A stretch of DNA of 64,000 bases from Rubripirellula tenax (GTDB lineage Bacteria > Planctomycetota > Planctomycetia > Pirellulales > Pirellulaceae): the NCBI RefSeq assembly GCF_007860125.1, contig NZ_SJPW01000003.1, positions 768,764-832,763 on the forward strand, given 5' to 3'. Below the pieces are notes generated by a model that saw nothing but the letters and a program-made list of their open reading frames with translations, was not told the DNA's origin and did not search any database. This document shows positions 1 to 64,000 of this stretch, piece by piece (positions within the stretch are counted from its first letter, which is position 1; each line of letters begins with the position of its first letter). A program made the position numbers and the translations under genes.

Positions 1-46
1 CGACTTCGAACCCATCACGTCGCCAGTGTTATCGGAGTAGTCTTCG

Positions 47-2620
47 TTGTTTGCTGTGGATGATTCGACCGTTGCAAATGTGCCTTGGCGATCCCGTTTG
101 CGAGCGTCAACCCAAACGCAGCCGCTGATGTACTTGGCAGCCGCAGTCATCGCCGGCGTGTTGGTGGATTCGTTTTGGAGTACGTCGCCCTCGTTTGCGT
201 CCGACAGAATACGAACGATGTTTTGGATGGTCATCATCCTTTCGTGCGTCGTTTCGATTTTCGTGTGCGCGCGTCTTGGACGATCGGTGACTTCCGCCGT
301 GGCGCTCGCGATTGCGGTATTCGGATTGGGCGGATTGAATCACGCCATTCAAATGCGAAGCTATGCCGAATCGACAATCGCCAAAATGATGGGTCCCCAG
401 TCTCGGCCTACGATTGTCGAAGGCGTCATCGAGCGACCCGCCGTGCTGCGTCGTCATCCGATGGCCGAGCGACGTAGTTTCGAAAACCAATCACCGTGGC
501 AAACACAATTTGAAGTAACGCTGGATCGAGTCCGTGTCGGATACGACTTTGAACCGATCGACGGTCGCGTGTTGGTCAGCGTCGATGGGCGGCTGGACGA
601 GTTTCTGCCCGGGGATCCGATTCGCGTATTCGGCGACATCCGAGGCATCGCGCCGCCGACAAATCCCGGTCAAACGGATATGGCGGGATACTATCACCGA
701 CGCCGGCTGCAGGGACGCATCGATGTCAATCAGATCGAGCAAGTACAACGAATCGGCGAACCCGTTTCAGGCTACGGATTCTCGCGTCTGATCGCGCAGG
801 CAGCGGCCCGCAGTCGCGATGGTTTGCTCGACAATTTGAGCGAATCGGCCGGACCGTTAGCGGTCGCATTGGTAATCGGACAGCGTGACTTTGTCGACCA
901 AGAGACGCGTGACCAGTTATTGGTAACAGGAACGGCGCACCTTTTGTCGGTCAGCGGGATGCACCTTGCTATCGTTGTCTTGATGACTCAATGGATCGCA
1001 ATGATCTTACGAATGCCGATGACGGCCAAGATCGGCCTGATCATCGTTGTATGCATTTTCTACTGCGCGATCACCGGCGCCCGACCACCGGTGATGCGTG
1101 CTGCGGTGTTGGTTTCGACGCTGATGTTTTCGATCTGGATGCGGCGACCGGGCCAAGCGATCAACACGCTTTCGTTGGCTGGACTGATCCTAGTGCTCGC
1201 CAATCCCCAGAATGTATTTAGCGTCGGTGTTCAGTTGTCTTTCTTAGCTGTTGCCACGTTGATCATGACCAGCGGTCGCGGTCGCACCGGGTCACCCGCC
1301 ATCGATCAAGCCATTCGCAACGAAGAACAGTTGTCCGAGCTGGCGAAATCGGCGCGGCCGATGGCGATCAAACAACTTGGATACGGTGTCGACATCATCC
1401 GACAATTGTTGTGGTTCAGCCTTTGTGTTTCCGTGATCAGTTTGCCACTAGTATGGCACCAGTTCAACGTGATCTCGTGGATCAGCGTGCCCACCAACGT
1501 CGTACTCGGGCCGCTCTTGGTGCTAGCGTTGGCATCAGGAATTTGTACAGCCGGCGGCGTTTTGTTGGGCGCACCTTTGTTAGCCGTTCCGGCGACTGTT
1601 TGTGAGTTTTCGCTTGCGGTGATGCGTTGGTTGATCCAGTGGGCGGCCGACGTACCGTGGGGACACGCTTGGCTGCCCGCGCCGCCGACGTGGTGGGTGA
1701 TCCTGTTCTACATCGTGATCGGATTGTCGCTTTGTTACCCCGACGGACCTCGGGTTCGCACATGGCGATACCGGTGGATGGTTGTTTGGGTAGCCATCGC
1801 GTGGTTGATGGCGACGTGGCAACCGAGGCTCGATCGAGAAACCCTGGAAGCCACATTCGTCGACGTCGGACACGGGACCAGCGTCGTGATTCGATCCGGC
1901 GACGGCGACGTATGGCTTTACGACTGCGGACGGCTGGGCAATGACGTGGGCAGCAGCCGTGGCATCGACGAAGCGATTTGGTCGCTGGGCGTGACGCGGC
2001 TCAACGGTGTCTTTTTGTCCCACGCCGACTCCGATCACTTCAACGCGTTGCCCGGCTTGCTACGCCGTTTTCGAGTCGACCAGATTTGCACGCCGCCGGG
2101 CATGATGGCCGAGCCGGAAGTCGCACTTGATCCGATTCGCGATTCAGTCCAGCGGTACCGTGTGCCGGTACACGAATTGTCGCGCGGAGACGAAGTCACG
2201 CTGGGTCGATCGACGATGCGAGTCTTGCATCCTCCGACGATACGGCTGCCCGCCAGCGACAATGCGAACTCGTTGGTCGTCCGCATCGATCGTCACGACA
2301 AGGTGCTATTGTTGCCAGGCGATCTGGAGCCGCCGGGGACCGATGTTTTGGTCAATCAGATTCGACCAGCCCCCGGGGGCGTCTTGATGGCGCCACACCA
2401 CGGCAGTCTGCAGATGGACGCCCCCAAGGTCTTACAGTGGTGCCGGCCGGCCGAGACGATCGTCAGCGGTGGCCAGCGAGCCGATCGGCCAGAAGTGACC
2501 GACATGCTGGGGGAATTCGGCAGCGGCGTCCACGTCACCGCGCACGACGGCGCGATCCGAGTCCGAATCGACGGGTCGGGGCAGGTCGAAATCCGATCGT
2601 GGTTGGTTTCGCCCTGGTGA
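47..2620 (+). CDS. comEC: ComEC/Rec2-type DNA uptake channel protein
   Basis: An 857-residue polytopic membrane protein with the three-part ComEC architecture. The N-terminal part holds membrane segments and an OB-like DUF4131 region (about residues 25-220). A competence domain follows, with the hallmark stretch GTAHLLSVSGMHLAIVV near residue 290. The C-terminal metallo-beta-lactamase-like domain (about residue 605 onward) carries the metal motif SHADSDH near residue 660. In known systems ComEC carries single-stranded DNA across the inner membrane. The length is within the family range. The TTG start has GGAG nine bases upstream. No other competence genes are visible nearby, so actual transformation is unproven. 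Confidence 0.93.
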   Translation: MFAVDDSTVANVPWRSRLRASTQTQPLMYLAAAVIAGVLVDSFWSTSPSFASDRIRTMFWMVIILSCVVSIFVCARLGRSVTSAVALAIAVFGLGGLNHAIQMRSYAESTIAKMMGPQSRPTIVEGVIERPAVLRRHPMAERRSFENQSPWQTQFEVTLDRVRVGYDFEPIDGRVLVSVDGRLDEFLPGDPIRVFGDIRGIAPPTNPGQTDMAGYYHRRRLQGRIDVNQIEQVQRIGEPVSGYGFSRLIAQAAARSRDGLLDNLSESAGPLAVALVIGQRDFVDQETRDQLLVTGTAHLLSVSGMHLAIVVLMTQWIAMILRMPMTAKIGLIIVVCIFYCAITGARPPVMRAAVLVSTLMFSIWMRRPGQAINTLSLAGLILVLANPQNVFSVGVQLSFLAVATLIMTSGRGRTGSPAIDQAIRNEEQLSELAKSARPMAIKQLGYGVDIIRQLLWFSLCVSVISLPLVWHQFNVISWISVPTNVVLGPLLVLALASGICTAGGVLLGAPLLAVPATVCEFSLAVMRWLIQWAADVPWGHAWLPAPPTWWVILFYIVIGLSLCYPDGPRVRTWRYRWMVVWVAIAWLMATWQPRLDRETLEATFVDVGHGTSVVIRSGDGDVWLYDCGRLGNDVGSSRGIDEAIWSLGVTRLNGVFLSHADSDHFNALPGLLRRFRVDQICTPPGMMAEPEVALDPIRDSVQRYRVPVHELSRGDEVTLGRSTMRVLHPPTIRLPASDNANSLVVRIDRHDKVLLLPGDLEPPGTDVLVNQIRPAPGGVLMAPHHGSLQMDAPKVLQWCRPAETIVSGGQRADRPEVTDMLGEFGSGVHVTAHDGAIRVRIDGSGQVEIRSWLVSPW

Positions 2621-2639
2621 GCGTCAGATGGTGAGCCGG

Positions 2640-2678
2640 GGGCGTCGCAGTGGTGCTGGCCGAAGTGTAACGACGCCC
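2640..2678 (+). terminator. hairpin after comEC, possible terminator
   Basis: GGGCGTCG and CGACGCCC form a perfect 8-bp stem with a 23-base loop just past the comEC stop. A T-run lies only about 20 bases further on, so this is a weak terminator candidate rather than a canonical one. The rest of the comEC to hemX-like gap shows nothing recognisable. Confidence 0.3.
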
Positions 2679-2764
2679 AAAGGTTAAGGCGCAGACATTT
2701 TTTCCTCAGCAGGTACGATTGAGGTCTCCCCGCTCGCCATTCTTCGAGAACACCAGCGAAGCTT

Positions 2765-3673
2765 ATGTTGGCCATCCTTCGCGAGATTTCCGTCACCTGC
2801 TTCTTCACCAGTTACCTGGTCGTCTTGGTGCTGGAATTGCTGCGCTTGGCGGGACGAATTCCCGGTCGCGGTTTAGCGGTGTTGGTGATGATGGTCGTCG
2901 GGCTGTTCACCCACGTCTGCTATATCTGGCTTCGCGCCAGCGCGATCGACGGGGCCGACGCGGGGATGTTGGCGACTTGGTCGGATTGGTCGCTGTTGAT
3001 GGCGCTTGCGCTGGCGATCTTCTTCTTCGTGTTTTACCTGCTTCGGCCGGACACGATCATCAGCTTCTTTTTTCTGCCCGTCGTGATGGGGCTGATCGCG
3101 TTGTCGTTCGCCGTTGGACACTTGCCACCATTCACTCGGACCGAGGCTGTCGAGGTTTGGCGAAACGCTCACGCGGTTGCCATGGCGGTGGGATCGTCGG
3201 CGGTGCTGGTCGGTTTCCTGGCCGGCGTGATGTACTTGGTTCAGTCTTGGCGACTGAAACGGCATCGCGCCGGATCGTCATTACGATTGCCGACCTTGGA
3301 AACGTTGGGACGATTGAACCGCCGCTGCCTTGTGATCAGCACGATTGCCGTCGCGATCGGATTGTTGGCGGGCGTGGTAATGAACCTGAATCGTTGGGGG
3401 CACGTCGATTGGACCGACCGTGGCGTGTTGCTAAGTGTGTTGTTGTTGGTGTGGTTGCTGGCCGCCGCGTCGGTCGAGTTTTTTTATGCACCGGCAAGCC
3501 GAGGTCGCAAAGCCGTTTATTTGACGCTCGCCAGTCTTGGGTTTTTGGTGCTAGCGATGGGCGGCGTGCTGAGTACTCCGCACGGTCAATCGGGCGAAAC
3601 GCCGGCGGTTGATTCCGCGGTCATCGAGTCCCCCGATTCGAACATCCGGAGCGACGGGGAGCGATCACTTTGA
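2765..3673 (+). CDS. HemX/CcsA-like membrane protein (cytochrome c assembly family)
   Basis: A 302-residue integral membrane protein with about eight hydrophobic segments. The segment around EVWRNAHAVAMAVG resembles the conserved WxxxH region of CcsA/HemX proteins of the cytochrome c assembly family. Its stop codon overlaps the TTG start of hemA, the arrangement typical of hemX-hemA pairs, where HemX is thought to modulate glutamyl-tRNA reductase level or heme handling. CcsA itself, a heme exporter in System II cytochrome c maturation, is the alternative. The hemA neighbour and the lack of a ResB partner favour HemX. The C-terminal 30 residues are hydrophilic. Confidence 0.82.
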   Translation: MLAILREISVTCFFTSYLVVLVLELLRLAGRIPGRGLAVLVMMVVGLFTHVCYIWLRASAIDGADAGMLATWSDWSLLMALALAIFFFVFYLLRPDTIISFFFLPVVMGLIALSFAVGHLPPFTRTEAVEVWRNAHAVAMAVGSSAVLVGFLAGVMYLVQSWRLKRHRAGSSLRLPTLETLGRLNRRCLVISTIAVAIGLLAGVVMNLNRWGHVDWTDRGVLLSVLLLVWLLAAASVEFFYAPASRGRKAVYLTLASLGFLVLAMGGVLSTPHGQSGETPAVDSAVIESPDSNIRSDGERSL

Positions 3674-4950
3674 ATCTTCAAATGATCGGCTGCAGCCACC
3701 ACGACGCAGCGGTTGAGTTTCGCGAAAAGGTAGCCTTCCCCAGCGACCAAGTCGGCTTAGCGCTGGCCGCATTCCGCGAACGATTTCCGTCCAGCGAATT
3801 GGTGCTGATCAGCACCTGCAATCGGATCGAGCTGTACACGACCGCCGGAAACGACAACGAACTCGATCGCGATGCGGTTGCCGAGTTTCTGGCGGAGCAA
3901 CGTTGTTTGAAGATGGACGAGATTGTCGACCAGATGATCTATCGGGTCGGCGTCGAAGCCGTCGAACACCTGTTCACGGTCGCAGCCAGTTTAGACAGCA
4001 TGGTCGTTGGCGAGGCCCAGATATTGGCCCAAGTCAAACAGGCCTACGACATGGCTTGTGAATCGGGTTCGGCCGGGCCACTGACGCACAGTGTCTTTCA
4101 AGCCGCCAACCGTGCTGCGAAACGAGTCCAGGAAGAAACGGCGATTCACCGCAGGCGTGTCAGCGTCCCCAGTGTCGCGGTGGGGGAAGTGATTCCCGAA
4201 GTGTTCGATTCGCTAAAGAAAAAGCGCGTCGTGATTTGTGGCGCGGGCGAAATGGGCGAAGAAACCCTTCGCTACTTGATTCAAGCAGGCGCCACCGACG
4301 TGCGACTGTTGAACCGATCGTATGATCGCGCGGTGGCGTTGGCCAAATCGTTCGACGTCACACCGGTTCCGTGGGACCAACTTTACGACGAAGTCGTGGC
4401 GGCCGACGTGCTGATCGGCGCGACTTCGGCGAACGAAACGATCATGAACCAAAAGCTCTTTTTGCCGCTGCATGCGAAGCGACAGGGCCGCGTGTTGTTG
4501 ATCTTAGACCTGGCCGTTCCGCGAGACTTTGAAGCTTCGATCGGTGAGTTATCGAGCGTCTATCTGTATGGGATCGACGATTTGAAAGCCGCCTGCGAAC
4601 GCAATCGCCGCGAGCGACAAAAAGAATGGCCCAAAGCGAAGCAGATCATCGCTGAAGAAACCGAACGGTTCATCCAAGCCATCCATCATCGGGCGACGGG
4701 TCCCGTGATCCAGCGACTTCGTAACCAAGCTGGTGAATTGAAGAACGACGAACTGGATCGCTTGAAGAACAAGTTGGGGCTTGGTGATGGAGACGCCGCC
4801 GCGATCAAAGAAATCGAAAAATCATTCGATCGTTTGATCAATAAACTGCTGCACCCGCCGCTGGCGTCCATCCGAGACGACGCGGCGGAAGGGCATCGCC
4901 GTGGGCTGGTGGAAGCCCTACGGCACTTGTTCAACCTTGGCGACGACTAG
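3670..4950 (+). CDS. hemA: glutamyl-tRNA reductase
   Basis: First committed step of C5 tetrapyrrole synthesis: NADPH-dependent reduction of glutamyl-tRNA to glutamate-1-semialdehyde. The 426 residues show the catalytic cysteine in STCNRIELY (Cys50), the EAQILAQVKQAY stretch near residue 115, an NADPH-binding VVICGAGEMGEETL near residue 187 and the helical dimerisation domain at the C terminus. The TTG start overlaps the stop of the upstream HemX-like gene by 4 bases, implying translational coupling; a GGGGAG sits just upstream. Length is normal for the family. The next gene is convergent across a 96-bp gap with no clear terminator. Confidence 0.97.
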   Translation: MNLQMIGCSHHDAAVEFREKVAFPSDQVGLALAAFRERFPSSELVLISTCNRIELYTTAGNDNELDRDAVAEFLAEQRCLKMDEIVDQMIYRVGVEAVEHLFTVAASLDSMVVGEAQILAQVKQAYDMACESGSAGPLTHSVFQAANRAAKRVQEETAIHRRRVSVPSVAVGEVIPEVFDSLKKKRVVICGAGEMGEETLRYLIQAGATDVRLLNRSYDRAVALAKSFDVTPVPWDQLYDEVVAADVLIGATSANETIMNQKLFLPLHAKRQGRVLLILDLAVPRDFEASIGELSSVYLYGIDDLKAACERNRRERQKEWPKAKQIIAEETERFIQAIHHRATGPVIQRLRNQAGELKNDELDRLKNKLGLGDGDAAAIKEIEKSFDRLINKLLHPPLASIRDDAAEGHRRGLVEALRHLFNLGDD

Positions 4951-5046
4951 GCGATTATCTCGAATCCCAAACCATCGGAGAACCGTAAGGCCTGGGGTCA
5001 TACGAACAGTTCCTAAGCAACCGACCGCAAAGCGACTACGCGAGAC

Positions 5047-6261
5047 TCAGTCCCACTGGTCATCTTCTTCGTCGCCATCCTCGACATCGTCTTCTTCGTC
5101 GTCGTCCTCGCTCCAATCTTCGTCGTCGTCCTCTTCTTCGTCGTCATCCTCAGCGTCGTCGTCTTCATCCTCGTCGTCATCTTCGTCGTCATCGTCGTCG
5201 ACTTCTTCCCAGTCGTCGTCGAGCTCGTCATCGTCCTCGTCCTCGTCCTCGTCCTCATCATCATCGTCGTCGTCGTCATCATCGTCCCAGTCGTCGTCGT
5301 CGTCGTCGTCGAAGTCATCATCGTCATCGTCGATTTCAATTTCGTCCTCGTCGTCCTCGATCACGGCTTGGGGCACACCGGCGGGATCGACGGGTGCGAA
5401 CGGACCGAGTGTCTCGGCGTCATCCGACGAAACGACCGCGGCGGCGAAAACGGACGAGTTCAGTTCTGGTTGACCGAAAACGGTCGTTTCTAGAACTGGC
5501 GCGGCAAGGGTACTCACGACAGACTCCTTCGTGGGTGTCGACAAATCATCAAGGGGTAAATCTGGTTGGGCATCATCTTGTAACGTCTGCCAATCGATGG
5601 GTGGCAGGGCATTGATACTGGATAGCCCGAAAATCTGTAAAAAACGTTTGGTGGTACCATAAAGATACGGCCGCCCGAGCTCTTCGCTACGACCGGCGAC
5701 ACGTATCAAATCTCGTTCCATCAACTGCCGCAATATTTCGCCGCACGCAACGCCACGAATTGCTTCCGCGCTGGCCCGTGAAACCGGTTGTCGGTAAGCG
5801 ACGACCGCAAGCGTTTCCATCATCGGCGTGGACAACCTAACCGCTTCAGGTAAATGTCCAAGCCTAGCTAACCAAGGTGCCAACACCGGATGCGTCAACA
5901 TTCGGAATCCGCCAGCAACCTGTTCGATTCTCATGGCTCTGCCGTGAGTGTCATAAACACGATTGAGCTGGCGGACAAGTGTACGAGCCTCGGTAGCGTC
6001 CGCCAAGTGAGCCAATTGGGCAAGTTTTCGAGGACTTAGCGACCCCTTCGTGATCAACAGGACAGCTTCGGCTCGCATCTGCCGTACACGTGGTTCTTCG
6101 TCATCGACGGAATCTTCCTCTGAATCCACTCCCTCGTCGTTAACGACGATGGCGGATGCAAACGTCACCCCGTACGGACGCGGCAACCGAACCGCAGAGA
6201 TCGGAAATCGACCCCAGCCGTAGGAGTCGCGGCGAACGATGGGGGACGCGTGTCGCTGCAT
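5047..6261 (-). CDS. scpB: segregation and condensation protein B with acidic tail
   Basis: ScpB is a winged-helix (kleisin-associated) subunit of the SMC-ScpAB condensin. The core from about residue 60 (MRAEAVLLITKGSLSPRKLA) to about 235 contains the diagnostic LSTPMMETLAVVAYRQPVSR and GRPYLYGTTKRFLQIFGL. About 60 extra residues precede the core, so an internal start at Met62 is possible. The end is unusual: residues from about 302 to 404 are almost only Asp and Glu with a few Trp, roughly doubling normal ScpB length. No scpA lies beside it, although scpA and scpB are usually neighbours. The gene is convergent with hemA. Confidence 0.9.
   Translation of the reverse strand: MQRHASPIVRRDSYGWGRFPISAVRLPRPYGVTFASAIVVNDEGVDSEEDSVDDEEPRVRQMRAEAVLLITKGSLSPRKLAQLAHLADATEARTLVRQLNRVYDTHGRAMRIEQVAGGFRMLTHPVLAPWLARLGHLPEAVRLSTPMMETLAVVAYRQPVSRASAEAIRGVACGEILRQLMERDLIRVAGRSEELGRPYLYGTTKRFLQIFGLSSINALPPIDWQTLQDDAQPDLPLDDLSTPTKESVVSTLAAPVLETTVFGQPELNSSVFAAAVVSSDDAETLGPFAPVDPAGVPQAVIEDDEDEIEIDDDDDDFDDDDDDDWDDDDDDDDDDEDEDEDEDDDELDDDWEEVDDDDDEDDDEDEDDDAEDDDEEEDDDEDWSEDDDEEDDVEDGDEEDDQWD
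5050..5358. repeat. trinucleotide low-complexity tract encoding poly-Asp/Glu
   Basis: About 300 bases made almost only of TCG, TCA, TCC and TTC triplets on the plus strand. They encode the Asp/Glu tail of ScpB on the minus strand. Such tracts expand and contract by replication slippage, so tail length probably varies between strains. Codons alternate (GAC, GAT, GAG, GAA), so the tract is not a simple pure microsatellite. Confidence 0.85.
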
Positions 6262-6357
6262 GGTTTAAGTGATGAAATTTTCCGTCGACACATCGACAAT
6301 TTGGTAAACAGTATCGTTTGTATTCGTTTCGGCGCAACATCTCGTACTTGGTCCGCC

Positions 6358-7125
6358 ATGTCCACCTCGGTTTCTAACCCCGCTGACCCTCATTCAGTCG
6401 GTAACAAGTCCCAGGGCAACCCTTCGCAGATTACTGGCACGCAGGGTCAACGTCCGGCCAATCGTGGCAAGGCGGCCGATAATCGTAAAGCTCGGCTATG
6501 GGTGACCTTGGCGGCCACCGTCTTGTTCGTCATCGTCGGTTTTTTGGTGATCCGCACTCAAGGCTATGTCAGCGGAAGTGAGTTTTCGCCGTCTCATTTT
6601 CAAAAACGCGACTTCAGTTTCTACGAAATACCGCTGATTCACCTGCAAATCACACCCATCAAGCGCTCAGGAACGACTCCCGAAACAGCGGTCTACCTGC
6701 GACAAACGGGCCTGATCCCGGCCGCAACCGGAAATCCCGATGTTTGGCATTTGGTCACGATCCAGCGCGGATTGACGGGCCGTACGCCTGCCGATGCTCA
6801 GTTATTGACCGACCAACTGGAACTCAACACCGGCTCGAACCCGTATTGGAAACAGTGGTGCACCGATCATCCCAAACTCGCACGGGAACTGTGGCCGACG
6901 ATCCAAAAACTTGCCGATCGCGAGCTTTACATCCTGATGCCGCGGATGCTTGAGATCGCCCAGAACCAGCCATCCATCGAGGCGTTGCAAACCGAAATCG
7001 ACAAATACCTCAAACGCGAGTACGCCGGCCTGATCGCTGACCTCAAAGAGACCGGCCGCAACGATTTGGCCGAAGCACTGCGTCAAGAAGCCTCGCGAGA
7101 CTACCCCGGCGATCCAGCCTTTTGA
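6358..7125 (+). CDS. single-pass membrane protein of unknown function
   Basis: A 255-residue protein with an N-terminal hydrophilic, Gly/Asn/Gln-rich segment of about 45 residues, one membrane segment (LWVTLAATVLFVIVGFLVI) and a 190-residue domain predicted to lie outside the membrane. I do not recognise the family. The outer part has a helical, charged C terminus. The ATG chosen (MSTSVSNPAD) is preferred over one 36 codons upstream, which would overlap scpB and add an unlikely leader. Its stop lies 21 bases before the cysteine desulfurase start, so the two are probably co-transcribed. Confidence 0.75.
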   Translation: MSTSVSNPADPHSVGNKSQGNPSQITGTQGQRPANRGKAADNRKARLWVTLAATVLFVIVGFLVIRTQGYVSGSEFSPSHFQKRDFSFYEIPLIHLQITPIKRSGTTPETAVYLRQTGLIPAATGNPDVWHLVTIQRGLTGRTPADAQLLTDQLELNTGSNPYWKQWCTDHPKLARELWPTIQKLADRELYILMPRMLEIAQNQPSIEALQTEIDKYLKREYAGLIADLKETGRNDLAEALRQEASRDYPGDPAF

Positions 7126-7146
7126 ACCTTCGAAGTAACTGCTGAC

Positions 7147-8355
7147 GTGATCTACCTCGACAACAATGCCACAACCGCGATCGATCCGCGGGTCGCCGAA
7201 GTTCTGGTGCGCGAACTTGCGTCCGGCCCGAGCAATCCGTCGTCGCTGCATGGTGTCGGACGCCGGGCGCGGGCAAAAGTCGACGACGCGGTCGAGCGAA
7301 TCGGAGCCACCCTGGGAACGCGGTTGGACCGACCTGGTGGTCCCAGGTTGATTCTGACCAGCGGCGGTACCGAGGCTAACAACCTGGCAATCACCGGGAT
7401 GGGCGACGATTTACCGGCTCCCATCGTGATCAGCCGCATCGAACACCCCAGCATCATTGCCGTCGCTCAATCGATCCAATCGAGCGGTCGCACGATCCGA
7501 TGGCTGGACGTGGATTCCGATGGCGTCGTGCGGATCGACCAACTGGACAACTTGATTCGTGGCGAAGGGATTCACGGCCGAAGCGATCACCCCGGCGGCC
7601 CCGCGTCGATGGTTTCGATCATGTCGGCCAATAACGAAACCGGCGTCATCCAACCAATCGCCGAAGCCGGGGCGATTTGCCACGCCGCAGGTGTACCGAT
7701 GCACGTCGATGCGACCCAATCGATCGGAAAGGTCGATTTCGACGTCGAAGCATCGGGCGCATCGGCGGTCACGTTCACGGCGCACAAATTTCACGGGCCG
7801 GTCGGTATCGGCGGTTTGTGGTTGGCCGGCGGAGTTACGCTTCGCCCGATGCTTCACGGCGGCCAACAGCAGCTCGAATCGCGTCCCGGAACTGAACCTG
7901 TCGCCATGATCGTTGCGATGGCAAAAGCAATCGAGCTTGCCACGAACGAACGCGACGCCGCAGCCACACACATGATGTCGCTGAGAGATCAATTGGAGGG
8001 CGCGCTCGTCGCCGCGTTTCCGGAAATCGTTGTTCAGGGTTGTAGTTTTCAGGGCAGTGGACAACCGGGCAACCGTGCCGCGACGCGACTACCGTCGACG
8101 TCCTGTGTGTCGATGGTCGGCACGGATCGGCAGTCGATGTTGATGGCGCTTGATATGGCGGGCGTCGCGTGCAGCAGCGGGTCCGCGTGCAGCAGCGGCA
8201 GCAGCCCGCCCAGCCACGTCCTGATCGCGATGGGACGACCGGAATCCGAAATCCGGTCGGCGCTCCGGTTCGGGGTGTCGAAGTTTTCCACCGAACAAGA
8301 AATTTCAAAGTCGATCGAACGTATCTCCATTTCATACAAGCACTTAAGTAAATAG
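7147..8355 (+). CDS. cysteine desulfurase (NifS/IscS family)
   Basis: PLP enzyme that takes sulfur from cysteine as a persulfide for Fe-S clusters, tRNA thiolation or other sulfur uses. The 402 residues open with the family start YLDNNATTAIDPRV. They carry GGTEANNLAI, the PLP lysine in TAHKFHGPVG (Lys214) and the persulfide loop ACSSGSACSSGSSPPSHVL, where Cys348 is the likely catalytic residue. The start is GTG. No iscU, sufE or other Fe-S assembly gene is adjacent, so the sulfur acceptor cannot be told. It sits just upstream of dnaA. Confidence 0.93.
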   Translation: MIYLDNNATTAIDPRVAEVLVRELASGPSNPSSLHGVGRRARAKVDDAVERIGATLGTRLDRPGGPRLILTSGGTEANNLAITGMGDDLPAPIVISRIEHPSIIAVAQSIQSSGRTIRWLDVDSDGVVRIDQLDNLIRGEGIHGRSDHPGGPASMVSIMSANNETGVIQPIAEAGAICHAAGVPMHVDATQSIGKVDFDVEASGASAVTFTAHKFHGPVGIGGLWLAGGVTLRPMLHGGQQQLESRPGTEPVAMIVAMAKAIELATNERDAAATHMMSLRDQLEGALVAAFPEIVVQGCSFQGSGQPGNRAATRLPSTSCVSMVGTDRQSMLMALDMAGVACSSGSACSSGSSPPSHVLIAMGRPESEIRSALRFGVSKFSTEQEISKSIERISISYKHLSK

Positions 8356-8360
8356 TTGAC

Positions 8361-8369
8361 TGTGGATAA
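8361..8369 (-). promoter_or_regulatory. perfect DnaA box upstream of dnaA
   Basis: TGTGGATAA, the reverse complement of the consensus TTATCCACA. It lies about 155 bases upstream of dnaA and overlaps a TTGACT that could be a promoter -35 hexamer. DnaA autoregulation through such a box is well known in other bacteria; here it is inferred from position. A TACAAT at 8407-8412 could be a -10 element, but no well-spaced -35 goes with it. Confidence 0.6.
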
Positions 8370-8524
8370 CCTTTAGTTTTCCACTCGCTTTTCGACCAGA
8401 ACTCCGTACAATGTCGCTGTTGCCGTGGTAAACGACCCAGTCTGCCAGGGCACGGCAAGACTGTTTCTTCCACTTTCTCTTTGCGACGGGCTCGCTTTTC
8501 GCGACCCCAATAACCGGCTTCCTT

Positions 8525-9631
8525 GTGAACGTGTTGGTCGACGAAACGATCGATGTGAATTCCTTTCCGCTCGAACGGCCAGCTGTCCGTGCGCGACGGC
8601 GTGATGCGCGAATCACTTCGGGGTCGTTGCCGTACTTCATTGCCGGCGAAGAAAACCGTTTGGTGGCGTTCGTTTCTGGCGGCGAAGCTTCTGTGTTCGA
8701 GTTTGGCAACCCGATTCTGCTGATCGGGCCCAGCGGCGCGGGAAAAACGGTGATCGCGATGCATTTGGCTGCCCGCCAAGCCATCGATGAATCCGTCGAC
8801 GGAAAACCGGCTCAAGTGGTTCATTTTCCGGCGATTGACTTTGCCCGTCAGTACGCCGAAGCGGTGGCAGCCGATGATTTGCCGCCTCTGCGAGCCGAGA
8901 TCAACGAGGCACCGATTCTGGTGATCGATGACCTGCACCTGATCGCCGACAAGCCGGCCGCCCAAGACGAATTGGCGATGCGGATCGAGTCGCGGACGTT
9001 GGCGGGAATGGCGACGATCCTGACATGTCGTCGTTTGCCATCCGAAATTCGTGGATTGCGACCGCTACTGGCCAGCCGTGTGTTGCCTGGTTTGACGATT
9101 CCGATCTCGCTGCCAACAGGACCATCGCGATTGCAATTGCTCCGCGAATTGGCGCTGCACTTCGGTCTGGAAATCGAATCCGACTTGCTGGAAGTATTGC
9201 ACGATGGGCTGGAAGACAACCTGCCCGCTCGTGCTCTGGAAGCGGCCCTGAAACAGGTTTCGCTGTGGTGCCGGATGCACGAGAGCCCGCCGACGATGGA
9301 AGCCGTCCAATCGGCGATCAACCGAATCGGTACGACCGAGGAAGTCTCGCTTTCATCGATCACCAACTCCGTCGCCCGGTATTTTCGGATGAAGGCGGCG
9401 GATCTTCGCAGCAGTTCGCGGAAACAGAATCTGGTTCGGGCGCGTTCGCTGGCGATGCTGCTGGCTCGTCAAATGACGGGCAAGAGCATGCATCAAATCG
9501 GTGACCATTTCGGCGGCCGTGACCACACGACGGTCCTGCACGCGATTCGCAAGACTCAATCGTTGCTAGAAAACGACTCAGACCTCCGCCGCGCCGCGGA
9601 CGAGGTGACCGAGAAACTCTCGCCGGTCTAA
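8525..9631 (+). CDS. dnaA: chromosomal replication initiator DnaA, short form
   Basis: AAA+ initiator that opens oriC. The 368 residues show Walker A GPSGAGKT (68-75), Walker B ILVIDDLHLI near residue 135, and the domain IV DNA-binding signature GDHFGGRDHTTVLHAIRK (326-343). The N-terminal domain I, used elsewhere to bind the helicase and other partners, is absent: only about 60 residues precede the ATPase, against well over 100 in typical DnaA proteins of about 450 residues. The Walker A loop also departs from the usual GGVGLGKT. The start is GTG. The neighbours dnaN and a DciA-like gene support a true initiator rather than an Hda-like regulator, as does domain IV, which Hda lacks. Confidence 0.9.
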   Translation: MNVLVDETIDVNSFPLERPAVRARRRDARITSGSLPYFIAGEENRLVAFVSGGEASVFEFGNPILLIGPSGAGKTVIAMHLAARQAIDESVDGKPAQVVHFPAIDFARQYAEAVAADDLPPLRAEINEAPILVIDDLHLIADKPAAQDELAMRIESRTLAGMATILTCRRLPSEIRGLRPLLASRVLPGLTIPISLPTGPSRLQLLRELALHFGLEIESDLLEVLHDGLEDNLPARALEAALKQVSLWCRMHESPPTMEAVQSAINRIGTTEEVSLSSITNSVARYFRMKAADLRSSSRKQNLVRARSLAMLLARQMTGKSMHQIGDHFGGRDHTTVLHAIRKTQSLLENDSDLRRAADEVTEKLSPV

Positions 9632-10277
9632 CGGCATGTTGCCACGATGCCCTCTTTCCGCACAGTCCGTGCGCCCCCATTGCGTACGCTGTGGCGCGCT
9701 GTCACTGGCTTCGCACACTCGATCGGCGGTGCAAGGGAATCGTGTCCGATCCCACTTCGTCGAAGCACTACGAAACGGTAACGCCATCGACCGCCCAAGA
9801 GTGAATGATGCCAGCGGGAGAGTAGTGCTGGGTCGGACAAATCGTAAAAAATCAGAACAATTTTTTCGGTGGATAACTTGTTCAATCAACGTTCAAGTTC
9901 TGTTGAGCTTGGCAACGCCGCCGCGTCGGTGTTTCCGCTGGCATGTCACATCCTGTTGAGTTTCACGGCGGTTTCCAACGGTTTGTCAACGGACGGCGAA
10001 CAACTTTTCCACCAGGCATGCATCTCGCCAACTCAAGACGTCGTCGTCACTTACGAGAGCGAAACCACGACTCTCAACAATTTCGGGACATGTATGACGA
10101 TGACGACGTTATTTAAATCTATCTAACTCAATAAGGCAGACCCTCCGGTGACAAGCATCATCGATGCTCGACCTGCTGCGTTCGTTGCGGCAACGGGGTA
10201 CAACATGGCAACTGAAAAATGAATCACCACTGGCCCTTCGCCGGCCAACGAAGCCCTCTAAAGATTTTTGTGAAGCC
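9632..10277. other. oriC: dnaA-dnaN intergenic region, candidate replication origin
   Basis: A 646-bp gap without a credible gene between dnaA and dnaN, the classic oriC location. It contains a near-consensus DnaA box (9868-9876), adjacent AT-rich tracts (ATCGTAAAAAATCAGAACAA then a T6 run at 9861), three copies of TGTTGAG or its complement (9901, 9954, 10073) and a second AT-rich stretch GTTATTTAAATCTATCTAAC near 10108, close to dnaN. A weaker box-like TTTTCCACC lies at 10006. Function is inferred from context; the box count is low for an origin. Confidence 0.5.
9868..9876 (-). promoter_or_regulatory. near-consensus DnaA box in the dnaA-dnaN gap
   Basis: GGTGGATAA is the reverse complement of TTATCCACC, one base from the TTATCCACA consensus. 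It sits directly beside an AT-rich tract, as expected near a DNA unwinding element. Confidence 0.45.
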
Positions 10278-11396
10278 ATGAAGATCACTTGCCAACGCGA
10301 ATCGCTGACCAATGCTTTCGCACTTGCCGCCAGCATCGCGCCGACTCGTTCGCCCAAAGAAATTCTGCAAAACGTCAAAGTCACTGCCGCCGGCGGGAAA
10401 CTGACGCTGACGGCGACCGATATGGAAGTCGGAATTCGTTTGGAACTGGAAGACGGCGTCGAGATCGAAGTCGAAGGCACGGCACTGCTTCCCGTCAGCC
10501 GCACCATGGCGATCCTTCGCGAGAGCAACGACGAGTCGATTTCGATGGAAACCGACGACTCGGGTATCCGTGTACGCGGCAGCCGCAGCAAGTATCGATT
10601 GCCCGGCAACAACCCCGACGAGTTTCCAGCGGTCGTGGGATTCGATGAAAACAAGTACCACGTTCTGCCAACACGTTTGTTCCGCGAAATGGTCAAACGG
10701 ACGGTCTTTGCGACGGACCCGGAAAGCAGCCGATACGCACTTGGCGGAGTGCTGTTGGAATTGGAAGAGAACACCGTCACGGCGGTCGGTACCGACGGTC
10801 GGCGACTGGCACGGATGGAGGGCGTCGGCGAATCGATCGGTGGTCATCAAACGACCGGATCCAGCACCATTGTTCCGACGCGTGCGATCCAGTTGATGGA
10901 ACGAGCGCTTTCGGACAAAGACGAAACGGTTGACGTCGCCGCTCGTAGCAACGATTTGTTGTTGCGAACCAGTCGCGCGGTCATCTATTCGCGCCTTGTT
11001 GAAGGTCGCTATCCGAATTGGCGACAAGTTTTGCCCAAGCGAGAGAACGCGATCCAGTTGGACATGACCGTTGGGCCGCTGTTCGCCGCGCTTCGTCAAG
11101 CCGCGATTGTGACCGACCATGAAAGCCGTGGGATCGATTTTACGTTCGCCGATGGCACGTTGAAGTTGGAAGCCAGCACCGCCGAGATCGGTGAGTCACA
11201 GATCGAATTACCCATCGCTTACGACGGTGAACCGATCACCTTGACGATGGACCATCGCTATCTAGCGGACTTTTGCAAAGTGTTGGACAACGAAGCGAAC
11301 TTCATGATGGAGATCGAATCGGGTGCCTCACCGGCGCTGCTAACGACGGATGACGGGTACGGCTACGTGATCATGCCCATGGCACGCGATCGCTAA
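10278..11396 (+). CDS. dnaN: DNA polymerase III beta sliding clamp
   Basis: The ring clamp that tethers DNA polymerase III. The 372 residues fit the three-domain clamp. The start MKITCQRESLTNAFALAASI is typical, as are PTRSPKEILQNVKV, ALGGVLLELEENTVTAVGTDGRRLA near residue 160 and the end YGYVIMPMARDR, which matches the clamp C terminus that forms the partner-binding pocket. An in-frame ATG 38 codons upstream exists, but the alignment of the family start argues for the internal ATG. The gene follows dnaA across the putative origin. No recF is adjacent. Confidence 0.96.
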   Translation: MKITCQRESLTNAFALAASIAPTRSPKEILQNVKVTAAGGKLTLTATDMEVGIRLELEDGVEIEVEGTALLPVSRTMAILRESNDESISMETDDSGIRVRGSRSKYRLPGNNPDEFPAVVGFDENKYHVLPTRLFREMVKRTVFATDPESSRYALGGVLLELEENTVTAVGTDGRRLARMEGVGESIGGHQTTGSSTIVPTRAIQLMERALSDKDETVDVAARSNDLLLRTSRAVIYSRLVEGRYPNWRQVLPKRENAIQLDMTVGPLFAALRQAAIVTDHESRGIDFTFADGTLKLEASTAEIGESQIELPIAYDGEPITLTMDHRYLADFCKVLDNEANFMMEIESGASPALLTTDDGYGYVIMPMARDR

Positions 11397-11405
11397 CGAA
11401 AACAG

Positions 11406-11433
11406 GTTATCCAAACGCAAGCGGATAGCTTTT
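11406..11433 (+). terminator. weak intrinsic terminator after dnaN
   Basis: GTTATCC and GGATAGC pair (one G-T wobble) around a 10-base loop and are followed directly by TTTT, ten bases past the dnaN stop. The left arm also contains TTATCCAAA, a one-mismatch DnaA box. Confidence 0.35.
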
Positions 11434-11502
11434 CTAGGGATGCCCACACATCGATCGTGACTCACCAATCAATGACCTGAATTTCCCGAAGAGCGAAATT
11501 CT

Positions 11503-12717
11503 TTAGACATGCGTATCGACTGTGGTAGCCAACTTTTTGACCTTGGGTTGGCGCCGTTTTCGAGTCTTTTCTGGGATCATTCCCCGCATCGCATCGAGTT
11601 TTCCGAAGCAGAGCAGACGATCGTGGGGCTCGAGCGTTCGTTTCAACCGCGGGTTGGGAATCACGGTGGCGCCTCGATAGAGGGTCAACACATTGATGTC
11701 CTGTTCGGGCAGTCCGCTCTGGTCGATCGTTTTTCCGATGAAGTCTGATCCATCGGGGATGTAAATCTCGGTGACGCCATAGCCTCGGCTGACAGTCAAC
11801 CGCTGGCGCAAATCGATCTCGGGAAAGTCAACTTGTGCCGCGATGTAGTCCACGATGGCGCCGGCAATATCCAGCTGCGTGCAAGTCTCGATGCCTTCCA
11901 AACCGGGTGACGAATTGACTTCCATGACTTGGGGTCCGTCTTTGCCTTCGAGCATGTCGACGCCGGCGACTCGCAATCCCATGATTTGTGCGGATCGAAC
12001 GGCGGTCTCGCAATAGGCACTGTCCAGCTTCACCAGTTCGGTTTTTCCGCCACGGTGAACATTGCTGCGAAACTCGTTCCCCTGAGCGACGCGCCTCATC
12101 GCGGCTACCACTTGATCACCAACCACAAAGGCGCGGATGTCACGACCCTTGCTTTCAGCGACAAATTTCTGGACCAAAACATTCTGGCGAGTGCTTTGAA
12201 GTGTCTCGATGATCGCCTCGGCGATCTTGACCGAATCGGCCAGGATCACGCCGACGCCCTGGGTGCCTTCCAGCAACTTGATGATGATGGGTACGCCGCC
12301 GACGCGTTCGATCGCCGGCAGGACGTCCTTCTTTTCCCTCACAAAGGTCGTTTGCGGAATGCCGATCTGATGGCGGCTCATGATCTGTAAACAACGAAGC
12401 TTATCGCGAGAATTCGAAATGCCGGCCGACGACGAAGCGGTGAACACATCCATTTGTTCGAATTGACGAACAACGGCGGTGCCGAAGTATGTGATGGATG
12501 CACCGATTCGAGGCACAACGGCGTCGTAGTGGCTGAGTTGTTTCGATCGGTAATAGAGATCGGGCTCGCCTTTCTCGAGATCGATCGAGAACCGCAGAGT
12601 GTCCAGCACTTTGACGTTGTGGTTTCGCTTCTTCGCGGCTTCGACCAATCGTTGGGTGCTGTAACAGGTTTTACTTCGAGAAAGAATCGCAAGTTTCATC
12701 GTCGATGATTTCGTCAC
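11503..12717 (-). CDS. rimK: RimK-like ATP-grasp ligase with C-terminal RCK_C domain
   Basis: RimK family enzymes add glutamate to ribosomal protein S6 or make poly-glutamate, using an ATP-grasp fold. Seen here: KLAILSRSKTCYSTQRLVEAA at the start, SNSRDKLRCLQIMSRHQIGIPQT, the ATP-grasp stretch VPIIIKLLEGTQGVGVILA, and the Mg-binding VDMLEGKDGPQVMEVNSSPGLEGIE. Residues from about 315 (LTVSRGYGVTEIYIPDGSDF) resemble an RCK_C/TrkA-C ligand-sensing domain, an addition to the core of about 300 residues. The GTG start is used here; the ATG six codons on gives the usual family start and may be the real one. It follows the RimB-like gene on the same strand across a large palindrome. Confidence 0.88.
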   Translation of the reverse strand: MTKSSTMKLAILSRSKTCYSTQRLVEAAKKRNHNVKVLDTLRFSIDLEKGEPDLYYRSKQLSHYDAVVPRIGASITYFGTAVVRQFEQMDVFTASSSAGISNSRDKLRCLQIMSRHQIGIPQTTFVREKKDVLPAIERVGGVPIIIKLLEGTQGVGVILADSVKIAEAIIETLQSTRQNVLVQKFVAESKGRDIRAFVVGDQVVAAMRRVAQGNEFRSNVHRGGKTELVKLDSAYCETAVRSAQIMGLRVAGVDMLEGKDGPQVMEVNSSPGLEGIETCTQLDIAGAIVDYIAAQVDFPEIDLRQRLTVSRGYGVTEIYIPDGSDFIGKTIDQSGLPEQDINVLTLYRGATVIPNPRLKRTLEPHDRLLCFGKLDAMRGMIPEKTRKRRQPKVKKLATTVDTHV

Positions 12718-12719
12718 TA

Positions 12720-12820
12720 AGGGCCGAACCGAAAAGGAGTCTGAACCTTTTGGCGGCGATTCGATGGATTGAAACGTTGGCTTGGCCGGAGAGGGTCAGA
12801 CCCCTTTTCGGTTTGGCCCT
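12720..12820. repeat. long inverted repeat between rimB-like and rimK genes (REP-like)
   Basis: Arms 12720-12748 and 12792-12820 match at 26 of 29 positions in inverted orientation around a 43-base loop. The right arm contains AGGGTCAGACCCCTTTT. It fills the whole gap between the RimB-like stop codon and the rimK start. The same core occurs in the palindrome at 60617-60708, so this is a dispersed element. The resemblance to REP sequences mobilised by RAYT (TnpA-REP) transposases is an inference; no such transposase is in the window. Confidence 0.8.
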
Positions 12821-13310
12821 AAGATTTCGGGCGTCGTCGGAGTCTGCGGGGCGGGCGTCCCCCAAAATAGGACCGACTGGGGTCAACCAACATCCGACCC
12901 CGGACGGCTTCGCGACCAACCAACATGCGAAAACCCATTTTGGTTCGATCGGCAAGCGTCAGTTCGACGGTCCACGTTTCACCCATCCATAGAACGGGCG
13001 TCAAAATGACAAACCGATTCGACGCCGAACCGCTCGAACTGCGGATTTTTCGGACATCATGAACCTCGGCTTCACAATGAACCGTAAAATCGTCTCGACG
13101 TTGGATCGGATGGACTTGAAAGCGAACCCAGGGAACCCCCGATTTGTCGAAGGGCTCGATTTCAAAGGCGTGCAGACTGGACGAACGTGCGCCGGTATCG
13201 ATCTTGGCCTTGATGTGACCGATTTTCAGGTCGGGTAGGCGAACCCACTCGCGCCAGCCCATGATGACGAGCGGGGTTTCCGTCGCCGGAGGTGTAGGAA
13301 GATTCGACAA
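12819..13310 (-). CDS. RimB-like retropepsin-fold protease (PF05618 family)
   Basis: A 163-residue protein of the family often labelled ATP-dependent zinc protease. The aspartyl-protease-like motif is KIDTGARSSSLHA, with Asp38 as candidate catalytic residue. Further family signs are VPWVRFQVHP, the FVILTPVLWMG strand and RMLVGREAVRGRMLVDPSRS. In Pseudomonas a member called RimB is encoded with RimK and trims the glutamate tail made by RimK; the gene order here supports the same role. The last two bases of the coding frame lie inside a large palindrome. Confidence 0.85.
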   Translation of the reverse strand: MSNLPTPPATETPLVIMGWREWVRLPDLKIGHIKAKIDTGARSSSLHAFEIEPFDKSGVPWVRFQVHPIQRRDDFTVHCEAEVHDVRKIRSSSGSASNRFVILTPVLWMGETWTVELTLADRTKMGFRMLVGREAVRGRMLVDPSRSYFGGRPPRRLRRRPKS

Positions 13311-13409
13311 CGATAGATCCCTCGTATGAAAACTCCGATCAGGTGGATTGATCGTGTTAGAGTGGAACCTTATTCTGCCGCGCTGTCCATATCGTCGGCG
13401 ATCCGGATC

Positions 13410-13790
13410 ATGGGAACCTATGCAATGAAGCGTCCCCCGTCGCCCAAGTCAAAGGCGGCTAAGTCGAAGTCACCCGGTTCACCCGACGAAAAACCGCGGG
13501 TCCGTCGAATCGGATCTTTGATCGGCCAATTGATGTCGCGGAAAGGCTACGCCCGCAGCGGCGTCAACGAACAACTTGGTGAATCCATCGGAGCAGCCGT
13601 CGGCCCGGAATTGGCCGCGTCATGCTATGTCGGCAATCTTCGCGCGGGTGTCTTGCAAGTCTTTGTGTCGGACTCGGTCACACTTCAAGAACTGAATTTT
13701 CGCAAACGAGCGATCTTGCGGCAGTTCCAAAAAGACATCGACGGCAACAAGGTCACCGACATTCGATTCCGAATCCAGGCTTCGTCCTAA
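13410..13790 (+). CDS. DUF721 protein, DciA-like helicase loader candidate
   Basis: A 126-residue protein with a basic, Pro/Lys/Ser-rich first 40 residues and a DUF721 domain: IGSLIGQLMSRKGYARSG, then AAVGPELAASCYVGNLRAGVLQVFVSDSVTLQELNFRKRAILRQF. DUF721 includes DciA, the ancestral loader of the replicative helicase, and its position near dnaA and dnaN fits. The start is uncertain between this ATG and one five codons later; an in-frame ATG at 13326 would add an unlikely leader. Its TAA stop overlaps the next ATG (TAATG). Confidence 0.8.
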   Translation: MGTYAMKRPPSPKSKAAKSKSPGSPDEKPRVRRIGSLIGQLMSRKGYARSGVNEQLGESIGAAVGPELAASCYVGNLRAGVLQVFVSDSVTLQELNFRKRAILRQFQKDIDGNKVTDIRFRIQASS

Positions 13791-14416
13791 TGTCCAATGA
13801 CGAAGATCTTTTGCTCGGCAGCGATTCCGTTAATCGGTGTTGGTGGTGTGGCAGCAACCCCGAGTACGTCCAATATCACGACGAAGAATGGGGGATGCCG
13901 ATCGACGACGACACGCGGTTGTTCGAAAAGATGTGTTTGGAAGGATTTCAGTCAGGGCTGAGCTGGTTGACGATCCTGAAAAAACGTAACTCGTTTCGAA
14001 CCGCCTTCGATGGATTCAACTTCCAAAAGGTTGTTCACTTCGACCAGACCGATGTGGACCGCTTGATGGCGAATGCTTCCATCGTTCGGCATCGTGGCAA
14101 GATCCAATCCACGATCAACAATGCCGGTCGGGCAATCGAAATGGTCGCCGAGTTCGGTTCGTTGGCCACGTTCTTTTGGTCGTTTGAAGCCAAGCGGCAT
14201 ACGTCGCCAAAAACTCGCGCCGATGTCGTACCAATGACGGACGAATCCACTCGCATGAGCAAGGAAATGAAACGGCGCGGATGGACCTTCGTCGGTCCCA
14301 CGACTTGCTATGCGATGATGCAATCGATGGGAATCGTCAACGATCACTTGCGCCGTTGTCATCATTGGAAAGTCGTCCAAGATGCCCGCAAAGCATTCGT
14401 GCGGCCCTCGCTGTGA
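13790..14416 (+). CDS. tag: DNA-3-methyladenine glycosylase I
   Basis: Base-excision repair enzyme removing 3-methyladenine. The 208 residues show the zinc-site start RCWWCGSNPEYVQYHDEEWGMP, the catalytic-pocket stretch FEKMCLEGFQSGLSWLTILKKR with the conserved Glu, and a C-terminal NDHLRRCHHW that supplies the remaining zinc ligands. The ATG overlaps the upstream DUF721 stop by one base, so the two are coupled. A long in-frame extension upstream is antisense-like and is rejected. The gene is convergent with the sulfatase, with a gap of only six bases. Confidence 0.93.
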   Translation: MSNDEDLLLGSDSVNRCWWCGSNPEYVQYHDEEWGMPIDDDTRLFEKMCLEGFQSGLSWLTILKKRNSFRTAFDGFNFQKVVHFDQTDVDRLMANASIVRHRGKIQSTINNAGRAIEMVAEFGSLATFFWSFEAKRHTSPKTRADVVPMTDESTRMSKEMKRRGWTFVGPTTCYAMMQSMGIVNDHLRRCHHWKVVQDARKAFVRPSL

Positions 14417-14422
14417 TCACGT

Positions 14423-16036
14423 CTACTTGCGTTTTCGCTTCTTCTCAGGATCCGTGTACGGCGATGACTCGAAAATCGGATCCTCGCTGACGCGTGGATC
14501 GCCAGTCGATCGCAGATGATTCATCAGCCGACGTTCCAGTTGCTTGGCGACGTCCACCATCTCTCGGTCTTCCGCCAAGTTTGTCATGCAATCGGGATCC
14601 GTTTGAACGTCATAAAGTTCAAACCGTGGACGTTGTCCGACGGCAAACTCGAACGACTGTGGATCTTGATCTTTATGTAGAACCACCCATGCCTTCGTGG
14701 GACTGGCATCCATATCACCGAACGCCGCAAACGTGTCCTCGGTAAGCGCCATCGCATCGGGAAGGTTGCCCTGTTTACCGAAACCGGGACCCGTTCCCAT
14801 CGGCCAACGATCGGGTTCGAAGTTGATGATGAACAAGTGCTGGTCGGTGCGAATGGCACGCTGCGGATACGGTTTGAAATCCGTCCGCGCGGCGGCGACA
14901 TGTCGTTCGCGTCCGGTGAACACGGCATCACGCGTCGCATCCACTTGACCGGCTTGGTCACTGGTCAAGACAGACATCAGCGACTTGGCAATCATCGTTT
15001 CGGGTGCATCGACGTTGGCCGCTTCCAAAAACGTCGGCGCCAGATCTGGTAAGGAGACAAAATCGTCGACGATGCGACCCGGTGTATCGATACCGGCTGG
15101 CCACCTAATTGCGAGCGGCACCTGGGTACCCATGTCATACAAGTTACATTTCCCACGCGTCACGCCGGGAATGCCATGGTCGCCGCTGACCACCAAAATC
15201 GTATTCTCGTAAGCGTCGATCCGTTTCAATTCTTCGATCAAGATTCCCAGGCCCGCGTCAAACGCTTGGACTTCCCCAAGGTAGTCCGCGAAGTCTTCGC
15301 GGACGGTTTCGACATCGGGAAGGTATGCCGGTAACTTGCCTTTGAGGGCTTCCGGGTCGATCCCCCACAATTCTTTGCCGCTGCCGGCGATCCATTTTCG
15401 GTGCGTGTTGGTGGGTCCGAACCAATAGCAAAAGGGCGAGTCACCGTCCAGTTTTCCGTCGTCGTTTGCATCCAAGAACGACCGTACATTTTTGCGGACT
15501 TCATTGAACAACTTCTTTTTCCCAGCCTGGTGATCGTCAGCCTTCATCGCGTTCTGCGAAAAACCGTTGAACGCCCGTCCGTGCGAGTTGAAAGCCGTCT
15601 TAGCGCCACCGTGCGGTGCGTCGGCGGGACTTCCCGGACTCCAAACTTTGTACGTATGACCGATGCGATAGCCATCTTGTTCCAGCAGCAACGGATAAGC
15701 AGGAATTGAAAAATCCCAAATCGCACCCTGCAGAATCGACGCCCGTTCGCATCGCCAAAACGGTTGGCCCGATAACAGCGAACTCCGGCACGGCGTACAA
15801 GATGGTGCGCTGACGAAAGCGCGAGTGAACAATACTCCCTGCTCGGCCACCGCATCGAAGTTCGGTGTGGAGACAACATCGTGGATGCTATCGGGTTGAA
15901 GGTCCGCGTAGGCACTCGCGTACTTGCCCCAGTCATCGGCGAAAGCCATCACAATGTTGGGACGCTCGGCCCGAGACGGGCTGGGCATCAGAATCAAAGC
16001 CAACAGGGCCAGTTCGCAAATCAGCCTAAACTTCAT
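14423..16036 (-). CDS. secreted sulfatase (type I, formylglycine-dependent)
   Basis: A 537-residue protein with an N-terminal signal peptide cleaved near residue 23 (SRAERPNIVM). The metal-site start PNIVMAFADDWG is typical. The formylglycine motif is SCTPCRSSLLSG, with Cys80 and Arg84 fitting CxPxR. VVSGDHGIPGVTRGKCNLYD holds further metal ligands. The overall pattern resembles heparan-N-sulfatase-like bacterial sulfatases. Planctomycetes of this group encode many sulfatases for marine sulfated polysaccharides; the substrate here is unknown. No maturase gene is seen in the window. Confidence 0.92.
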   Translation of the reverse strand: MKFRLICELALLALILMPSPSRAERPNIVMAFADDWGKYASAYADLQPDSIHDVVSTPNFDAVAEQGVLFTRAFVSAPSCTPCRSSLLSGQPFWRCERASILQGAIWDFSIPAYPLLLEQDGYRIGHTYKVWSPGSPADAPHGGAKTAFNSHGRAFNGFSQNAMKADDHQAGKKKLFNEVRKNVRSFLDANDDGKLDGDSPFCYWFGPTNTHRKWIAGSGKELWGIDPEALKGKLPAYLPDVETVREDFADYLGEVQAFDAGLGILIEELKRIDAYENTILVVSGDHGIPGVTRGKCNLYDMGTQVPLAIRWPAGIDTPGRIVDDFVSLPDLAPTFLEAANVDAPETMIAKSLMSVLTSDQAGQVDATRDAVFTGRERHVAAARTDFKPYPQRAIRTDQHLFIINFEPDRWPMGTGPGFGKQGNLPDAMALTEDTFAAFGDMDASPTKAWVVLHKDQDPQSFEFAVGQRPRFELYDVQTDPDCMTNLAEDREMVDVAKQLERRLMNHLRSTGDPRVSEDPIFESSPYTDPEKKRKRK

Positions 16037-16182
16037 GGTTCAATGTCGCGTTCGGATTAAGAGGAGTCCCGAATCGACGCGTCGAGACCTTGGTCAACAC
16101 GATAACAATCGGGCGCTTGTGTCGTGGCACCCTACAATGCGAAAATGGCTCGTTCCGAACCGAAAACAAGAAAGCATCTGCA

Positions 16183-16875
16183 ATGAGTGATGAAACAGGC
16201 GAAGATAAGAAGACTGCGAAGCCTTTGTCGGCTGGCGCGAGACGCGTTCTAGGTGTGTTGGTCGAGAAGGCAAAGACGACGCCAGACAACTATCCGCTGA
16301 CACTTGCGTCGTTGATCAGTGGATCGAACCAGAAATCGAATCGAGATCCGAAGATGGATCTCGACGACGAGGACGCGCTGTTAGCACTCGACGAACTGAA
16401 GGCGGCCGGTGCGGCTCGGGAGGTCCAGGGCAGTGGCCGGGCGATCAAATACCGACACGCCGCTTACGAATGGTTCGATGTCGACGGACCCGGTTCCGCG
16501 GTGATGACGGAACTTTTGCTTCGCGGTCCACAAACGCTTGGCGAATTGCGGACTCGCGCTTCCCGCATGCACCCCTTCGACGATTTGTCGATCATGCAAA
16601 CGACGGTCGACGGATTGATAGAAAAAGGCTTGGTTGAACCGATCACTCCGGCCGGTCGAGGGCAAATGTTCGCCCACAAACTGTATCCGCCCCAGGAACG
16701 ACAATACTTGCTTGCAAGAATCGAAAAGCATGCCGCCACCGACAGCTCGCCCGCGACCGAAACGAAGACGCCGAAAGCATCTGGGACTGCGGTCGACTCA
16801 CTATTGGCGAGACTTGAAACGGTCAGCGAGCGCATCGATGCACTGGAAAAACGGATCGCCGAACTGGAAAGTTGA
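16183..16875 (+). CDS. DUF480/YceH-like winged-helix protein
   Basis: A 230-residue protein with two winged-helix-like halves. Family signs are RRVLGVLVEKAKTTPDNYPLTLASLISGSNQKSNRDP, then RGPQTLGELRTRASRMHPFDDL and EPITPAGRGQMFAHKLYP. The C terminus is a short coiled coil (LARLETVSERIDALEKRIAEL). YceH function is not firmly known. The ATG (MSDETGEDK) is preferred over an upstream in-frame ATG at 16090 that lacks family similarity. It is convergent with the next gene at a 21-base gap. Confidence 0.87.
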   Translation: MSDETGEDKKTAKPLSAGARRVLGVLVEKAKTTPDNYPLTLASLISGSNQKSNRDPKMDLDDEDALLALDELKAAGAAREVQGSGRAIKYRHAAYEWFDVDGPGSAVMTELLLRGPQTLGELRTRASRMHPFDDLSIMQTTVDGLIEKGLVEPITPAGRGQMFAHKLYPPQERQYLLARIEKHAATDSSPATETKTPKASGTAVDSLLARLETVSERIDALEKRIAELES

Positions 16876-16896
16876 CGTCGGAGACTCTTGCGACCG

Positions 16897-19800
16897 CTAT
16901 ATCCAGTCGCAAAGCGAATCAATGTAATCGGCGCTGCCGTCACGTTTCCAAGGATCCAGTTGAGCCTGGGCCTTGAGTTGTTGACCGCGGCGCATCGGTG
17001 TGACGAAGAATCGCGTTGCAATTTCCGGCAGCGCCGACATGTCACCCCACAGTTTTTCGAACTGGGCCACCGGATAGACGTCTTCCTGGGCGTGACCCCA
17101 ACGCTTTTTGACGTCCTTTAAGGTGACATACGTCGGCAGTCGTGTCGCCATTTGTCGAACCGCTTCGTCGACTTTGGAATTATTGTCCAAATCCGATCGG
17201 GTCAGCCCGAAAGCCGTTAGTAAACCGTCGATGTGAATCCACGTGGTCATCGAATTGTAGAACGTTAGCGCGAACTCGGCTTGTTCCGATGGCATCGCCA
17301 GACCTTCGACCAGCCGCGGTCGACCATCGACCAACGCCAGTCCGCCGCCGCGATCTTCCAATCGTCGACCGATCACTTCGAACGATAAAGTTTGATTGCC
17401 ATCGATGTGCAATCCGAGTAGTCCCGGATCAAGGCTGGCGCCGAGGGTGTCGATGTTATGCAACAACAGATGCTCGAGTTCGCCTTGATTGCGAAGCATC
17501 TCCGCCAACACACCGTTGCGTAGCAAGTTCGGAATCTCGTACCAGTGACCGACCGGATGAATGCACTGGCTGGGCACGTTGTCGGTGTAGTCGCTGCAGG
17601 GGCCGGTGGTCGTTGCCCAACCGATCAATGCTTGGCGGACGCTCTCGCGCACCTTTTGTTGCTGTTCGTCCAACACTTGTTGTGCGGTTTCTTCCCACAA
17701 AAAACGCAGATCGCGTACCGTCGGTATCATTCGCAATCCGACGCTGCGACCGGTCGAAACGCGGACGCGTTGGTCATCGAAACCAAAATAATCGTGACGT
17801 TGCAAATGATCGCGAATCGCGGCGTCGGTCAAGTGGCTGGTCGTAAAGACGTGCGGGATCGATCCATCGTACGTTTGCGATGTCTTTCGATTCTTGGCCA
17901 GGTGGACCTCCAAGAAACTGCGATGACGACCGGCGAAACGATTGAACGGGTGAAGCGCCTTGCAGACGCCGGCGCCTTCGGTCCATCGGCTACCCACGCC
18001 TGCGGCAAGTGTGACCACTGCGACCTTGCCGTCGCGAATCGCTTTCGCGCCGATGGCCTCGAACTTCGGATCGGCTCCGGTGCGAACGTCCGTCACGTGA
18101 CTTGGGCCGACGTCGCGGATCGTGGTCGCCGAAGGCAAACGGTTCTGCGCCAAGCCGATGCGGCCACTGCGCAAGTCTTCGCGAATCTGTTCGTGTTGTT
18201 GGCGATCGAAACCGGAAGCTGCCAAAATTTGTTGTAACGTTTCCGCTTTGTCGTTTCGCGATCGTCCTTGCGGCAGCACGCTGGACAACAACAGGTTCGC
18301 CGTTGTTGAATCACGGGTGTCATTGCAGCGGCGGCTGATCTGTTCCATTTCGATTCGCCGTCCGATCGGTAAGTCTCGCATCGGCGTTCGTAATAGACTG
18401 GGCAACACCAACGCGTAATACCGATCGGGCATAACTGCGTCTTCGCCGACCTTCAATTCGGCGAACGATCCGTTGTCGTTGATGGAAAAATCGTAGACGA
18501 CCGGATCCATCGCAAACGGCAATGATGTTTGCAGTTCGCGTTTGGTTTTCACCATCGCTCCGGCAAGCCAATCCTGAGCTTCGGGTTTGACGGCCGGTTC
18601 AAAGATGAAACCCATTCCGCCGCCGGCCATCCCGCCGAGCATCCAGAAACCCCAGAACTTATCTCCGTATCGCTGACGACACTGTTCGATCAACGAATCG
18701 GTGAACCGGTTGGTCGCCCAGGGAATGATCGTTTGCAGGGGGCCTTCGAAGTTTCGCGTCGTGACTTCACCGATTCGGCGGACGTCGCCTTCCCGAATCG
18801 CTTCGGTGACTTCGTCCAGAATCTTCATCGCTTCGCTTCGTCCGGCCCATTCTTTTTCGCTGCGCAACAAATAGTGTTCGGTCACCATTTCTAAAATCGG
18901 GCCGACGTTCTGTGCCATGCCGCCGTGGACCAGCACCAAACTGTCTTGAATCTTTTGACGCGTCTCGGGTGACGCTTCGTCATGATCCATGACGTGGTGA
19001 ACGGGCATCAGCCGGCCGCGGCTGATGCCGAATTCCGGGTCTTCCTTGCCGGCGGTCGTTCCACAGATCAACTTGATGCCTGGCCAAACGCCCCCCGAGT
19101 CTTGCCAACCGCCACCGCTGCCGCCGATCCATTCGCCAAGAATGGCGCGGGCGGCGACAAGTCGTCGGTCCGGTTCGGTCAATGGCCCCGAGAGCGACTG
19201 GATTTGACCCGTCGCACGCATCAGGATCGAGATCAACGAACCCAAAAGATTGGTCGATACCGCCAACCGCGAACCTTTGGGAATGTCATTGATCTTGCTG
19301 ACCAGTTCGATTCCTTGGCCTGGTCCGACGACGCGAGTCAACAGTTCAGCAATCGATTGGCGACAGCCTTCCAATCCGGGCGGCACCAATCCCGATGCGA
19401 TCACGGCGGCCTTGAGCAGCCCCAAATAGTCGCGTGCAAAATCGAACATTTCTGAAATCGATTCGACTTCGGTCGATGCACCCAGGTCGACGCTGGTCAA
19501 ACGAATGACCGGTCGATCAATGACGCGTAAATATGTCTCGATCGGAGGTTTGGGTTGCTCGTCACGACCGCGGACGCCCAAGTCGACGGACACGTTCAAG
19601 ACGCGGGCGCCTTCGGGGAAGTCCATTCCAAGAAAGAAAATATCGCTCCACGCGCTGTGCGAAAAGTCCATTCGCACAGCAGTGGTTTCTTTCATCAGCG
19701 GCGTCGTGCCCGTCGTCGAGTCGACGATTTTCAGCTCCGGCCGAATGCGTAACGGGTGATCGGCCGGGTGACCCAAACGAAACATCCACTGGTTTCCGCG

Positions 19801-20235
19801 GACGCTACGGACGCTGCGACGAACTTGGTCGGCGAGCGTTTGGAAACCAAGTTGGTGGTAGGCCTGGGCAAGCGAGCTGGCCAGCGCATCGCTGGGTCCA
19901 TCGGCGGACTGGGTTTCCAAAAACGTGTCGATGGCTTCGATAAAACGGCGTGATAGCAGGTGGTCGTAACCGGCATACGGGATCAAGCCCGATTGCGTCG
20001 GACCCAGTCTCGGCGGCAAGTGATACCGATAGATGGCTGCCAAGAAAAACAATGCGCGAACGCGGTGGTACAGGTTCGGCTCGGCTCGGCGAAACTGATC
20101 AAGCGCATCGACGTGCGACATCAATTGTTCAAGCGACAAGCCTTGACAAACCGATTCAAGTGAACGGTTACGAACGTTGTCGTCTTCCGAGACGATGATC
20201 TCGATCAGCGGGTCGAGGGGTTGTGATCGAATCAT
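16897..20235 (-). CDS. fused FKP-like GHMP sugar kinase and UDPGP-type nucleotidyltransferase
   Basis: A 1112-residue two-enzyme fusion. Residues 1-180 are helical and unassigned. A GHMP kinase of the L-fucokinase (FKP) type spans about 185-560: RMDFSHSAWSDIFFLGMDF, the lid motif GSRLAVSTNLLGS where FKP has GSGLGTSS, GGSGGGWQDSGGVWPG (371-386), and motif 3 GGMAGGGMGF. A UDPGP-family domain starts near 736: LAAGVGSRW (743-751), Lys759, IPHVFTTSHLTDAAIRDHL and PVGHWYEIPNLLRNGVL. The inferred reaction is free sugar to sugar-1-phosphate to UDP-sugar. FKP itself has the opposite domain order and a guanylyltransferase. The lid substitutions raise doubt about kinase activity. It overlaps the GalU-like gene by 4 bases. 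Confidence 0.85.
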   Translation of the reverse strand: MIRSQPLDPLIEIIVSEDDNVRNRSLESVCQGLSLEQLMSHVDALDQFRRAEPNLYHRVRALFFLAAIYRYHLPPRLGPTQSGLIPYAGYDHLLSRRFIEAIDTFLETQSADGPSDALASSLAQAYHQLGFQTLADQVRRSVRSVRGNQWMFRLGHPADHPLRIRPELKIVDSTTGTTPLMKETTAVRMDFSHSAWSDIFFLGMDFPEGARVLNVSVDLGVRGRDEQPKPPIETYLRVIDRPVIRLTSVDLGASTEVESISEMFDFARDYLGLLKAAVIASGLVPPGLEGCRQSIAELLTRVVGPGQGIELVSKINDIPKGSRLAVSTNLLGSLISILMRATGQIQSLSGPLTEPDRRLVAARAILGEWIGGSGGGWQDSGGVWPGIKLICGTTAGKEDPEFGISRGRLMPVHHVMDHDEASPETRQKIQDSLVLVHGGMAQNVGPILEMVTEHYLLRSEKEWAGRSEAMKILDEVTEAIREGDVRRIGEVTTRNFEGPLQTIIPWATNRFTDSLIEQCRQRYGDKFWGFWMLGGMAGGGMGFIFEPAVKPEAQDWLAGAMVKTKRELQTSLPFAMDPVVYDFSINDNGSFAELKVGEDAVMPDRYYALVLPSLLRTPMRDLPIGRRIEMEQISRRCNDTRDSTTANLLLSSVLPQGRSRNDKAETLQQILAASGFDRQQHEQIREDLRSGRIGLAQNRLPSATTIRDVGPSHVTDVRTGADPKFEAIGAKAIRDGKVAVVTLAAGVGSRWTEGAGVCKALHPFNRFAGRHRSFLEVHLAKNRKTSQTYDGSIPHVFTTSHLTDAAIRDHLQRHDYFGFDDQRVRVSTGRSVGLRMIPTVRDLRFLWEETAQQVLDEQQQKVRESVRQALIGWATTTGPCSDYTDNVPSQCIHPVGHWYEIPNLLRNGVLAEMLRNQGELEHLLLHNIDTLGASLDPGLLGLHIDGNQTLSFEVIGRRLEDRGGGLALVDGRPRLVEGLAMPSEQAEFALTFYNSMTTWIHIDGLLTAFGLTRSDLDNNSKVDEAVRQMATRLPTYVTLKDVKKRWGHAQEDVYPVAQFEKLWGDMSALPEIATRFFVTPMRRGQQLKAQAQLDPWKRDGSADYIDSLCDWI

Positions 20236-21104
20236 GACGCGGTTTGTGCCTCTAAACGATGCGACAACAGATCGATCATCTCGGCCAAGATCTGTTCCCG
20301 GTCGATGCCTGACAAACCAATCGCCAATTGAGCCTTGAGCAAACCGTATTTGATTCCCAAGTTGTAGCGAGACCCTTGAATTTCGTACGCCAAATAGCGG
20401 CCGCGTGACGGCAGCAGTGCGGCAGCATCCGACAGCGTCGGTTTCTTTTGTGATGGTCCCGCGGATTGCGAATCGGTCAGCAAACGATCGATCAGCGGCA
20501 TCACTTCACCCGTCAACACGTGCATGCCAAAGAAGCCCAGATAATGTCCGACGCGAAGCCCGGGCGTCACCAATTCTTGTTCGGCAAACGTCGGTGTCGG
20601 TTTCTCGACGACCCGTTGGATTTCGTAAAGTCGCTGTCGGCGCGGCACGTTGGGGCCGGATACGATTCCGAAGTACGGAAGATTGTTTTCGCGAGTCGAT
20701 TGAACGGCCGAAACACAACACTCAAATTCTGACGCGATGCTGACCAATTGCTTGGCACAGGGGATTTCATCGGCGCTGACGTACAAGTGGTCGCCGACCA
20801 AGTGCAAGAACGGTTCGTCGCCGACAAAGTCTTTGGCACGAGAAATCGCGTCGGCGTATCCCAGCGGACCAGGTTGTTCGAAGAATCGCAAACTGCCCAA
20901 GTGAGATCCCGCAGCCGACTGATACGCCGCATGGTCGCCGGGTCTGATGACCAAACAAATCTCTTCGACACCGGCAAGAACGGTCTCTTCGATGATCAAT
21001 TGCAGCGCCGTCTTCTCGTCGCCGTTCGCATCGACCAATTGTTGAAGCGGCAGGCGGTTTTGGTTGGGGGCGGCTGCCGTGATGACGGCCTTGCGGACCT
21101 GCAT
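20232..21104 (-). CDS. GalU-like nucleotidyltransferase with degenerate active-site loop
   Basis: A 290-residue protein of the glucose-1-phosphate nucleotidyltransferase fold. VRKAVITAA starts like GalU, EETVLAGVEEICLV and FEQPGPLGYADAISRA match GalU, and the sugar-binding end RYNLGIKYGLLKAQLAI (GalU: GYxxANxxxAL) is recognisable. The nucleotide loop, which in GalU reads GLGTRxLPxTKxxPKEMLP, is here AAAPNQNRLPLQQLVDANGD, so the GxGTR core and the Lys are missing. It is therefore either inactive or a regulatory or scaffolding subunit of the downstream fusion, with which it overlaps in ATGA. The first gene of the operon. Confidence 0.82.
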   Translation of the reverse strand: MQVRKAVITAAAPNQNRLPLQQLVDANGDEKTALQLIIEETVLAGVEEICLVIRPGDHAAYQSAAGSHLGSLRFFEQPGPLGYADAISRAKDFVGDEPFLHLVGDHLYVSADEIPCAKQLVSIASEFECCVSAVQSTRENNLPYFGIVSGPNVPRRQRLYEIQRVVEKPTPTFAEQELVTPGLRVGHYLGFFGMHVLTGEVMPLIDRLLTDSQSAGPSQKKPTLSDAAALLPSRGRYLAYEIQGSRYNLGIKYGLLKAQLAIGLSGIDREQILAEMIDLLSHRLEAQTAS

Positions 21105-21326
21105 AGCGTTTGCTGCGTGGAAAGGGTGAACGGACGTGAATCGGCACCAGTGTAGTTGCCCGATCGTCGTCGCCCAGAGTCCCCATCGCCAAGCGTCGGG
21201 TTGCGTCCTCTCAGCCCCGCAAAACCGCTCTAAACGGAGTCTTCAACGCCGAAATCACTGCCATCCCTTCCAGGCCCGGCCAGTTTGAACGAGCGAATGA
21301 AACGGGGGATACGCGGAAATTCGATC

Positions 21327-21896
21327 CTACAGCTTCTTCAGCGCTCGGATGATATCGTCGGCCGTGCTGCGACCGGCATGCGAATCGCTTACCAATTTCA
21401 TGGCGACTTTTCCGTTTTCATCCAGGACAAACGTGGCCGGGTAGGCCGTCTCGCGCGGCGCATTCCAACGCAGACCCCACGTGTCCACCATTTTCATATC
21501 CGGGTCACGCACCATCACGATCGGATCGGGTAGCGTTCGCGGTCCCATGAAATCTTCCGCATGCTTGTCCAGCATCGATGCTTCACCGGGATAGACCAAG
21601 ATGATTCGCGATGCCTTTTCGCCGATCGTTTTGGCACGGTTTGCCAGCGCGCCGACTTGTCGGCTGCATAATGGACACTGGTAACCCGGAAAACCGCGCA
21701 GCACCACTACGACGACAGGCCCGTTTTTGCACTCGTCGCTCAACTTCATCATGTCGTCGTTACCGACGACGGGCAGATTGAAATCGGGCGCGACGTCACC
21801 GACTTTGGGCGAATCAGGCGCGGCTTCTTTGGCCGAAAGCGCTGCTCCGCTGATCACGAACAACACAGCAGTCATAGCGAATCGTAGAGTCAACAT
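21327..21896 (-). CDS. secreted peroxiredoxin-like (AhpC/TSA) protein
   Basis: A 189-residue thioredoxin-fold protein with a signal peptide (about 1-22). It has VGDVAPDFNLPVVG and a CxxC site in GYQCPLCSRQVGAL (Cys74, Cys77), then LDENGKVAMKLVSDSHAGR. A CxxC rather than a single peroxidatic Cys makes a thiol-disulfide reductase role possible alongside peroxide removal. The start ATG overlaps the stop of the upstream TIM-barrel gene by one base. The 222 bp between this gene's end and the GalU-like gene start show nothing recognisable. Confidence 0.85.
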   Translation of the reverse strand: MLTLRFAMTAVLFVISGAALSAKEAAPDSPKVGDVAPDFNLPVVGNDDMMKLSDECKNGPVVVVVLRGFPGYQCPLCSRQVGALANRAKTIGEKASRIILVYPGEASMLDKHAEDFMGPRTLPDPIVMVRDPDMKMVDTWGLRWNAPRETAYPATFVLDENGKVAMKLVSDSHAGRSTADDIIRALKKL

Positions 21897-22864
21897 CAGC
21901 CGTTCTTTTTTTCAAGGTATTGGATGCTTTGCACAATGCTTTCCAGCGGCGCTGGCGATTGGTCTTGTTCGACGTGGCATTCGCCGACCCCAATTTCTTG
22001 GGCCAACCGCATGACCGCTGGCATATCGATCACTCCATCACCGATCTCTTGAAAGGCATCGGTGGGAACTTTGCCTTCATCCGTGATGGTTCCGACATCC
22101 GGCTTCAAGTCTTTCAGGTGAACTTGCGAGATTCGGCCGGCCAACTTTTTCATCATCGCGATCGGATCTTCCCCACCGATCTTGACCCAAAACACATCCA
22201 ATTCAAATTCCATGAACTGCGGATCAAATCCTTCGACGAAAATATCAAACGCTCTTGTGGATCCGTCGTCGAGTTTCGCGAACTCAAACGAATGGTTGTG
22301 GTAACACATTCGCATGCCGGCATTGCGTGTCTTTTCGGCTGCGACGTTGGCCGCGTCGGTGATGCGTTGGCACTTTTCGATCGTGTCGCGCTGGTCGCGC
22401 GCGACGTAGCCGAACACGACGTGACGCAGTCCGATCCGCTCGGCAATCTCGATGGTACGGTCGACGGATATCACGTCCTTGCCGTCGGGATTGGTGATGG
22501 CATTGAAGTCCATGAACGCGCTGTGCACCATCATGCCGCGATCGCGCGCCATCGCGGCGATCTTGACGGCTTCGTCATTGATCGACATCAGTTCAATTTG
22601 GCGGTAACCCGCTTTGGCAACGGCATCCAGCGTGGCGGCCGGATCGTCTGCCATTTGGTTGCGAAGCGTATAGAGTTGCAACCCGATGCGGTCGAGGTAG
22701 GGCAGTGGTCCGTGGCCGGCCGATGCGTCGCCCGATTCGTCCGCCATCGCTGCCAGAGGGCGTGCCAACCAAGTGGCCAGTCCCGCCGTGGCGGCGCCGC
22801 CGATCAATTGTCGCCGTGTCATGGAATTTACTCGGATCGGTGAAGGGGAAGATTTTGAGTTCAT
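21896..22864 (-). CDS. sugar phosphate isomerase/epimerase-like TIM barrel, Tat-exported
   Basis: A 322-residue AP-endonuclease-2-like TIM barrel. The N terminus has a twin-arginine signal (TRRQLIGGAATAGLATW). The barrel shows LDAVAKAGYRQIELMS, RMCYHNHSFEF with metal-binding His/Glu, FELDVFWVKIGGEDP and ISQVHLKDLKPD. Members act on sugars or inositols, and many planctomycete copies are exported; the substrate is not predictable. The first 14 residues precede MTRRQL, which may be the real start at 22822. The longer form overlaps the rhomboid gene by 4 bases. Confidence 0.87.
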   Translation of the reverse strand: MNSKSSPSPIRVNSMTRRQLIGGAATAGLATWLARPLAAMADESGDASAGHGPLPYLDRIGLQLYTLRNQMADDPAATLDAVAKAGYRQIELMSINDEAVKIAAMARDRGMMVHSAFMDFNAITNPDGKDVISVDRTIEIAERIGLRHVVFGYVARDQRDTIEKCQRITDAANVAAEKTRNAGMRMCYHNHSFEFAKLDDGSTRAFDIFVEGFDPQFMEFELDVFWVKIGGEDPIAMMKKLAGRISQVHLKDLKPDVGTITDEGKVPTDAFQEIGDGVIDMPAVMRLAQEIGVGECHVEQDQSPAPLESIVQSIQYLEKKNG

Positions 22865-23769
22865 TGGTTTCTTTTTTCGCGTTGTCTTCGGCTGTATCGT
22901 TCGAGTGTCTTTCGTTCCGATGCGGTCAGGCTGGATTCACCCTGCTTATGGATTTTAGCCAGAATTCGGTCCGCATCTTCTGCTTCTTCCACAAGTTTTT
23001 TGTCCGGATCATGAAGTTTCAACTTCATACGCCGCGAACGGTCTCGCATCCGCGCCGGAAGATCTGCGATCCCTGATGCGGCCAAAAAGCTGAGATTCCA
23101 ACGCTGATAGAAATATGCCAAAGCGAATGCCGCACCGGCCAAGTGGACCGTAAAAGCAGTGTTGCCGGCCGCCCCGCCCGTCATGGCGCGAAGGGCCCCC
23201 AGCAGATCCATCCCCACGTACAAGACCGCCACGATCCACGCTTCGACGGGGAATACTGCCATCAAGTGAATCTTTTCATGCGGGTAGTACAAGGCGAACA
23301 AGATCACCGTCGCAATGACCGCACCGCTGGCCCCGATCGTCGTAACCGGACTGCCAAAACCGTACATCGCCGCATGCGTAATGCTGCCGACAACACCGCC
23401 GGCGAACAAACCGACCAGATAGAACCTCAGGAACTCCATCTGACCGATCCGCTGTTCGATGATCCGGCCAAAGAAATAGAGCCCGATCATGTTGAACAGC
23501 ACGTGGAACGGTCCGCGGATGTCGTGCAAAAATCCGTAGGTCAGAAATTGAAACCAATTCCAAGGCTGGATCAGCGTGTCGGCCGAGATCGCAAACCACG
23601 GCGCCAGAATGCTCTCGCGGCCGCCGTCGCCCTGTTTCGCAATAATCGCATCGATCAGGAAAACGACCACATTGATCACGATCAGCGTGATCGCCATGCT
23701 TCGTGGCTTCTCGACCCGATCCCAAGCAGTCGGTTCGTCGCGTCCGTAATCGCGGTCGTAAAGCCCCAT
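22861..23769 (-). CDS. rhomboid-family intramembrane serine protease
   Basis: A 302-residue membrane protein with six or more membrane segments. The catalytic serine is in GASGA (Ser148) and the histidine in VHLAGAAFA (His209); HVLFNMIGLYFFG is the conserved loop region with H89 and N93. The C-terminal cytoplasmic tail of about 70 residues (KKLVEEAEDADRILAKIHKQG) is typical of bacterial rhomboids with a linker repeat. First gene of an operon with the TIM-barrel and peroxiredoxin genes. Confidence 0.92.
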   Translation of the reverse strand: MGLYDRDYGRDEPTAWDRVEKPRSMAITLIVINVVVFLIDAIIAKQGDGGRESILAPWFAISADTLIQPWNWFQFLTYGFLHDIRGPFHVLFNMIGLYFFGRIIEQRIGQMEFLRFYLVGLFAGGVVGSITHAAMYGFGSPVTTIGASGAVIATVILFALYYPHEKIHLMAVFPVEAWIVAVLYVGMDLLGALRAMTGGAAGNTAFTVHLAGAAFALAYFYQRWNLSFLAASGIADLPARMRDRSRRMKLKLHDPDKKLVEEAEDADRILAKIHKQGESSLTASERKTLERYSRRQREKRNQ

Positions 23770-23823
23770 CGAAGTCCCGTGGTTGGAAAAGTCTGTGAAT
23801 CCGTCGAATCGATCCGAAACGGT

Positions 23824-23871
23824 GATCCTACCAATGATCCTACCAATGATCCTACCAATGATCCCTGTTCG
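23824..23871. repeat. tandem 12-bp repeat upstream of the PI-PLC-like gene
   Basis: GATCCTACCAAT occurs three times in perfect tandem, then a partial copy GATCC. It lies between divergent rhomboid and PI-PLC-like genes. Copy number may vary; no protein-binding role can be assigned. Confidence 0.85.
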
Positions 23872-23976
23872 GTGCTAAGAAGGGGTCGGCTCGTTGCGGA
23901 TAAATTGGTCTGCGATGACCCGCACGGTCGCCCAGTCCGCTGCTGTCCTGCTTCCCTGTTCGGAGGTCAAATTCCC

Positions 23977-25095
23977 ATGCGAATCCGTGTGCTCACGATC
24001 GGGCTTGTCCTTTTCGGCTGTCTCCAAGGCGGCAGCCTAGCGTTTTCGCAAGACTTGCGTCTCAACCAGATTCAAACCATCGGTACACACAATTCCTATC
24101 ATCTGGCACCGCCACCGGAGATTCTGCGTCTGATCGAACTCTTTTCGTCCGAGGGTGCCGAGGCGCTGAACTACTCGCACCTTCCCATCGCCGAACAACT
24201 TGGTACGCACAAGATTCGACAAATCGAATTGGACATCTATGCAGACCCCGAGGGCGGATTGTTTGCGAACCCCGCCGGTCACGAGTGTTTGCCCAAGACC
24301 GAGGCGACCGAAAAATCTCACCCCAAAGCAACCGGCGCGCTGAGCCGTCCCGGGATGAAAGTCATTCATTCGCCAGGTTTCGATTATCGCAGCACTGTGT
24401 CAACGTTTGTCGACGGACTCACAAAGATTCGCAATTGGTCCCAGTCGAATCCTGACCACATTCCAATTCTCGTTTTGGTCGAACTCAAAGATTCCGTCGT
24501 GGGCCCTGATCCGGTCGTGCCCCTTGCTTTCGATTCGGATTTACTGGACGCGGTCGATGCCGAGATCCGCAGTGTCTTTGCGGACGACGAAATGATTCTG
24601 CCCGACCAGATCCGTGGGTCAGACAAGACTCTGCGCGACGCACTTTCGCAGCGAGGTTGGCCGACCGTCAACGCGTCTCGCGGGCGAGTGTGGTTTGCCC
24701 TGGACAACGAAGACGCAACCCGCGAACGCTATCTCGAAAAGCATCCGACACTCGAGAACCGAGTGATGTTCGTCTCGGTCGATGCGAATCATCCAGCCGC
24801 CGGATTCATGAAGCTAAACGATCCGATCGGAAAATTCAAAAAGATTCAAAACGCCGTGAAGCAAGGGTTCATCGTTCGCACACGCGCGGACGCAGAAACA
24901 CACGAAGCGAGAACCAATGACACGACACGGCGCGATCGAGCCTTCGAAAGCGGCGCCCAATACATCAGCACCGATTATCCGATCGCTGACAAGCGACTCT
25001 CGCAGTACCAAGTGCAACTACCCAACCAAGCCGAGTACCGACGGAACCCACAAGCAAGAAACAGAAAACCTCGCATCGATAATGCAAACAAATGA
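23977..25095 (+). CDS. secreted Ca2+-dependent phosphatidylinositol-phospholipase C-like protein
   Basis: A 372-residue protein with a signal peptide (about 1-24). The PI-PLC TIM-barrel signs are IQTIGTHNSYH with catalytic His38, IRQIELDIYAD with the Ca-binding Glu/Asp, and VIHSPGFDYRSTVSTF with the second His; PILVLVELKD and YISTDYPI complete the barrel. This matches the Ca2+-dependent bacterial PLC subgroup (PF16670-like). Natural substrate unknown. GGAGG ten bases upstream fixes this ATG, although an open frame runs 278 codons further back antisense to the rhomboid gene. Confidence 0.87.
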   Translation: MRIRVLTIGLVLFGCLQGGSLAFSQDLRLNQIQTIGTHNSYHLAPPPEILRLIELFSSEGAEALNYSHLPIAEQLGTHKIRQIELDIYADPEGGLFANPAGHECLPKTEATEKSHPKATGALSRPGMKVIHSPGFDYRSTVSTFVDGLTKIRNWSQSNPDHIPILVLVELKDSVVGPDPVVPLAFDSDLLDAVDAEIRSVFADDEMILPDQIRGSDKTLRDALSQRGWPTVNASRGRVWFALDNEDATRERYLEKHPTLENRVMFVSVDANHPAAGFMKLNDPIGKFKKIQNAVKQGFIVRTRADAETHEARTNDTTRRDRAFESGAQYISTDYPIADKRLSQYQVQLPNQAEYRRNPQARNRKPRIDNANK

Positions 25096-25117
25096 CCGTT
25101 CGGCGATGGAATGTTTA

Positions 25118-25182
25118 CTAGCCACGAAAAGTCACAGAAGACACAAAGAGTTCAGGCCTCTTGTTTTGACTTTTGTGGCTAG
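25118..25182. repeat. inverted repeat between PI-PLC-like and GxxExxY genes
   Basis: CTAGCCACGAAAAGTCA (25118-25134) and TGACTTTTGTGGCTAG (25167-25182) pair with one bulged base. It lies between two convergent genes and could stop transcription from both sides. The loop contains ACAGAAGACACAAAGAG, a kind of dispersed sequence often seen near GxxExxY genes (general knowledge, not checked). Confidence 0.7.
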
Positions 25183-25218
25183 CAAGCTTCGCTTCTGCGG
25201 CTTCTCGTTGCCCGACTT

Positions 25219-25635
25219 CTACATGACATATTTCTTGATGAAGAATCTGCTGTTGCCGAAGTTGATCAGGAGGCCGTGGCGGAAGTTGGTGGCTTTGAGA
25301 TAACCGAGGAGTTGGGCGACGTCGGCATCGGAAGTTTCTCGGACAGCCTTCCGTTCTAGGATCAATACGTTTTCAACGATCAGGTCCATGGTTTCTTCGA
25401 TGAGTTCCGTTCCGTCTTCGTCGAATATTTTGACTTGCAGCTGAACGCGAATGGCCAATCCCGCTTTGGTCATGCGGTGAATCATCCCGCGTTCATAGAC
25501 TTTTTCCCGAAACCCGCTGCCGAGATAGCGATGCAAACCGAAACCGCATTCACGAATCGTGTCGCAAATCTTATGGACTTGGCCATCCGAAAGATCGGTT
25601 CGCGAAGTGATGATCGACCTGGGATTGGCTTCCAT
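25219..25635 (-). CDS. GxxExxY-family protein
   Basis: A 138-residue protein of PF13366. The naming motif region is GSGFREKVYERGM, and the nuclease-like strand core TMDLIVENVLILERKAV is followed by VAQLLGYLKATNFRHGLLINFGN, all typical. The family is related to the PD-(D/E)XK fold and to proteins encoded in intervening sequences, and often travels with repeats. The ATG MEANPRSI is chosen because longer starts overlap the S41 protease gene. It lies 25 bases downstream of that gene on the same strand. Function unknown. Confidence 0.82.
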   Translation of the reverse strand: MEANPRSIITSRTDLSDGQVHKICDTIRECGFGLHRYLGSGFREKVYERGMIHRMTKAGLAIRVQLQVKIFDEDGTELIEETMDLIVENVLILERKAVRETSDADVAQLLGYLKATNFRHGLLINFGNSRFFIKKYVM

Positions 25636-25660
25636 TTTCTTGATACTCGACCAACCGATG

Positions 25661-27025
25661 CTAAGCCGCAGCAGCTTGGGGTGTCGCGGATTCCATCTTC
25701 TCTTTGAGTACTTCGACCGCTCGCCGCAATTGCGGGTCGATGGTGGTGCTGGATTCCGCATTGGGGTCCAACACCTCGTCGACGACCAAGGCGGGATAGG
25801 CCGATTCGGACCAACGTTGGGAAACTTTCAGCAGGCTCGCTTCGTCCAATTCGACCAGCATCGTGTCGTTGGGCGTGACACCCCATTCGTCTTCCGGTTT
25901 AGCGTCCGTGGCGCGATGGATGTTGGCGCCGCTGGGTCGGTAATACCTTGCCACGGTCAAACGAAGGGCGCTGCGTCCGTATTGCAACGGCAAGATGTTC
26001 TGTACGGTGCCTTTGCCAAAGCTTCGAGTTCCGACGATTGTCGCGCGGTTGTTGTCCTGCAAACATGCGGCAACGATTTCCGAGGCACTAGCCGAATTGC
26101 CATCGATCAGAATTGCGATCGGGATTTTTGAATCGACCAAGGTGCCTCCATTGGCGTCAAAATTGGATTCGATCACACCGCCGCGCGTTCGTGTCGAAAC
26201 GATGTTGCCCGAATCCAAAAACATGTCTGCGATGTCGGCCGCCGTGTGCAACAGCCCGCCACCGTTGCCGCGAAGATCGAACACGAGCGCGCGATAGTTG
26301 TTGTCCAGTCCTTTCAGCGCCGCCGTCATCTCGTCCGTCGACTTGTCACCAAAACTTGTCAATCGAATGTAGGCGATCGTCGGATCCTCGCGCAGCCGAA
26401 ACACCCAACGATCATTTTCGTCGCGATAGTCGCCCGCCACCGATTCCAGTTCGATGCGGGCTCGCTGGACGACCAAGTCTTTGATTTCAAAAACGGGTTC
26501 AGCGACGTTTTCGTTGGATGATGCGTCGACGTTTTCAGTCTTTGCCAGTCGTTTGACGCTGACATTGACCGACGTGCCGATCGGTCCCCGCAACCGTGTG
26601 CTGACATCCGGAAGCGGCATCTTGGAAACGTCTTCGTTGTCGACTCGCACGATCAGGTCGCCCGGTCGAAAACCGGCCTTCAGCGCTGGCGATCCCACCA
26701 ATGGCGTTTTGACTCGGACCGGACCGCCGTCTTCCGATGCTTCGACAAAAATACCAATGCCGGCAAATTCTTGATTGATGCTGTCTTGAAATGTGACGTA
26801 ATCGTCGCCGGGGATGTATTCGCTGTTTTCATCCAGCGTTGACGTCATGCCGTTCATCGCCGCGGTCAGTAATTCGTCGTCGTCCACGGGATCGACGTAG
26901 AACATATCGATCAGATTCAAGGCGTCACCAACGATCATCGCCGGACGAACCCGCCGATGGGTCGAATAACACAGCAGACTGATCGCGGCTGCGATGATAA
27001 TGATGTTTAAATTGCGAGGGGGCAT
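25661..27025 (-). CDS. C-terminal processing protease (S41, CtpA-like)
   Basis: A 454-residue protein with an N-terminal membrane anchor or signal (NIIIIAAAISLLCY). A PDZ domain spans about 90-165 (GSPALKAGFRPGDLIVRVDNEDV). The protease domain has ALVFDLRGNGGGLL, the serine loop NSASASEIVA (310-319) and the catalytic lysine in GTRSFGKGT (Lys338). Such proteases process C termini of envelope proteins. The C-terminal 60 residues are charged. Upstream gene is the membrane protein at 27157-28422 on the same strand, 131 bases away. Confidence 0.94.
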   Translation of the reverse strand: MPPRNLNIIIIAAAISLLCYSTHRRVRPAMIVGDALNLIDMFYVDPVDDDELLTAAMNGMTSTLDENSEYIPGDDYVTFQDSINQEFAGIGIFVEASEDGGPVRVKTPLVGSPALKAGFRPGDLIVRVDNEDVSKMPLPDVSTRLRGPIGTSVNVSVKRLAKTENVDASSNENVAEPVFEIKDLVVQRARIELESVAGDYRDENDRWVFRLREDPTIAYIRLTSFGDKSTDEMTAALKGLDNNYRALVFDLRGNGGGLLHTAADIADMFLDSGNIVSTRTRGGVIESNFDANGGTLVDSKIPIAILIDGNSASASEIVAACLQDNNRATIVGTRSFGKGTVQNILPLQYGRSALRLTVARYYRPSGANIHRATDAKPEDEWGVTPNDTMLVELDEASLLKVSQRWSESAYPALVVDEVLDPNAESSTTIDPQLRRAVEVLKEKMESATPQAAAA

Positions 27026-27156
27026 AGCAGACCAGGGCGTCGAAACGGCAATATTTAGATCTCGCGTATTTTACGCCCTCGGGTCGAACGACCGTAGACC
27101 TGCACGATGGTTTCCCGGTATTCGCCGCCGCACGTACCCATGCTGTCCTCACGGTC

Positions 27157-28422
27157 CTACGTTCCGCCCAAAAACGGCACCGGAATCAAAATCGCATGCT
27201 GTTGAACCCACGTCTGCAGTCCGTCCCAACTGGTGTACTGGCTGACGTAGACGAACAACAGGTACACCGCGACCACCGGTACCAACAACACGCGAACGGT
27301 CCGTCGCGAGATCGTTGCCCAGCGGCCGACGGGTTCCGGCCGCGATCGGGCGCGGCGAAGGGCCAATCCCTCGGCGATTCGCGCCGGCAGGATGAACGCG
27401 ACGAAAATCAAGCACGGTAACCACACGACTTCGCGAGGCGTGGCTTCGATCTTCAACAGGTACAAGGGGATCGGCAAGATCACTAAACCGCAAACCATCG
27501 CCGCCAACCAAGCCCACGGTGCGCGACGAAAATCACTGCGGATGCGGCGGACCTCGAATAGCGCGCCGATACGATTCTCCGCCGCAAAGTGTGCTTGCAA
27601 CATCGGCAAGTACATCAGCGCAATGCCCAAAAGCACCAACGAGACGAAGCCGACCAAGCCCGCCAAGCCGGTTTCACCATTGCGAAACGCGGCGATGATG
27701 ATCATCGCGGGAATCAACCAAACCAAAGTCCCCAACGCGCCGCGAAGTCCCAACCAAAAGTAGGTTGGCAGATTCAATGAAACGGTGAAGTCCCACAATC
27801 GATCGGGCATCGAAGTCCACGTCGATGGTCGCCATGCCTGTTTCACGAAACGTTTCGGTTCCGGCCACAGGTAGTGGCGAAGTTTGCCGCCTCGGACCCA
27901 CGCCCACAACAAATACCCCGTCGCGAATAGCGACGCGGCGATGGCGGCGACGCGGATCATGGCGGCCTGGTTCGATCCCGGCTGTATCAACGAAGCGACC
28001 GATTCCCAATGCGTTAGCAATTGTGTCGGCAGGGCGGCGATCAACACGGCTAGCAGCGTCATGCCGATCTGGCCTGCTTCACTCAACTTGGGCAACGCAT
28101 CGCGAAACTTTGCGCCCGATGCCAGGCCACCGCTAACGGACAACAAATAGCCGAACGCGATCAACTGAAGAAGCGGTATCGCAGTCAAGATTGCAAGCAA
28201 CACAATCAGGGATGCGATACAGAATGAACCACGGGCGGCCCACGCGATCGCCGCGCCGCACCGTCGAAGTTTGCCTGGCCGCACAAGCGTTGCGACGATG
28301 GGTGGTTCGTCATCGGGAATTTCGCCGATGATCATTTGCTCGGCAATCGATTGTTCGGTAGTGAGAATCGCTTGGCTCACGGTCACGCCTAGGTTGTGTG
28401 GAACTCTCAAATGGCTCGGCAA
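27157..28422 (-). CDS. polytopic membrane protein of unknown function (DUF4013-like)
   Basis: A 421-residue protein with about eight membrane segments after a 60-residue hydrophilic lead. The stretch LLQLIAFGYLLSVSGGLASG resembles DUF4013 membrane proteins, but I cannot place it surely. Long loops with WPEPKRFVKQAWRP and AENRIGALFEVRRIRSDFRRAP are charged. No catalytic motif is seen. Alternative starts lie at codons 30 or so. Divergent from the small secreted protein gene with a 203-bp gap holding no visible element. Confidence 0.7.
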   Translation of the reverse strand: MPSHLRVPHNLGVTVSQAILTTEQSIAEQMIIGEIPDDEPPIVATLVRPGKLRRCGAAIAWAARGSFCIASLIVLLAILTAIPLLQLIAFGYLLSVSGGLASGAKFRDALPKLSEAGQIGMTLLAVLIAALPTQLLTHWESVASLIQPGSNQAAMIRVAAIAASLFATGYLLWAWVRGGKLRHYLWPEPKRFVKQAWRPSTWTSMPDRLWDFTVSLNLPTYFWLGLRGALGTLVWLIPAMIIIAAFRNGETGLAGLVGFVSLVLLGIALMYLPMLQAHFAAENRIGALFEVRRIRSDFRRAPWAWLAAMVCGLVILPIPLYLLKIEATPREVVWLPCLIFVAFILPARIAEGLALRRARSRPEPVGRWATISRRTVRVLLVPVVAVYLLFVYVSQYTSWDGLQTWVQQHAILIPVPFLGGT

Positions 28423-28625
28423 CCGCTTCGGCTAAGTCGAAACCGGAGGCTTGCGCAGCGGAATGTCTTCGTGATTCGTGTTCTGCGTTCCCATCTTGGC
28501 TGCCGAGGCTAGCGACTGGGTAAGATTTTCTAAAGAAACCAACAAGTCTGGTCGATCTAGGTTTAATGTTCAGTCTGTCGTGGGGGGATACTCGTACAGG
28601 CACCGAGACGTCCTCGATTCAATTC

Positions 28626-29000
28626 ATGCCCAAATTACGCCCCCACTTTGCCGCTTTGATGCTCGCATTCGCCGTTTCTTTCGGTCAATGTGGATGTGTC
28701 GCGTTGAACATTCCCAGCGAGCGAGCGCATGATCCGGCCGACGCTGGTGGCATCTTAGGGCCCTGGAAGAAGGGCGGCGCAAGCACCGCTTCTCAACACA
28801 CCGTTTTCGACGAATTCACGAATGATTCGTACTCGGGTGACCCGTCTTGCAGCGACGGTGGCGCGCTGGGCTTTGATCCGTTCGACCCCAATGCGATCGA
28901 GGGAGGCCAAACTGAGCCCCCCGAAGTGCCATGGCCTCGCTTTCACCCCGTTCCGACGCGACCCGTCTTCGGTGCGATGCCGACGGCCGATGGCCACTGA
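28626..29000 (+). CDS. small secreted or lipoprotein, unknown function
   Basis: A 124-residue protein with a strong signal peptide (LRPHFAALMLAFAVSFGQCGC). The cysteines near residues 23 and 25 suggest a lipoprotein, but the lipobox is poor. The mature part is rich in Pro, Gly and acidic residues (WPRFHPVPTRPVFGAMP) and probably disordered. The ATG at the signal peptide is preferred to one 20 codons upstream. It lies upstream of the HtrA gene on the same strand. Confidence 0.65.
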   Translation: MPKLRPHFAALMLAFAVSFGQCGCVALNIPSERAHDPADAGGILGPWKKGGASTASQHTVFDEFTNDSYSGDPSCSDGGALGFDPFDPNAIEGGQTEPPEVPWPRFHPVPTRPVFGAMPTADGH

Positions 29001-29141
29001 ATCCCGGCGGAATTCCGTGCATTTCCGAATTTGAATCCTCACTCGAGGCTGAGAATTGGTCATTGGGGGTACCCGAGTGTTAAGGTTGGTAAACCTTGCG
29101 GCGTGATCCCCCGTTGGTCAAGGTCGGCGCCGGATTGTTCC

Positions 29142-29218
29142 GATGCAAACAGCCATACCGGTCATGCCGGTGGAGATGAAGGCGGACCGATCGTCAAGTC
29201 CGCCTGAAGGTTTGCATC
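29142..29218 (+). promoter_or_regulatory. structured leader (three-way junction) before htrA-like gene
   Basis: GATGCAAAC (29142-29150) pairs perfectly with GTTTGCATC (29210-29218), closing a 77-base element with two inner hairpins: ACCGG-TCATG-CCGGT (29157-29171) and GGCGGAC / GTCCGCC (29181-29204). The closing helix ends three bases before the ATG, so the fold would hide the start region, and the only SD-like GAAGG lies in the junction. It matches no riboswitch class I can recall. Folding and function are inferred from base pairing only. Confidence 0.5.
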
Positions 29219-29221
29219 CGA

Positions 29222-30649
29222 ATGATTCGGGTACGGGAACTAATGCGACTGAACAAACAAGCATCCCGCGCCGCGTTCTGTCTGATGACCGCCGCCGCAT
29301 TCGTCGGCACGTTGGTCATGGCAGAAACGTCGGCCGGTCAATCGCCATCGCGACGAGTTTCCGATATTCGTGAAACCCCGACCGTTTTGGCTATTCGACG
29401 AGTCTCACCGGCCGTCGTCAATATTCATGGTCAGAAAACGGTTCGCTCTACCGCAGCCGGAATGGCCGGTGCCGAAGGCCCTGAGTCGTTTCGCCAAGTC
29501 AACGGCATGGGCACCGGAGTCGTCATCGATCCGCGTGGCTATGTGATCACCAACTATCACGTCGTCGAAGATGTCGACGACATCCAAGTCACGCTGGCGT
29601 CCGGCGAGACCACGACGGCCGAGTTGGTATCCGCAAGAATTCGCAACGACTTAGCATTGATCAAAGTCAACGTTCGCGATCCTTTGCCCACCATCCCTCG
29701 CGGGACCAGCAGCGATTTGATGATCGGCGAGAGTGTGATCGCGATCGGTAACGCGTACGGCTATGTCCACACCAGCACACAAGGCATCATCAGCGCTCTG
29801 CACCGCGACGTGCCCGTCAACGATACGCAAGAGTACCGTGACCTGATTCAAATCAGTGCCGGAATTAACCCAGGCAACTCGGGTGGACCGCTACTGAACA
29901 TCACCGGTGAAATGATCGGTGTGAACGTTGCGGTTCGTGTCGGTGCACAACAGATCGCGTTTGCGATTCCGATCGATCAAGTGATCGAGGTTGTGACCGA
30001 GATGATCGAACAACATAATGAAAGTCGTTTGTCGACCGGCTTGCGAGCCAGCGGCGGACCGCGCGACGGCGACGGTGTTACCATCGCCAATGTCTCCGCC
30101 AGCAGTCCAGCCGCACGGGAGGGATTGAAGCCAGGAGACCGCGTGGTCCGCGTTGGCTCGCAACCGATCAACAGCCGATTGGACTTCGCATTAGCGATGC
30201 TCGATTCCAACCCCGGTTCACCGCTCGAATTGGGCATCGAACGATCGGGCAAGCGAATCGATCTTGCGGTCGTCGGCGAAGGGGCGACTTCCAACAACCA
30301 ATCGGTGGCCGAACTTGCTTGGAACGTCCTGGGCATTCAAGCCAAGCCCGTTGCCGATGCAACCATGCGTCGTCTGAACCAGCGGATGAAGACGCCTTAT
30401 CGCGGCGGACTCTACATCACTCGCGTCCGTCCCGGTTCGGCCGCCGATCACCAGGGCATTGCCGCCGGTGATGTGCTGTTGGGCATCCACGGTTGGCAAA
30501 CGTCGTCGATGAATGATTTGGCCGGCATCTTGGAACATCCCGACATGCAACGTGGACCGCGAGCCAAGTTCTACTTGGTTCGCAAAGAACAAACGTTGTT
30601 CGGGCATCTGCAATTGGCGGCCCAGCCGACGGCGACCGTGCGGCACTAG
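29222..30649 (+). CDS. HtrA/DegP-type serine protease with two PDZ domains
   Basis: A 475-residue periplasmic protease/chaperone of family S1C. A signal peptide ends near residue 38. The catalytic triad is His113 (TNYHVVED), Asp143 (RNDLALIKV) and Ser220 (INPGNSGGPLL). PDZ1 spans about 275-355 (SSPAAREGLKPGDRVVRV) and PDZ2 about 380-465 (RPGSAADHQGIAAGDVLLGIHGW). An ATG seven codons further in would also keep the signal peptide. Length and layout are normal. The leader can form an unusual junction, suggesting control at translation. Confidence 0.94.
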   Translation: MIRVRELMRLNKQASRAAFCLMTAAAFVGTLVMAETSAGQSPSRRVSDIRETPTVLAIRRVSPAVVNIHGQKTVRSTAAGMAGAEGPESFRQVNGMGTGVVIDPRGYVITNYHVVEDVDDIQVTLASGETTTAELVSARIRNDLALIKVNVRDPLPTIPRGTSSDLMIGESVIAIGNAYGYVHTSTQGIISALHRDVPVNDTQEYRDLIQISAGINPGNSGGPLLNITGEMIGVNVAVRVGAQQIAFAIPIDQVIEVVTEMIEQHNESRLSTGLRASGGPRDGDGVTIANVSASSPAAREGLKPGDRVVRVGSQPINSRLDFALAMLDSNPGSPLELGIERSGKRIDLAVVGEGATSNNQSVAELAWNVLGIQAKPVADATMRRLNQRMKTPYRGGLYITRVRPGSAADHQGIAAGDVLLGIHGWQTSSMNDLAGILEHPDMQRGPRAKFYLVRKEQTLFGHLQLAAQPTATVRH

Positions 30650-30817
30650 TTTGCACCGAACCGACCCTGTTTCGACCTTGTAAGCCATCGCTCACGTCCC
30701 GGGGTAAACTCGATCGCGCTTCCCGCAGCCGACGAGTTTGCCGACCCAGCTGGGACGAGAGCGGTGGCTGCAATGACAATGGGCTGGTGAGCGCGCGAAT
30801 GGCCCGTCTGGGTCAAA

Positions 30818-31615
30818 TCAAAGAAGTTCGATCACGGCTTCGATCTCGGGCGCTCCATAGGTTGACGATCCTGTTCGAACAACCAAATTCTCGTCCACTT
30901 TGTAGACACCCTCGTGGTGTGTGTGCCCGCAAAACACTTCGACGCGGATGCTCGGGTGCAATTGGTTGTAACTTGTCAGCACCCGGCCGATCTCGCCACA
31001 CACGAACGATGGCGCCCAATCGTCGTCGGCCGTTCGGCCTTCGTACCAGCACGCTTCTCGGTACGGTGGCAAGTGCGTCAGCACGATGACTTGTCGTGCA
31101 TGTGGCGGCAACGATGCCATCTTGTCTTCCAATCGCTCGGCCGATTCTCGGCCCAATTGGGCAAGCTGGTCTTTCAGATGCTCTTTTGGCAATCGGCTGA
31201 GATCTTCGATCATATCGAAGTCGCGAAGCCGGATCGGCGACGCGTCAAAATCGCCGACCGTCGCATCGCCCCAGCCGTCTTCGCCAATCAAGAACACGCC
31301 AACGGTCAGCTCGATCGGTTGACAGTCCGTCAAATAGACAAGCCGTTGATCGTCTCGCGTCGCGGCGATCACATCGCGGCGGGTGTCGGCAATCGATCGG
31401 TGATAGAAGTCATGATTTCCCAGCACAAAATAAACCGGCACATCCACCGCAGCGGCCAAGCGGCGCAGTTGGACGACGACATCATCGCCTTCGGAAATGT
31501 CGCCCGTGATCCATAGACCGTCGGGCGACTTTGATGCGATGTCGGCAACCCACGATTGCCAAACCGCGGCGGGAACGTGGTCAAAATGCGGATCAGTCGT
31601 CCAAACGAATTTCAA
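30818..31615 (-). CDS. calcineurin-like metallophosphoesterase
   Basis: A 265-residue cytoplasmic protein with the complete metal-site set: DPHFDH at residue 8, GDISEGDD, GNHDFYH, THLPP and GHTHHEGVY. Substrate not predictable; the family covers protein, nucleotide and nucleic acid phosphoesters. It lies 45 bases downstream of metK on the same strand. The 168 bp between it and the HtrA gene shows nothing recognisable. Confidence 0.9.
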   Translation of the reverse strand: MKFVWTTDPHFDHVPAAVWQSWVADIASKSPDGLWITGDISEGDDVVVQLRRLAAAVDVPVYFVLGNHDFYHRSIADTRRDVIAATRDDQRLVYLTDCQPIELTVGVFLIGEDGWGDATVGDFDASPIRLRDFDMIEDLSRLPKEHLKDQLAQLGRESAERLEDKMASLPPHARQVIVLTHLPPYREACWYEGRTADDDWAPSFVCGEIGRVLTSYNQLHPSIRVEVFCGHTHHEGVYKVDENLVVRTGSSTYGAPEIEAVIELL

Positions 31616-31660
31616 CGCATCTGTCCCAGGTGCCGCCTATCAAAAATCATCGCAACGAAA

Positions 31661-32884
31661 CTAGGCCGTTGCCACGGCGCCGGCCGCCGCAGCCAGGGCT
31701 TTGGCTTTGTCGGTTTTTTCCCACGTAAAACCGTCGCCTTCGCGGCCGAAGTGACCGCCCGCGCTGGTTTCCTTGAACACGGGACGACGCAGTTTCAGGT
31801 GTTCGATGATTCCCTTGGGAGTCAACGGAAAGTGTGCTCGCACCAATTCGCACAACTGGGCGTCGTCGATTTTGCCGGTGCCTTCGGTGTCGACATTGAC
31901 GCTGACGGGTTCGACGACACCGATTGCGTAGGCCAATTGGACTTCGCATCGTTCTGCCAAACCGGATGCAACGATGTTCTTGGCGACGTAACGCGCCATG
32001 TAAGCGGCCGAACGGTCCACCTTGGTGCTGTCCTTGCCGCTAAACGCGCCACCACCGTGACGACCCCAACCACCATAGGTGTCGACGATGATCTTTCGAC
32101 CGGTCAAACCACAATCGCCGTGCGGTCCGCCGATGACGAACTTGCCGGTCGGGTTGATGTGGTAGTTGATGTCGCCCTTGATCAAGTTCGCCGGCAACAA
32201 CGGTTCGATGATCTTCTTGATGATAAAGGCTTTGATTTCATCATTGGTGACCTCGGGGTTGTGTTGCGCGCTAACAACCACGGTGTCGATGCGGATCGGC
32301 GTGTTGCCTTCGTATTCGACGGTAACTTGCGCCTTATTGTCTGGACGCAGCCAATCCACTTCTTTCGCGAAGCGTGCTTCGGTCAAACGGTTGATGATGC
32401 GGTGCGACAGCGAGATCGGCAGTGGCATCAATTCGGGTGTGTCTTTGCATGCGTAACCGAACATCAAACCTTGGTCGCCGGCGCCTTCGCGGTCGACGCC
32501 TTGGGCGATGTCAGGGCTTTGCGTGTCAAGCGACACCATCACCGAACAGGTGTTACCGCTGATGCCGAAATCGTCGTCGGTGTAACCGACTTCGTTGATG
32601 ACGCCGCGAACCACGTCGGAGTAATTGATTTTTGCCTTGGTCGTGATTTCGCCGGCAATGATGGCGATACCGGTGGTGACCATCGTTTCGCAGGCAACGC
32701 GGCTGTTGGGATCTTCGGCCAACAGCGCGTCGAGGATTCCGTCGGAAATTCGGTCGGCCAGCTTGTCGGGGTGTCCCATGCTGACCGATTCACTGGTAAA
32801 CAGATAGCGAGCGGTTGTCACGACGGCTTTCTCCGGGCTTTCGTCCCTGTCGGGACGCTGAGGGTCTAAAATAAAGTCAGCCAT
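31661..32884 (-). CDS. metK: S-adenosylmethionine synthetase
   Basis: Makes SAM from methionine and ATP. The 407 residues show [53 protein letters not shown] and [22 protein letters not shown], the family signatures in order. The first 20 residues are an extra lead rich in Asp, Pro and Arg before [10 protein letters not shown]. No SAM-sensing element was recognised upstream, and the gap to the divergent vWA gene is short. Confidence 0.97.
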
Positions 32885-32957
32885 AGGCTACTTGCCGGAC
32901 GTCGCTCTGAGAAGCGGCAATCCGCGTGTTCTGGTCGATCGGATCTCCCTCTGCGAT

Positions 32958-33962
32958 ATGACAACTCCGCCGCCCGTTGACTTACAACCCTCGCCGCCCG
33001 CTTGGCCGGCGCTGGTGATGTCGTTGGTCTTTCACGTCATTTTGTTGACGCTGGTCGGGTTGATTTGGACCTCCGCGGCCAGCGGAACCGGCGAAATCGA
33101 AGATCGGCCGGTCGGCATCGCGCTGGTCCACCGAATGCCCGATCGCGACATTTACGCCCCTCCGACGCCGACTCCCACGGACCCAGAATCGACCGAAACG
33201 TCGGAATCGGCCGCCGCCGCCAGCATTGCCGCGCCGCCGGCCGATTTATCGCCGCCGATCGATTTGGACGGCATCTTGAAGGCGATCCAGTCCACTCCAT
33301 CGGCCGTTTCGGGTACCGGAATGGCCGGAGACACGAAATTCGACGGCGACGCATTCGGTCCGGGTCGCGGCGAATCCAAGGCCGGCGATCGTGGCCAAAC
33401 GACGGCCATGGTCTTCGGCGTATCGGGCAGCGGTTCACGATTCGTCTATGTCTTCGACCGCAGTGACAGCATGAACGGGTTCAGCGGCAAGCCCTTGCGA
33501 GCGGCCAAGGCCGAATTGATCCGTTCACTACGATCACTCAGCGACAAACAGCGTTTCCAGTTGATTTTCTATAACGACAAGCCGACGCCGTTTCGGATGT
33601 CGGGCGTGCCGTTGCAAATGATGGCTGGCGACGAACCCAACGTCGTGTCGGCCGAGCGCTATATCAACTCGATCACCGCATTCGGCGGAACCGAGCACGA
33701 AACGGCGATCAAGATGGCGCTGAAATTATCGCCGGACGTGATCTTCTTTTTGACCGATGCGCGCATCCCGCGACTATCCGGCGCCGAACTACGAGCGATC
33801 CAGTCACGGGCCCAGCAAGCCGGCACGACGATCCATGCGATCGAATTCGGTCCCGATTCGATCGCACCGAGTGACAGTTTTCTTCGCGACTTGGCGGCCA
33901 TGAATCAGGGCCAATACCAATATGTCAACATCCGAAACTTGCAAACATCGACTGCACCATGA
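32958..33962 (+). CDS. membrane-anchored von Willebrand factor A domain protein
   Basis: A 334-residue protein with one N-terminal membrane segment (LVMSLVFHVILLTLVGLIW), a Pro/Thr/Ser/Ala-rich linker, and a vWA domain from about residue 170: RFVYVFDRSDSMNGFSG is the MIDAS DxSxS motif, with ITAFGGTEHETAI and VIFFLTDARIP later. Such proteins bind partners through a metal site outside the membrane. The ATG MTTPPPVDL is preferred over one 22 codons upstream. It overlaps the next gene by 4 bases (ATGA). Confidence 0.85.
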   Translation: MTTPPPVDLQPSPPAWPALVMSLVFHVILLTLVGLIWTSAASGTGEIEDRPVGIALVHRMPDRDIYAPPTPTPTDPESTETSESAAAASIAAPPADLSPPIDLDGILKAIQSTPSAVSGTGMAGDTKFDGDAFGPGRGESKAGDRGQTTAMVFGVSGSGSRFVYVFDRSDSMNGFSGKPLRAAKAELIRSLRSLSDKQRFQLIFYNDKPTPFRMSGVPLQMMAGDEPNVVSAERYINSITAFGGTEHETAIKMALKLSPDVIFFLTDARIPRLSGAELRAIQSRAQQAGTTIHAIEFGPDSIAPSDSFLRDLAAMNQGQYQYVNIRNLQTSTAP

Positions 33963-34870
33963 CGTTCGCTCGTTCGTTGATCGTCGTGTTCTTGGTCGCC
34001 ATCACAGCGATCGCAAGCGGCCAATCCGTGGCCGATCGCATTTGGGTGCAACCGTTGCCACGCATTCGCACGCAAAGCAATTGGTACCCCCGCGCGATCG
34101 AAACGATCGATGGAAGGATCGTCGACTTCGATAACGAAAAAATGCGGATCGTGATTGAGGGTGACGAAGTGGAAACCCTGATCGCGGCGTCGCGAGTGAT
34201 CTGGGTTCAGCCCGGGGAAGTATCGGCGGTGCAAAAGGCGGCGATCGAGAACTTTGATGCAAAACGATACGCCGAGGCACTGCAAGCGCTGCCGGGGTTG
34301 TTGAAAGAACGGCCGCCCGTTTGGCGACAACAGTGGTTGACGATGATGGCCGCAAACGCCTCGCGAGAGACACTGCGCGGCGACATCGCGATCGAACTGG
34401 TATCCCAGATCGATCGTCGCGGGCTGCCGCCGTTGGTCACGGCATGGTTTCCAATCGCTTGGCAGAACGGCAGCCAACCCGCCGCCATCGTCCAAGCGGC
34501 CCAAAAACGTTTGCAAGATGACTCGCCGGCGGTACGGTTGGTCGCGGCTAGTTGGTTGTTATCGTCGGCCGATCGAAGCGACGCTTCGTCGGTGCTGAAC
34601 TTGCTGGCGGGGCAAACCGATCGCCCTGAAATCGCGTCGTTGGCAAGGTGTGTTCTATGGCGAACGGCAACACCGCCCGAAGTCGCTGCCTCGGTCGATA
34701 AGTGGCAACAAGAACTGAATCAATTGCCCATGGTTCTTCAGACCGGACCGATGACGGGGTTGGCCGACAAGTTCGAATCCGCCGGCCAAATCGAAGCCGC
34801 CAAAGTGTTGCGGCTGCAATTGGAATTGACGCCGATTCATCCGTCGCCGCTGGTGCCAAGTTCCAAGTGA
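33959..34870 (+). CDS. secreted repeat-helical protein, partner of the vWA protein
   Basis: A 303-residue protein with a signal peptide (about 1-22). Residues 30-85 form a small beta-rich unit (TIDGRIVDFDNEKMRIVIEGDEV) and the rest is helical with a HEAT/TPR-like pattern (DDSPAVRLVAASWLL, SLARCVLWRTATPPE). The family is not recognised. Coupling to the vWA gene through overlapping stop and start suggests a shared complex at the membrane. Its 3' end overlaps the convergent glycosyltransferase gene by 34 bases. Confidence 0.75.
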   Translation: MTFARSLIVVFLVAITAIASGQSVADRIWVQPLPRIRTQSNWYPRAIETIDGRIVDFDNEKMRIVIEGDEVETLIAASRVIWVQPGEVSAVQKAAIENFDAKRYAEALQALPGLLKERPPVWRQQWLTMMAANASRETLRGDIAIELVSQIDRRGLPPLVTAWFPIAWQNGSQPAAIVQAAQKRLQDDSPAVRLVAASWLLSSADRSDASSVLNLLAGQTDRPEIASLARCVLWRTATPPEVAASVDKWQQELNQLPMVLQTGPMTGLADKFESAGQIEAAKVLRLQLELTPIHPSPLVPSSK

Positions 34871-35691
34871 ACTTCCTCGGCGAATGTCGTTTCATCAAGT
34901 CGTTCGGAACGAACGTCATCGTTCACCAAAATTCGTTGAAAGAACAACATCAAAAGCGTACACAAATAACGTCGCCCCATTTCACGCATCCGCAAATTGG
35001 TGGATCCCCAAGTGCGGCCTTCCCAGCCGATCGGAATCTCGACGATGCGATAACCGGCGATCAACGCGCTTAACGACATTTCCAACGTGATGTTGAAGTG
35101 GCACGTTTTGTAGGGCCCACAGGTTCGGACGACATCGCGTCGGTATGCCTTGAACGCGTTGGTCAAGTCATTCATATTGGTCCAAAACATCCACTGGATC
35201 GCTTTGTTGACAATGCGATTGACCCACAGTTTTGTCGGTGGATAGTTTCGGACATTCGATCCGTCGATGAAGCGTGATCCAAAGACACAGTCGTATCCTT
35301 CGCGGATCTTTTCGAAGTACCGCAGCGCATCTTCGGGATGGTCCGAACGATCGGCCATGTAAACGATCATCACGTCGCCGCTCGCAAATTCCAACCCGGT
35401 CCTTACGGCCCGTCCGAATCCGCCCGGCGGATGACGGCGAATCAATCGCACCACGTCGGGATGACGTTGGATTCGTATCAGGACTTCCGCTTCGGTGTCG
35501 TCACTGCTGTTATCGTTGACGACGATGATCTCGGTGCGAATGCCGGCAGCCGAAACGATGCATTCGATCAAATCGTCCAGGCATGGTCCAATGTTCTTCT
35601 CTTCGTTGTAGGCCGGAATGACGATCGAAAGCTCAGGCACGTCACGCGTCTCATTCATCGGTGACACCCTTCTGCTTATAGATATCGACAA
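34837..35691 (-). CDS. family 2 glycosyltransferase, dolichol-phosphate-mannose-synthase-like
   Basis: A 284-residue soluble GT-A enzyme: LSIVIPAYNEEKNIGPCLDD, VVNDNSSDDTEAEV, GRAVRTGLEFASGD and the metal motif VYMADRSDHPED, then GSRFIDGSNV. This resembles DPM1-type enzymes that load a sugar on a polyprenyl phosphate, which matches the GT39-like enzyme encoded just upstream and overlapping it. The likely start is Met12 (MNETRDVPE, 35658); the longer form overlaps the upstream gene by 41 bases. Confidence 0.9.
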   Translation of the reverse strand: MSISISRRVSPMNETRDVPELSIVIPAYNEEKNIGPCLDDLIECIVSAAGIRTEIIVVNDNSSDDTEAEVLIRIQRHPDVVRLIRRHPPGGFGRAVRTGLEFASGDVMIVYMADRSDHPEDALRYFEKIREGYDCVFGSRFIDGSNVRNYPPTKLWVNRIVNKAIQWMFWTNMNDLTNAFKAYRRDVVRTCGPYKTCHFNITLEMSLSALIAGYRIVEIPIGWEGRTWGSTNLRMREMGRRYLCTLLMLFFQRILVNDDVRSERLDETTFAEEVHLELGTSGDG

Positions 35692-37189
35692 AGCACTTTT
35701 GGATCGGCTGGTCGCTGCCGATACGCTTTGACCTTATCGCGTTGTATTGTTCTGGCCAATTTGCGTCGTTGCCTTCCCACGCCAACAGAATCGCTTCGTA
35801 ATCTAATTCTTGATCGCCCCAGTATTGTGCCCGTTCTTGGCAAAGTATCGTCGTTCGGCCGCTTAGATAGATGTCATAGACGTACGACAGATCCGCAAGA
35901 AAAAGTCCCTCTTCGGGCAGATCCGACAAAACGTCGGCGATGAAGGCACGTCCATGATAGGACGGATCGCCCCAGTGGGTCAGATACAAATAGGTCGACC
36001 GAATTCCGCACCCTGGAAACATCATTAGGCCCGAGACGGCGGCAACGATCGCCAACGCTAGCCTTCGTTTCATCGTCGATTGATTTCGCAGCAATCGATC
36101 GAGCGCGATGGCAAGTCCCGCTAGGATCCAAACGCATGGATAGACCCAGTACCCCTTCGTCGGATGGATCCCAGCGACCACCGCGGTCAGAAACACGCTT
36201 GACCAAAGCAACGCAACAAAACCAACGGCCTGATGCCGCGGCCAGTGGTAAAAACTGATCCAGGACGCGCCGACCAAGGCGATGCCGAAGAAAAGCAATT
36301 GCCAGGGTCCGACAAACTCCATCAACAACCCGGCGTGATGATCGATGGATGGCCAAGGCCAAATCAATCGGCTGGGCAGACCCGGCCCTGCACGATCGAT
36401 GACGTTAGCAAAAAATTGACTGCGGAATTCCTCGGGGAATCGGATCACCAGCGGTACCCACAACGATATCGCTGCGGCACAAGAAATCCCAAACGTCGCA
36501 AGGCGTTTTACGATCGTGACGATTCCTGGCCCTGCTGCGACCATCGCCACGCCCGATTGCATCGCAAACACGATCGCAAAAGGGTGAAACAATCCGCCGA
36601 GTCCACACATCAACCCGCTGGCAACCAGCGTTCCGAATCTTGGGGCGTCGAAGTATCGCCAAAGCAAAATGATTGTGGACCAGCCACAGACTGCGCACAA
36701 CAAATCGGGTCGCGTCACCGTCCCGGTGAACATAAGTGGTCGACACACCGCCATCAAAAGGGCCGCCAACAGCGCCGATCCCGTGCTAGCCCCAATGCGT
36801 TTGGCGAATCCAAAGGTGATGGCGATCGAGATCAACGCGCCGAAGAACAGAGGTAATCGCGAAGTCGAATAGCCAGGTGAGAACACGGCATGGAAGGGCG
36901 CTTGAAAGTAATGAAGCGCCGGGGGAAGTGTCATCAGACATCGGTCGGCGTTCTCAAAAAGTGTGTCCCGGTGCCGTGTAGGAACGTACGGTATTCGGGG
37001 CACGCCTTCGTTCCAAACGGTCCAACCCGGGACGGCGAACCATTGTTCATCCTGCATGCCGGGTGAATGGACAACCGTTGGCAATCGCAGAACTGCAAAA
37101 ACCAAGATTGGGATCGCGATCCACCACCACGATGACTTGCTCCGATGCAAGCGATTGTCGTTGTCCATCAAAGGGAAAGCTCCAGCCAA
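35651..37189 (-). CDS. GT39/ArnT-like membrane glycosyltransferase
   Basis: A 512-residue polytopic protein with about ten membrane segments. The first outer loop carries HSPGMQDEQWFAVPGW, where the acidic pair suits the catalytic Asp of PMT/ArnT enzymes that use polyprenyl-phosphate sugars. The C terminus is a soluble domain with DIYLSGRTTILCQERAQYWG. If started at Met8 (37168), its ATG overlaps the epimerase stop as TGATG, which is the more likely arrangement. The middle gene of a three-gene envelope sugar operon. Confidence 0.83.
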   Translation of the reverse strand: MAGAFPLMDNDNRLHRSKSSWWWIAIPILVFAVLRLPTVVHSPGMQDEQWFAVPGWTVWNEGVPRIPYVPTRHRDTLFENADRCLMTLPPALHYFQAPFHAVFSPGYSTSRLPLFFGALISIAITFGFAKRIGASTGSALLAALLMAVCRPLMFTGTVTRPDLLCAVCGWSTIILLWRYFDAPRFGTLVASGLMCGLGGLFHPFAIVFAMQSGVAMVAAGPGIVTIVKRLATFGISCAAAISLWVPLVIRFPEEFRSQFFANVIDRAGPGLPSRLIWPWPSIDHHAGLLMEFVGPWQLLFFGIALVGASWISFYHWPRHQAVGFVALLWSSVFLTAVVAGIHPTKGYWVYPCVWILAGLAIALDRLLRNQSTMKRRLALAIVAAVSGLMMFPGCGIRSTYLYLTHWGDPSYHGRAFIADVLSDLPEEGLFLADLSYVYDIYLSGRTTILCQERAQYWGDQELDYEAILLAWEGNDANWPEQYNAIRSKRIGSDQPIQKCFVDIYKQKGVTDE

Positions 37190-38253
37190 GTTGGGTTGGC
37201 CTCGGCGTGTTGTGCGATTTCCTCAAAAATATCTTCGATCGCGTAGTCGGGTTTCCAAGACCAAGCGTCCTTCGCAAGCGAAGAATCCAGGACCACCCAC
37301 GGCACGTCGAACGTTCGTGATTCGTCGCCTGCTATCACAGGGTGGAGTCCAAATCGATCGTCACACCACCGAGTCAATTCCCGTAACGATGCCGACGATT
37401 CGATACCGCCGCTGACGTGAACGATCCCCGGTTTTTTAGTGCCCGAAAAATGAATCTGGTCGTTGACCAATCTGGCAAGATCGCGAGGGTGCAGGCAGTC
37501 GCGAACCTGGTGACCCGATCCGCCAAAGCCGATGTACCGAATCGGTTTTTTGCGCAAATGAGAGTGAATCCAGAAGGCGAAGATGCCTTGATCCGCCCTG
37601 CCAAATTGTCCCGCCCCGCCGATGACGCCACACCGATTGATCCGAACGGGAAAGTCGTAGGTCAAACCGTACTCGATCGCCATCGTTTCCGATGCCAATT
37701 TCGTCGCGCCGTACAACGAGATCGGCGCGGTGGTCGAAAAAGACTCGTCGATACCCGCACCGGTCACGCCCGGTCCGTCGCCGTCAATCGCGAATCGGTC
37801 ACTCACCACTTTCAACGGAATTCGGTTCAGTTCGTCGATCGAGTAAACGCGGCTGGTGCTCAACAGGACCAGGCCGGCGTTACGTTCACGACAAAATTCG
37901 ATCAAGTTCAACGTGCCAACCAAATTGTGCTGGACCAACTGGGTCGCCGAAACGGTTCCGTCGACGCCCGCCAAAACGCTGGGCATCGCTGCTGCATCGA
38001 TCACCCAATCGACGTCGCCTATGGCGGCTAAGTCGCTCGGTATTCGAATGTCGGCATGACGTATTCGTACCGATCGCCTGATTAGGTCGTCACGGTTGGT
38101 CTCGCTACCCCGGCGGATCAGATTATCAATCCCGTGGACCTCAATCGACTCGTTCGCTTCCAGCAAGTAGCGGGCGATCGAAGAACCGACAAAGCCACAG
38201 GCACCGGTGATCAGAACGTTCAAAGGAGGTGACCGTGCGCGCGAAAGAACCAA
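37168..38253 (-). CDS. NAD-dependent sugar epimerase/dehydratase, CDP-paratose-2-epimerase-like
   Basis: A 361-residue extended SDR: NAD-binding VLITGACGFVGSSIARYL, AAMPSVLAGVDG, LSTSRVYSIDELNRIPL and the catalytic YGATK. ESFSTTAPISLYGATKLASE and RINRCGVIGGAGQFGRADQGIFAFW are close to CDP-paratose 2-epimerase (Tyv-like), though the nucleotide sugar here is unknown. The first 10 residues precede the fold. It starts the operon with the GT39-like and GT2 genes, and probably supplies the sugar they transfer. Confidence 0.86.
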   Translation of the reverse strand: MVLSRARSPPLNVLITGACGFVGSSIARYLLEANESIEVHGIDNLIRRGSETNRDDLIRRSVRIRHADIRIPSDLAAIGDVDWVIDAAAMPSVLAGVDGTVSATQLVQHNLVGTLNLIEFCRERNAGLVLLSTSRVYSIDELNRIPLKVVSDRFAIDGDGPGVTGAGIDESFSTTAPISLYGATKLASETMAIEYGLTYDFPVRINRCGVIGGAGQFGRADQGIFAFWIHSHLRKKPIRYIGFGGSGHQVRDCLHPRDLARLVNDQIHFSGTKKPGIVHVSGGIESSASLRELTRWCDDRFGLHPVIAGDESRTFDVPWVVLDSSLAKDAWSWKPDYAIEDIFEEIAQHAEANPTWLELSL

Positions 38254-38306
38254 GAAAAGAAGCGACCCGCGCCATTGTAGTAACTCGCCGGGTGGTCGTT
38301 GATGGC

Positions 38307-39689
38307 CTAGATTTTTTGCATCGCCGTCGGGACATCGGGTTGGCCGTTCAGATCGCCGTAGTGCAGTTTTAACGCTAACCGACTGCAGCGTTCTTGGAAC
38401 TGGGCCGGTGTATCACCGCGACCGGCTTGACAGAGGTCGTCAATCCAATGCGGCCAATCCCGCAGGATTCGCTCGGCCAATTTTCGGCGTCCTTCTTCGT
38501 CCAAGCGGCCCATGGAAACGACGCGGTCGATTCGTCCTGGGCGGGACCCGATGGCGCCGGGTTGTCCAATCGCCGGGTCGATTTTTTCCAGATGATTGGT
38601 CGTGATCATGACCATCAATCCGTCAGCGCGTTGAACACCGTCGAGGCAGTTCAGCAAACAATCAAACGTCAATCCGGGTCCATTTTGCACAGCGATGTTT
38701 TTGCGACCGTCGAACACAGCATCGATGTCCTCCATCAAAGCCATGCACGGAACCTCGGCTAACATTTGGTTCCAAGCTTTCAACAGTTCATCGTTCTTCA
38801 GCGTGGCCAAGTCATAGACGAAAACCGGCAAGTCCAAGTCCTCGGCCATCGCGCGGGCCAGCGCCGTCTTTCCGGTTCCCGGTTCGCCGTGAAGCAAATA
38901 GCCTCGCCGCCACGGCAGTCCACGTTCGTGATGCCAAGCTTCCGTTTCACGCCAACGGCCGGCTTCGCGGACCAAGTCCAAAGCAACTTCGTCCAGTGCC
39001 AATCCGTCGATCGCGGACACGTCCTCGCCCGGGTCACTGCCGAAATCCGAGAACGTCCAACCGAGTGGTCGGTGGCTCAGGCACGCGCGAATGTCGCTGC
39101 TGCTGGTGGGACTCTTGCCACCACTTTTGCCTTTCATCTGGATCGTCGCGGTGTTGCCGGCGGTGCCGTGAATGAAACGGATCGAGTGGCGTCGCCCGCC
39201 GGTCGATTCGTAATCGCGAACCTGGTCGTTGAAGAAGTTGGTCGCATCGCTGATCAACTTATCTGGATCGATCGTGCCACGCGGGAACGTGATCGAGATC
39301 GTTTGATAGTCGTAGTCGGCCGCCTGCAGGCCTTCTTCAAGATCGCCAAGCCCGTCTTTGCTCTTCGCGACCCAAATCGGTTGCCAGCCCTTCCAATACA
39401 GTCGTCCCGTCGGCGGCGCGATTTCCATTGACACCAATTGCACGCGGGACTTGGGTCGCACAAATAGCTTCCACCCCACATAGGCGCGAGGCCCGAAACG
39501 CGATGCCGTGAAGTGATGCTTCAGATAAAGGAGGATCGCATCGGCTTGATAGCCGCTGGTCGTGATCTTGACGACGACCCGCCCGGCTACCTGGCTGTAG
39601 AGACTCTTCACGTGTCCCCAACCGGTGGCCAAAATCGTGACGGCAGCGGCACCGCCCGCCAACATCCAACCGTTCAACGCTTCTTCCAC
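38307..39689 (-). CDS. BCS1-like AAA+ ATPase
   Basis: A 460-residue AAA protein with an N-terminal membrane segment (MLAGGAAAVTILATGW), a BCS1-specific middle domain (about 40-215) and a AAA module with Walker A HGEPGTGKTALARA, Walker B CMALMEDIDAVF and sensor MVMITTNHLEKIDPA. BCS1 in mitochondria moves the folded Rieske protein across the membrane. Bacterial homologs are scattered and poorly known. No Rieske or cytochrome bc gene is adjacent. The C-terminal 70 residues form the lid. Confidence 0.85.
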   Translation of the reverse strand: MEEALNGWMLAGGAAAVTILATGWGHVKSLYSQVAGRVVVKITTSGYQADAILLYLKHHFTASRFGPRAYVGWKLFVRPKSRVQLVSMEIAPPTGRLYWKGWQPIWVAKSKDGLGDLEEGLQAADYDYQTISITFPRGTIDPDKLISDATNFFNDQVRDYESTGGRRHSIRFIHGTAGNTATIQMKGKSGGKSPTSSSDIRACLSHRPLGWTFSDFGSDPGEDVSAIDGLALDEVALDLVREAGRWRETEAWHHERGLPWRRGYLLHGEPGTGKTALARAMAEDLDLPVFVYDLATLKNDELLKAWNQMLAEVPCMALMEDIDAVFDGRKNIAVQNGPGLTFDCLLNCLDGVQRADGLMVMITTNHLEKIDPAIGQPGAIGSRPGRIDRVVSMGRLDEEGRRKLAERILRDWPHWIDDLCQAGRGDTPAQFQERCSRLALKLHYGDLNGQPDVPTAMQKI

Positions 39690-39819
39690 GATAAGTCACT
39701 TTCAAGAGTCAACCAGAAACCAGATCCACATATCCCCGACACGCGGAAACGCCGTCTGGTTACCGCCTAGAATAGAATCAAGTTTCCGAATTCCAAAACA
39801 CGGGTCCGTCTTCAATCCT

Positions 39820-40158
39820 ATGCCGTCAATCTTCACCAAAATAATCGCCCGCCAGATCCCCGCCGACATTCTTCACGAAGATGAGTTGTGTTTGGCGTTC
39901 CGCGACATCAGCCCCAAAGCGCCGACTCACTTCCTGGTCATCCCCAAGAAAGAAATTGTTTCGCTCGCCGATTTGACAGATGAAGACCAGACGATCGTCG
40001 GCCGCTGTGTCGTCGTGGCGTCCCAGGTTGCCGCCGCCGAAGGTCTGGACGGCGGCTATCGGCTGATCTGTAACTGTGGCGACGATGGCGGCCAAGAAGT
40101 TCCCCATCTGCATTTTCACGTCATGGGCGGCCGAAAGATGACCTGGCCACCAGGATAG
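39820..40158 (+). CDS. HIT-family (HINT-like) hydrolase
   Basis: A 112-residue histidine-triad protein: SIFTKIIARQIPADILHEDE, AFRDISPKAPTHFLVIPKK and the triad HLHFHVMGGRKMTWPPG at the C terminus. The motif and end match HINT-type purine nucleotide phosphoramidases. Length is normal. The ATG (MPSIFTK) is the family start; the upstream in-frame extension overlaps the AAA gene's antisense strand and is rejected. Confidence 0.95.
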   Translation: MPSIFTKIIARQIPADILHEDELCLAFRDISPKAPTHFLVIPKKEIVSLADLTDEDQTIVGRCVVVASQVAAAEGLDGGYRLICNCGDDGGQEVPHLHFHVMGGRKMTWPPG

Positions 40159-40328
40159 ACCGTTTCAGTCGCGACCATTTCGGTCATTTACACACCCAAT
40201 CGAGGGCGATCACGCCAGAAAAGTAGGGTGTCGCAGGTTCACTAGTGTACTCTTGTATTGTTTTGGGTCGGGCGATAGAATACGGATCACTTGAGTCATC
40301 GCACGGACCTACACAATGGAGTCAGGAT

Positions 40329-40796
40329 ATGCTGGTGCTGTCACGGAAGAAGGGCGAATCGATTGAGTTCCCATCGTTGGGCGTCGTCGTTCGGGTCCTC
40401 GATCTGAAGAAATCGCGGATCGAAATCGGTATCGACGCACCCCGCGACGTTGCCATTGTTCGCGGCGAGAACGTTGCCGTGACCGGCAAGCAACGGGCGA
40501 GCTTGGCGAGCCAACCGCTCGCTGAAATCGAAGCTCGCATCGCGGCCTTGGCAGAACTCGCCGATCCGAAACATCGCACCGTTGCACGGCAAGTTGCTGC
40601 GGACGCCATCAGCCGGCTTGGCGAGCTGCGAAAATCAAGTCCAGCGTCGCCGACACCACTGGCCGACTTTGTCGCCATCCGAACCGAAGTGCTCGACGAA
40701 CTGCGCCGCCAACACGAAGCTCAAGACGCGATCACCTGCGTCCGACAAGCGTCGGTAGGTTACGCGGTCGGTTTCGACAACGCCGTGTCGGCTTAA
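40329..40796 (+). CDS. csrA: CsrA-like RNA-binding regulator with long C-terminal extension
   Basis: CsrA binds GGA motifs in mRNA leaders and controls translation. Residues 1-50 are the CsrA fold (MLVLSRKKGESIEF, IEIGIDAPRDVAIVRGE), with the Leu and the Arg near residue 44 that contact RNA preserved. CsrA is normally about 60-75 residues; this protein has 155, with a helical extension of about 100 residues (LAEIEARIAALAELADPKH, FVAIRTEVLDELRRQHEAQ). The ATG has GGA four bases upstream within AGGAT, a possible self-binding site. A longer start 28 codons upstream lacks family similarity. Confidence 0.88.
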   Translation: MLVLSRKKGESIEFPSLGVVVRVLDLKKSRIEIGIDAPRDVAIVRGENVAVTGKQRASLASQPLAEIEARIAALAELADPKHRTVARQVAADAISRLGELRKSSPASPTPLADFVAIRTEVLDELRRQHEAQDAITCVRQASVGYAVGFDNAVSA

Positions 40797-40826
40797 AACC
40801 CGGCGAGTGCATCTTCCAGATCAGAC

Positions 40827-40891
40827 TGCGGGGTTCGCATCCCGCATGCCTGCTTGAATTCGACGTATATCGCATGCGTAGAAGCCTACGC
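40827..40891. repeat. two hairpins between convergent csrA and esterase genes
   Basis: TGCGGG / CCCGCA (40827-40846) and GCGTAG-AAGC-CTACGC (40876-40891). No T-run follows, so they are not canonical terminators, but the position between convergent genes fits transcription stop or REP-like elements. The loop and right arm of the first contain GTTCGCATCCCGC, which recurs at 46137-46149. Confidence 0.55.
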
Positions 40892-40941
40892 CATGTCAAA
40901 GCCAAACCTAAATCTTCTTGAATATGGATTATAGGTTCGTC

Positions 40942-43002
40942 TTACGGTTGCCACTTCTCGTTGAAAAATCCTGCGGATTTTACTTCGCCCGGTGTCTGAG
41001 ACGTTGAGCCGCCGGTCACATCCACCAATGCCCAGTCCGGCAACTTGGGTGTTTGGCGGGCGTTGTTGAGGTAGTCATATTCGCGATACGTGAATCCGCT
41101 GTTGATGACGACATAGCGATCGGGATTGAGCGGATTCGGGAAAATCAGAATCGGTACATGACCGGCCCGAGGCACTTTGGATCCGCCAATACGGATCTCG
41201 TCATCGGTCCATTTGACCGGCAACTTATCGGCGATCCGAGCGATCAGCTCGTTGGATTCAACGTCGCCAAACAGGATCAAATTGTTCGACGCAATCTGTT
41301 CGTCCGTCAACTCGCGATCCAACGTCTGGCGAATGTCGCCTCGGAAGTGTTTTCGCCAATGGTCCATCGCATGCTTGGACTCGGACTCGACCCACTGCTG
41401 GACGACCTTGTCGCTGGATGCTTCGCCGGGCATCACAAACAGGAAACGATCCATCAACCCGTCGTCGATCGGCCCTTGTAAGCCCGGACGTTTCCGCAGT
41501 TCCAATTCATCGCGTTTGGATACCGTTTCCCAGTCTTTGGCGCCTTGAGTCAGTGCCACGCTCCATGACCGGTCCGAACGAATCGGTGGACCGATCACGG
41601 TGGTCCCATTGATCTCGATTTTGACCGGACCGGACGTAGCACCCGGCCATTGACCGGGGCCGAAATCAAGATGGAGGTCTGTGACGTTCTCGGTCGTGAC
41701 GCGAATCCGTGAAGCGGAATCGACATCAGCTTCCACTCTGGCCGGTTTCCAGTGTTCTCCCAACCCTTGCACGTCGACCCAGTGCATTCGATGGTATCGA
41801 AGTGTCATTGTGGTGAAGTCGACTCGTCGCGGCGCGACCATTGGAGCGGACCTCGCCAGCGTCTCCATCGTCGATTCGATCGTCTTCTTGGAATCAGGAT
41901 GGATCTTGTGTGCCGTATCGGGACCGATCACATGAACCATGTCGATGCCGACGCGGCGAAGTGCTGTGTCCATCACATCGGCAGCTTGTTTCTGTTTGTC
42001 GATTTCGCCGCTATACGCGATCGTGGGGCATTGCTTCAAGTTGCCGGCCCAAGGCGGGCAATCGTACAGTTTCCAAAGTTTTTGTTGGTAGTCCGGCGCG
42101 GTGGTTCGGGCGTCTTCGCCTTGAAAGAAGCTCAGGAATTCGGGTGTTTCCGAAAAACCGGCACCGGGGTTGGCGGCGAACCAACGGTCCGCGTGATGGG
42201 TCGCCATTTGCCAACACGCTGCGCCGCCCATCGAAAAACCTCGTACGCTGATTCGATCGGGGTCGACGGGAAGTCGCGATTGAACGTAATCGATCGATTC
42301 CAGCACATCGATTTCACCGGCGAACTTGAACGCGTTGCAGTAGCGTCCGTAAGGATGCAGTACAAACGAATCCACCGGAGTGTATTCTCCCGCATCGGAT
42401 TGTTGTTTGGTTAGGAAGGCGACTTCGCTTAGCGTTTCGCCGCGGCCGTGAAACCAAACATCCATCCGTCGTGGACGCGGGTCGCACTTCCGCGTTCCCA
42501 TCGGTACGACCACGCTATAGGGTTGGTAAGAGTCGTCCAGCTTCGATTGGTAGCCACCGACGATCAGCTTTTGGCTAGCACCGTCGCCGATTCCAACGAC
42601 TGCTGCCCAGTCGCCGCCTTCGCGAATGATCGTCACGCGACGCTCGGCTTCGTCCAACAATTGACCGGCGGCTTCGATTTCCTTGGGCTTATAGAACTGT
42701 CCAAATTCGACGGCCAACTCGACCGCACGTGGAAACACAAGCACTTCGCAGGCGAGTGATTGTACAGCCGGGTTTTCGAGCTTCGGATCGATGCTAATAA
42801 ACGACGTGCGAACGGATTCGCATCGTTTCAGCAGCACCTGCTCGATCGCCTTGTCCAATTCGATGCCGGGCGGCGGAATCGGGCGAACCAGACCGGCTTG
42901 GTTGTCGGCGGGGCCATCGGCCATGGAAATCGATTCGGTTCCCATGACCAAAGTGGCGAACAACAAAAGGAAGCGAATACGAACGTCGAATGGATTCTGC
43001 AT
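40942..43002 (-). CDS. secreted alpha/beta-hydrolase (prolyl-oligopeptidase-like esterase)
   Basis: A 686-residue protein with a signal peptide (about 1-28). The hydrolase region, about 165-380, has the oxyanion area VWFHGRGE and the nucleophile elbow VRGFSMGGAACW with Ser257; the acid and His are probably in YSGEIDKQKQ and GPDTAHKIHPDSK. A C-terminal domain of about 300 residues follows. Similar planctomycete proteins are labelled prolyl oligopeptidase family; natural substrate unknown. Divergent from the receiver/ATPase gene. Confidence 0.85.
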   Translation of the reverse strand: MQNPFDVRIRFLLLFATLVMGTESISMADGPADNQAGLVRPIPPPGIELDKAIEQVLLKRCESVRTSFISIDPKLENPAVQSLACEVLVFPRAVELAVEFGQFYKPKEIEAAGQLLDEAERRVTIIREGGDWAAVVGIGDGASQKLIVGGYQSKLDDSYQPYSVVVPMGTRKCDPRPRRMDVWFHGRGETLSEVAFLTKQQSDAGEYTPVDSFVLHPYGRYCNAFKFAGEIDVLESIDYVQSRLPVDPDRISVRGFSMGGAACWQMATHHADRWFAANPGAGFSETPEFLSFFQGEDARTTAPDYQQKLWKLYDCPPWAGNLKQCPTIAYSGEIDKQKQAADVMDTALRRVGIDMVHVIGPDTAHKIHPDSKKTIESTMETLARSAPMVAPRRVDFTTMTLRYHRMHWVDVQGLGEHWKPARVEADVDSASRIRVTTENVTDLHLDFGPGQWPGATSGPVKIEINGTTVIGPPIRSDRSWSVALTQGAKDWETVSKRDELELRKRPGLQGPIDDGLMDRFLFVMPGEASSDKVVQQWVESESKHAMDHWRKHFRGDIRQTLDRELTDEQIASNNLILFGDVESNELIARIADKLPVKWTDDEIRIGGSKVPRAGHVPILIFPNPLNPDRYVVINSGFTYREYDYLNNARQTPKLPDWALVDVTGGSTSQTPGEVKSAGFFNEKWQP

Positions 43003-43180
43003 GGTTCAAACAACCGAGGGAGCGGGATCAGATAGACTAGAGCGTTGTCACAGCAATGGTATTTGCAAACGACAAGGATTCGTTTCCAAAGCATGACGCC
43101 ACAGCGATGGAAAATCTTGGTCAACGAACTTGATGTTAGCGGTCGCGGAATCCGTCGATACTTAAATAGGAAGGTCCGTC

Positions 43181-44077
43181 ATGTCGTCGATTCTACTAGC
43201 CGAGGATAGTTCAACGCACGCAGCGTTGATGCGATCCATTTTGGAGTCTGCTGGGTATCACGTCGAGTGCGTCGAAAATGGCCGGCTGGCGCTTGAGACA
43301 CTTGGCCAGCGACAACCCGATTTGGTGGTGACGGACCTGAGAATGCCGGAGCTGAACGGGATGGAATTGGTCCGCGCGATCGCCGAGAAATACTCGCACC
43401 TTCCCACAGTGGTGGTCACCGCCAGAGGCAGCGAATCATTAGCCGTCGACGCCCTGGCGACGGGGGCCGCCAATTTTGTCCCCAAAAACTCGCTTCACAA
43501 ACTGTTAAACCGCGTGGTCGGGCAAACCATTCGGATGGCCCACGCCGACCGAGTCTTCGGCGAGGGGTACCCGCCCTTGAAGCGACCCGAATTTACTTTG
43601 ACGGTCGCAAACGACATCGCGGCAATCGAACCGGTCGTGTTGTTTGTGGTCCAGACGTTGGCCGCGACGGGGCACATGAACCCGACCCACCGGATTCGAA
43701 TCGGGACGGCCGTTTACAGCGCGATGCTGAACGCGATCTGCTTCGGCAATTTGGAAATCCAAGACAGCGAAACGCTGCTCAGTCGATTGTTGGCAGGCGA
43801 TGAAACGGGTGTTCAGGAAATGGCCGAGAGAGCGGCGAAGCCCGAGTACGCCCGCCGAACGGTTGAACTAAGGTTCTCGGTTGGCGAGCATGACACGCGA
43901 ATTCAAGTTTCCCAAACGGGACGCGGGCGAGTGACCCGAATGACGCCAGCACCGGGAACCCCGGAGTCCTTCGAATTGGAACAGTGTCGCGGTTTGATGT
44001 TGTTGACCAGCCTTATGGATGACGTCATCTTTCGAGCTGGTAACAGCGAAGTGGTGATGGTGAAGAATCATGATTGA
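43181..44077 (+). CDS. response regulator fused to degenerate anti-sigma-type ATPase domain
   Basis: A 298-residue protein. Residues 1-120 are a receiver: acidic pocket AEDSS, phospho-acceptor Asp52 in VVTDLRMPELNG, Thr/Lys in VVTARG and FVPKNSL. Residues about 140-298 resemble an RsbW-like HATPase: N-box AVYSAMLNAICFGNLEI, and a last part ECxRGLMLLTSLMDDVIF (here EQCRGLMLLTSLMDDVIF). The G1 DxGxG motif is replaced by QTGRGRVT and the N-box lacks the usual Glu, so kinase activity is doubtful. A strong SD AGGAAGG precedes the ATG. Likely controls a partner-switching pathway. Confidence 0.82.
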   Translation: MSSILLAEDSSTHAALMRSILESAGYHVECVENGRLALETLGQRQPDLVVTDLRMPELNGMELVRAIAEKYSHLPTVVVTARGSESLAVDALATGAANFVPKNSLHKLLNRVVGQTIRMAHADRVFGEGYPPLKRPEFTLTVANDIAAIEPVVLFVVQTLAATGHMNPTHRIRIGTAVYSAMLNAICFGNLEIQDSETLLSRLLAGDETGVQEMAERAAKPEYARRTVELRFSVGEHDTRIQVSQTGRGRVTRMTPAPGTPESFELEQCRGLMLLTSLMDDVIFRAGNSEVVMVKNHD

Positions 44078-44151
44078 TGTTCACCAGGGGAACCACGTTG
44101 CCCGTGTCTCGCCACGATAGCGCGGTCAAATTTAGCAGTAGGACAGAATGA

Positions 44152-46059
44152 ATGTGCGGAATCACTGGGGCGGTATGGCGTGAAGATCGCGCTGCGGTCA
44201 CGCCGGATCTTCTGAGGAAGATGACCGACGTGATCGCGCACCGGGGACCCGACGATTCCCAAATGTGGATCAACCCCGATCACTGTGATGCATACGGCAA
44301 TCGAGTCGGCGTCGGTTTAGGATTTCGCCGTCTCAGCATCATCGACATCGCCGGCGCGAGACAACCGCTTTCTAACGAAGACGGTTCGGTGCGATTGGTC
44401 TTCAATGGCGAGATCTACAATTTCCAAACCCTGCGCCGACGTTTGGAAGGGACCGGGCATTCTTTCGCGACTCACGGCGACGGCGAATCAATCGTCCACC
44501 TGTACGAAGATCTGGGTACCGATTGTTTCTCGCAATTGAACGGTATGTTCGCGATCGCGATTTGGGACGCGGCCCGCAATCGGTTGGTGTTGGCACGCGA
44601 CCGGATCGGACAAAAGCCACTCTACTATGCAGTCAAAGACGATCGACTCGTCTTTGGGAGCGAGCTGAAATGCTTGGCAACCGTACCCGGCGTCTGCAAC
44701 GAGATCGATCCAGCCGCCGTCGATGAATTCCTTACCTACCAATACATTCCGCATCCCGGAACGATATGGAAAGGCGTCCGCAAACTGGAACCCGGTCACT
44801 ACGCGGTTTATGAAAACGGTGAATTGTCGGTTCACCGATACTGGAACTTTGACCCGTCGGTCGAACGTCCCATCGGTGCGCGAGAGGCTCAGGAGCGATT
44901 GCGTGAGTTGTTGACCGACTCGGTAAAGCTGCGGTTGCAGTCGGACGTGCCATTGGGGTCGTTTCTTTCTGGCGGCATCGATTCGTCGTTGATCACGGCG
45001 ATAGCCCAGTCGCAGTCATCCGACCCGGTCAACACGTTTAGCATCGGTTTCCCGATCGCCGACTTCGACGAAACCAAGTATGCCGCCCAGGTCGCCGAGT
45101 ACTTGGGAACCAAGCACACGCGTTTCGAAGTCACACCCAGCGGCGTCGACATCATCGACAAGTTGGTTTGGCATTTCGACGAACCGTTCGGCGATTCATC
45201 GGCCGTTCCGACGTGGTACCTTTCCGAGCTGACCAAACGCGAAGTCACTGTCGCGCTATCGGGTGACGGTGGAGATGAACTTTTTGCCGGTTACGAACGC
45301 TATCAGGCGTTGTGGCTTAGCAACAAGTTGCAACGAATGTTTCCAATCCAAAAGATTCCCGGCATCGGACTGATACAGCGTTTGCCTGATTCTAACAAGC
45401 GGCGTTCGGTCATTCGTCGTGGTAAACGATTCTTGGAAGCGCTCGGCCAACCGACGGCGCGACGGTATCTGAATTGGTTGCAGATCTTTCCGGAATCGCT
45501 TCGTGCGTCGATGTACACCGATGATTTCGTATCGTCGCTACCCGATTCGGATCCGTTCGCGTTCCTGGATTCGGTGTGGGCCCGAAGCAAGGGCCGCGAC
45601 GTCGTAACGCGAGCAAGTACGTCGGACATTCTGTCCTACTTGCCATGCGACCTCTGCACCAAGGTCGACATCGCATCGATGGGTCATGGCTTGGAAGTCC
45701 GCCAACCGCTACTGGATTACCGCGTCGTCGAGTTCGCGGCGTCGCTTCCGGTCGGGATGAAGTTCCGCGGGCGGCGAGGCAAGTTGATTCTTCAAGACAC
45801 CTTCGGTTCGATGATCCCCTCGTCGATCTTCACACGAAAGAAGATGGGTTTCGGCATCCCGATTGGTGCGTGGTTCCGCGACGAGCTCAAACCGATGGTG
45901 CACGACACGTTGTTAGCCGACGACGCCAAGATTGCACCGATCTTTCGCAAAGAAGCCGTCGCGGAAATGGTTCGATCCCACGAAACGAGCGAACAAAATC
46001 ACGGCTACCGACTATGGAATTTGTTGATCTTGGAAAAGTGGCTGAGGCAATGGACATAG
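44152..46059 (+). CDS. asnB: asparagine synthase (glutamine-hydrolysing)
   Basis: A 635-residue two-domain enzyme. Cys2 (MCGITGAVW) is the glutaminase nucleophile; IAHRGPDDSQMW, FNGEIYNF and HGDGESIVHLYED complete the amidotransferase. The synthase domain has the ATP-pyrophosphatase loop SFLSGGIDSSLITAIA and ALSGDGGDELFAGYERY. The length is that of the group often found in exopolysaccharide loci, so a role in surface sugar amidation is possible besides asparagine supply. No neighbour decides. It is convergent with the giant secreted protein gene. Confidence 0.93.
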   Translation: MCGITGAVWREDRAAVTPDLLRKMTDVIAHRGPDDSQMWINPDHCDAYGNRVGVGLGFRRLSIIDIAGARQPLSNEDGSVRLVFNGEIYNFQTLRRRLEGTGHSFATHGDGESIVHLYEDLGTDCFSQLNGMFAIAIWDAARNRLVLARDRIGQKPLYYAVKDDRLVFGSELKCLATVPGVCNEIDPAAVDEFLTYQYIPHPGTIWKGVRKLEPGHYAVYENGELSVHRYWNFDPSVERPIGAREAQERLRELLTDSVKLRLQSDVPLGSFLSGGIDSSLITAIAQSQSSDPVNTFSIGFPIADFDETKYAAQVAEYLGTKHTRFEVTPSGVDIIDKLVWHFDEPFGDSSAVPTWYLSELTKREVTVALSGDGGDELFAGYERYQALWLSNKLQRMFPIQKIPGIGLIQRLPDSNKRRSVIRRGKRFLEALGQPTARRYLNWLQIFPESLRASMYTDDFVSSLPDSDPFAFLDSVWARSKGRDVVTRASTSDILSYLPCDLCTKVDIASMGHGLEVRQPLLDYRVVEFAASLPVGMKFRGRRGKLILQDTFGSMIPSSIFTRKKMGFGIPIGAWFRDELKPMVHDTLLADDAKIAPIFRKEAVAEMVRSHETSEQNHGYRLWNLLILEKWLRQWT

Positions 46060-46091
46060 CCCGCCACCCGTTTCTCAAGCACCCTTTGTTG

Positions 46092-46164
46092 CCCCGCGAC
46101 TCCGCCGCGGGGATCTGTGATCGAAACCGCTTTGCAGTTCGCATCCCGCGAGCGGAGTCGCGGG
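46092..46164. repeat. REP-like palindrome pair between convergent genes
   Basis: CCCCGCGACTCCGCCGCGGGG (46092-46112) folds on itself, and CCCGCGAGCGGAGTCGCGGG (46145-46164) does too. The two are near inverted copies, as in BIME pairs. They lie between convergent asnB and the giant gene and may stop transcription on both strands. GTTCGCATCCCGC at 46137 is shared with 40833. Confidence 0.75.
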
Positions 46165-46180
46165 TCCGCGAGGGTGGCTT

Positions 46181-49100
46181 CTATCGTGTCGGCGGCGCGA
46201 CGTCGTGTAGGGTTGCTCCCTGTTCGTCGCTTAGCACCAAGACCGCGAACCGTGTCGCGCCCTTTGCGTCGTCCGCACTCAGACTGACGTAGTCAAAACG
46301 TCCGCGGGCATCGGTGTATCCGTCCTTGTAAAAGCGCACGCCGCCGTCGGGGTACTTCGCGTAGACCTTGACGTAGGCTTGGATGATCGGTCGGCGGGTT
46401 TCTGAGTTCGTTGTTTGCAATTGACCCATCGCTTCGGAAACGTACGTTGTTAAGTTTCCACCGTATGAAAGAGCCGTCGATCGCGAAGCTCCCGAGACGA
46501 CTTCGACCAACAGCGTTTGCCGGCGTTGATCGTCGGTCAGATCAAACGTGGCTACGCCGTTCGAATCGTCGAAGGCAAGTGATTCACTTGCCAGCGGACG
46601 TACCATCGCCATCCGGGCCAAGTCTTCGCGAACAAAGGGAGCCTTGCTGAACAGCAATTCCAAATCGACGCCATACAGATTCAGCGTCGCCGAATCGGTG
46701 CGACGATGGTCGATGCGCAGTTTGTTTCCTTCGACGCGAACGATGACTTCGGGTGACTCGTTCGCCGCATTGGATTGTCGCGTTTGTTGGTCGATGATCG
46801 CCAAATCACCGGTTCCTTGTCCGATGTCATTGGCGTCCGGTTTGGGATCACCCTTCGAAACAATTTTTTGCGTCTCGTTCAAGTCGCGATATTGGTCAAG
46901 ATGCGATTGCAGTTCCGTGAACCGAGCATTCCAGCGTGGCATCGGGTGATTGGCGTTTGCGCTGGCGATCTTTGCAGCGCGATCGTGATCGCCGCGGTGC
47001 AATGCCAAGTAGGCATCCATGTAGTCGTACTGCAATTTCGTCGCCACATCCCCGCGATCGACCTTTTCGAACGCGGCGATAGACTCGGCAATTCGATTTT
47101 GAATCAACAAGTAGTATGCCAGTGTCAGATGTTGTTTCGGAGCGATCTCGCGGCTGTAAGCAAGGGTGCGAAGGAATCCGCGGTACTGCTGCATCAACGT
47201 CGAATTCAAGATTTCGTCGATGTCGCCCAACCGGTGAATACGGGCGAGAACCAGCGGCGAATACTCAAGCATCTCATGCGTTTGACGATCGATCGGGTCA
47301 ACCGATAACAACGAAGACTCCAAGACCGGACCGACACTGCCAACCAAGTCATCGCGAACCGAAAGAAAGTTGCGAATCGCGGGTTCGTCGCGATGCTTGA
47401 ACGAGTACGCCCACATATTGCTGATGGCTAGCTTATTGGTATCCAGTGCTCCGACAACCACTTGGTAAATGTCTTGATCGTTCATTCGGTGAACGATCAA
47501 GTCCCAGTCCAACAAACGAACATTGGCCGTTTTCAAGAACGACGCAACTCGGTCGGGCGTTCCTGTGCGAGCGATTGTCGGCCAAGTTTCGTCGTTGTCT
47601 TCTTTGGGTTCGTCCAGCACGGTGATTGTTTCCGCGTCGGCTTGCGCGAGCAAAGTTTCACCGCTGGCGACCGTGCTGGGATAGTGATCGAAACGGCCTG
47701 ACGTGGGAAAATAGAACTCATACGTGATCGCGTCGACCGCAAAGGGTTTGATCGCGACAATGCGACTATCTAGCGAGCGCGTTCCGGCGACGGGAATGCT
47801 GCCGGCCGGAATTTGCCACATCACATTGACCGTTCGTTCCTGTGACGTCGGGTTCGACAAGACAGCTTGGCCCCGGTAAACCACGCCCGCAACGAACTCA
47901 TGGACGTCGCTTGCATCGGAATCGTCCGCCCGCACGAACCGTCCGCCAATCATGGTCGTGGTGGGTGTTTCGGCGACCGACAGCGGCACCAGACGCTTGG
48001 TGACAACAGCGACAGAGTGCGCGGGTTGGTAAGGGTCGCCCGGCTTGCTTGGCAAGTCGATATCACCGGCCGTGATCGGCAGACCACACAACGCCAAGGC
48101 CATCAAAGCCGAGTGGCGAGAATCGATCGGCCGCAGTAGGTGAGTGGAGAGAGCGATCTCGTCAGACGATCTGGTCGAGAGGTCAGCCCAAAAAAGGTTG
48201 GCATCGATCAGCAACGACGACGATGGGGCGGGCACTGATTGGACACGATCCCAATGGCTCTCGGCCCATTGGCGTGTCGTGTCGAGTTCCCGGAAAAAGC
48301 CAGTGGTCGATCGTCCCAAACGTCGGCGACTGAGGCTTTCCCACTCCTTCAGATCAGGAAGGGTTGCGGCGCCATTTGACATGGCTTTGCCCGCCGCAAT
48401 TCGTGGCTTTTCAACCCTCGATCCACCGCCGAAAAAAAGCATGTTGCCTGTGACGCTCGCATCGCCAAACGGTTCTCCCATCTCCATCAACGTGCCGTCG
48501 GAATCATCGTCGCGGCCAAAGCGAACGCTCAGTGCACTTTCAAAGCCCAGCCGAATGGCGGCATGATCGACGTCACGGTTCGCCACGACTTCGCGCAACT
48601 GCCGCTGAACCGTTTCACGAACATCGGGAACTCGCATCGCCAACATTGCTTGCTCGGCCGCGTTGAGTCGGTTGTACCGCCAAAGGGAAGTGAAGGAGGA
48701 CAAGTCGTCGCCGAGAAGCCAATGATCGACGAATTGTTTTTCTTTTTTGTTCGCCAAGTACGGCGTCACGACTTCATCGAAAAACGCCCGATCGTGTGCC
48801 CACAAGAAGACGTGAAGTTCATGACTTGCCAATCGTGAGTACGCTTCGGTCTTCGCCATCTTGTCGAGTCCGTCCCAACGGGCGAGGACATCAAAATCGT
48901 CTAGTCGCGAATCGTTGACGAGCGTTTTGTAAAGTTTGAATAGCGAAGTCACGGATCCAATCGTTTGCACCTGAGCACTGCCGAGGATCTGCAAGTCCAA
49001 GGGCGAATCAGGCGATGCCACCAGCACCGATTGCTCCATCGAATACGCCGTCTTCAAGTCCAGTGTTTTCGCCAATCGAAGGTCGCGAGTTTCGCAGTCG

Positions 49101-52100
49101 ACCAGGGGTCCCGCCACCGTTTGCGAGATCACCGTCGTGGGATCACAGACGACGATCTGCAGAATCGGCATGCCGTCGATCACATCCGCCGGAATGTTGA
49201 CGACTCCGTTTTCGTCCGGTCGCAAGTTGGCAACGATGACCCCCGGATCGGCCACGAAATCGAAATCGGAAGCCACTGCATCCGGGGCTTGTTTCGATTC
49301 GCGTCGTTGTCGCTCGAGTTGCTGACGCAGTGGGACTGCGGCCGTCGGTGGGACCGCTTGACCAACGTCCGCGGACTGGGATTGGTTCGTCGTTTCTTCG
49401 GTTTCCCAGGGGTTCAGGATCAACCCGGGTTGAGGAAGCATCACGCCTGGAAACTTGCTCGCATATCGACGGCGCAGAACGTACTGGTACTCGTCGCCGA
49501 GTCGTAGATCGCTGACGTATCCCGAAACGTCGCGGCGGACACTGCGCCCGGTCATCCCCGGCATCGGCAGATCCAACGCCGCGGCGGGATCTGCCTGTTC
49601 AAAATAGCGTCGGGCGTACAGGTGGACTCGCGCCAGTTCCGTTTGTCCAGACAACTTTATGGTCAATCCGTCGGCGTTGCGATCAACGTTGGCGATCGAG
49701 ATCGGACGCTCGGTATTGAGCGTTCGATGCCGGTTTTCGCCGACGGCTACTTCGTCGATGACCGGTCCATCGACCACGGCGATGACGATGGAGTCGCCCG
49801 TTTGTCGATCGATCAAGCGAAAGTCGCCGGCCGGTAAATCGGTGATCGTCAAGAAACCATTTCGGATCGAAACGTGCTGTGTCTCGTCCGAGCGAACTTG
49901 CCCACCGTCCATGGCGACTAGCCGAAATCGGGACGATGCTCGATCGACGGGTTCGAACCACGGCAACTCGATCGCGCGACCGATCGTGGTGAAGACTTCC
50001 GCCGCCCAAAACGTTCGATAGTCACCGAGTCGTTGAGTGTGCGAGATCCCGCCGCTGACCGCAAAGGTGATCGTCTCGACATTAGCCAAGTCACCCAATC
50101 GGACTCGTCCGGCCGCACCAGCCTGCAGCATTTGTTCGACGGGCGAGTTACGAAATCGTGTGCTCATCGAGACCGAAACGATTGCACCCGGAACGATTTC
50201 TCCGTTGCGACCGCGGACTTCGATGACATAGGTATCACGGTCACGCGTCAGGTATGCGTCGTGAACATTGCGTGTCTTGCGAACACCCGCGATGTTCCAC
50301 GATTGAGATGTCGACAGCGGGCGAACTTGTGCATCGGTCAGCGGTTTGACGGACCCGGTTAGTGTGACCGTCACATCCGCCAGTCTCTCCGGCACACGGT
50401 AAGGAACAACCATTTCGCCTTGCTGGGTCCACTCGATTCTGGCAGTCTCTTGCGTCGACGTGACACCATCAAGATCCGTCGACGCGATTGAGACTCGTCC
50501 GTCTTGAATGATCGAAGGATCGATCGGGACGCCCGTCATCGACAAGCGGGGACGGATAAGCACTTGAGTCTGTCCGCCGGAAAGCAATAAGGAACGGTCC
50601 AGAACCATTGCGGCCGAAAGTTCGTACGTTTCCGCGGGATGTGGCAAATCGATCGATTCCGCCAATACGCCGTCGCTGATGATCGCTTTGCGTCGAGTAT
50701 CCTTTGACGCAAGCGGAATCAGAATCCGGCTATCGGTTTCATCCGCGGTGAAGTGTCGCGACCCGATGCTGACGGATGCACCAGAGAGTGGTTCACGATT
50801 TTCGTCGATGACGGTCATGGCCAGTCCATCTGCGACCGTGGTGACAACATGGTCGATCGATCCACGGCGAACCATAGCGCGACCACGGATTCCCTTGCCG
50901 ATCAAGTCGACGACCCAGACACCTCGTCCAGCGATCTGCGGCAACTCGATGTCTTCGCGGTGTCGGCGGATCGCCGGGTGGTTGAACGCCAACTTTGTTT
51001 CATGCGTCGCAACCAACCCGTCCAGATCGATGTCCGTATCCAGTGGTTTGTCGTGGCTTCGATGGTAGGCGGGGACGTTGATCTGATAGATCCGAACGAC
51101 CAATTCGTCGACGTTCTTAAGTTCGACCGCCAATCGAGTTGATTTTTTGGGCGAGAAAAACAACGGGTTCGTCGGCGACAAACGCAACTCCACCGAGTCG
51201 CGCAGCGTTTGTCGATTGATCTCGCTCAGCATCGGATACCAGCGTGCTTCGTCGCCAACGCCGGCAAGCAACTTGGTTTCTGCGAAAACGCGGCTCAGAT
51301 ATTTCCGTTTTAAGTATGCATCAAATGCTTGCGTTGAATCTGCGTCGCGCAAGAAGTGCTCGAGGTGAGCTCGCACGACGGCTTCGTCGTTGCCGATCGG
51401 CGGCAACAAGGCCATTCCCATGAAGTCACGATTCAGATCGGCCGGTTGGATCTGCTGTTCGTTCCATCGTGGCAAAACGACATCGCTAAATCGCGGTAGC
51501 GCCAGGTATCGCAAAAACAAATCACGGTCGAACTTCGATTGTGACAAATTAGCTTCCAGCAACCGAAATGCCGCCGACGCTTTCAAGCTGTTGTAGCTGG
51601 GTGGAAGTGATTGGGCGTAATTTTCCACGCGCGTAAGGTAAGCGAGCCGTTCGTCCGGTTGGACCGACAGATCCACCTCGGCCCCGGGACGTAGCCGCGC
51701 CAGGATTGCCGTTACCATCGGTTCGTCATTCCCCACTTCGGCAACGTTCTTGGCGACGGCTTTCAGTTCATCAAGTGTTAGAACACGATGAGCGTGCAGA
51801 TTGCCAAACTTTCGATCGTTGGGCCGCCGACTTTTCAGTTCCTTGATCACGAGTTGACCAAGATTCTCGATCGTCGGTTGTTGGATTCGATCAAGCAGTC
51901 GATCCAGTGTGATGGCGTAGCCTGCGGCTTCATCGCGTACAAAGCGATCAGCCAAGAAATTGATTGCCGAAGGTTTCAGTGCGTCGCTACGAGTGATCGC
52001 GTCTCGGATGATTTGCCGGACGTCCAACACGGTTTCGTCTAGCTCGCTCGGGTACCGCCGCTCGTGGCGCGTGGCTGGCGGGGCGTGATTAAGCTGGATC

Positions 52101-52474
52101 CCGAGGCGGCGTACCAAGTGATCGATCGTTCGTTGAGGCGACTGGTCATAGGTCAGTAAACGCTGGCGATCGATCATCGCTTTGACCGTGGCGCTGGGTT
52201 GGCCTAGGTGAGGCGGCGCCCACTCGGCCAGGATCGCTTCGGCTTTTTCAAACTGTGCCGTCGTTTGATAGTGCAGGCAGTGAAAAAAGTAATAGTCGTC
52301 GGTCCCGGGAATCAGTTCATCGAGCGCCGATTGACGATCCTCGGCCAAGGCATAACGTTCGATCCATCCGATCGGTTCGGCATGTCCGAGCGGGCTGAAA
52401 AGAAGCGAGCCAACGATGCAGGACCAGAAAAACGCAACGACGGACTGATGCACTCGCGCCATAGCAACCACCAA
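46181..52474 (-). CDS. giant secreted protein, possibly alpha-2-macroglobulin-like
   Basis: A 2097-residue protein with a signal peptide (FFWSCIVGSLLFSPLGHA). The first 400 residues look helical and repeat-like. From about 440 (LFFSPKKSTRLAVELKNVDELVVRIYQINVP) a series of beta domains resembles the MG domains of bacterial alpha-2-macroglobulins, with Ig-like pieces such as MTVIDENREPLSGASVSIG. The region about 1270-1500 is helical. I see no GCGEQ thioester motif, so a protease trap role is uncertain. The C-terminal part has a helical TPR-like stretch near 1870-1930 and a last domain ending HDVAPPTR. The overall identity is unresolved. Confidence 0.72.
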   Translation of the reverse strand: MVVAMARVHQSVVAFFWSCIVGSLLFSPLGHAEPIGWIERYALAEDRQSALDELIPGTDDYYFFHCLHYQTTAQFEKAEAILAEWAPPHLGQPSATVKAMIDRQRLLTYDQSPQRTIDHLVRRLGIQLNHAPPATRHERRYPSELDETVLDVRQIIRDAITRSDALKPSAINFLADRFVRDEAAGYAITLDRLLDRIQQPTIENLGQLVIKELKSRRPNDRKFGNLHAHRVLTLDELKAVAKNVAEVGNDEPMVTAILARLRPGAEVDLSVQPDERLAYLTRVENYAQSLPPSYNSLKASAAFRLLEANLSQSKFDRDLFLRYLALPRFSDVVLPRWNEQQIQPADLNRDFMGMALLPPIGNDEAVVRAHLEHFLRDADSTQAFDAYLKRKYLSRVFAETKLLAGVGDEARWYPMLSEINRQTLRDSVELRLSPTNPLFFSPKKSTRLAVELKNVDELVVRIYQINVPAYHRSHDKPLDTDIDLDGLVATHETKLAFNHPAIRRHREDIELPQIAGRGVWVVDLIGKGIRGRAMVRRGSIDHVVTTVADGLAMTVIDENREPLSGASVSIGSRHFTADETDSRILIPLASKDTRRKAIISDGVLAESIDLPHPAETYELSAAMVLDRSLLLSGGQTQVLIRPRLSMTGVPIDPSIIQDGRVSIASTDLDGVTSTQETARIEWTQQGEMVVPYRVPERLADVTVTLTGSVKPLTDAQVRPLSTSQSWNIAGVRKTRNVHDAYLTRDRDTYVIEVRGRNGEIVPGAIVSVSMSTRFRNSPVEQMLQAGAAGRVRLGDLANVETITFAVSGGISHTQRLGDYRTFWAAEVFTTIGRAIELPWFEPVDRASSRFRLVAMDGGQVRSDETQHVSIRNGFLTITDLPAGDFRLIDRQTGDSIVIAVVDGPVIDEVAVGENRHRTLNTERPISIANVDRNADGLTIKLSGQTELARVHLYARRYFEQADPAAALDLPMPGMTGRSVRRDVSGYVSDLRLGDEYQYVLRRRYASKFPGVMLPQPGLILNPWETEETTNQSQSADVGQAVPPTAAVPLRQQLERQRRESKQAPDAVASDFDFVADPGVIVANLRPDENGVVNIPADVIDGMPILQIVVCDPTTVISQTVAGPLVDCETRDLRLAKTLDLKTAYSMEQSVLVASPDSPLDLQILGSAQVQTIGSVTSLFKLYKTLVNDSRLDDFDVLARWDGLDKMAKTEAYSRLASHELHVFLWAHDRAFFDEVVTPYLANKKEKQFVDHWLLGDDLSSFTSLWRYNRLNAAEQAMLAMRVPDVRETVQRQLREVVANRDVDHAAIRLGFESALSVRFGRDDDSDGTLMEMGEPFGDASVTGNMLFFGGGSRVEKPRIAAGKAMSNGAATLPDLKEWESLSRRRLGRSTTGFFRELDTTRQWAESHWDRVQSVPAPSSSLLIDANLFWADLSTRSSDEIALSTHLLRPIDSRHSALMALALCGLPITAGDIDLPSKPGDPYQPAHSVAVVTKRLVPLSVAETPTTTMIGGRFVRADDSDASDVHEFVAGVVYRGQAVLSNPTSQERTVNVMWQIPAGSIPVAGTRSLDSRIVAIKPFAVDAITYEFYFPTSGRFDHYPSTVASGETLLAQADAETITVLDEPKEDNDETWPTIARTGTPDRVASFLKTANVRLLDWDLIVHRMNDQDIYQVVVGALDTNKLAISNMWAYSFKHRDEPAIRNFLSVRDDLVGSVGPVLESSLLSVDPIDRQTHEMLEYSPLVLARIHRLGDIDEILNSTLMQQYRGFLRTLAYSREIAPKQHLTLAYYLLIQNRIAESIAAFEKVDRGDVATKLQYDYMDAYLALHRGDHDRAAKIASANANHPMPRWNARFTELQSHLDQYRDLNETQKIVSKGDPKPDANDIGQGTGDLAIIDQQTRQSNAANESPEVIVRVEGNKLRIDHRRTDSATLNLYGVDLELLFSKAPFVREDLARMAMVRPLASESLAFDDSNGVATFDLTDDQRRQTLLVEVVSGASRSTALSYGGNLTTYVSEAMGQLQTTNSETRRPIIQAYVKVYAKYPDGGVRFYKDGYTDARGRFDYVSLSADDAKGATRFAVLVLSDEQGATLHDVAPPTR

Positions 52475-52600
52475 ATTTCAGAGAAGCGAATCGAGAAGAG
52501 GCTCGAAGAATCGAGTCTAAAGAGTTCGACGATCGACGGCGAATTTTGTTAGGGTCAAATTCGAATCTTTCGCGCGAATGTCTTTATTTCCTAGCCGGAT

Positions 52601-53752
52601 CTAAGCCGACGGCCGAAAGGGGTCGCCACGACGAAGGTGTTTTATCAGTCGATCCAGTTGTTGGCCGGTATGATCGGCCGACAGCGAAATTCTCAAACGG
52701 GCAGTGCCGTCGGGGACGGTCGGCGGGCGGATGGCCGGGACATAAAGACCGATATCAGCAAGCGACTTGGCGGCCGCCAACGTCGTCGTGACGTCGCCAA
52801 GGATGACCGGAACGATCGGGACAATCGACTCGACGGGCGGCGTTATTATCTCGAGCGACGCTCGCAGTCGTGACGACAGGGCTTGTACGCGGGCCCTTCG
52901 TTCCGGTTCGCCTTCGATCGAATCTAGACCCGCCATCGCCGCCGCAACCGCGCTGGGGGTAAGCGATGTGCTGTAGATCAGTGTGCGGCATCGGTTGATC
53001 AAATAGTCGATCACAACGTGTGGACCGGCGACGAATCCACCTTGGCTGCCGATGGCTTTGCTGAGCGTACCGATACGAATGGGAACTCGCGATTTGACGC
53101 CCAGCGCCTCGCAGACGCCGCTGCCGTTTGTGCCCATCACCCCGGTTGCATGCGCTTCATCGACGATCGGGATCGCGTCGAATCGATCGCACAGGTCACA
53201 GATTTCAACCAGTGGCGCGATCGTTCCATCCATGCTGAAGATCGTGTCGGTGACAATCCAAACGCGTTCGTGTTGGCTCCTCTGCTGCTGCAAAATGGAC
53301 TCGATCGCCAGAACGTCGCGGTGCGGGTAAACGACACGATCAGCGGCCGATAAACGACAGCCATCAATCAGGGACGCATGGTTCAATTCGTCGCTGAGGA
53401 TTAAATCGTTCGGCCCGGGCAAGGTCGCGACCACGCCGCTGCAGGCGGCGAACCCGCTCGGAAAGATCGTCGCCGACTCTGTTGATTCCAATGATGCGAT
53501 TCGGTCGGCGAGTTGTTCGTGGACGTCGGTCCAGCCGCAAACCAGACTGCTGGATCCACCTCCCCGGCGGGAAACTGATGGCGTTGGTTGTGATGCTAGT
53601 CCAAGGTAATCGTTGCTGCCGAAGTTGACGAACTCGGCACCGTTCTCGATAAACTGGTTGCCAGCGGGTGACCTGGGAACGAGACGGCGAAGGCGACTGG
53701 TGCGATCCAGTGCATCGAGTTGTTCACGGAAATGGGAAAATCGATCTGTCAT
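52601..53752 (-). CDS. bioF: 8-amino-7-oxononanoate synthase-like PLP enzyme
   Basis: A 383-residue alpha-oxoamine synthase: FVNFGSNDYLGLASQ, LILSDELNHASLIDGCRLS, VDEAHATGVMGTNGSG and the PLP lysine in GTLSKAIGSQGGFVAG, then RTLIYSTSLTPSA. This best fits BioF, which condenses pimeloyl-ACP and alanine in biotin synthesis. Other family members (Kbl, Spt) are possible, and no other bio gene is nearby. The 32 bases to the upstream DUF5009-like gene suggest co-transcription. Confidence 0.88.
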   Translation of the reverse strand: MTDRFSHFREQLDALDRTSRLRRLVPRSPAGNQFIENGAEFVNFGSNDYLGLASQPTPSVSRRGGGSSSLVCGWTDVHEQLADRIASLESTESATIFPSGFAACSGVVATLPGPNDLILSDELNHASLIDGCRLSAADRVVYPHRDVLAIESILQQQRSQHERVWIVTDTIFSMDGTIAPLVEICDLCDRFDAIPIVDEAHATGVMGTNGSGVCEALGVKSRVPIRIGTLSKAIGSQGGFVAGPHVVIDYLINRCRTLIYSTSLTPSAVAAAMAGLDSIEGEPERRARVQALSSRLRASLEIITPPVESIVPIVPVILGDVTTTLAAAKSLADIGLYVPAIRPPTVPDGTARLRISLSADHTGQQLDRLIKHLRRGDPFRPSA

Positions 53753-53784
53753 GGACTGTGATTCTGTGATTCAACGAAACCGAT

Positions 53785-54993
53785 CTAAATCTTGATGAAG
53801 ACACGTTTGCGATAGAGCCACAACAGGACCGCAAACATGATTGCCATGGTTGCGGCACCGATCAGTCCACCGGAGTACGAGCGTCCGAAGACTTCGAAGA
53901 GGCCTTCACCAAAATGGCGATGCAAAAATTCGTGAATCGGTTCTTCCAGTGTCCAACTCATCACGTAGATCAAAATGGAATTGGCGCCGATGACGACGAA
54001 AGGAAACGTCCACCCCTGCCATCGCCCGACATCGCAAATCAGGTGGAGTGCGAACAGCCATGTCATACACCAAGCGCCACTGAACAATGCGAACGTTGGC
54101 GTCCAAATGCGTTTAACGTTGGGGCAAATGCCGGTCCACTGCAACAGGAAGGCGATCGCAAACCCAAACACAATGGCGCCCCCGAAGCGAATCCAGCGGG
54201 CTTTCAAGTCGAGCGGTTCTTTCAACCATAACCCCGCGATCAATCCAAAGATCATCGTCGCCATCGTCGGAAAAAAGGAGAGCGTCGCATAGCCACCGTC
54301 AGCATGTGTGAATGGTTCAGGGCGGGGGAACAGGTTCATGAACCAGACGTCAAAACGCCATGACAGGTTGCTGTTTTTGTTCCACCGTGACGCGAATCCT
54401 TCGTAGTGATGAGGCCAGTCCGTCGGCACACCCACCGCCGGATAGTCAAAGTCAGCCGGGGGCGCCGGCGAAATGGAAAACGCAACCCAAAACAGAATCA
54501 AGATGGCGGCCGCAGACGCGTAATGAACCCAACGAGGGGCCAACGCGATCAGAAAGACGAAGAAGTATCCCAGCCCGATTTGGGTCAGCGTATCGTCAAA
54601 GGTGTAGTTCGTTTGGTCGTATGCCAGTGACCTCAGCACGATGCCGAGCAACACCAGCGCGACCGATCGCCACGCGGCGTGCAACAACATCGATTTGGTC
54701 GAACCACCGCGTTTGATGCGGCTGGCGATGGAAAAAGGCATCGCCACTCCGACCAAGAACGTGAACCCTGGTTGAATCAAATCGTGAAGCGAACAGCCTT
54801 CCCAGGCGACGTGGGTGGTGTGAAATTGAATCCACTGAAAGAACTTGACGTTCGGAAAATGTTCGGCCAAACGATCCAGGCGCAGCATTTCCGCCAGCAT
54901 CAAAAACATCACCATGCCACGATAGGCATCAATGCTGATTTTTCGATCCACAGTGACGGTCGGAATCGGTGTTGGCGAAGGAGGCGAATTCAT
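53785..54993 (-). CDS. DUF5009/NagX-like membrane acyltransferase
   Basis: A 402-residue polytopic protein with about ten membrane segments. ISIDAYRGMVMFLMLAE with SIDAYRG at the first membrane helix, and a later HDLIQPGFTFLVGVAMPFS, match the DUF5009/heparan-alpha-glucosaminide N-acetyltransferase group. These enzymes acetylate glucosamine across the membrane using acetyl-CoA. Substrate here unknown. Upstream of bioF on the same strand. Confidence 0.85.
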   Translation of the reverse strand: MNSPPSPTPIPTVTVDRKISIDAYRGMVMFLMLAEMLRLDRLAEHFPNVKFFQWIQFHTTHVAWEGCSLHDLIQPGFTFLVGVAMPFSIASRIKRGGSTKSMLLHAAWRSVALVLLGIVLRSLAYDQTNYTFDDTLTQIGLGYFFVFLIALAPRWVHYASAAAILILFWVAFSISPAPPADFDYPAVGVPTDWPHHYEGFASRWNKNSNLSWRFDVWFMNLFPRPEPFTHADGGYATLSFFPTMATMIFGLIAGLWLKEPLDLKARWIRFGGAIVFGFAIAFLLQWTGICPNVKRIWTPTFALFSGAWCMTWLFALHLICDVGRWQGWTFPFVVIGANSILIYVMSWTLEEPIHEFLHRHFGEGLFEVFGRSYSGGLIGAATMAIMFAVLLWLYRKRVFIKI

Positions 54994-55105
54994 TTTCTTG
55001 ACAGAGTCCGGTCGAAGGAGGGAATAGAGAGTATCGTAGCGGAAGTTTCCGCGGGGCGATCTGTTGCCCGTCCGCCCACTTCTTGATTGAAAGCTCTACG
55101 AGACC

Positions 55106-55315
55106 ATGTCGACTGACGATATCCCCGTCATCCGTTTGGACGATTTTTTGAAGTTTGTCGGATTCGTCGGTACGGGTGGCGAAGCGAAAGTGCGGATCCA
55201 AGCCGGCGAGGCGAAAGTGAATGGAGAAATCGAAACCCGCCGCCGGAAGCAATTGTCGCTCGGTGATGTCGTGGAGTTCGACGGGGAAACGATCGTCGTC
55301 GAACCGATGGTTTGA
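55106..55315 (+). CDS. small S4-domain RNA-binding protein (YbcJ-like)
   Basis: A 69-residue protein that is entirely an S4 domain: IRLDDFLKFVGFVGTGGEAKVRIQAGEAKVNGEIETRRRKQLSLGD shortened here to the core IQAGEAKVNGEIETRRRKQL. Such proteins bind structured RNA, often ribosomal. It lies divergent from the DUF5009-like gene. The 256 bases after it, up to the next start, show no recognisable element. Confidence 0.88.
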   Translation: MSTDDIPVIRLDDFLKFVGFVGTGGEAKVRIQAGEAKVNGEIETRRRKQLSLGDVVEFDGETIVVEPMV

Positions 55316-55571
55316 AGTCGGACGTCGCAAACGGGTGTCGGTTCAGAGGTTCGAGTTTGTCGGTCGTAACGAATTCGCGTCACCCTCGACGCACTGGCAA
55401 GTTTGGGGTGCCGATCCGCCGATGAACTAAGCGACGGACGGTCCCGAAGGAATCGGGTGCCGCCATCCACCCCCGGCGACGGTCTGCTCCCTCGCCAATT
55501 CCAACGATCAATTTCAAACGATGAAAGCGTTCCAGCCGGATCGCTTTTGCCGGCGGAAGGAACTGCCTGTT

Positions 55572-56147
55572 ATGAGACGAACCGTCCAATTCAACCGATT
55601 CGTGTTGGCTTTCTTGGCCGTCGGTGTGACTGCAACGTCGGCCTCAGCCGATTGGCACACGTTCTGGCACAACATGAATGTCGGGTATCATCGCAACAAC
55701 GCTTGGCCAGATCCTTTTAACGAAGTTGACGCGATGCAAGTCGTGCAGCCGTTCGAAATCATGAAACACAACGGATGGCGTTTGCACAACACCATCGGTC
55801 ACGAGTTGTTCCGCGAAGGTGATGGTGCGTTGCTGGCTTCGGGAAGCCGTCGCGTCCAATGGATTGCGACCCAGGCTCCTTCGGCACATCGCGAGCTCTT
55901 CGTGATGCGAGGCCTAACCCCCGAGGAAACTCAGTCCCGCATCGCATCGGTCCATCAAACCTTGGCATCGTTGAATCTGCAGGGCCAGACTCCGGCCGTC
56001 ATGGTGACCGACGTCGAACCCGGGACATCGTCGGGTGCTTGGGCAACCAAGGTCAGCCGCGAATGGCTGGAAGGCATGCCGGCGCCCCGATTGCCTCAGG
56101 TCAGCGCATCGGGGAACAACTCCGTCGCAACACCTTCGGGCCAGTAA
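55572..56147 (+). CDS. secreted protein of unknown function
   Basis: A 191-residue protein with a signal peptide (VLAFLAVGVTATSASA). The mature part (DWHTFWHNMNVGYHRNNAWPDPFNEVD) is rich in Trp, His and Asn and then becomes an ordinary globular stretch (ERELFVMRGLTPEETQSRIASV in pattern, here HRELFVMRGLTPEETQSR). I believe the family is specific to planctomycetes, but cannot confirm. The ATG at the signal peptide is chosen over one 17 codons upstream; AAGGAA precedes it. An intrinsic terminator follows. Confidence 0.75.
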   Translation: MRRTVQFNRFVLAFLAVGVTATSASADWHTFWHNMNVGYHRNNAWPDPFNEVDAMQVVQPFEIMKHNGWRLHNTIGHELFREGDGALLASGSRRVQWIATQAPSAHRELFVMRGLTPEETQSRIASVHQTLASLNLQGQTPAVMVTDVEPGTSSGAWATKVSREWLEGMPAPRLPQVSASGNNSVATPSGQ

Positions 56148-56184
56148 ACACGTTGTCGGTGCATCGCACCAATCTTTCCCCTGT

Positions 56185-56223
56185 AAAAGGCGGTCGATGA
56201 GTTTCATCGGCCGCCTTTTTTTT
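56185..56223 (+). terminator. intrinsic terminator
   Basis: AAAAGGCGGTCGATGA and TCATCGGCCGCCTTTT pair across a GTT loop with one G-T wobble, followed by a run of eight or more T. It is the clearest intrinsic terminator in the window and ends the secreted-protein gene. Confidence 0.9.
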
Positions 56224-56370
56224 CGATTCTTATCAATCTGATCGCACACCCGTTCAAGTCCGTCCCCCCAGACGTCCGATCCTTCTATACGGAACCATTC
56301 AATCTATCCGGATAACCGTTATCGCCCGATCGCTCTTGATCAGGCACGGACGGCCGAGGGGAAAGTAAAC

Positions 56371-57786
56371 GTGAAACCTACGACTCAAACACGCCGAATT
56401 CTACTTTCGACGATCATCGTCGGTGCCGCCATCACCGCAGGTGGCTGTTCCAGCGGTGGGTTTCCCATGGCTTCTATGAATCCGTTCGCTCGAACGGCAC
56501 CGACGGACATGGGTGCAACGGCGACGGAGACAATCGCAGCGACGGAAAACGGCGCGACCAGCAAAGTCAAAGCCATGACTGTCAGCACCAAGAACGCGAT
56601 CGGCAAAACTGCCAATGCGATGACCAGCGTCTTCCGACGTAAAACGGACGAGACCGCGGATCAACTCGCCGAAACGGACCCGCTGCGGTTGGACAACAAA
56701 CCGGACAAGGTCGACGCCGAAGTCTTCGTCGCCAATGGTCAACTGTGGGAATCGACAGGCGACTACGGCAAGGCGATGGAAAGCTACACCAAGGCTTTGG
56801 AGAGCACGCCGAATCATCCTCAAGCCGTCACGGCCATCGCCCGTTTGCATTTCCGCCAAGGCAATTTACCGGAGGCCGCGAAGTCATTCCAAACGGCGAT
56901 CGCTCAATCCCCGCAGGACGCCGGTCTCTACAACGATCTCGGTCTAACGCTTAGCAAGATGGGCAACCATGCCGGCGCGGTCGCGACGCTAGAACGATCG
57001 TTGCAGCTGGCACCGGGAACGTCCCGCTATGCCAACAATCTCGCCAGCGTTCGATTCGAATCGGGCGACGCGGCGTCGGCGATGAAGGTCTTGGCACAGA
57101 ACAACAAGCCGGCCGTCGCGCACTTCAACATGGCGTATCTGTACTTCAAGGCAGGTCAAATGCCTCAGGCACAGAGCCAGATTGCCGAGGCAATGAAGTT
57201 TGAATCCGACGCCGTTTCGGACCCGGCCGTCGGACGCGCGATCGAACGATCTCGTGAGATGCTGGCCCAGATCAGCGCCAGTTCGGGCACCGTTGCCCAA
57301 GCCGCACCGAAATCGAACGTGGGCAATGCTCAGTACGCTGGAACGTATCAACCGACGATCCAGCCGACCGGCCAAACTGGCGCACCCGGTGTGACCATAC
57401 CGACGATCAAGACGACGGCATCCGTGGCACCGGCGACACCGAAGCCGCCCACGCAGAATCCGATCACACCAAATCCGTTGGCAGGTAAAGCATCGGCGCC
57501 CGCGATGGCATCCATTGCTCCGCCATCGGCGCCTCCAGCGAAGGTCGAAATCAACGTGCCGGCAACCGAGTCATCACCGTCTTGGACGCAGGCTTGGAAC
57601 CCAAACTGGCAAAACGATTCGACGTCAACGAATTCATCCACACCGAATTCGGCCACACCCAGTTCGACGCTGAAGCCGACTCGACCCAGCGAGGCTAAAC
57701 CGCCGGCAATTCGTCCGACCGAGGCTTCGCCAACGCCCGCATCCACGCCAGCGGCGAAGAGCGGCGGGTTCACGTTTCCCGAGTAG
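56371..57786 (+). CDS. TPR-repeat lipoprotein
   Basis: A 471-residue lipoprotein: signal IILSTIIVGAAITAGGC in pattern (here ILLSTIIVGAAITAGGC) with Cys near residue 26. After a low-complexity Ala/Thr region, about 125-260 holds three to four TPR units (WESTGDYGKAMESYTKALES, RQGNLPEAAKSFQTAIAQSP, KMGNHAGAVATLERSLQLAP). The C-terminal 200 residues are Pro/Thr/Ser/Ala-rich and probably disordered. It likely scaffolds an envelope complex. The upstream terminator makes it a separate unit. Confidence 0.87.
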   Translation: MKPTTQTRRILLSTIIVGAAITAGGCSSGGFPMASMNPFARTAPTDMGATATETIAATENGATSKVKAMTVSTKNAIGKTANAMTSVFRRKTDETADQLAETDPLRLDNKPDKVDAEVFVANGQLWESTGDYGKAMESYTKALESTPNHPQAVTAIARLHFRQGNLPEAAKSFQTAIAQSPQDAGLYNDLGLTLSKMGNHAGAVATLERSLQLAPGTSRYANNLASVRFESGDAASAMKVLAQNNKPAVAHFNMAYLYFKAGQMPQAQSQIAEAMKFESDAVSDPAVGRAIERSREMLAQISASSGTVAQAAPKSNVGNAQYAGTYQPTIQPTGQTGAPGVTIPTIKTTASVAPATPKPPTQNPITPNPLAGKASAPAMASIAPPSAPPAKVEINVPATESSPSWTQAWNPNWQNDSTSTNSSTPNSATPSSTLKPTRPSEAKPPAIRPTEASPTPASTPAAKSGGFTFPE

Positions 57787-57834
57787 TTGAAGACCGACAG
57801 CGGGCTTCTCGATCGGAAACCAGGGCCGCGTCCC

Positions 57835-58617
57835 TTACGAATCGGTGTCTGGAAACGGCAGTGGCAACCCGTGCAATTCTGCCAGCGCGTTCGAAGCGGC
57901 GTGCTGTTCGGCGTCCTTTTTGTTGCTGCCCCAGGCAGCCGGAAATTGACGCTCTGCGATCACCGCGGAAATCAAGAACGCCTTGCGGTGATCCGGACCG
58001 GACTCGCTGACAAGCCGATACACCGGAGTACTGGCCAAGTCCCGTTGAGCGTATTGCTGTAGCGTTGATTTGAAGTTGTTGGACCCTTGCGTTTCGACCG
58101 CAGTGGCCACTTCGTCGGCCAACCATTCTTTCAAACGTTGACGTACGATTTCGTCGCCGCCGTCCAAATACATCGCTGCCACGACGGACTCGAACACGTC
58201 GCTGACCAACGACCGGGGGTAGCTGCGATTTCTCGTGACGCCGCGGCCGACGATCAAGCATCGGTCAAGACCCAATTGTATCGCGACTTTGCCACACGAT
58301 CGTCGGCTGACAACGGCTGACTTGATCTTGGTCAAATCACCTTCGTTATACTCGGGGTATTCTTCAAACAACCACCGGCAAACGACCAACCCAAGGACGG
58401 CATCACCCAAGAATTCCAGTCGCTCGTTGCTCGCCAGCCGATGCGATGCACCGGAGGCGTGGGTGAGTGCGGAAAGCAGAAGTGACAGGTCTTTGAACTG
58501 GTAGCCAATGATATCTTGGCACTTAGCAAGCTTTGAATCTTGATCGGTCCCATCCATTTGGCCGGTACCATCAACCAAATGAACGACATCATCCGAATGG
58601 GGTTCGAAAGCATTCAC
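57835..58617 (-). CDS. rnc: ribonuclease III
   Basis: Cuts double-stranded RNA, with roles in rRNA processing. The 260 residues show the signature NERLEFLGDAVL (64-75), the second metal site region DVFESVVAAMYLDGG and a C-terminal dsRBD (STLQQYAQRDLASTPVY, GPDHRKAFLI, GSNKKDAEQHAASNAL). The first 28 residues are extra; the start is GTG, and an ATG at residue 21 is an alternative. Two hairpins lie in its leader. It is convergent with the TPR gene at a 48-base gap. Confidence 0.95.
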   Translation of the reverse strand: MNAFEPHSDDVVHLVDGTGQMDGTDQDSKLAKCQDIIGYQFKDLSLLLSALTHASGASHRLASNERLEFLGDAVLGLVVCRWLFEEYPEYNEGDLTKIKSAVVSRRSCGKVAIQLGLDRCLIVGRGVTRNRSYPRSLVSDVFESVVAAMYLDGGDEIVRQRLKEWLADEVATAVETQGSNNFKSTLQQYAQRDLASTPVYRLVSESGPDHRKAFLISAVIAERQFPAAWGSNKKDAEQHAASNALAELHGLPLPFPDTDS

Positions 58618-58627
58618 GACGTATCCA

Positions 58628-58679
58628 AGCGGTCGATTCCGACCGCTCCCTGAACAGGAAAATAAAGATGTATTCCTGT
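58628..58679 (-). promoter_or_regulatory. two hairpins in the rnc leader
   Basis: AGCGGTC / GACCGCT (58628-58647) and ACAGGAA / TTCCTGT (58654-58679). In the minus-strand transcript both lie within about 65 bases of the rnc GTG. In E. coli RNase III cuts a leader hairpin of its own mRNA to lower its level; that these hairpins serve the same end is an inference. Confidence 0.4.
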
Positions 58680-58859
58680 CACACGCCGGCGATCGGGTGG
58701 GCGCATTCCTGCGCCAGATGCGTCAACGAACTGTACTGAACCCGACCGCCGGTGAGCGACTAACAACCGCAGGGTAACAGTTGTTCGCCGTCTTGACCAG
58801 TTTCAGTCGTTATGCCCAGTGACGTCGCATCGATGCGGCGTTGAATCTCTGCGACGTTC

Positions 58860-60524
58860 CTATTCGTTTTCAGAAACCGTCACCCCAGCTTCGATGATCC
58901 GGTCGATGTCGTCGATCACCAAATAGTGGCCGTGATCGGAAGTGACGATGACGGCCGTAAAATCGGCCGCATTGTTTTCGTCGATCCAATTCATGACAGA
59001 TCGAAACGCCGCATCGCCGCTGTAGACGGCACCGATACTGTTGTCCAAGTTGTTGGCGTGATTCGCCCAGTCGACGTCGCCCGCTTCGATCAACAACCAA
59101 AAACCGTCAATCGCTTGTTCTAGGACCAAGAGCGCTGCTTCCGTCATCTCGGCAAGCGTCGGGTTCTCTTCGATGTCGGCGGGGGAATACTTCTCGGTGC
59201 CTTTGGCGTCGAACGTCGGATCAAAATTCCCATCGGCGGTTTGAAACGGCAGGTGCCCGCCTTTGACGCCATAGTAGCCCAGCAATCGAGACTGGTCATT
59301 GACCGCTCGTTGGGCGGCGGCCATCAAACGTTGACGGCCCGGCACGCCGCTCGTTCGCTTCGCGACGACATACTTGCCGCCGTTTTCGACATCGACGCGG
59401 CGAAGGTCGTCATCGTGCAGGTAAATGTTGCCGGACAAGAAGTTCTCGCCCTGCGCGGCGTCTTTGTCGGTTCCGTCGCCCCAGCCGCCGCCGATCAACA
59501 CGTCGACGCCAGGCAGCGGATCGGTACGATGCGACGACGACGGCAGTCCGATCATGTCACGCGCGATGTCTTGATAGTCTTTGCGAGTCACGTTGTTGGC
59601 GTAAGCGGCGGCCGGTGTCGCATGGCTGACCGGCACGCTGGTCACGACGCCAACCATATAGTCCTCGTCACGTTGCAGCACACGGGCGATCGGTTCGACT
59701 TGAGTCCCGTCGGCAGCAAAATTGATGGAACCGTTGTAAGTCTTGATGCCGCTGAACAGGCTGGTCGCCGACGATGCCGAATCAGTGACGGTATGGGGGC
59801 GCTCGCGATCGAGTCCCATCAAGTACGCGAGTCCCGGTTTCTCGTTCCAAGGTGCGTCGCCGCCGCGATGGGGATCGAATCCGCCCGTTGTCTTCTTTTC
59901 ACCACCGACCAGAGTCTGTGCATCCACGTCGTACTTCGCCCCTGCCGATCGGGCACTGGTGACGATCAAGCCAAAATCTGTTGGCATCGATCGGTCATCC
60001 AGAATCGAAAGTCCGGTACCACGTCCGCTGGTGTAACTATTGCGATGTTCGTGATAGAGCGCCGCGGCGCGAGTCGTTTGCCAGTCCATGCCGTCAAAGA
60101 CAATCATGATAATGTTGGTAAAGCCAGCATCGATCGCTGTCTTTTGCAGTTGATAGATATCCGTTTGGTCAAAGTAGGTCGCCGTCGGATTGACGGTTTC
60201 CTCAGGGACCGATCCATAAATTTTCTTCAAACGATCCGCATCGGCGTAGGCGCTTCCTTGAGCGCGAAGGGAATCCAGCGTGATACCGAACGTATAAACT
60301 GGAATCAGCCGGTTGCTGTGGTTGAGCCACGTGCTGAATCGGTCGGGTTGATTGCCCCAGTGACCCCAATCTGTTTTTTGTTCTCGGACGGCATCCGATT
60401 GCATCTCGCGAAGCAAGTCGCTTTTCGCGGCTGCAGGTTTCGCTAAGTCCGGTTTCTCTTGCCCACGCAAGACCGAAACGCAAAGCGATGTCGTCAGAAA
60501 AACCGTCAAGAGTGATCGGAGCAT
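58860..60524 (-). CDS. secreted alkaline phosphatase (PhoA superfamily)
   Basis: A 554-residue protein with a signal peptide (LLTVFLTTSLCVSVLRG). It has the metal site IMIVFDGMDWQT, the nucleophile region TVTDSASSATSLFSGIKTYNG with the phosphorylated Ser, DVDWANHANNLDNSIGAV and VTSDHGHYLVIDD, which are PhoA-superfamily features. It releases phosphate from esters outside the cytoplasm. An open frame continues 60 codons upstream through the palindrome at 60617, which is repeat DNA, so the ATG before the signal peptide is used. Confidence 0.92.
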   Translation of the reverse strand: MLRSLLTVFLTTSLCVSVLRGQEKPDLAKPAAAKSDLLREMQSDAVREQKTDWGHWGNQPDRFSTWLNHSNRLIPVYTFGITLDSLRAQGSAYADADRLKKIYGSVPEETVNPTATYFDQTDIYQLQKTAIDAGFTNIIMIVFDGMDWQTTRAAALYHEHRNSYTSGRGTGLSILDDRSMPTDFGLIVTSARSAGAKYDVDAQTLVGGEKKTTGGFDPHRGGDAPWNEKPGLAYLMGLDRERPHTVTDSASSATSLFSGIKTYNGSINFAADGTQVEPIARVLQRDEDYMVGVVTSVPVSHATPAAAYANNVTRKDYQDIARDMIGLPSSSHRTDPLPGVDVLIGGGWGDGTDKDAAQGENFLSGNIYLHDDDLRRVDVENGGKYVVAKRTSGVPGRQRLMAAAQRAVNDQSRLLGYYGVKGGHLPFQTADGNFDPTFDAKGTEKYSPADIEENPTLAEMTEAALLVLEQAIDGFWLLIEAGDVDWANHANNLDNSIGAVYSGDAAFRSVMNWIDENNAADFTAVIVTSDHGHYLVIDDIDRIIEAGVTVSENE

Positions 60525-60616
60525 AATCGGTGGAACAATGGGGGTTACGCGTCGGGAAGAAACAGAAGATTGGCTGCTGGTTGGTTTGTCGTAAAGTCGA
60601 GGTGTTGGCTTAGCAG

Positions 60617-60708
60617 CCTGTTGAAAAAGGGGTCTGACCCTCTCCGACGTTTCGAATTCACAATGTTTCAGCAACGTCTCCAAAGGGTCAGACCCCTTTG
60701 TCAACAGG
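60617..60708. repeat. long inverted repeat with GGGGTCTGACCC core (REP-like)
   Basis: Arms 60617-60641 and 60684-60708 match at 24 of 25 positions in inverted orientation, loop 42 bases. The core AAAGGGGTCTGACCCT is shared with the palindrome at 12720-12820. It lies in the 334-bp gap between the alkaline phosphatase and PQQ-propeller genes, which are both on the minus strand. Confidence 0.85.
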
Positions 60709-60730
60709 CCGTTAGGAATGAGCGGAAAAT

Positions 60731-60797
60731 AAGTGTCCGACCCCTTTTATGCGAAGCACCCGAAGGGCCGGTTCCCGGCAAAAAGGGTCGGACACTT
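60731..60797. repeat. second inverted repeat with GTCCGACCC core
   Basis: AAGTGTCCGACCCCTTTT (60731-60748) and AAAAAGGGTCGGACACTT (60780-60797) pair with one mismatch. A smaller GCCGG-TTC-CCGGC hairpin lies in the loop. It follows the first palindrome after 22 bases and is related in sequence but not identical. The rest of the 334-bp gap (60525-60616 and 60798-60858) shows nothing else. Confidence 0.85.
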
Positions 60798-60858
60798 TTT
60801 TCTCGCTGGCCCGTACACGGATATTAACTACCAACCCGATCGATGCGCAGGTAACGGG

Positions 60859-62145
60859 CTAATTTGGTGAGACTCGGCCGACCGCGACCAAATATTCCTG
60901 GCGATTCGCTCCCGCACCGACACCTGTTCGCAGATACAGCCGACCGTCGACGGGCACCGGCGTCGCAAAAATCGAATCGCCCGTGGGGTTTTCCGCGATC
61001 GGTTCGAACCGATTGGGCGACGCCTTGATGACGAAAACTTGGCCCGCTTCGGTGGCGATGTAGAGGTGATCGCCCACCAGTGTCGGCGACGAACTGATCC
61101 CGCCCCCGAACAATCGTTCTTTCCACATCTCTTTGCCGTCTTCGGTCCGCCAACAATAGGCAACGCCATTGTCGGCGATGGCGAACACATAATTGGTGAT
61201 GGCCAGCAGCGACTGTTCATAACACTTGACGCGGTTGCTCCACAATTCGGTGTTCGATCCGTCGCCGCTAATACACCAAGTTCCCGACGCGGGATTACCA
61301 CCGCTGACCATCACGCGTCGCCCGTCCCAAACGGCCGTTCCACAGATCGCTTCGGTCGTCGAGTCGACCGACCAGATGACTTTCCCGGTGTTGGGATCAT
61401 AGGACGCGAACATCTCGGCGCCGGCCAACAGGATTTGTCGTTGCCCGACAATCGTTGCGGCAATCGGCGAAGCAAAATTCAAATTGCTGGGGCGAGCCAC
61501 TTTCCATACCGGTTTTCCCGTTCGCGCATCGAGCGCGTAGAGGCCGCTGTCCGGCCCGTCGTACTCCGCCGCAACGATCACCAAACCGTTCTCGACGATG
61601 GGGCTGGCGCCGTAGCCGAATTGAAAAAGCTTTGGTTCGAACGCGGCGACCCGGTTTTGCCAAACAACTCTTCCTGATGTCGTGATTTTGGTCAACCAGA
61701 TCGCATCGTTGGTATGGAAGCTGACGAAAAGATGCTCGCCGTCGAATGCGGGTGTCGGTGACGCGTAAGAGTTGTTGCCGTGGATGTTGGCGGGAAGCGT
61801 GCCGCGATGCAGCACCCATTGGTCGATCATGCGTCCGCTTTGCCGATCGAACTTGATCAACGACTGAGTCTGGGCATCCGCCTGGGCGGTCGTCAAAAAG
61901 ATGCCGTCGTCGACCACCACGGGCGTCGAGTGACCGCGTCCGGGGATGGGCGTCTTCCAGGCGATGTTGTCACCCGATTGAAGATTCCATTTCAGCGGAG
62001 CTTCGGCGCCCGCCGCGCTGTGGTTGTTGCCTTCGACGCCACGCCACGCCGGCCAGTCGTCGGCGAATGCTGGTAAGCTCGCAAGGCAAACCCATGCCAG
62101 CGACATGAACCCTTGCCGTGAACACAACCTGAGACGTTGGAACAT
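60859..62145 (-). CDS. secreted PQQ-type beta-propeller protein
   Basis: A 428-residue protein with a signal peptide (GFMSLAWVCLASLPAFA). DDWPAWRGVEGNNHSA opens the domain, and repeated blades follow (LIKFDRQSGRMIDQW, LYALDARTGKPVWKVA, MFASYDPNTGKVIWSV, YCWRTEDGKEMWKERL). Such planctomycete proteins are often labelled PQQ-binding-like, but no cofactor residues are evident; a role in protein or sugar binding is possible. An earlier in-frame ATG at 62238 would overlap the divergent oxidoreductase gene, so MFQRLRLC is chosen. Confidence 0.9.
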   Translation of the reverse strand: MFQRLRLCSRQGFMSLAWVCLASLPAFADDWPAWRGVEGNNHSAAGAEAPLKWNLQSGDNIAWKTPIPGRGHSTPVVVDDGIFLTTAQADAQTQSLIKFDRQSGRMIDQWVLHRGTLPANIHGNNSYASPTPAFDGEHLFVSFHTNDAIWLTKITTSGRVVWQNRVAAFEPKLFQFGYGASPIVENGLVIVAAEYDGPDSGLYALDARTGKPVWKVARPSNLNFASPIAATIVGQRQILLAGAEMFASYDPNTGKVIWSVDSTTEAICGTAVWDGRRVMVSGGNPASGTWCISGDGSNTELWSNRVKCYEQSLLAITNYVFAIADNGVAYCWRTEDGKEMWKERLFGGGISSSPTLVGDHLYIATEAGQVFVIKASPNRFEPIAENPTGDSIFATPVPVDGRLYLRTGVGAGANRQEYLVAVGRVSPN

Positions 62146-62206
62146 CTTAAACTCTCGGTAAGAAAAGGTATGGCAACTCGGTATCCCAAACCCAAAAGCG
62201 ATCAAC

Positions 62207-63220
62207 ATGCGTGCAGGAATTGTCGGCGTCGGCTTCATGGGCTGGATCCACTATCTAGCTTATCAACGTAGTCCCGCTGCCGAAGTGGTCGCATTTTGTT
62301 CCAGCAATCCCGCCAAGCGCGCCGGTGATTGGCGGTCCATTCAAGGGAATTTCGGACCACCCGGGGAACAGATCGATGTTTCAGGGTTGAATGTCTACGA
62401 AAATTTCGAAGACATGTTGGCCGACGATTCGATCGATGTCGTCGATATCTGTTTGCCACCGGCAATGCACGCCGAAGCGATCCGAGCGTGTTTGGATTTC
62501 GGCAAACGGTGCTTGTGCGAAAAGCCGCTCGCGCTCGATGCGGCGACGGCAACGGATTTGGCTCGCGAAGCAACCGCCGCCAATCTGGCCGTCGCCCACA
62601 TTTTGCCGCTGATGCCAGAATTTAAAATCTTGGTTGACGCTGCGGCCGACGGGCGCTTCGGCAAACCCGTCGCGGGCCGATTCAAACGCACGATCGGACC
62701 GCCCGATTGGATTCCCGATTTTTACGATGCGGATAAGGTCGGTGGTCCGTTGGTCGATTTGCACGTGCATGACGCGCACTTGATTCGCTTGTTGTTCGGC
62801 ATGCCCCGGGCGGCTCGCACCGCCAGCCATCGGCGCGGCGGGGTTCCCAAGTTTTATGAAACCGTGTTCGATTTCGGCGACGATTCAAAAGTCGTCTCTG
62901 CGGGCGGTGGCGTTATTGATTCGTCGGCGCGGGGGTTCACGCACGGGTATGAAGTCAGCTTTGAAGCGGCGACGATCCAGTACGAATTCGCCGGGTACGC
63001 CGACGGGTCGTCTGCACTGATTCCCGTCACGATCATGCACAACGACGGTCGCGTCGAACGGCCCGAATTTGGCGATGGCGATCCTGTTGAAGCGTTCGTT
63101 CACGAGATTGACGCAGTGGCCAAGTGGATCGACAACGGCGAAGTGTCGCCGTTTCTTGATCCGACCATCGCCGCAGACGCGCTGAAGATCTGCGAGATGC
63201 AGTTGCCTGACGCTGAATGA
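62207..63220 (+). CDS. Gfo/Idh/MocA-family oxidoreductase
   Basis: A 337-residue NAD(P)-dependent sugar oxidoreductase. The Rossmann start is RAGIVGVGFMGWIHYLAY, with the signature CEKPLAL near residue 107 and GGPLVDLHVHDAHLIRLLFG with catalytic Asp/His in the second domain. Substrate unknown; family members act on inositols and sugars. Divergent from the propeller gene with a 61-bp gap and convergent with the PfkB-kinase gene across 32 bases. Confidence 0.93.
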   Translation: MRAGIVGVGFMGWIHYLAYQRSPAAEVVAFCSSNPAKRAGDWRSIQGNFGPPGEQIDVSGLNVYENFEDMLADDSIDVVDICLPPAMHAEAIRACLDFGKRCLCEKPLALDAATATDLAREATAANLAVAHILPLMPEFKILVDAAADGRFGKPVAGRFKRTIGPPDWIPDFYDADKVGGPLVDLHVHDAHLIRLLFGMPRAARTASHRRGGVPKFYETVFDFGDDSKVVSAGGGVIDSSARGFTHGYEVSFEAATIQYEFAGYADGSSALIPVTIMHNDGRVERPEFGDGDPVEAFVHEIDAVAKWIDNGEVSPFLDPTIAADALKICEMQLPDAE

Positions 63221-63252
63221 AAAGTGAAATTCGCCCGGACAAGCTCGCGAGA

Positions 63253-64000
63253 CTACGACAAACTCGACAGGGCTTCGATTTCAGCCTTGGTGAATTTGCG
63301 TTCTAGACGAGCACCCAGTTGAGAAACAACGCGGGCGGATGCTTCGCTGGCCAGGTGGCCGGCTTGGCGCCAAGACATGCCGTTGGTGATGCCGTACAGC
63401 AACGCGCCGGCATACATGTCACCGGCTCCGGTCGTGTCGATGGCTTTCACTTGCACGCCTTCGATCGGAAACGCTTCACCGCCGTGCATCACGATCGACC
63501 CTTTCTCGCCAAGCGTTAGCGCCACATTTTCGGCATGGTCGTGAATCATCTTGGCGCAAGCGATCGCATCGGATTCACCGGTCAAGCTCTTCGCTTCTTC
63601 TTCGTTGCAAAACAGCAGATCGACTGGGCCGGTGATCAGTTCCCAAATCTCATCGCGCATCATGTTGATCAAGAACGGATCCGACGCCGTGAAAGCGATC
63701 TTGATGCCGTGCTTTTGCGCCAAATCCATTGCGCGATAGGCCGCTGCCTTGGTGTTCTCGCCGGTGAACAGATAGCCTTCGACATAGATGTACTTGGATC
63801 GTTTGATCATTTCCTCGTCGATGTCATGCTCGGTCAATGTTACCGACGCGCCCAAGTTGGTCAGCATCGTTCGTTGGGCATCTTCGGTGATCAGCACCGC
63901 GCACGTGCCGGTTGGTTCGCCGGCCGGTTCGACATCGATCGAGATCCCCAGATCCTGCATGTCTTTCAAAAAGAACTTGCCGACGTCGTCGTTGCCGATC
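63253..64000 (-). CDS. PfkB-family kinase, adenosine/ribokinase-like, 5' end beyond window
   Basis: The C-terminal 249 residues of a carbohydrate kinase; the frame is open to the window edge, and the first codons seen read [13 protein letters not shown], matching the usual N-terminal third. Later are [37 protein letters not shown] and the PfkB signature [16 protein letters not shown], with catalytic Asp. The pattern fits adenosine kinase-like members best. About 80-90 residues are probably missing. Confidence 0.9.

Follow-up and report, generated by a model that had tools for sequence, protein, structure and literature searches.

A sequence-based description of a fucokinase-type kinase joined to a UDPGP-type nucleotidyltransferase, and of its co-inherited GalU-like partner, in Rubripirellula tenax and other bacteria

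The phosphate loop of fucokinase-type GHMP kinases follows the pattern P-x-G-S-G-L-G-[TS]-S. In the Bacteroides enzyme FKP (BfFKP; 5yys/9iit), the available passages of PMC11982464 place R592 by the anomeric oxygen and W599 in a stack on the sugar, with D601 and Q761 binding O3/O4, D762 acting as the general base, E751 being essential, S719 serving as a metal ligand, and D644 and L722 lining the base. Among sugar nucleotidyltransferases, GMPPA is a non-catalytic paralogue that regulates GMPPB, as stated in the accessible part of PMC11228364. Here, we report on a locus in a 64,000-nucleotide stretch of R. tenax DNA (the window), where a gene for a 1112-residue protein with a GHMP kinase half followed by a nucleotidyltransferase half (FK; 16897..20235, minus strand) overlaps a gene for a 290-residue GalU-like protein (GA; 20232..21104, minus strand).

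A first-pass annotation of this DNA had proposed that FK is a single frame with the kinase before the pyrophosphorylase, an order unlike that of FKP, and the coordinates, lengths, strand, profile matches and matches to solved chains all agree with this. Residues 1-185 form a domain of unknown kind, for which a sequence search of the PDB returned no match up to an E value of 10. The kinase half (residues about 187-553; 18577..19677, minus strand) matches solved FKP chains over residues 187-553 (E 1.9e-10 to 1.5e-9), two planctomycete FKPs in hhalign (E 1.7e-17, 348 columns) and, over residues 186-555, positions 615-942 of the 974-position NCBIfam profile PRK13412 for fucokinase/fucose-1-P guanylyltransferase (E 2.1e-22); the score against PRK13412/NF009948, at 78.7 bits, lies far below the cut-off of 721 and FK is not a member of the FKP family. 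After a linker (residues about 560-720), the nucleotidyltransferase half (residues about 723-1112; 16900..18069, minus strand) matches Pfam UDPGP (PF01704) over residues 880-1003 with 40.3 bits, above the gathering cut-off of 22 (E 2.1e-10). Solved UGPs likewise match this half, a UDP-GlcNAc diphosphorylase matches residues 723-824, and profile-profile comparison with UDPGP-family proteins of the same genome and its relatives gave E 3.6e-17 over 288 columns. FK is thus confirmed, at the level of sequence, as a fucokinase-type GHMP kinase joined to a UDPGP-type nucleotidyltransferase.

The phosphate-binding loop of the kinase half reads GSRLAVST (residues 321-328; 19252..19275, minus strand), exactly as had been quoted, and this octapeptide is unchanged in 74 of 74 homologues. 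It places R323 at G715 and A325 at G717 of BfFKP; five of the nine positions of the BfFKP loop 712-720 differ (A712K, G715R, G717A, T718V, S720T), and PKGSRLAVS departs from the glycine-rich pattern, which is present as PKGSGLGTS in the canonical FKPs of two related genomes. Pattern searches are no real control in this case, since regular expressions for the phosphate loop answered in none of 14 kinase-like loci of relatives and looser ones in only two (SGIGSSS in L165 and SGMGSSS in L174). With an arginine at a glycine of FKP, the kinase may be dead. The GHMP half would then be a pseudokinase that binds a sugar or sugar-1-phosphate and passes it to, or controls, an active UDPGP half, its arginine-bearing lid taking no ATP; we regard this as unlikely, as the invariant G715R, G717A and T718V changes and the intact loop of the two FKPs speak for it and the invariance of D379, E368, S327, D250 and L330 speaks against it, a mere binding domain having hardly any need of E368, S327 and D379 together.

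R188, W196, D198, D250, S327, L330, E368, Q378 and D379 of FK are the same as in BfFKP and invariant in 74/74 homologues, the catalytic aspartate and essential glutamate (D379 and E368, equivalent to D762 and E751) among them. Over 14 side-chain functional positions, a list of our own choosing from the available passages of PMC11982464, nine are identical between the two proteins compared with 95 of 322 positions overall (hypergeometric p 0.006). The O3 contact T602 is replaced by I199, and A900, a backbone phosphate contact, aligns with M536. The lid had been suggested to mean either an altered substrate or lost activity; it is certainly altered, but the identity and invariance of nine of the 14 functional residues weaken the case for lost activity, and the kinase half is probably active. 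W196, D198, Q378 and D379 point to a fuco- or galacto-like sugar as the likely substrate. A phosphate donor other than ATP, for example the PPi released by the second half, has in its favour solely the altered loop with its invariant arginine, and is highly improbable: the base-lining D250 and L330 are invariant and L251 and L273 conservative, as would be expected if the kinase site binds a nucleotide. ATP would thus probably be used despite the altered lid.

The second half retains the features of a UDPGP enzyme throughout the family. L743, G746, K759, G896, H897, N927, D929, E977, N994 and K1088 are each invariant in 74/74 homologues. L121, G124, K135, G227, H228, N256, D258, E307 and N329 of the eukaryotic UGP AnUGP (residues as given in the accessible text of PMC10470519) fall on such invariant residues, so that the nucleotide loop (L743/G746), K135 (K759), H228 (H897) and D258 (D929) are all represented. 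The profile alignment ends before K1088, and its pairing with K403 of AnUGP was fitted by hand on the R-x5-K spacing only; N331 of AnUGP falls at a place without conservation in the FK homologues and K292 is an arginine. This half is very probably an active pyrophosphorylase, to judge from its residues, and UTP would be the nucleotide used. FK might otherwise be a rearranged FKP that salvages fucose to GDP-L-fucose, as the kinase half is nearest to fucokinases and mostly keeps the fucose-contact residues. With a second half of the UDPGP type instead of the FKP guanylyltransferase, PRK13412 matching the kinase part only, and two genomes (G028 and G058) holding a true FKP besides FK, this is improbable.

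GA matches NTP_transferase, solved YngB/GalU and the TIGR01099 galU profile, the last with 75.3 bits against a cut-off of 326.8, and it is therefore placed outside GalU proper. The GxGTR loop is replaced by AAAPNQNRLPLQ, as had been reported. At the place of its threonine, 62 GA proteins have glutamine (Q15; 56), histidine (5) or a gap (1), and none has threonine. A KQL/PKE-like stretch is lost through an 8-residue gap in 7/7 GA proteins, that of the window among them, when these are aligned with a distant partner protein (from L112) and two nucleotidyltransferases, the HMMER alignment putting the gap just behind PKE instead. These losses bear out the expectation that the partner has an impaired active site and would be a poor enzyme. 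In turn, Q77, G82, D105, G146, E167 and K168 (Q105, G110, D133, G172, E191 and K192 of YngB), which include the sugar/diphosphate pocket and the metal aspartate, are invariant in 62/62, as is R246; D134 of YngB is replaced by histidine in all 62. Relative to YngB, the HMMER alignment shows an 11-residue insertion, in or near which R184, Y188 and H195 are invariant.

On these grounds we lean, by a narrow measure, towards GA being a non-catalytic regulator. Conservation of this kind, together with co-inheritance with FK, contradicts the label of relic that the first-pass annotation gave to GA, and decay can be ruled out. GA could also be a catalytic subunit with a changed chemistry, for instance completed in trans by FK or using another nucleotide, and no sensor. 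D105, E167, K168 and R246 would fit this, as would the GTR-aligned place, where Q15 is found in 56/62 and an arginine in 24/62; the arginine and an aspartate at a YDxG-like place in 20/62 imply that GA may not be dead everywhere. A nearly intact loop was seen only in the distant L112 partner, which keeps AAGRGLKPYP..HKQLHPIVD and DIG, and in none of the 62 aligned partners. We consider a catalytic GA quite unlikely given the PKE deletion in the seven proteins, the threonine of GTR in 0/62 and the GalU variant T20M/R21H, whose Vmax is lower by three orders of magnitude in the available passages of PMC4643126.

A fusion produced by an assembly error or frameshift can be dismissed, since an open frame that aligns with 1050 or more residues of FK is present in 75 named loci, which come from many assemblies. 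At least 576 of the 591 candidate stretches listed in a search of genome contigs encode a relative, which is beyond chance. Loci titled Planctomycetota, Verrucomicrobiota, Lentisphaerota, Kiritimatiellota, Chloroflexota and Armatimonadota contain the fused frame with an identity of about 60%. Against these 75 fused loci stands one deeper relative, L114 of G287, in which the kinase (748 aa) and the nucleotidyltransferase (569 aa) are encoded by separate frames and a 190-aa frame lies in between. Carriers are patchy, at 17 of 294 sampled genomes in the window's phylum (its own included) and 18 of 194 in the phylum of another carrier (G400). In a phylogeny of 104 rows made with FastTree, most rows cluster with others of the same titled phylum, with 6 changes for 6 groups where 5 is the least possible, a count that leaves out 36 rows without a group. 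Recent horizontal spread is disfavoured by this grouping, which is better explained by an ancient origin followed by vertical inheritance and many losses.

The two genes overlap by four bases, as previously claimed: the stop of GA and the start of FK share ATGA (20232..20235, minus strand; junction ...GCGTC ATGA TTCG...), which likely couples their translation. In a survey of 99 relatives, GA was present in 30 of 31 FK-carrying genomes and in none of the 68 others (Fisher p 1.5e-24, with kinship ignored). GA is among the neighbours of FK in 83 of the 100 sources that remained once near-copies were dropped. For non-adjacent cases, a search of the whole genome found GA elsewhere in eight of 13 genomes and did not find it in five deeper-branching carriers that are 84-90% complete (G133, G143, G247, G275 and G287), so FK may work without GA. 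The term operon holds for most loci but not for all. FK and GA may form a physical complex, and GA may regulate FK.

No neighbour family other than GA recurs widely within the DNA fetched for the same 100 sources, and the neighbourhood is consequently no guide to the sugar. The second cluster (51 sources), antisense and upstream, was taken as what may be the reverse frame of GA, and it is followed by clusters resembling the DUF480 gene (13) and the sulfatase (11) of the window, in close relatives among those listed. Ten frames in the vicinity of FK, at loci with a non-adjacent GA or at the split L114 locus, match PALP, NAGPA, DinB, HEAT/cytochrome c or DUF2851 or have no match.

We propose that FK could be a bifunctional salvage enzyme converting a free sugar to a UDP-sugar. 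Like L-fucokinase, the first half would use ATP to phosphorylate the free sugar at its anomeric hydroxyl, and the UDPGP-family (UAP/USP/UGP-like) half would couple the sugar-1-phosphate with UTP to give the UDP-sugar and PPi. GA, with a GalU fold that would hold a nucleoside triphosphate poorly and a sugar-diphosphate pocket that is kept, would most likely bind the sugar-1-phosphate or UDP-sugar and regulate or stabilise FK, by analogy with GMPPA and GMPPB. Taken as a whole, the tentative reading is of a salvage enzyme that is both sugar-1-kinase and UDP-sugar pyrophosphorylase and has a non-catalytic subunit as its sensor. A bolder version, which we hold to be doubtful, is a new sugar-activation machine with a kinase loop that is reworked around a conserved arginine and not broken, a UDPGP fusion in a new order and a near-obligate GalU-fold pseudoenzyme, the loss of whose nucleotide loop and the retention of whose sugar-diphosphate pocket would suit it to sensing the intermediate or product.

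In the titles, abstracts and passages of the open-access literature covered on this enzyme and on kinase-pyrophosphorylase fusions, no description of an FK-type enzyme was found, and none of the known sugar-1-kinase/pyrophosphorylase fusions found there has the order of FK, a UDPGP-type second half or a co-inherited GalU-like pseudoenzyme. BfFKP also joins a fucokinase-type GHMP kinase to a sugar-1-phosphate nucleotidyltransferase and shares the catalytic and most sugar-contact residues, whereas FK has the kinase first and not last, a UDPGP-type instead of a GFPP-type nucleotidyltransferase, GSRLAVST for GSGLGTSS, an extra N-terminal domain and a GalU-like partner gene. The zebrafish glucuronokinase/putative UDP-GlcA pyrophosphorylase DrGKUP, as described in the accessible part of PMC3938481, resembles FK as a GHMP sugar-1-kinase with a putative uridylyltransferase for UDP-sugar salvage; it is eukaryotic, its nucleotidyltransferase comes first and is of a short bacterial type, and its pyrophosphorylase activity is putative. 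With the UDPGP family (PF01704: UGP, UAP, USP), FK shares the nucleotide loop, the Lys, His and Asp and the sugar-pocket residues, with profiles that match across most of the domain, and differs in being fused behind a kinase and at N331 and K292 of AnUGP. GA belongs by sequence with GalU/YngB and the low-activity homologue GalF and has their sugar-diphosphate pocket residues, but lacks GxGTR and the PKE stretch and has the insertion relative to YngB. The likeness to GMPPA, a nucleotidyltransferase homologue that lacks catalysis and accompanies an active pyrophosphorylase, is one of analogy, as GA is of the GalU type and no close paralogue of its partner's UDPGP half. If active, FK would provide several phyla with a salvage route to a nucleotide sugar that has so far gone unrecognised. 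It would then also serve as a natural one-pot catalyst for the synthesis of UDP-sugars and as a model for how a GHMP kinase functions when its phosphate loop contains an arginine.

The gene pair lies on the minus strand, where the 290-residue GalU-like partner GA (20232-21104) precedes the 1112-residue fusion FK (16897-20235), with an ATGA overlap at the junction. The first-pass annotation had read FK as an FKP-like kinase fused to a UDPGP-type nucleotidyltransferase, and a profile search recovered both domains: the fucokinase-type kinase half matches NCBIfam PRK13412 (E 2.1e-22, profile positions 615-942 only) and residues 880-1003 match Pfam UDPGP at 40.3 bits (cut-off 22). In a solved-chain search, the kinase half of BfFKP, the Bacteroides fucokinase/fucose-1-P guanylyltransferase, aligns with FK residues 187-553 (E 1.9e-10 against 9iip), and a profile-profile comparison aligns 288 columns of the second half with UDPGP-family proteins from the R. 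tenax genome and its relatives (E 3.6e-17). GA belongs to the NTP_transferase/GalU family by profile match, with YngB as its best solved-chain match (E 2e-20); it scores 75.3 bits against the galU model, below the cut-off of 326.8, and all 62 aligned GA proteins match that model at E 0.01 or better.

Fourteen functional side chains of BfFKP, hand-chosen from PMC11982464, were placed on FK through the solved-chain alignment. Nine (R592, W599, D601, D644, S719, L722, E751, Q761 and D762) are the same in FK and invariant in 74/74 homologues, and T602, M645, P666, I669 and S720 are changed to I199, L251, Y270, L273 and T328, respectively. Side-chain identity is therefore 9/14 at functional positions vs 95/322 in the background (p 0.006, a guide given the self-chosen list). 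Backbone contacts were excluded from the 14; here G759 corresponds to G376 and G717 to A325, and A900 lines up with M536. Within the phosphate loop, GSRLAVST in FK (residues 321-328), G715, G717 and T718 are replaced by R323, A325 and V326 in 74/74 homologues. The same GSRLAVST occurs in 8/8 kinase halves read from more distant or odd relatives, and the true FKPs of two related genomes (L121, G058:C4; L122, G028:C474) carry PKGSGLGTS. Since the lid changes are invariant and most of the functional residues are kept, the lid is, judging by the aligned residues, a fixed, family-specific change within an otherwise nearly complete active site, and we would sooner take the kinase half to be active in an altered form than to be inactive.

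For the second half, active-site residues of the eukaryotic UGP AnUGP were taken from PMC10470519. L121, G124, K135, G227 and H228 correspond to FK L743, G746, K759, G896 and H897, and N256, D258, E307 and N329 to N927, D929, E977 and N994, all invariant in 74/74; K403 corresponds to K1088 (74/74, placed by hand spacing). Substitutions are found at K292 (R962, 73/74), N331 (M996; M in 48 of 74) and G123 (A745; A in 71 homologues and G in 3). The nucleotidyltransferase half looks competent and, from its family, UTP would be expected as substrate over other NTPs; from residues we infer the sugar, phosphoryl donor, nucleotide and an FK-GA complex.

GA was compared by alignment with the YngB pocket residues listed in PMC7961091 (YngB number being chain number plus one). 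Q105, G110, D133, G172, E191 and K192 map to residues invariant in 62/62 GA proteins, D134 maps to H106 of GA in 62/62, and R184, Y188, H195 and R246 of GA are also invariant. The GTR loop is replaced, with T changed to Q in 56/62 and 24/62 having R at the aligned position, and the YDxG-like Asp is N in 42 of the 62 and D in the other 20. The PKE segment of YngB holds K28 and E29, and the HMMER alignment with GA has a three-residue gap just behind it; when aligned with the GalU-like partner of locus L112, whose HKQLHPIVDRDG bridges both forms, 7/7 GA proteins show an 8-residue gap over the PKE stretch. In the GalU double mutant T20M/R21H, Vmax is reported to be lowered by three orders of magnitude (PMC4643126). 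With the loop replaced, the PKE stretch missing, pocket residues kept and the GalU mutant slow, GA should be a poor pyrophosphorylase that would still be able to hold a sugar diphosphate.

The FK homologue of L112 (L112:1571-6087, G283:C45) is distant, at 46% identity. Its GalU-like partner has a near-canonical nucleotide loop with the HKQLHPIVD segment and DIG, retained as AAGRGLKPYP..HKQLHPIVD and DIG; these motifs suggest that GA descended from an active enzyme, and the L112 partner is possibly an intermediate between active GalU and GA.

Coupling of the two genes was assessed in 111 FK sources (the window and 110 loci, near-copies included). GA lies upstream on the same strand in 94/111, the L095 copy being a fragment, and by frame ends is at most 400 bases from FK in 90 of these 94; it lies 650 and 1197 bases away in L023 and L038, and the overlap in L029 and L102 arises only from an overlong mechanical frame. 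Seven of the 17 sources without upstream GA have <300 bases of upstream DNA and ten have at least 736, these ten including L078 and its 96-98% copies L096 and L099. A whole-genome search covering eight of the ten, the two copies left out, found GA elsewhere in 8/8 (E 4.7e-113 or better), with an in-frame stop in the G393 copy. For three sources with short upstream DNA whose genomes were searched, GA was found in two and a weak match only in G404. Genome searches did not find GA in five deeper-branching FK carriers (G133, G143, G247, G275 and G287; 84-90% complete), so that GA is present elsewhere in 8/13 of the searched genomes in which it is not adjacent. A GA-like partner is found even in L112, which branches deeper still, so these five have likely lost GA.

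The proposed link between the genes also held in a survey of 99 relatives (threshold E 1e-30 for either protein), of which 30 have both proteins and 0/68 of those without FK have GA; the sole FK genome without GA, G038, has a 75-residue FK fragment (Fisher p 1.5e-24, a value that ignores the relatedness of the genomes). In neighbour-gene clustering of the fetched loci, no family other than GA recurs as widely near FK. Sulfatase and DUF480 genes (14423-16875) flank the pair on one side, and redoxin, xylose-isomerase-like TIM barrel and rhomboid genes (21327-23769) on the other; similar neighbour clusters occur in 11 sources for the sulfatase and 13 for DUF480. Elsewhere in the window, a 2097-residue open frame (46181-52474, minus) has no Pfam match at E 1e-4.

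A whole-genome galU-model search of the R. tenax genome gave no match over the curated cut-off, which 9/14 control genomes also miss, and its best match was GA; the source of UDP-glucose is thus not obvious. A separate UDPGP-family gene is present in this genome and in the 39 relatives searched (40/40, E 1.5e-33 or better). True FKPs over the cut-off occur in 2/99 relatives (G028 and G058), both of which carry FK; FK is thus no mere replacement for FKP.

FK relatives are encoded in at least 576 of 591 candidate stretches (genome_contigs), and the best 80 among the matches listed were retained (59-77% identity in the best segment). Among the matches listed, locus titles name Planctomycetota, Verrucomicrobiota, Lentisphaerota, Kiritimatiellota, Chloroflexota and Armatimonadota, although metagenome-bin titles can mislead, one reading Candidatus Nealsonbacteria. 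In a FastTree tree of 104 rows, titled groups are nearly separate, with 6 changes for 6 groups (minimum 5) in a count that leaves out 36 rows without group. Carriers make up 17/294 sampled genomes of the window's phylum, its own genome counted, and 18/194 of those in the phylum to which the carrier G400 belongs. Given the nearly phylum-separate tree and the minority of carriers, FK looks like an old, strongly constrained, often lost accessory function. In L114:2152-6420 (G287:C101), the halves are in separate frames of 748 (kinase) and 569 residues (nucleotidyltransferase), and a 190-residue frame without Pfam match lies between them.

The abstract and evolution section of a 2025 FKP phylogeny paper (PMC12732313) do not mention the FK architecture. 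Searches of an open-access collection found no description of it. To our knowledge, FKP and zebrafish DrGKUP are the nearest known kinds. FKP has its nucleotidyltransferase first, of the GFPP type; DrGKUP, according to PMC3938481, also has it first, of the short bacterial type. FK would work like FKP, yet is not an FKP, because it departs from FKP in domain order and second domain and falls short of the FKP model cut-off.
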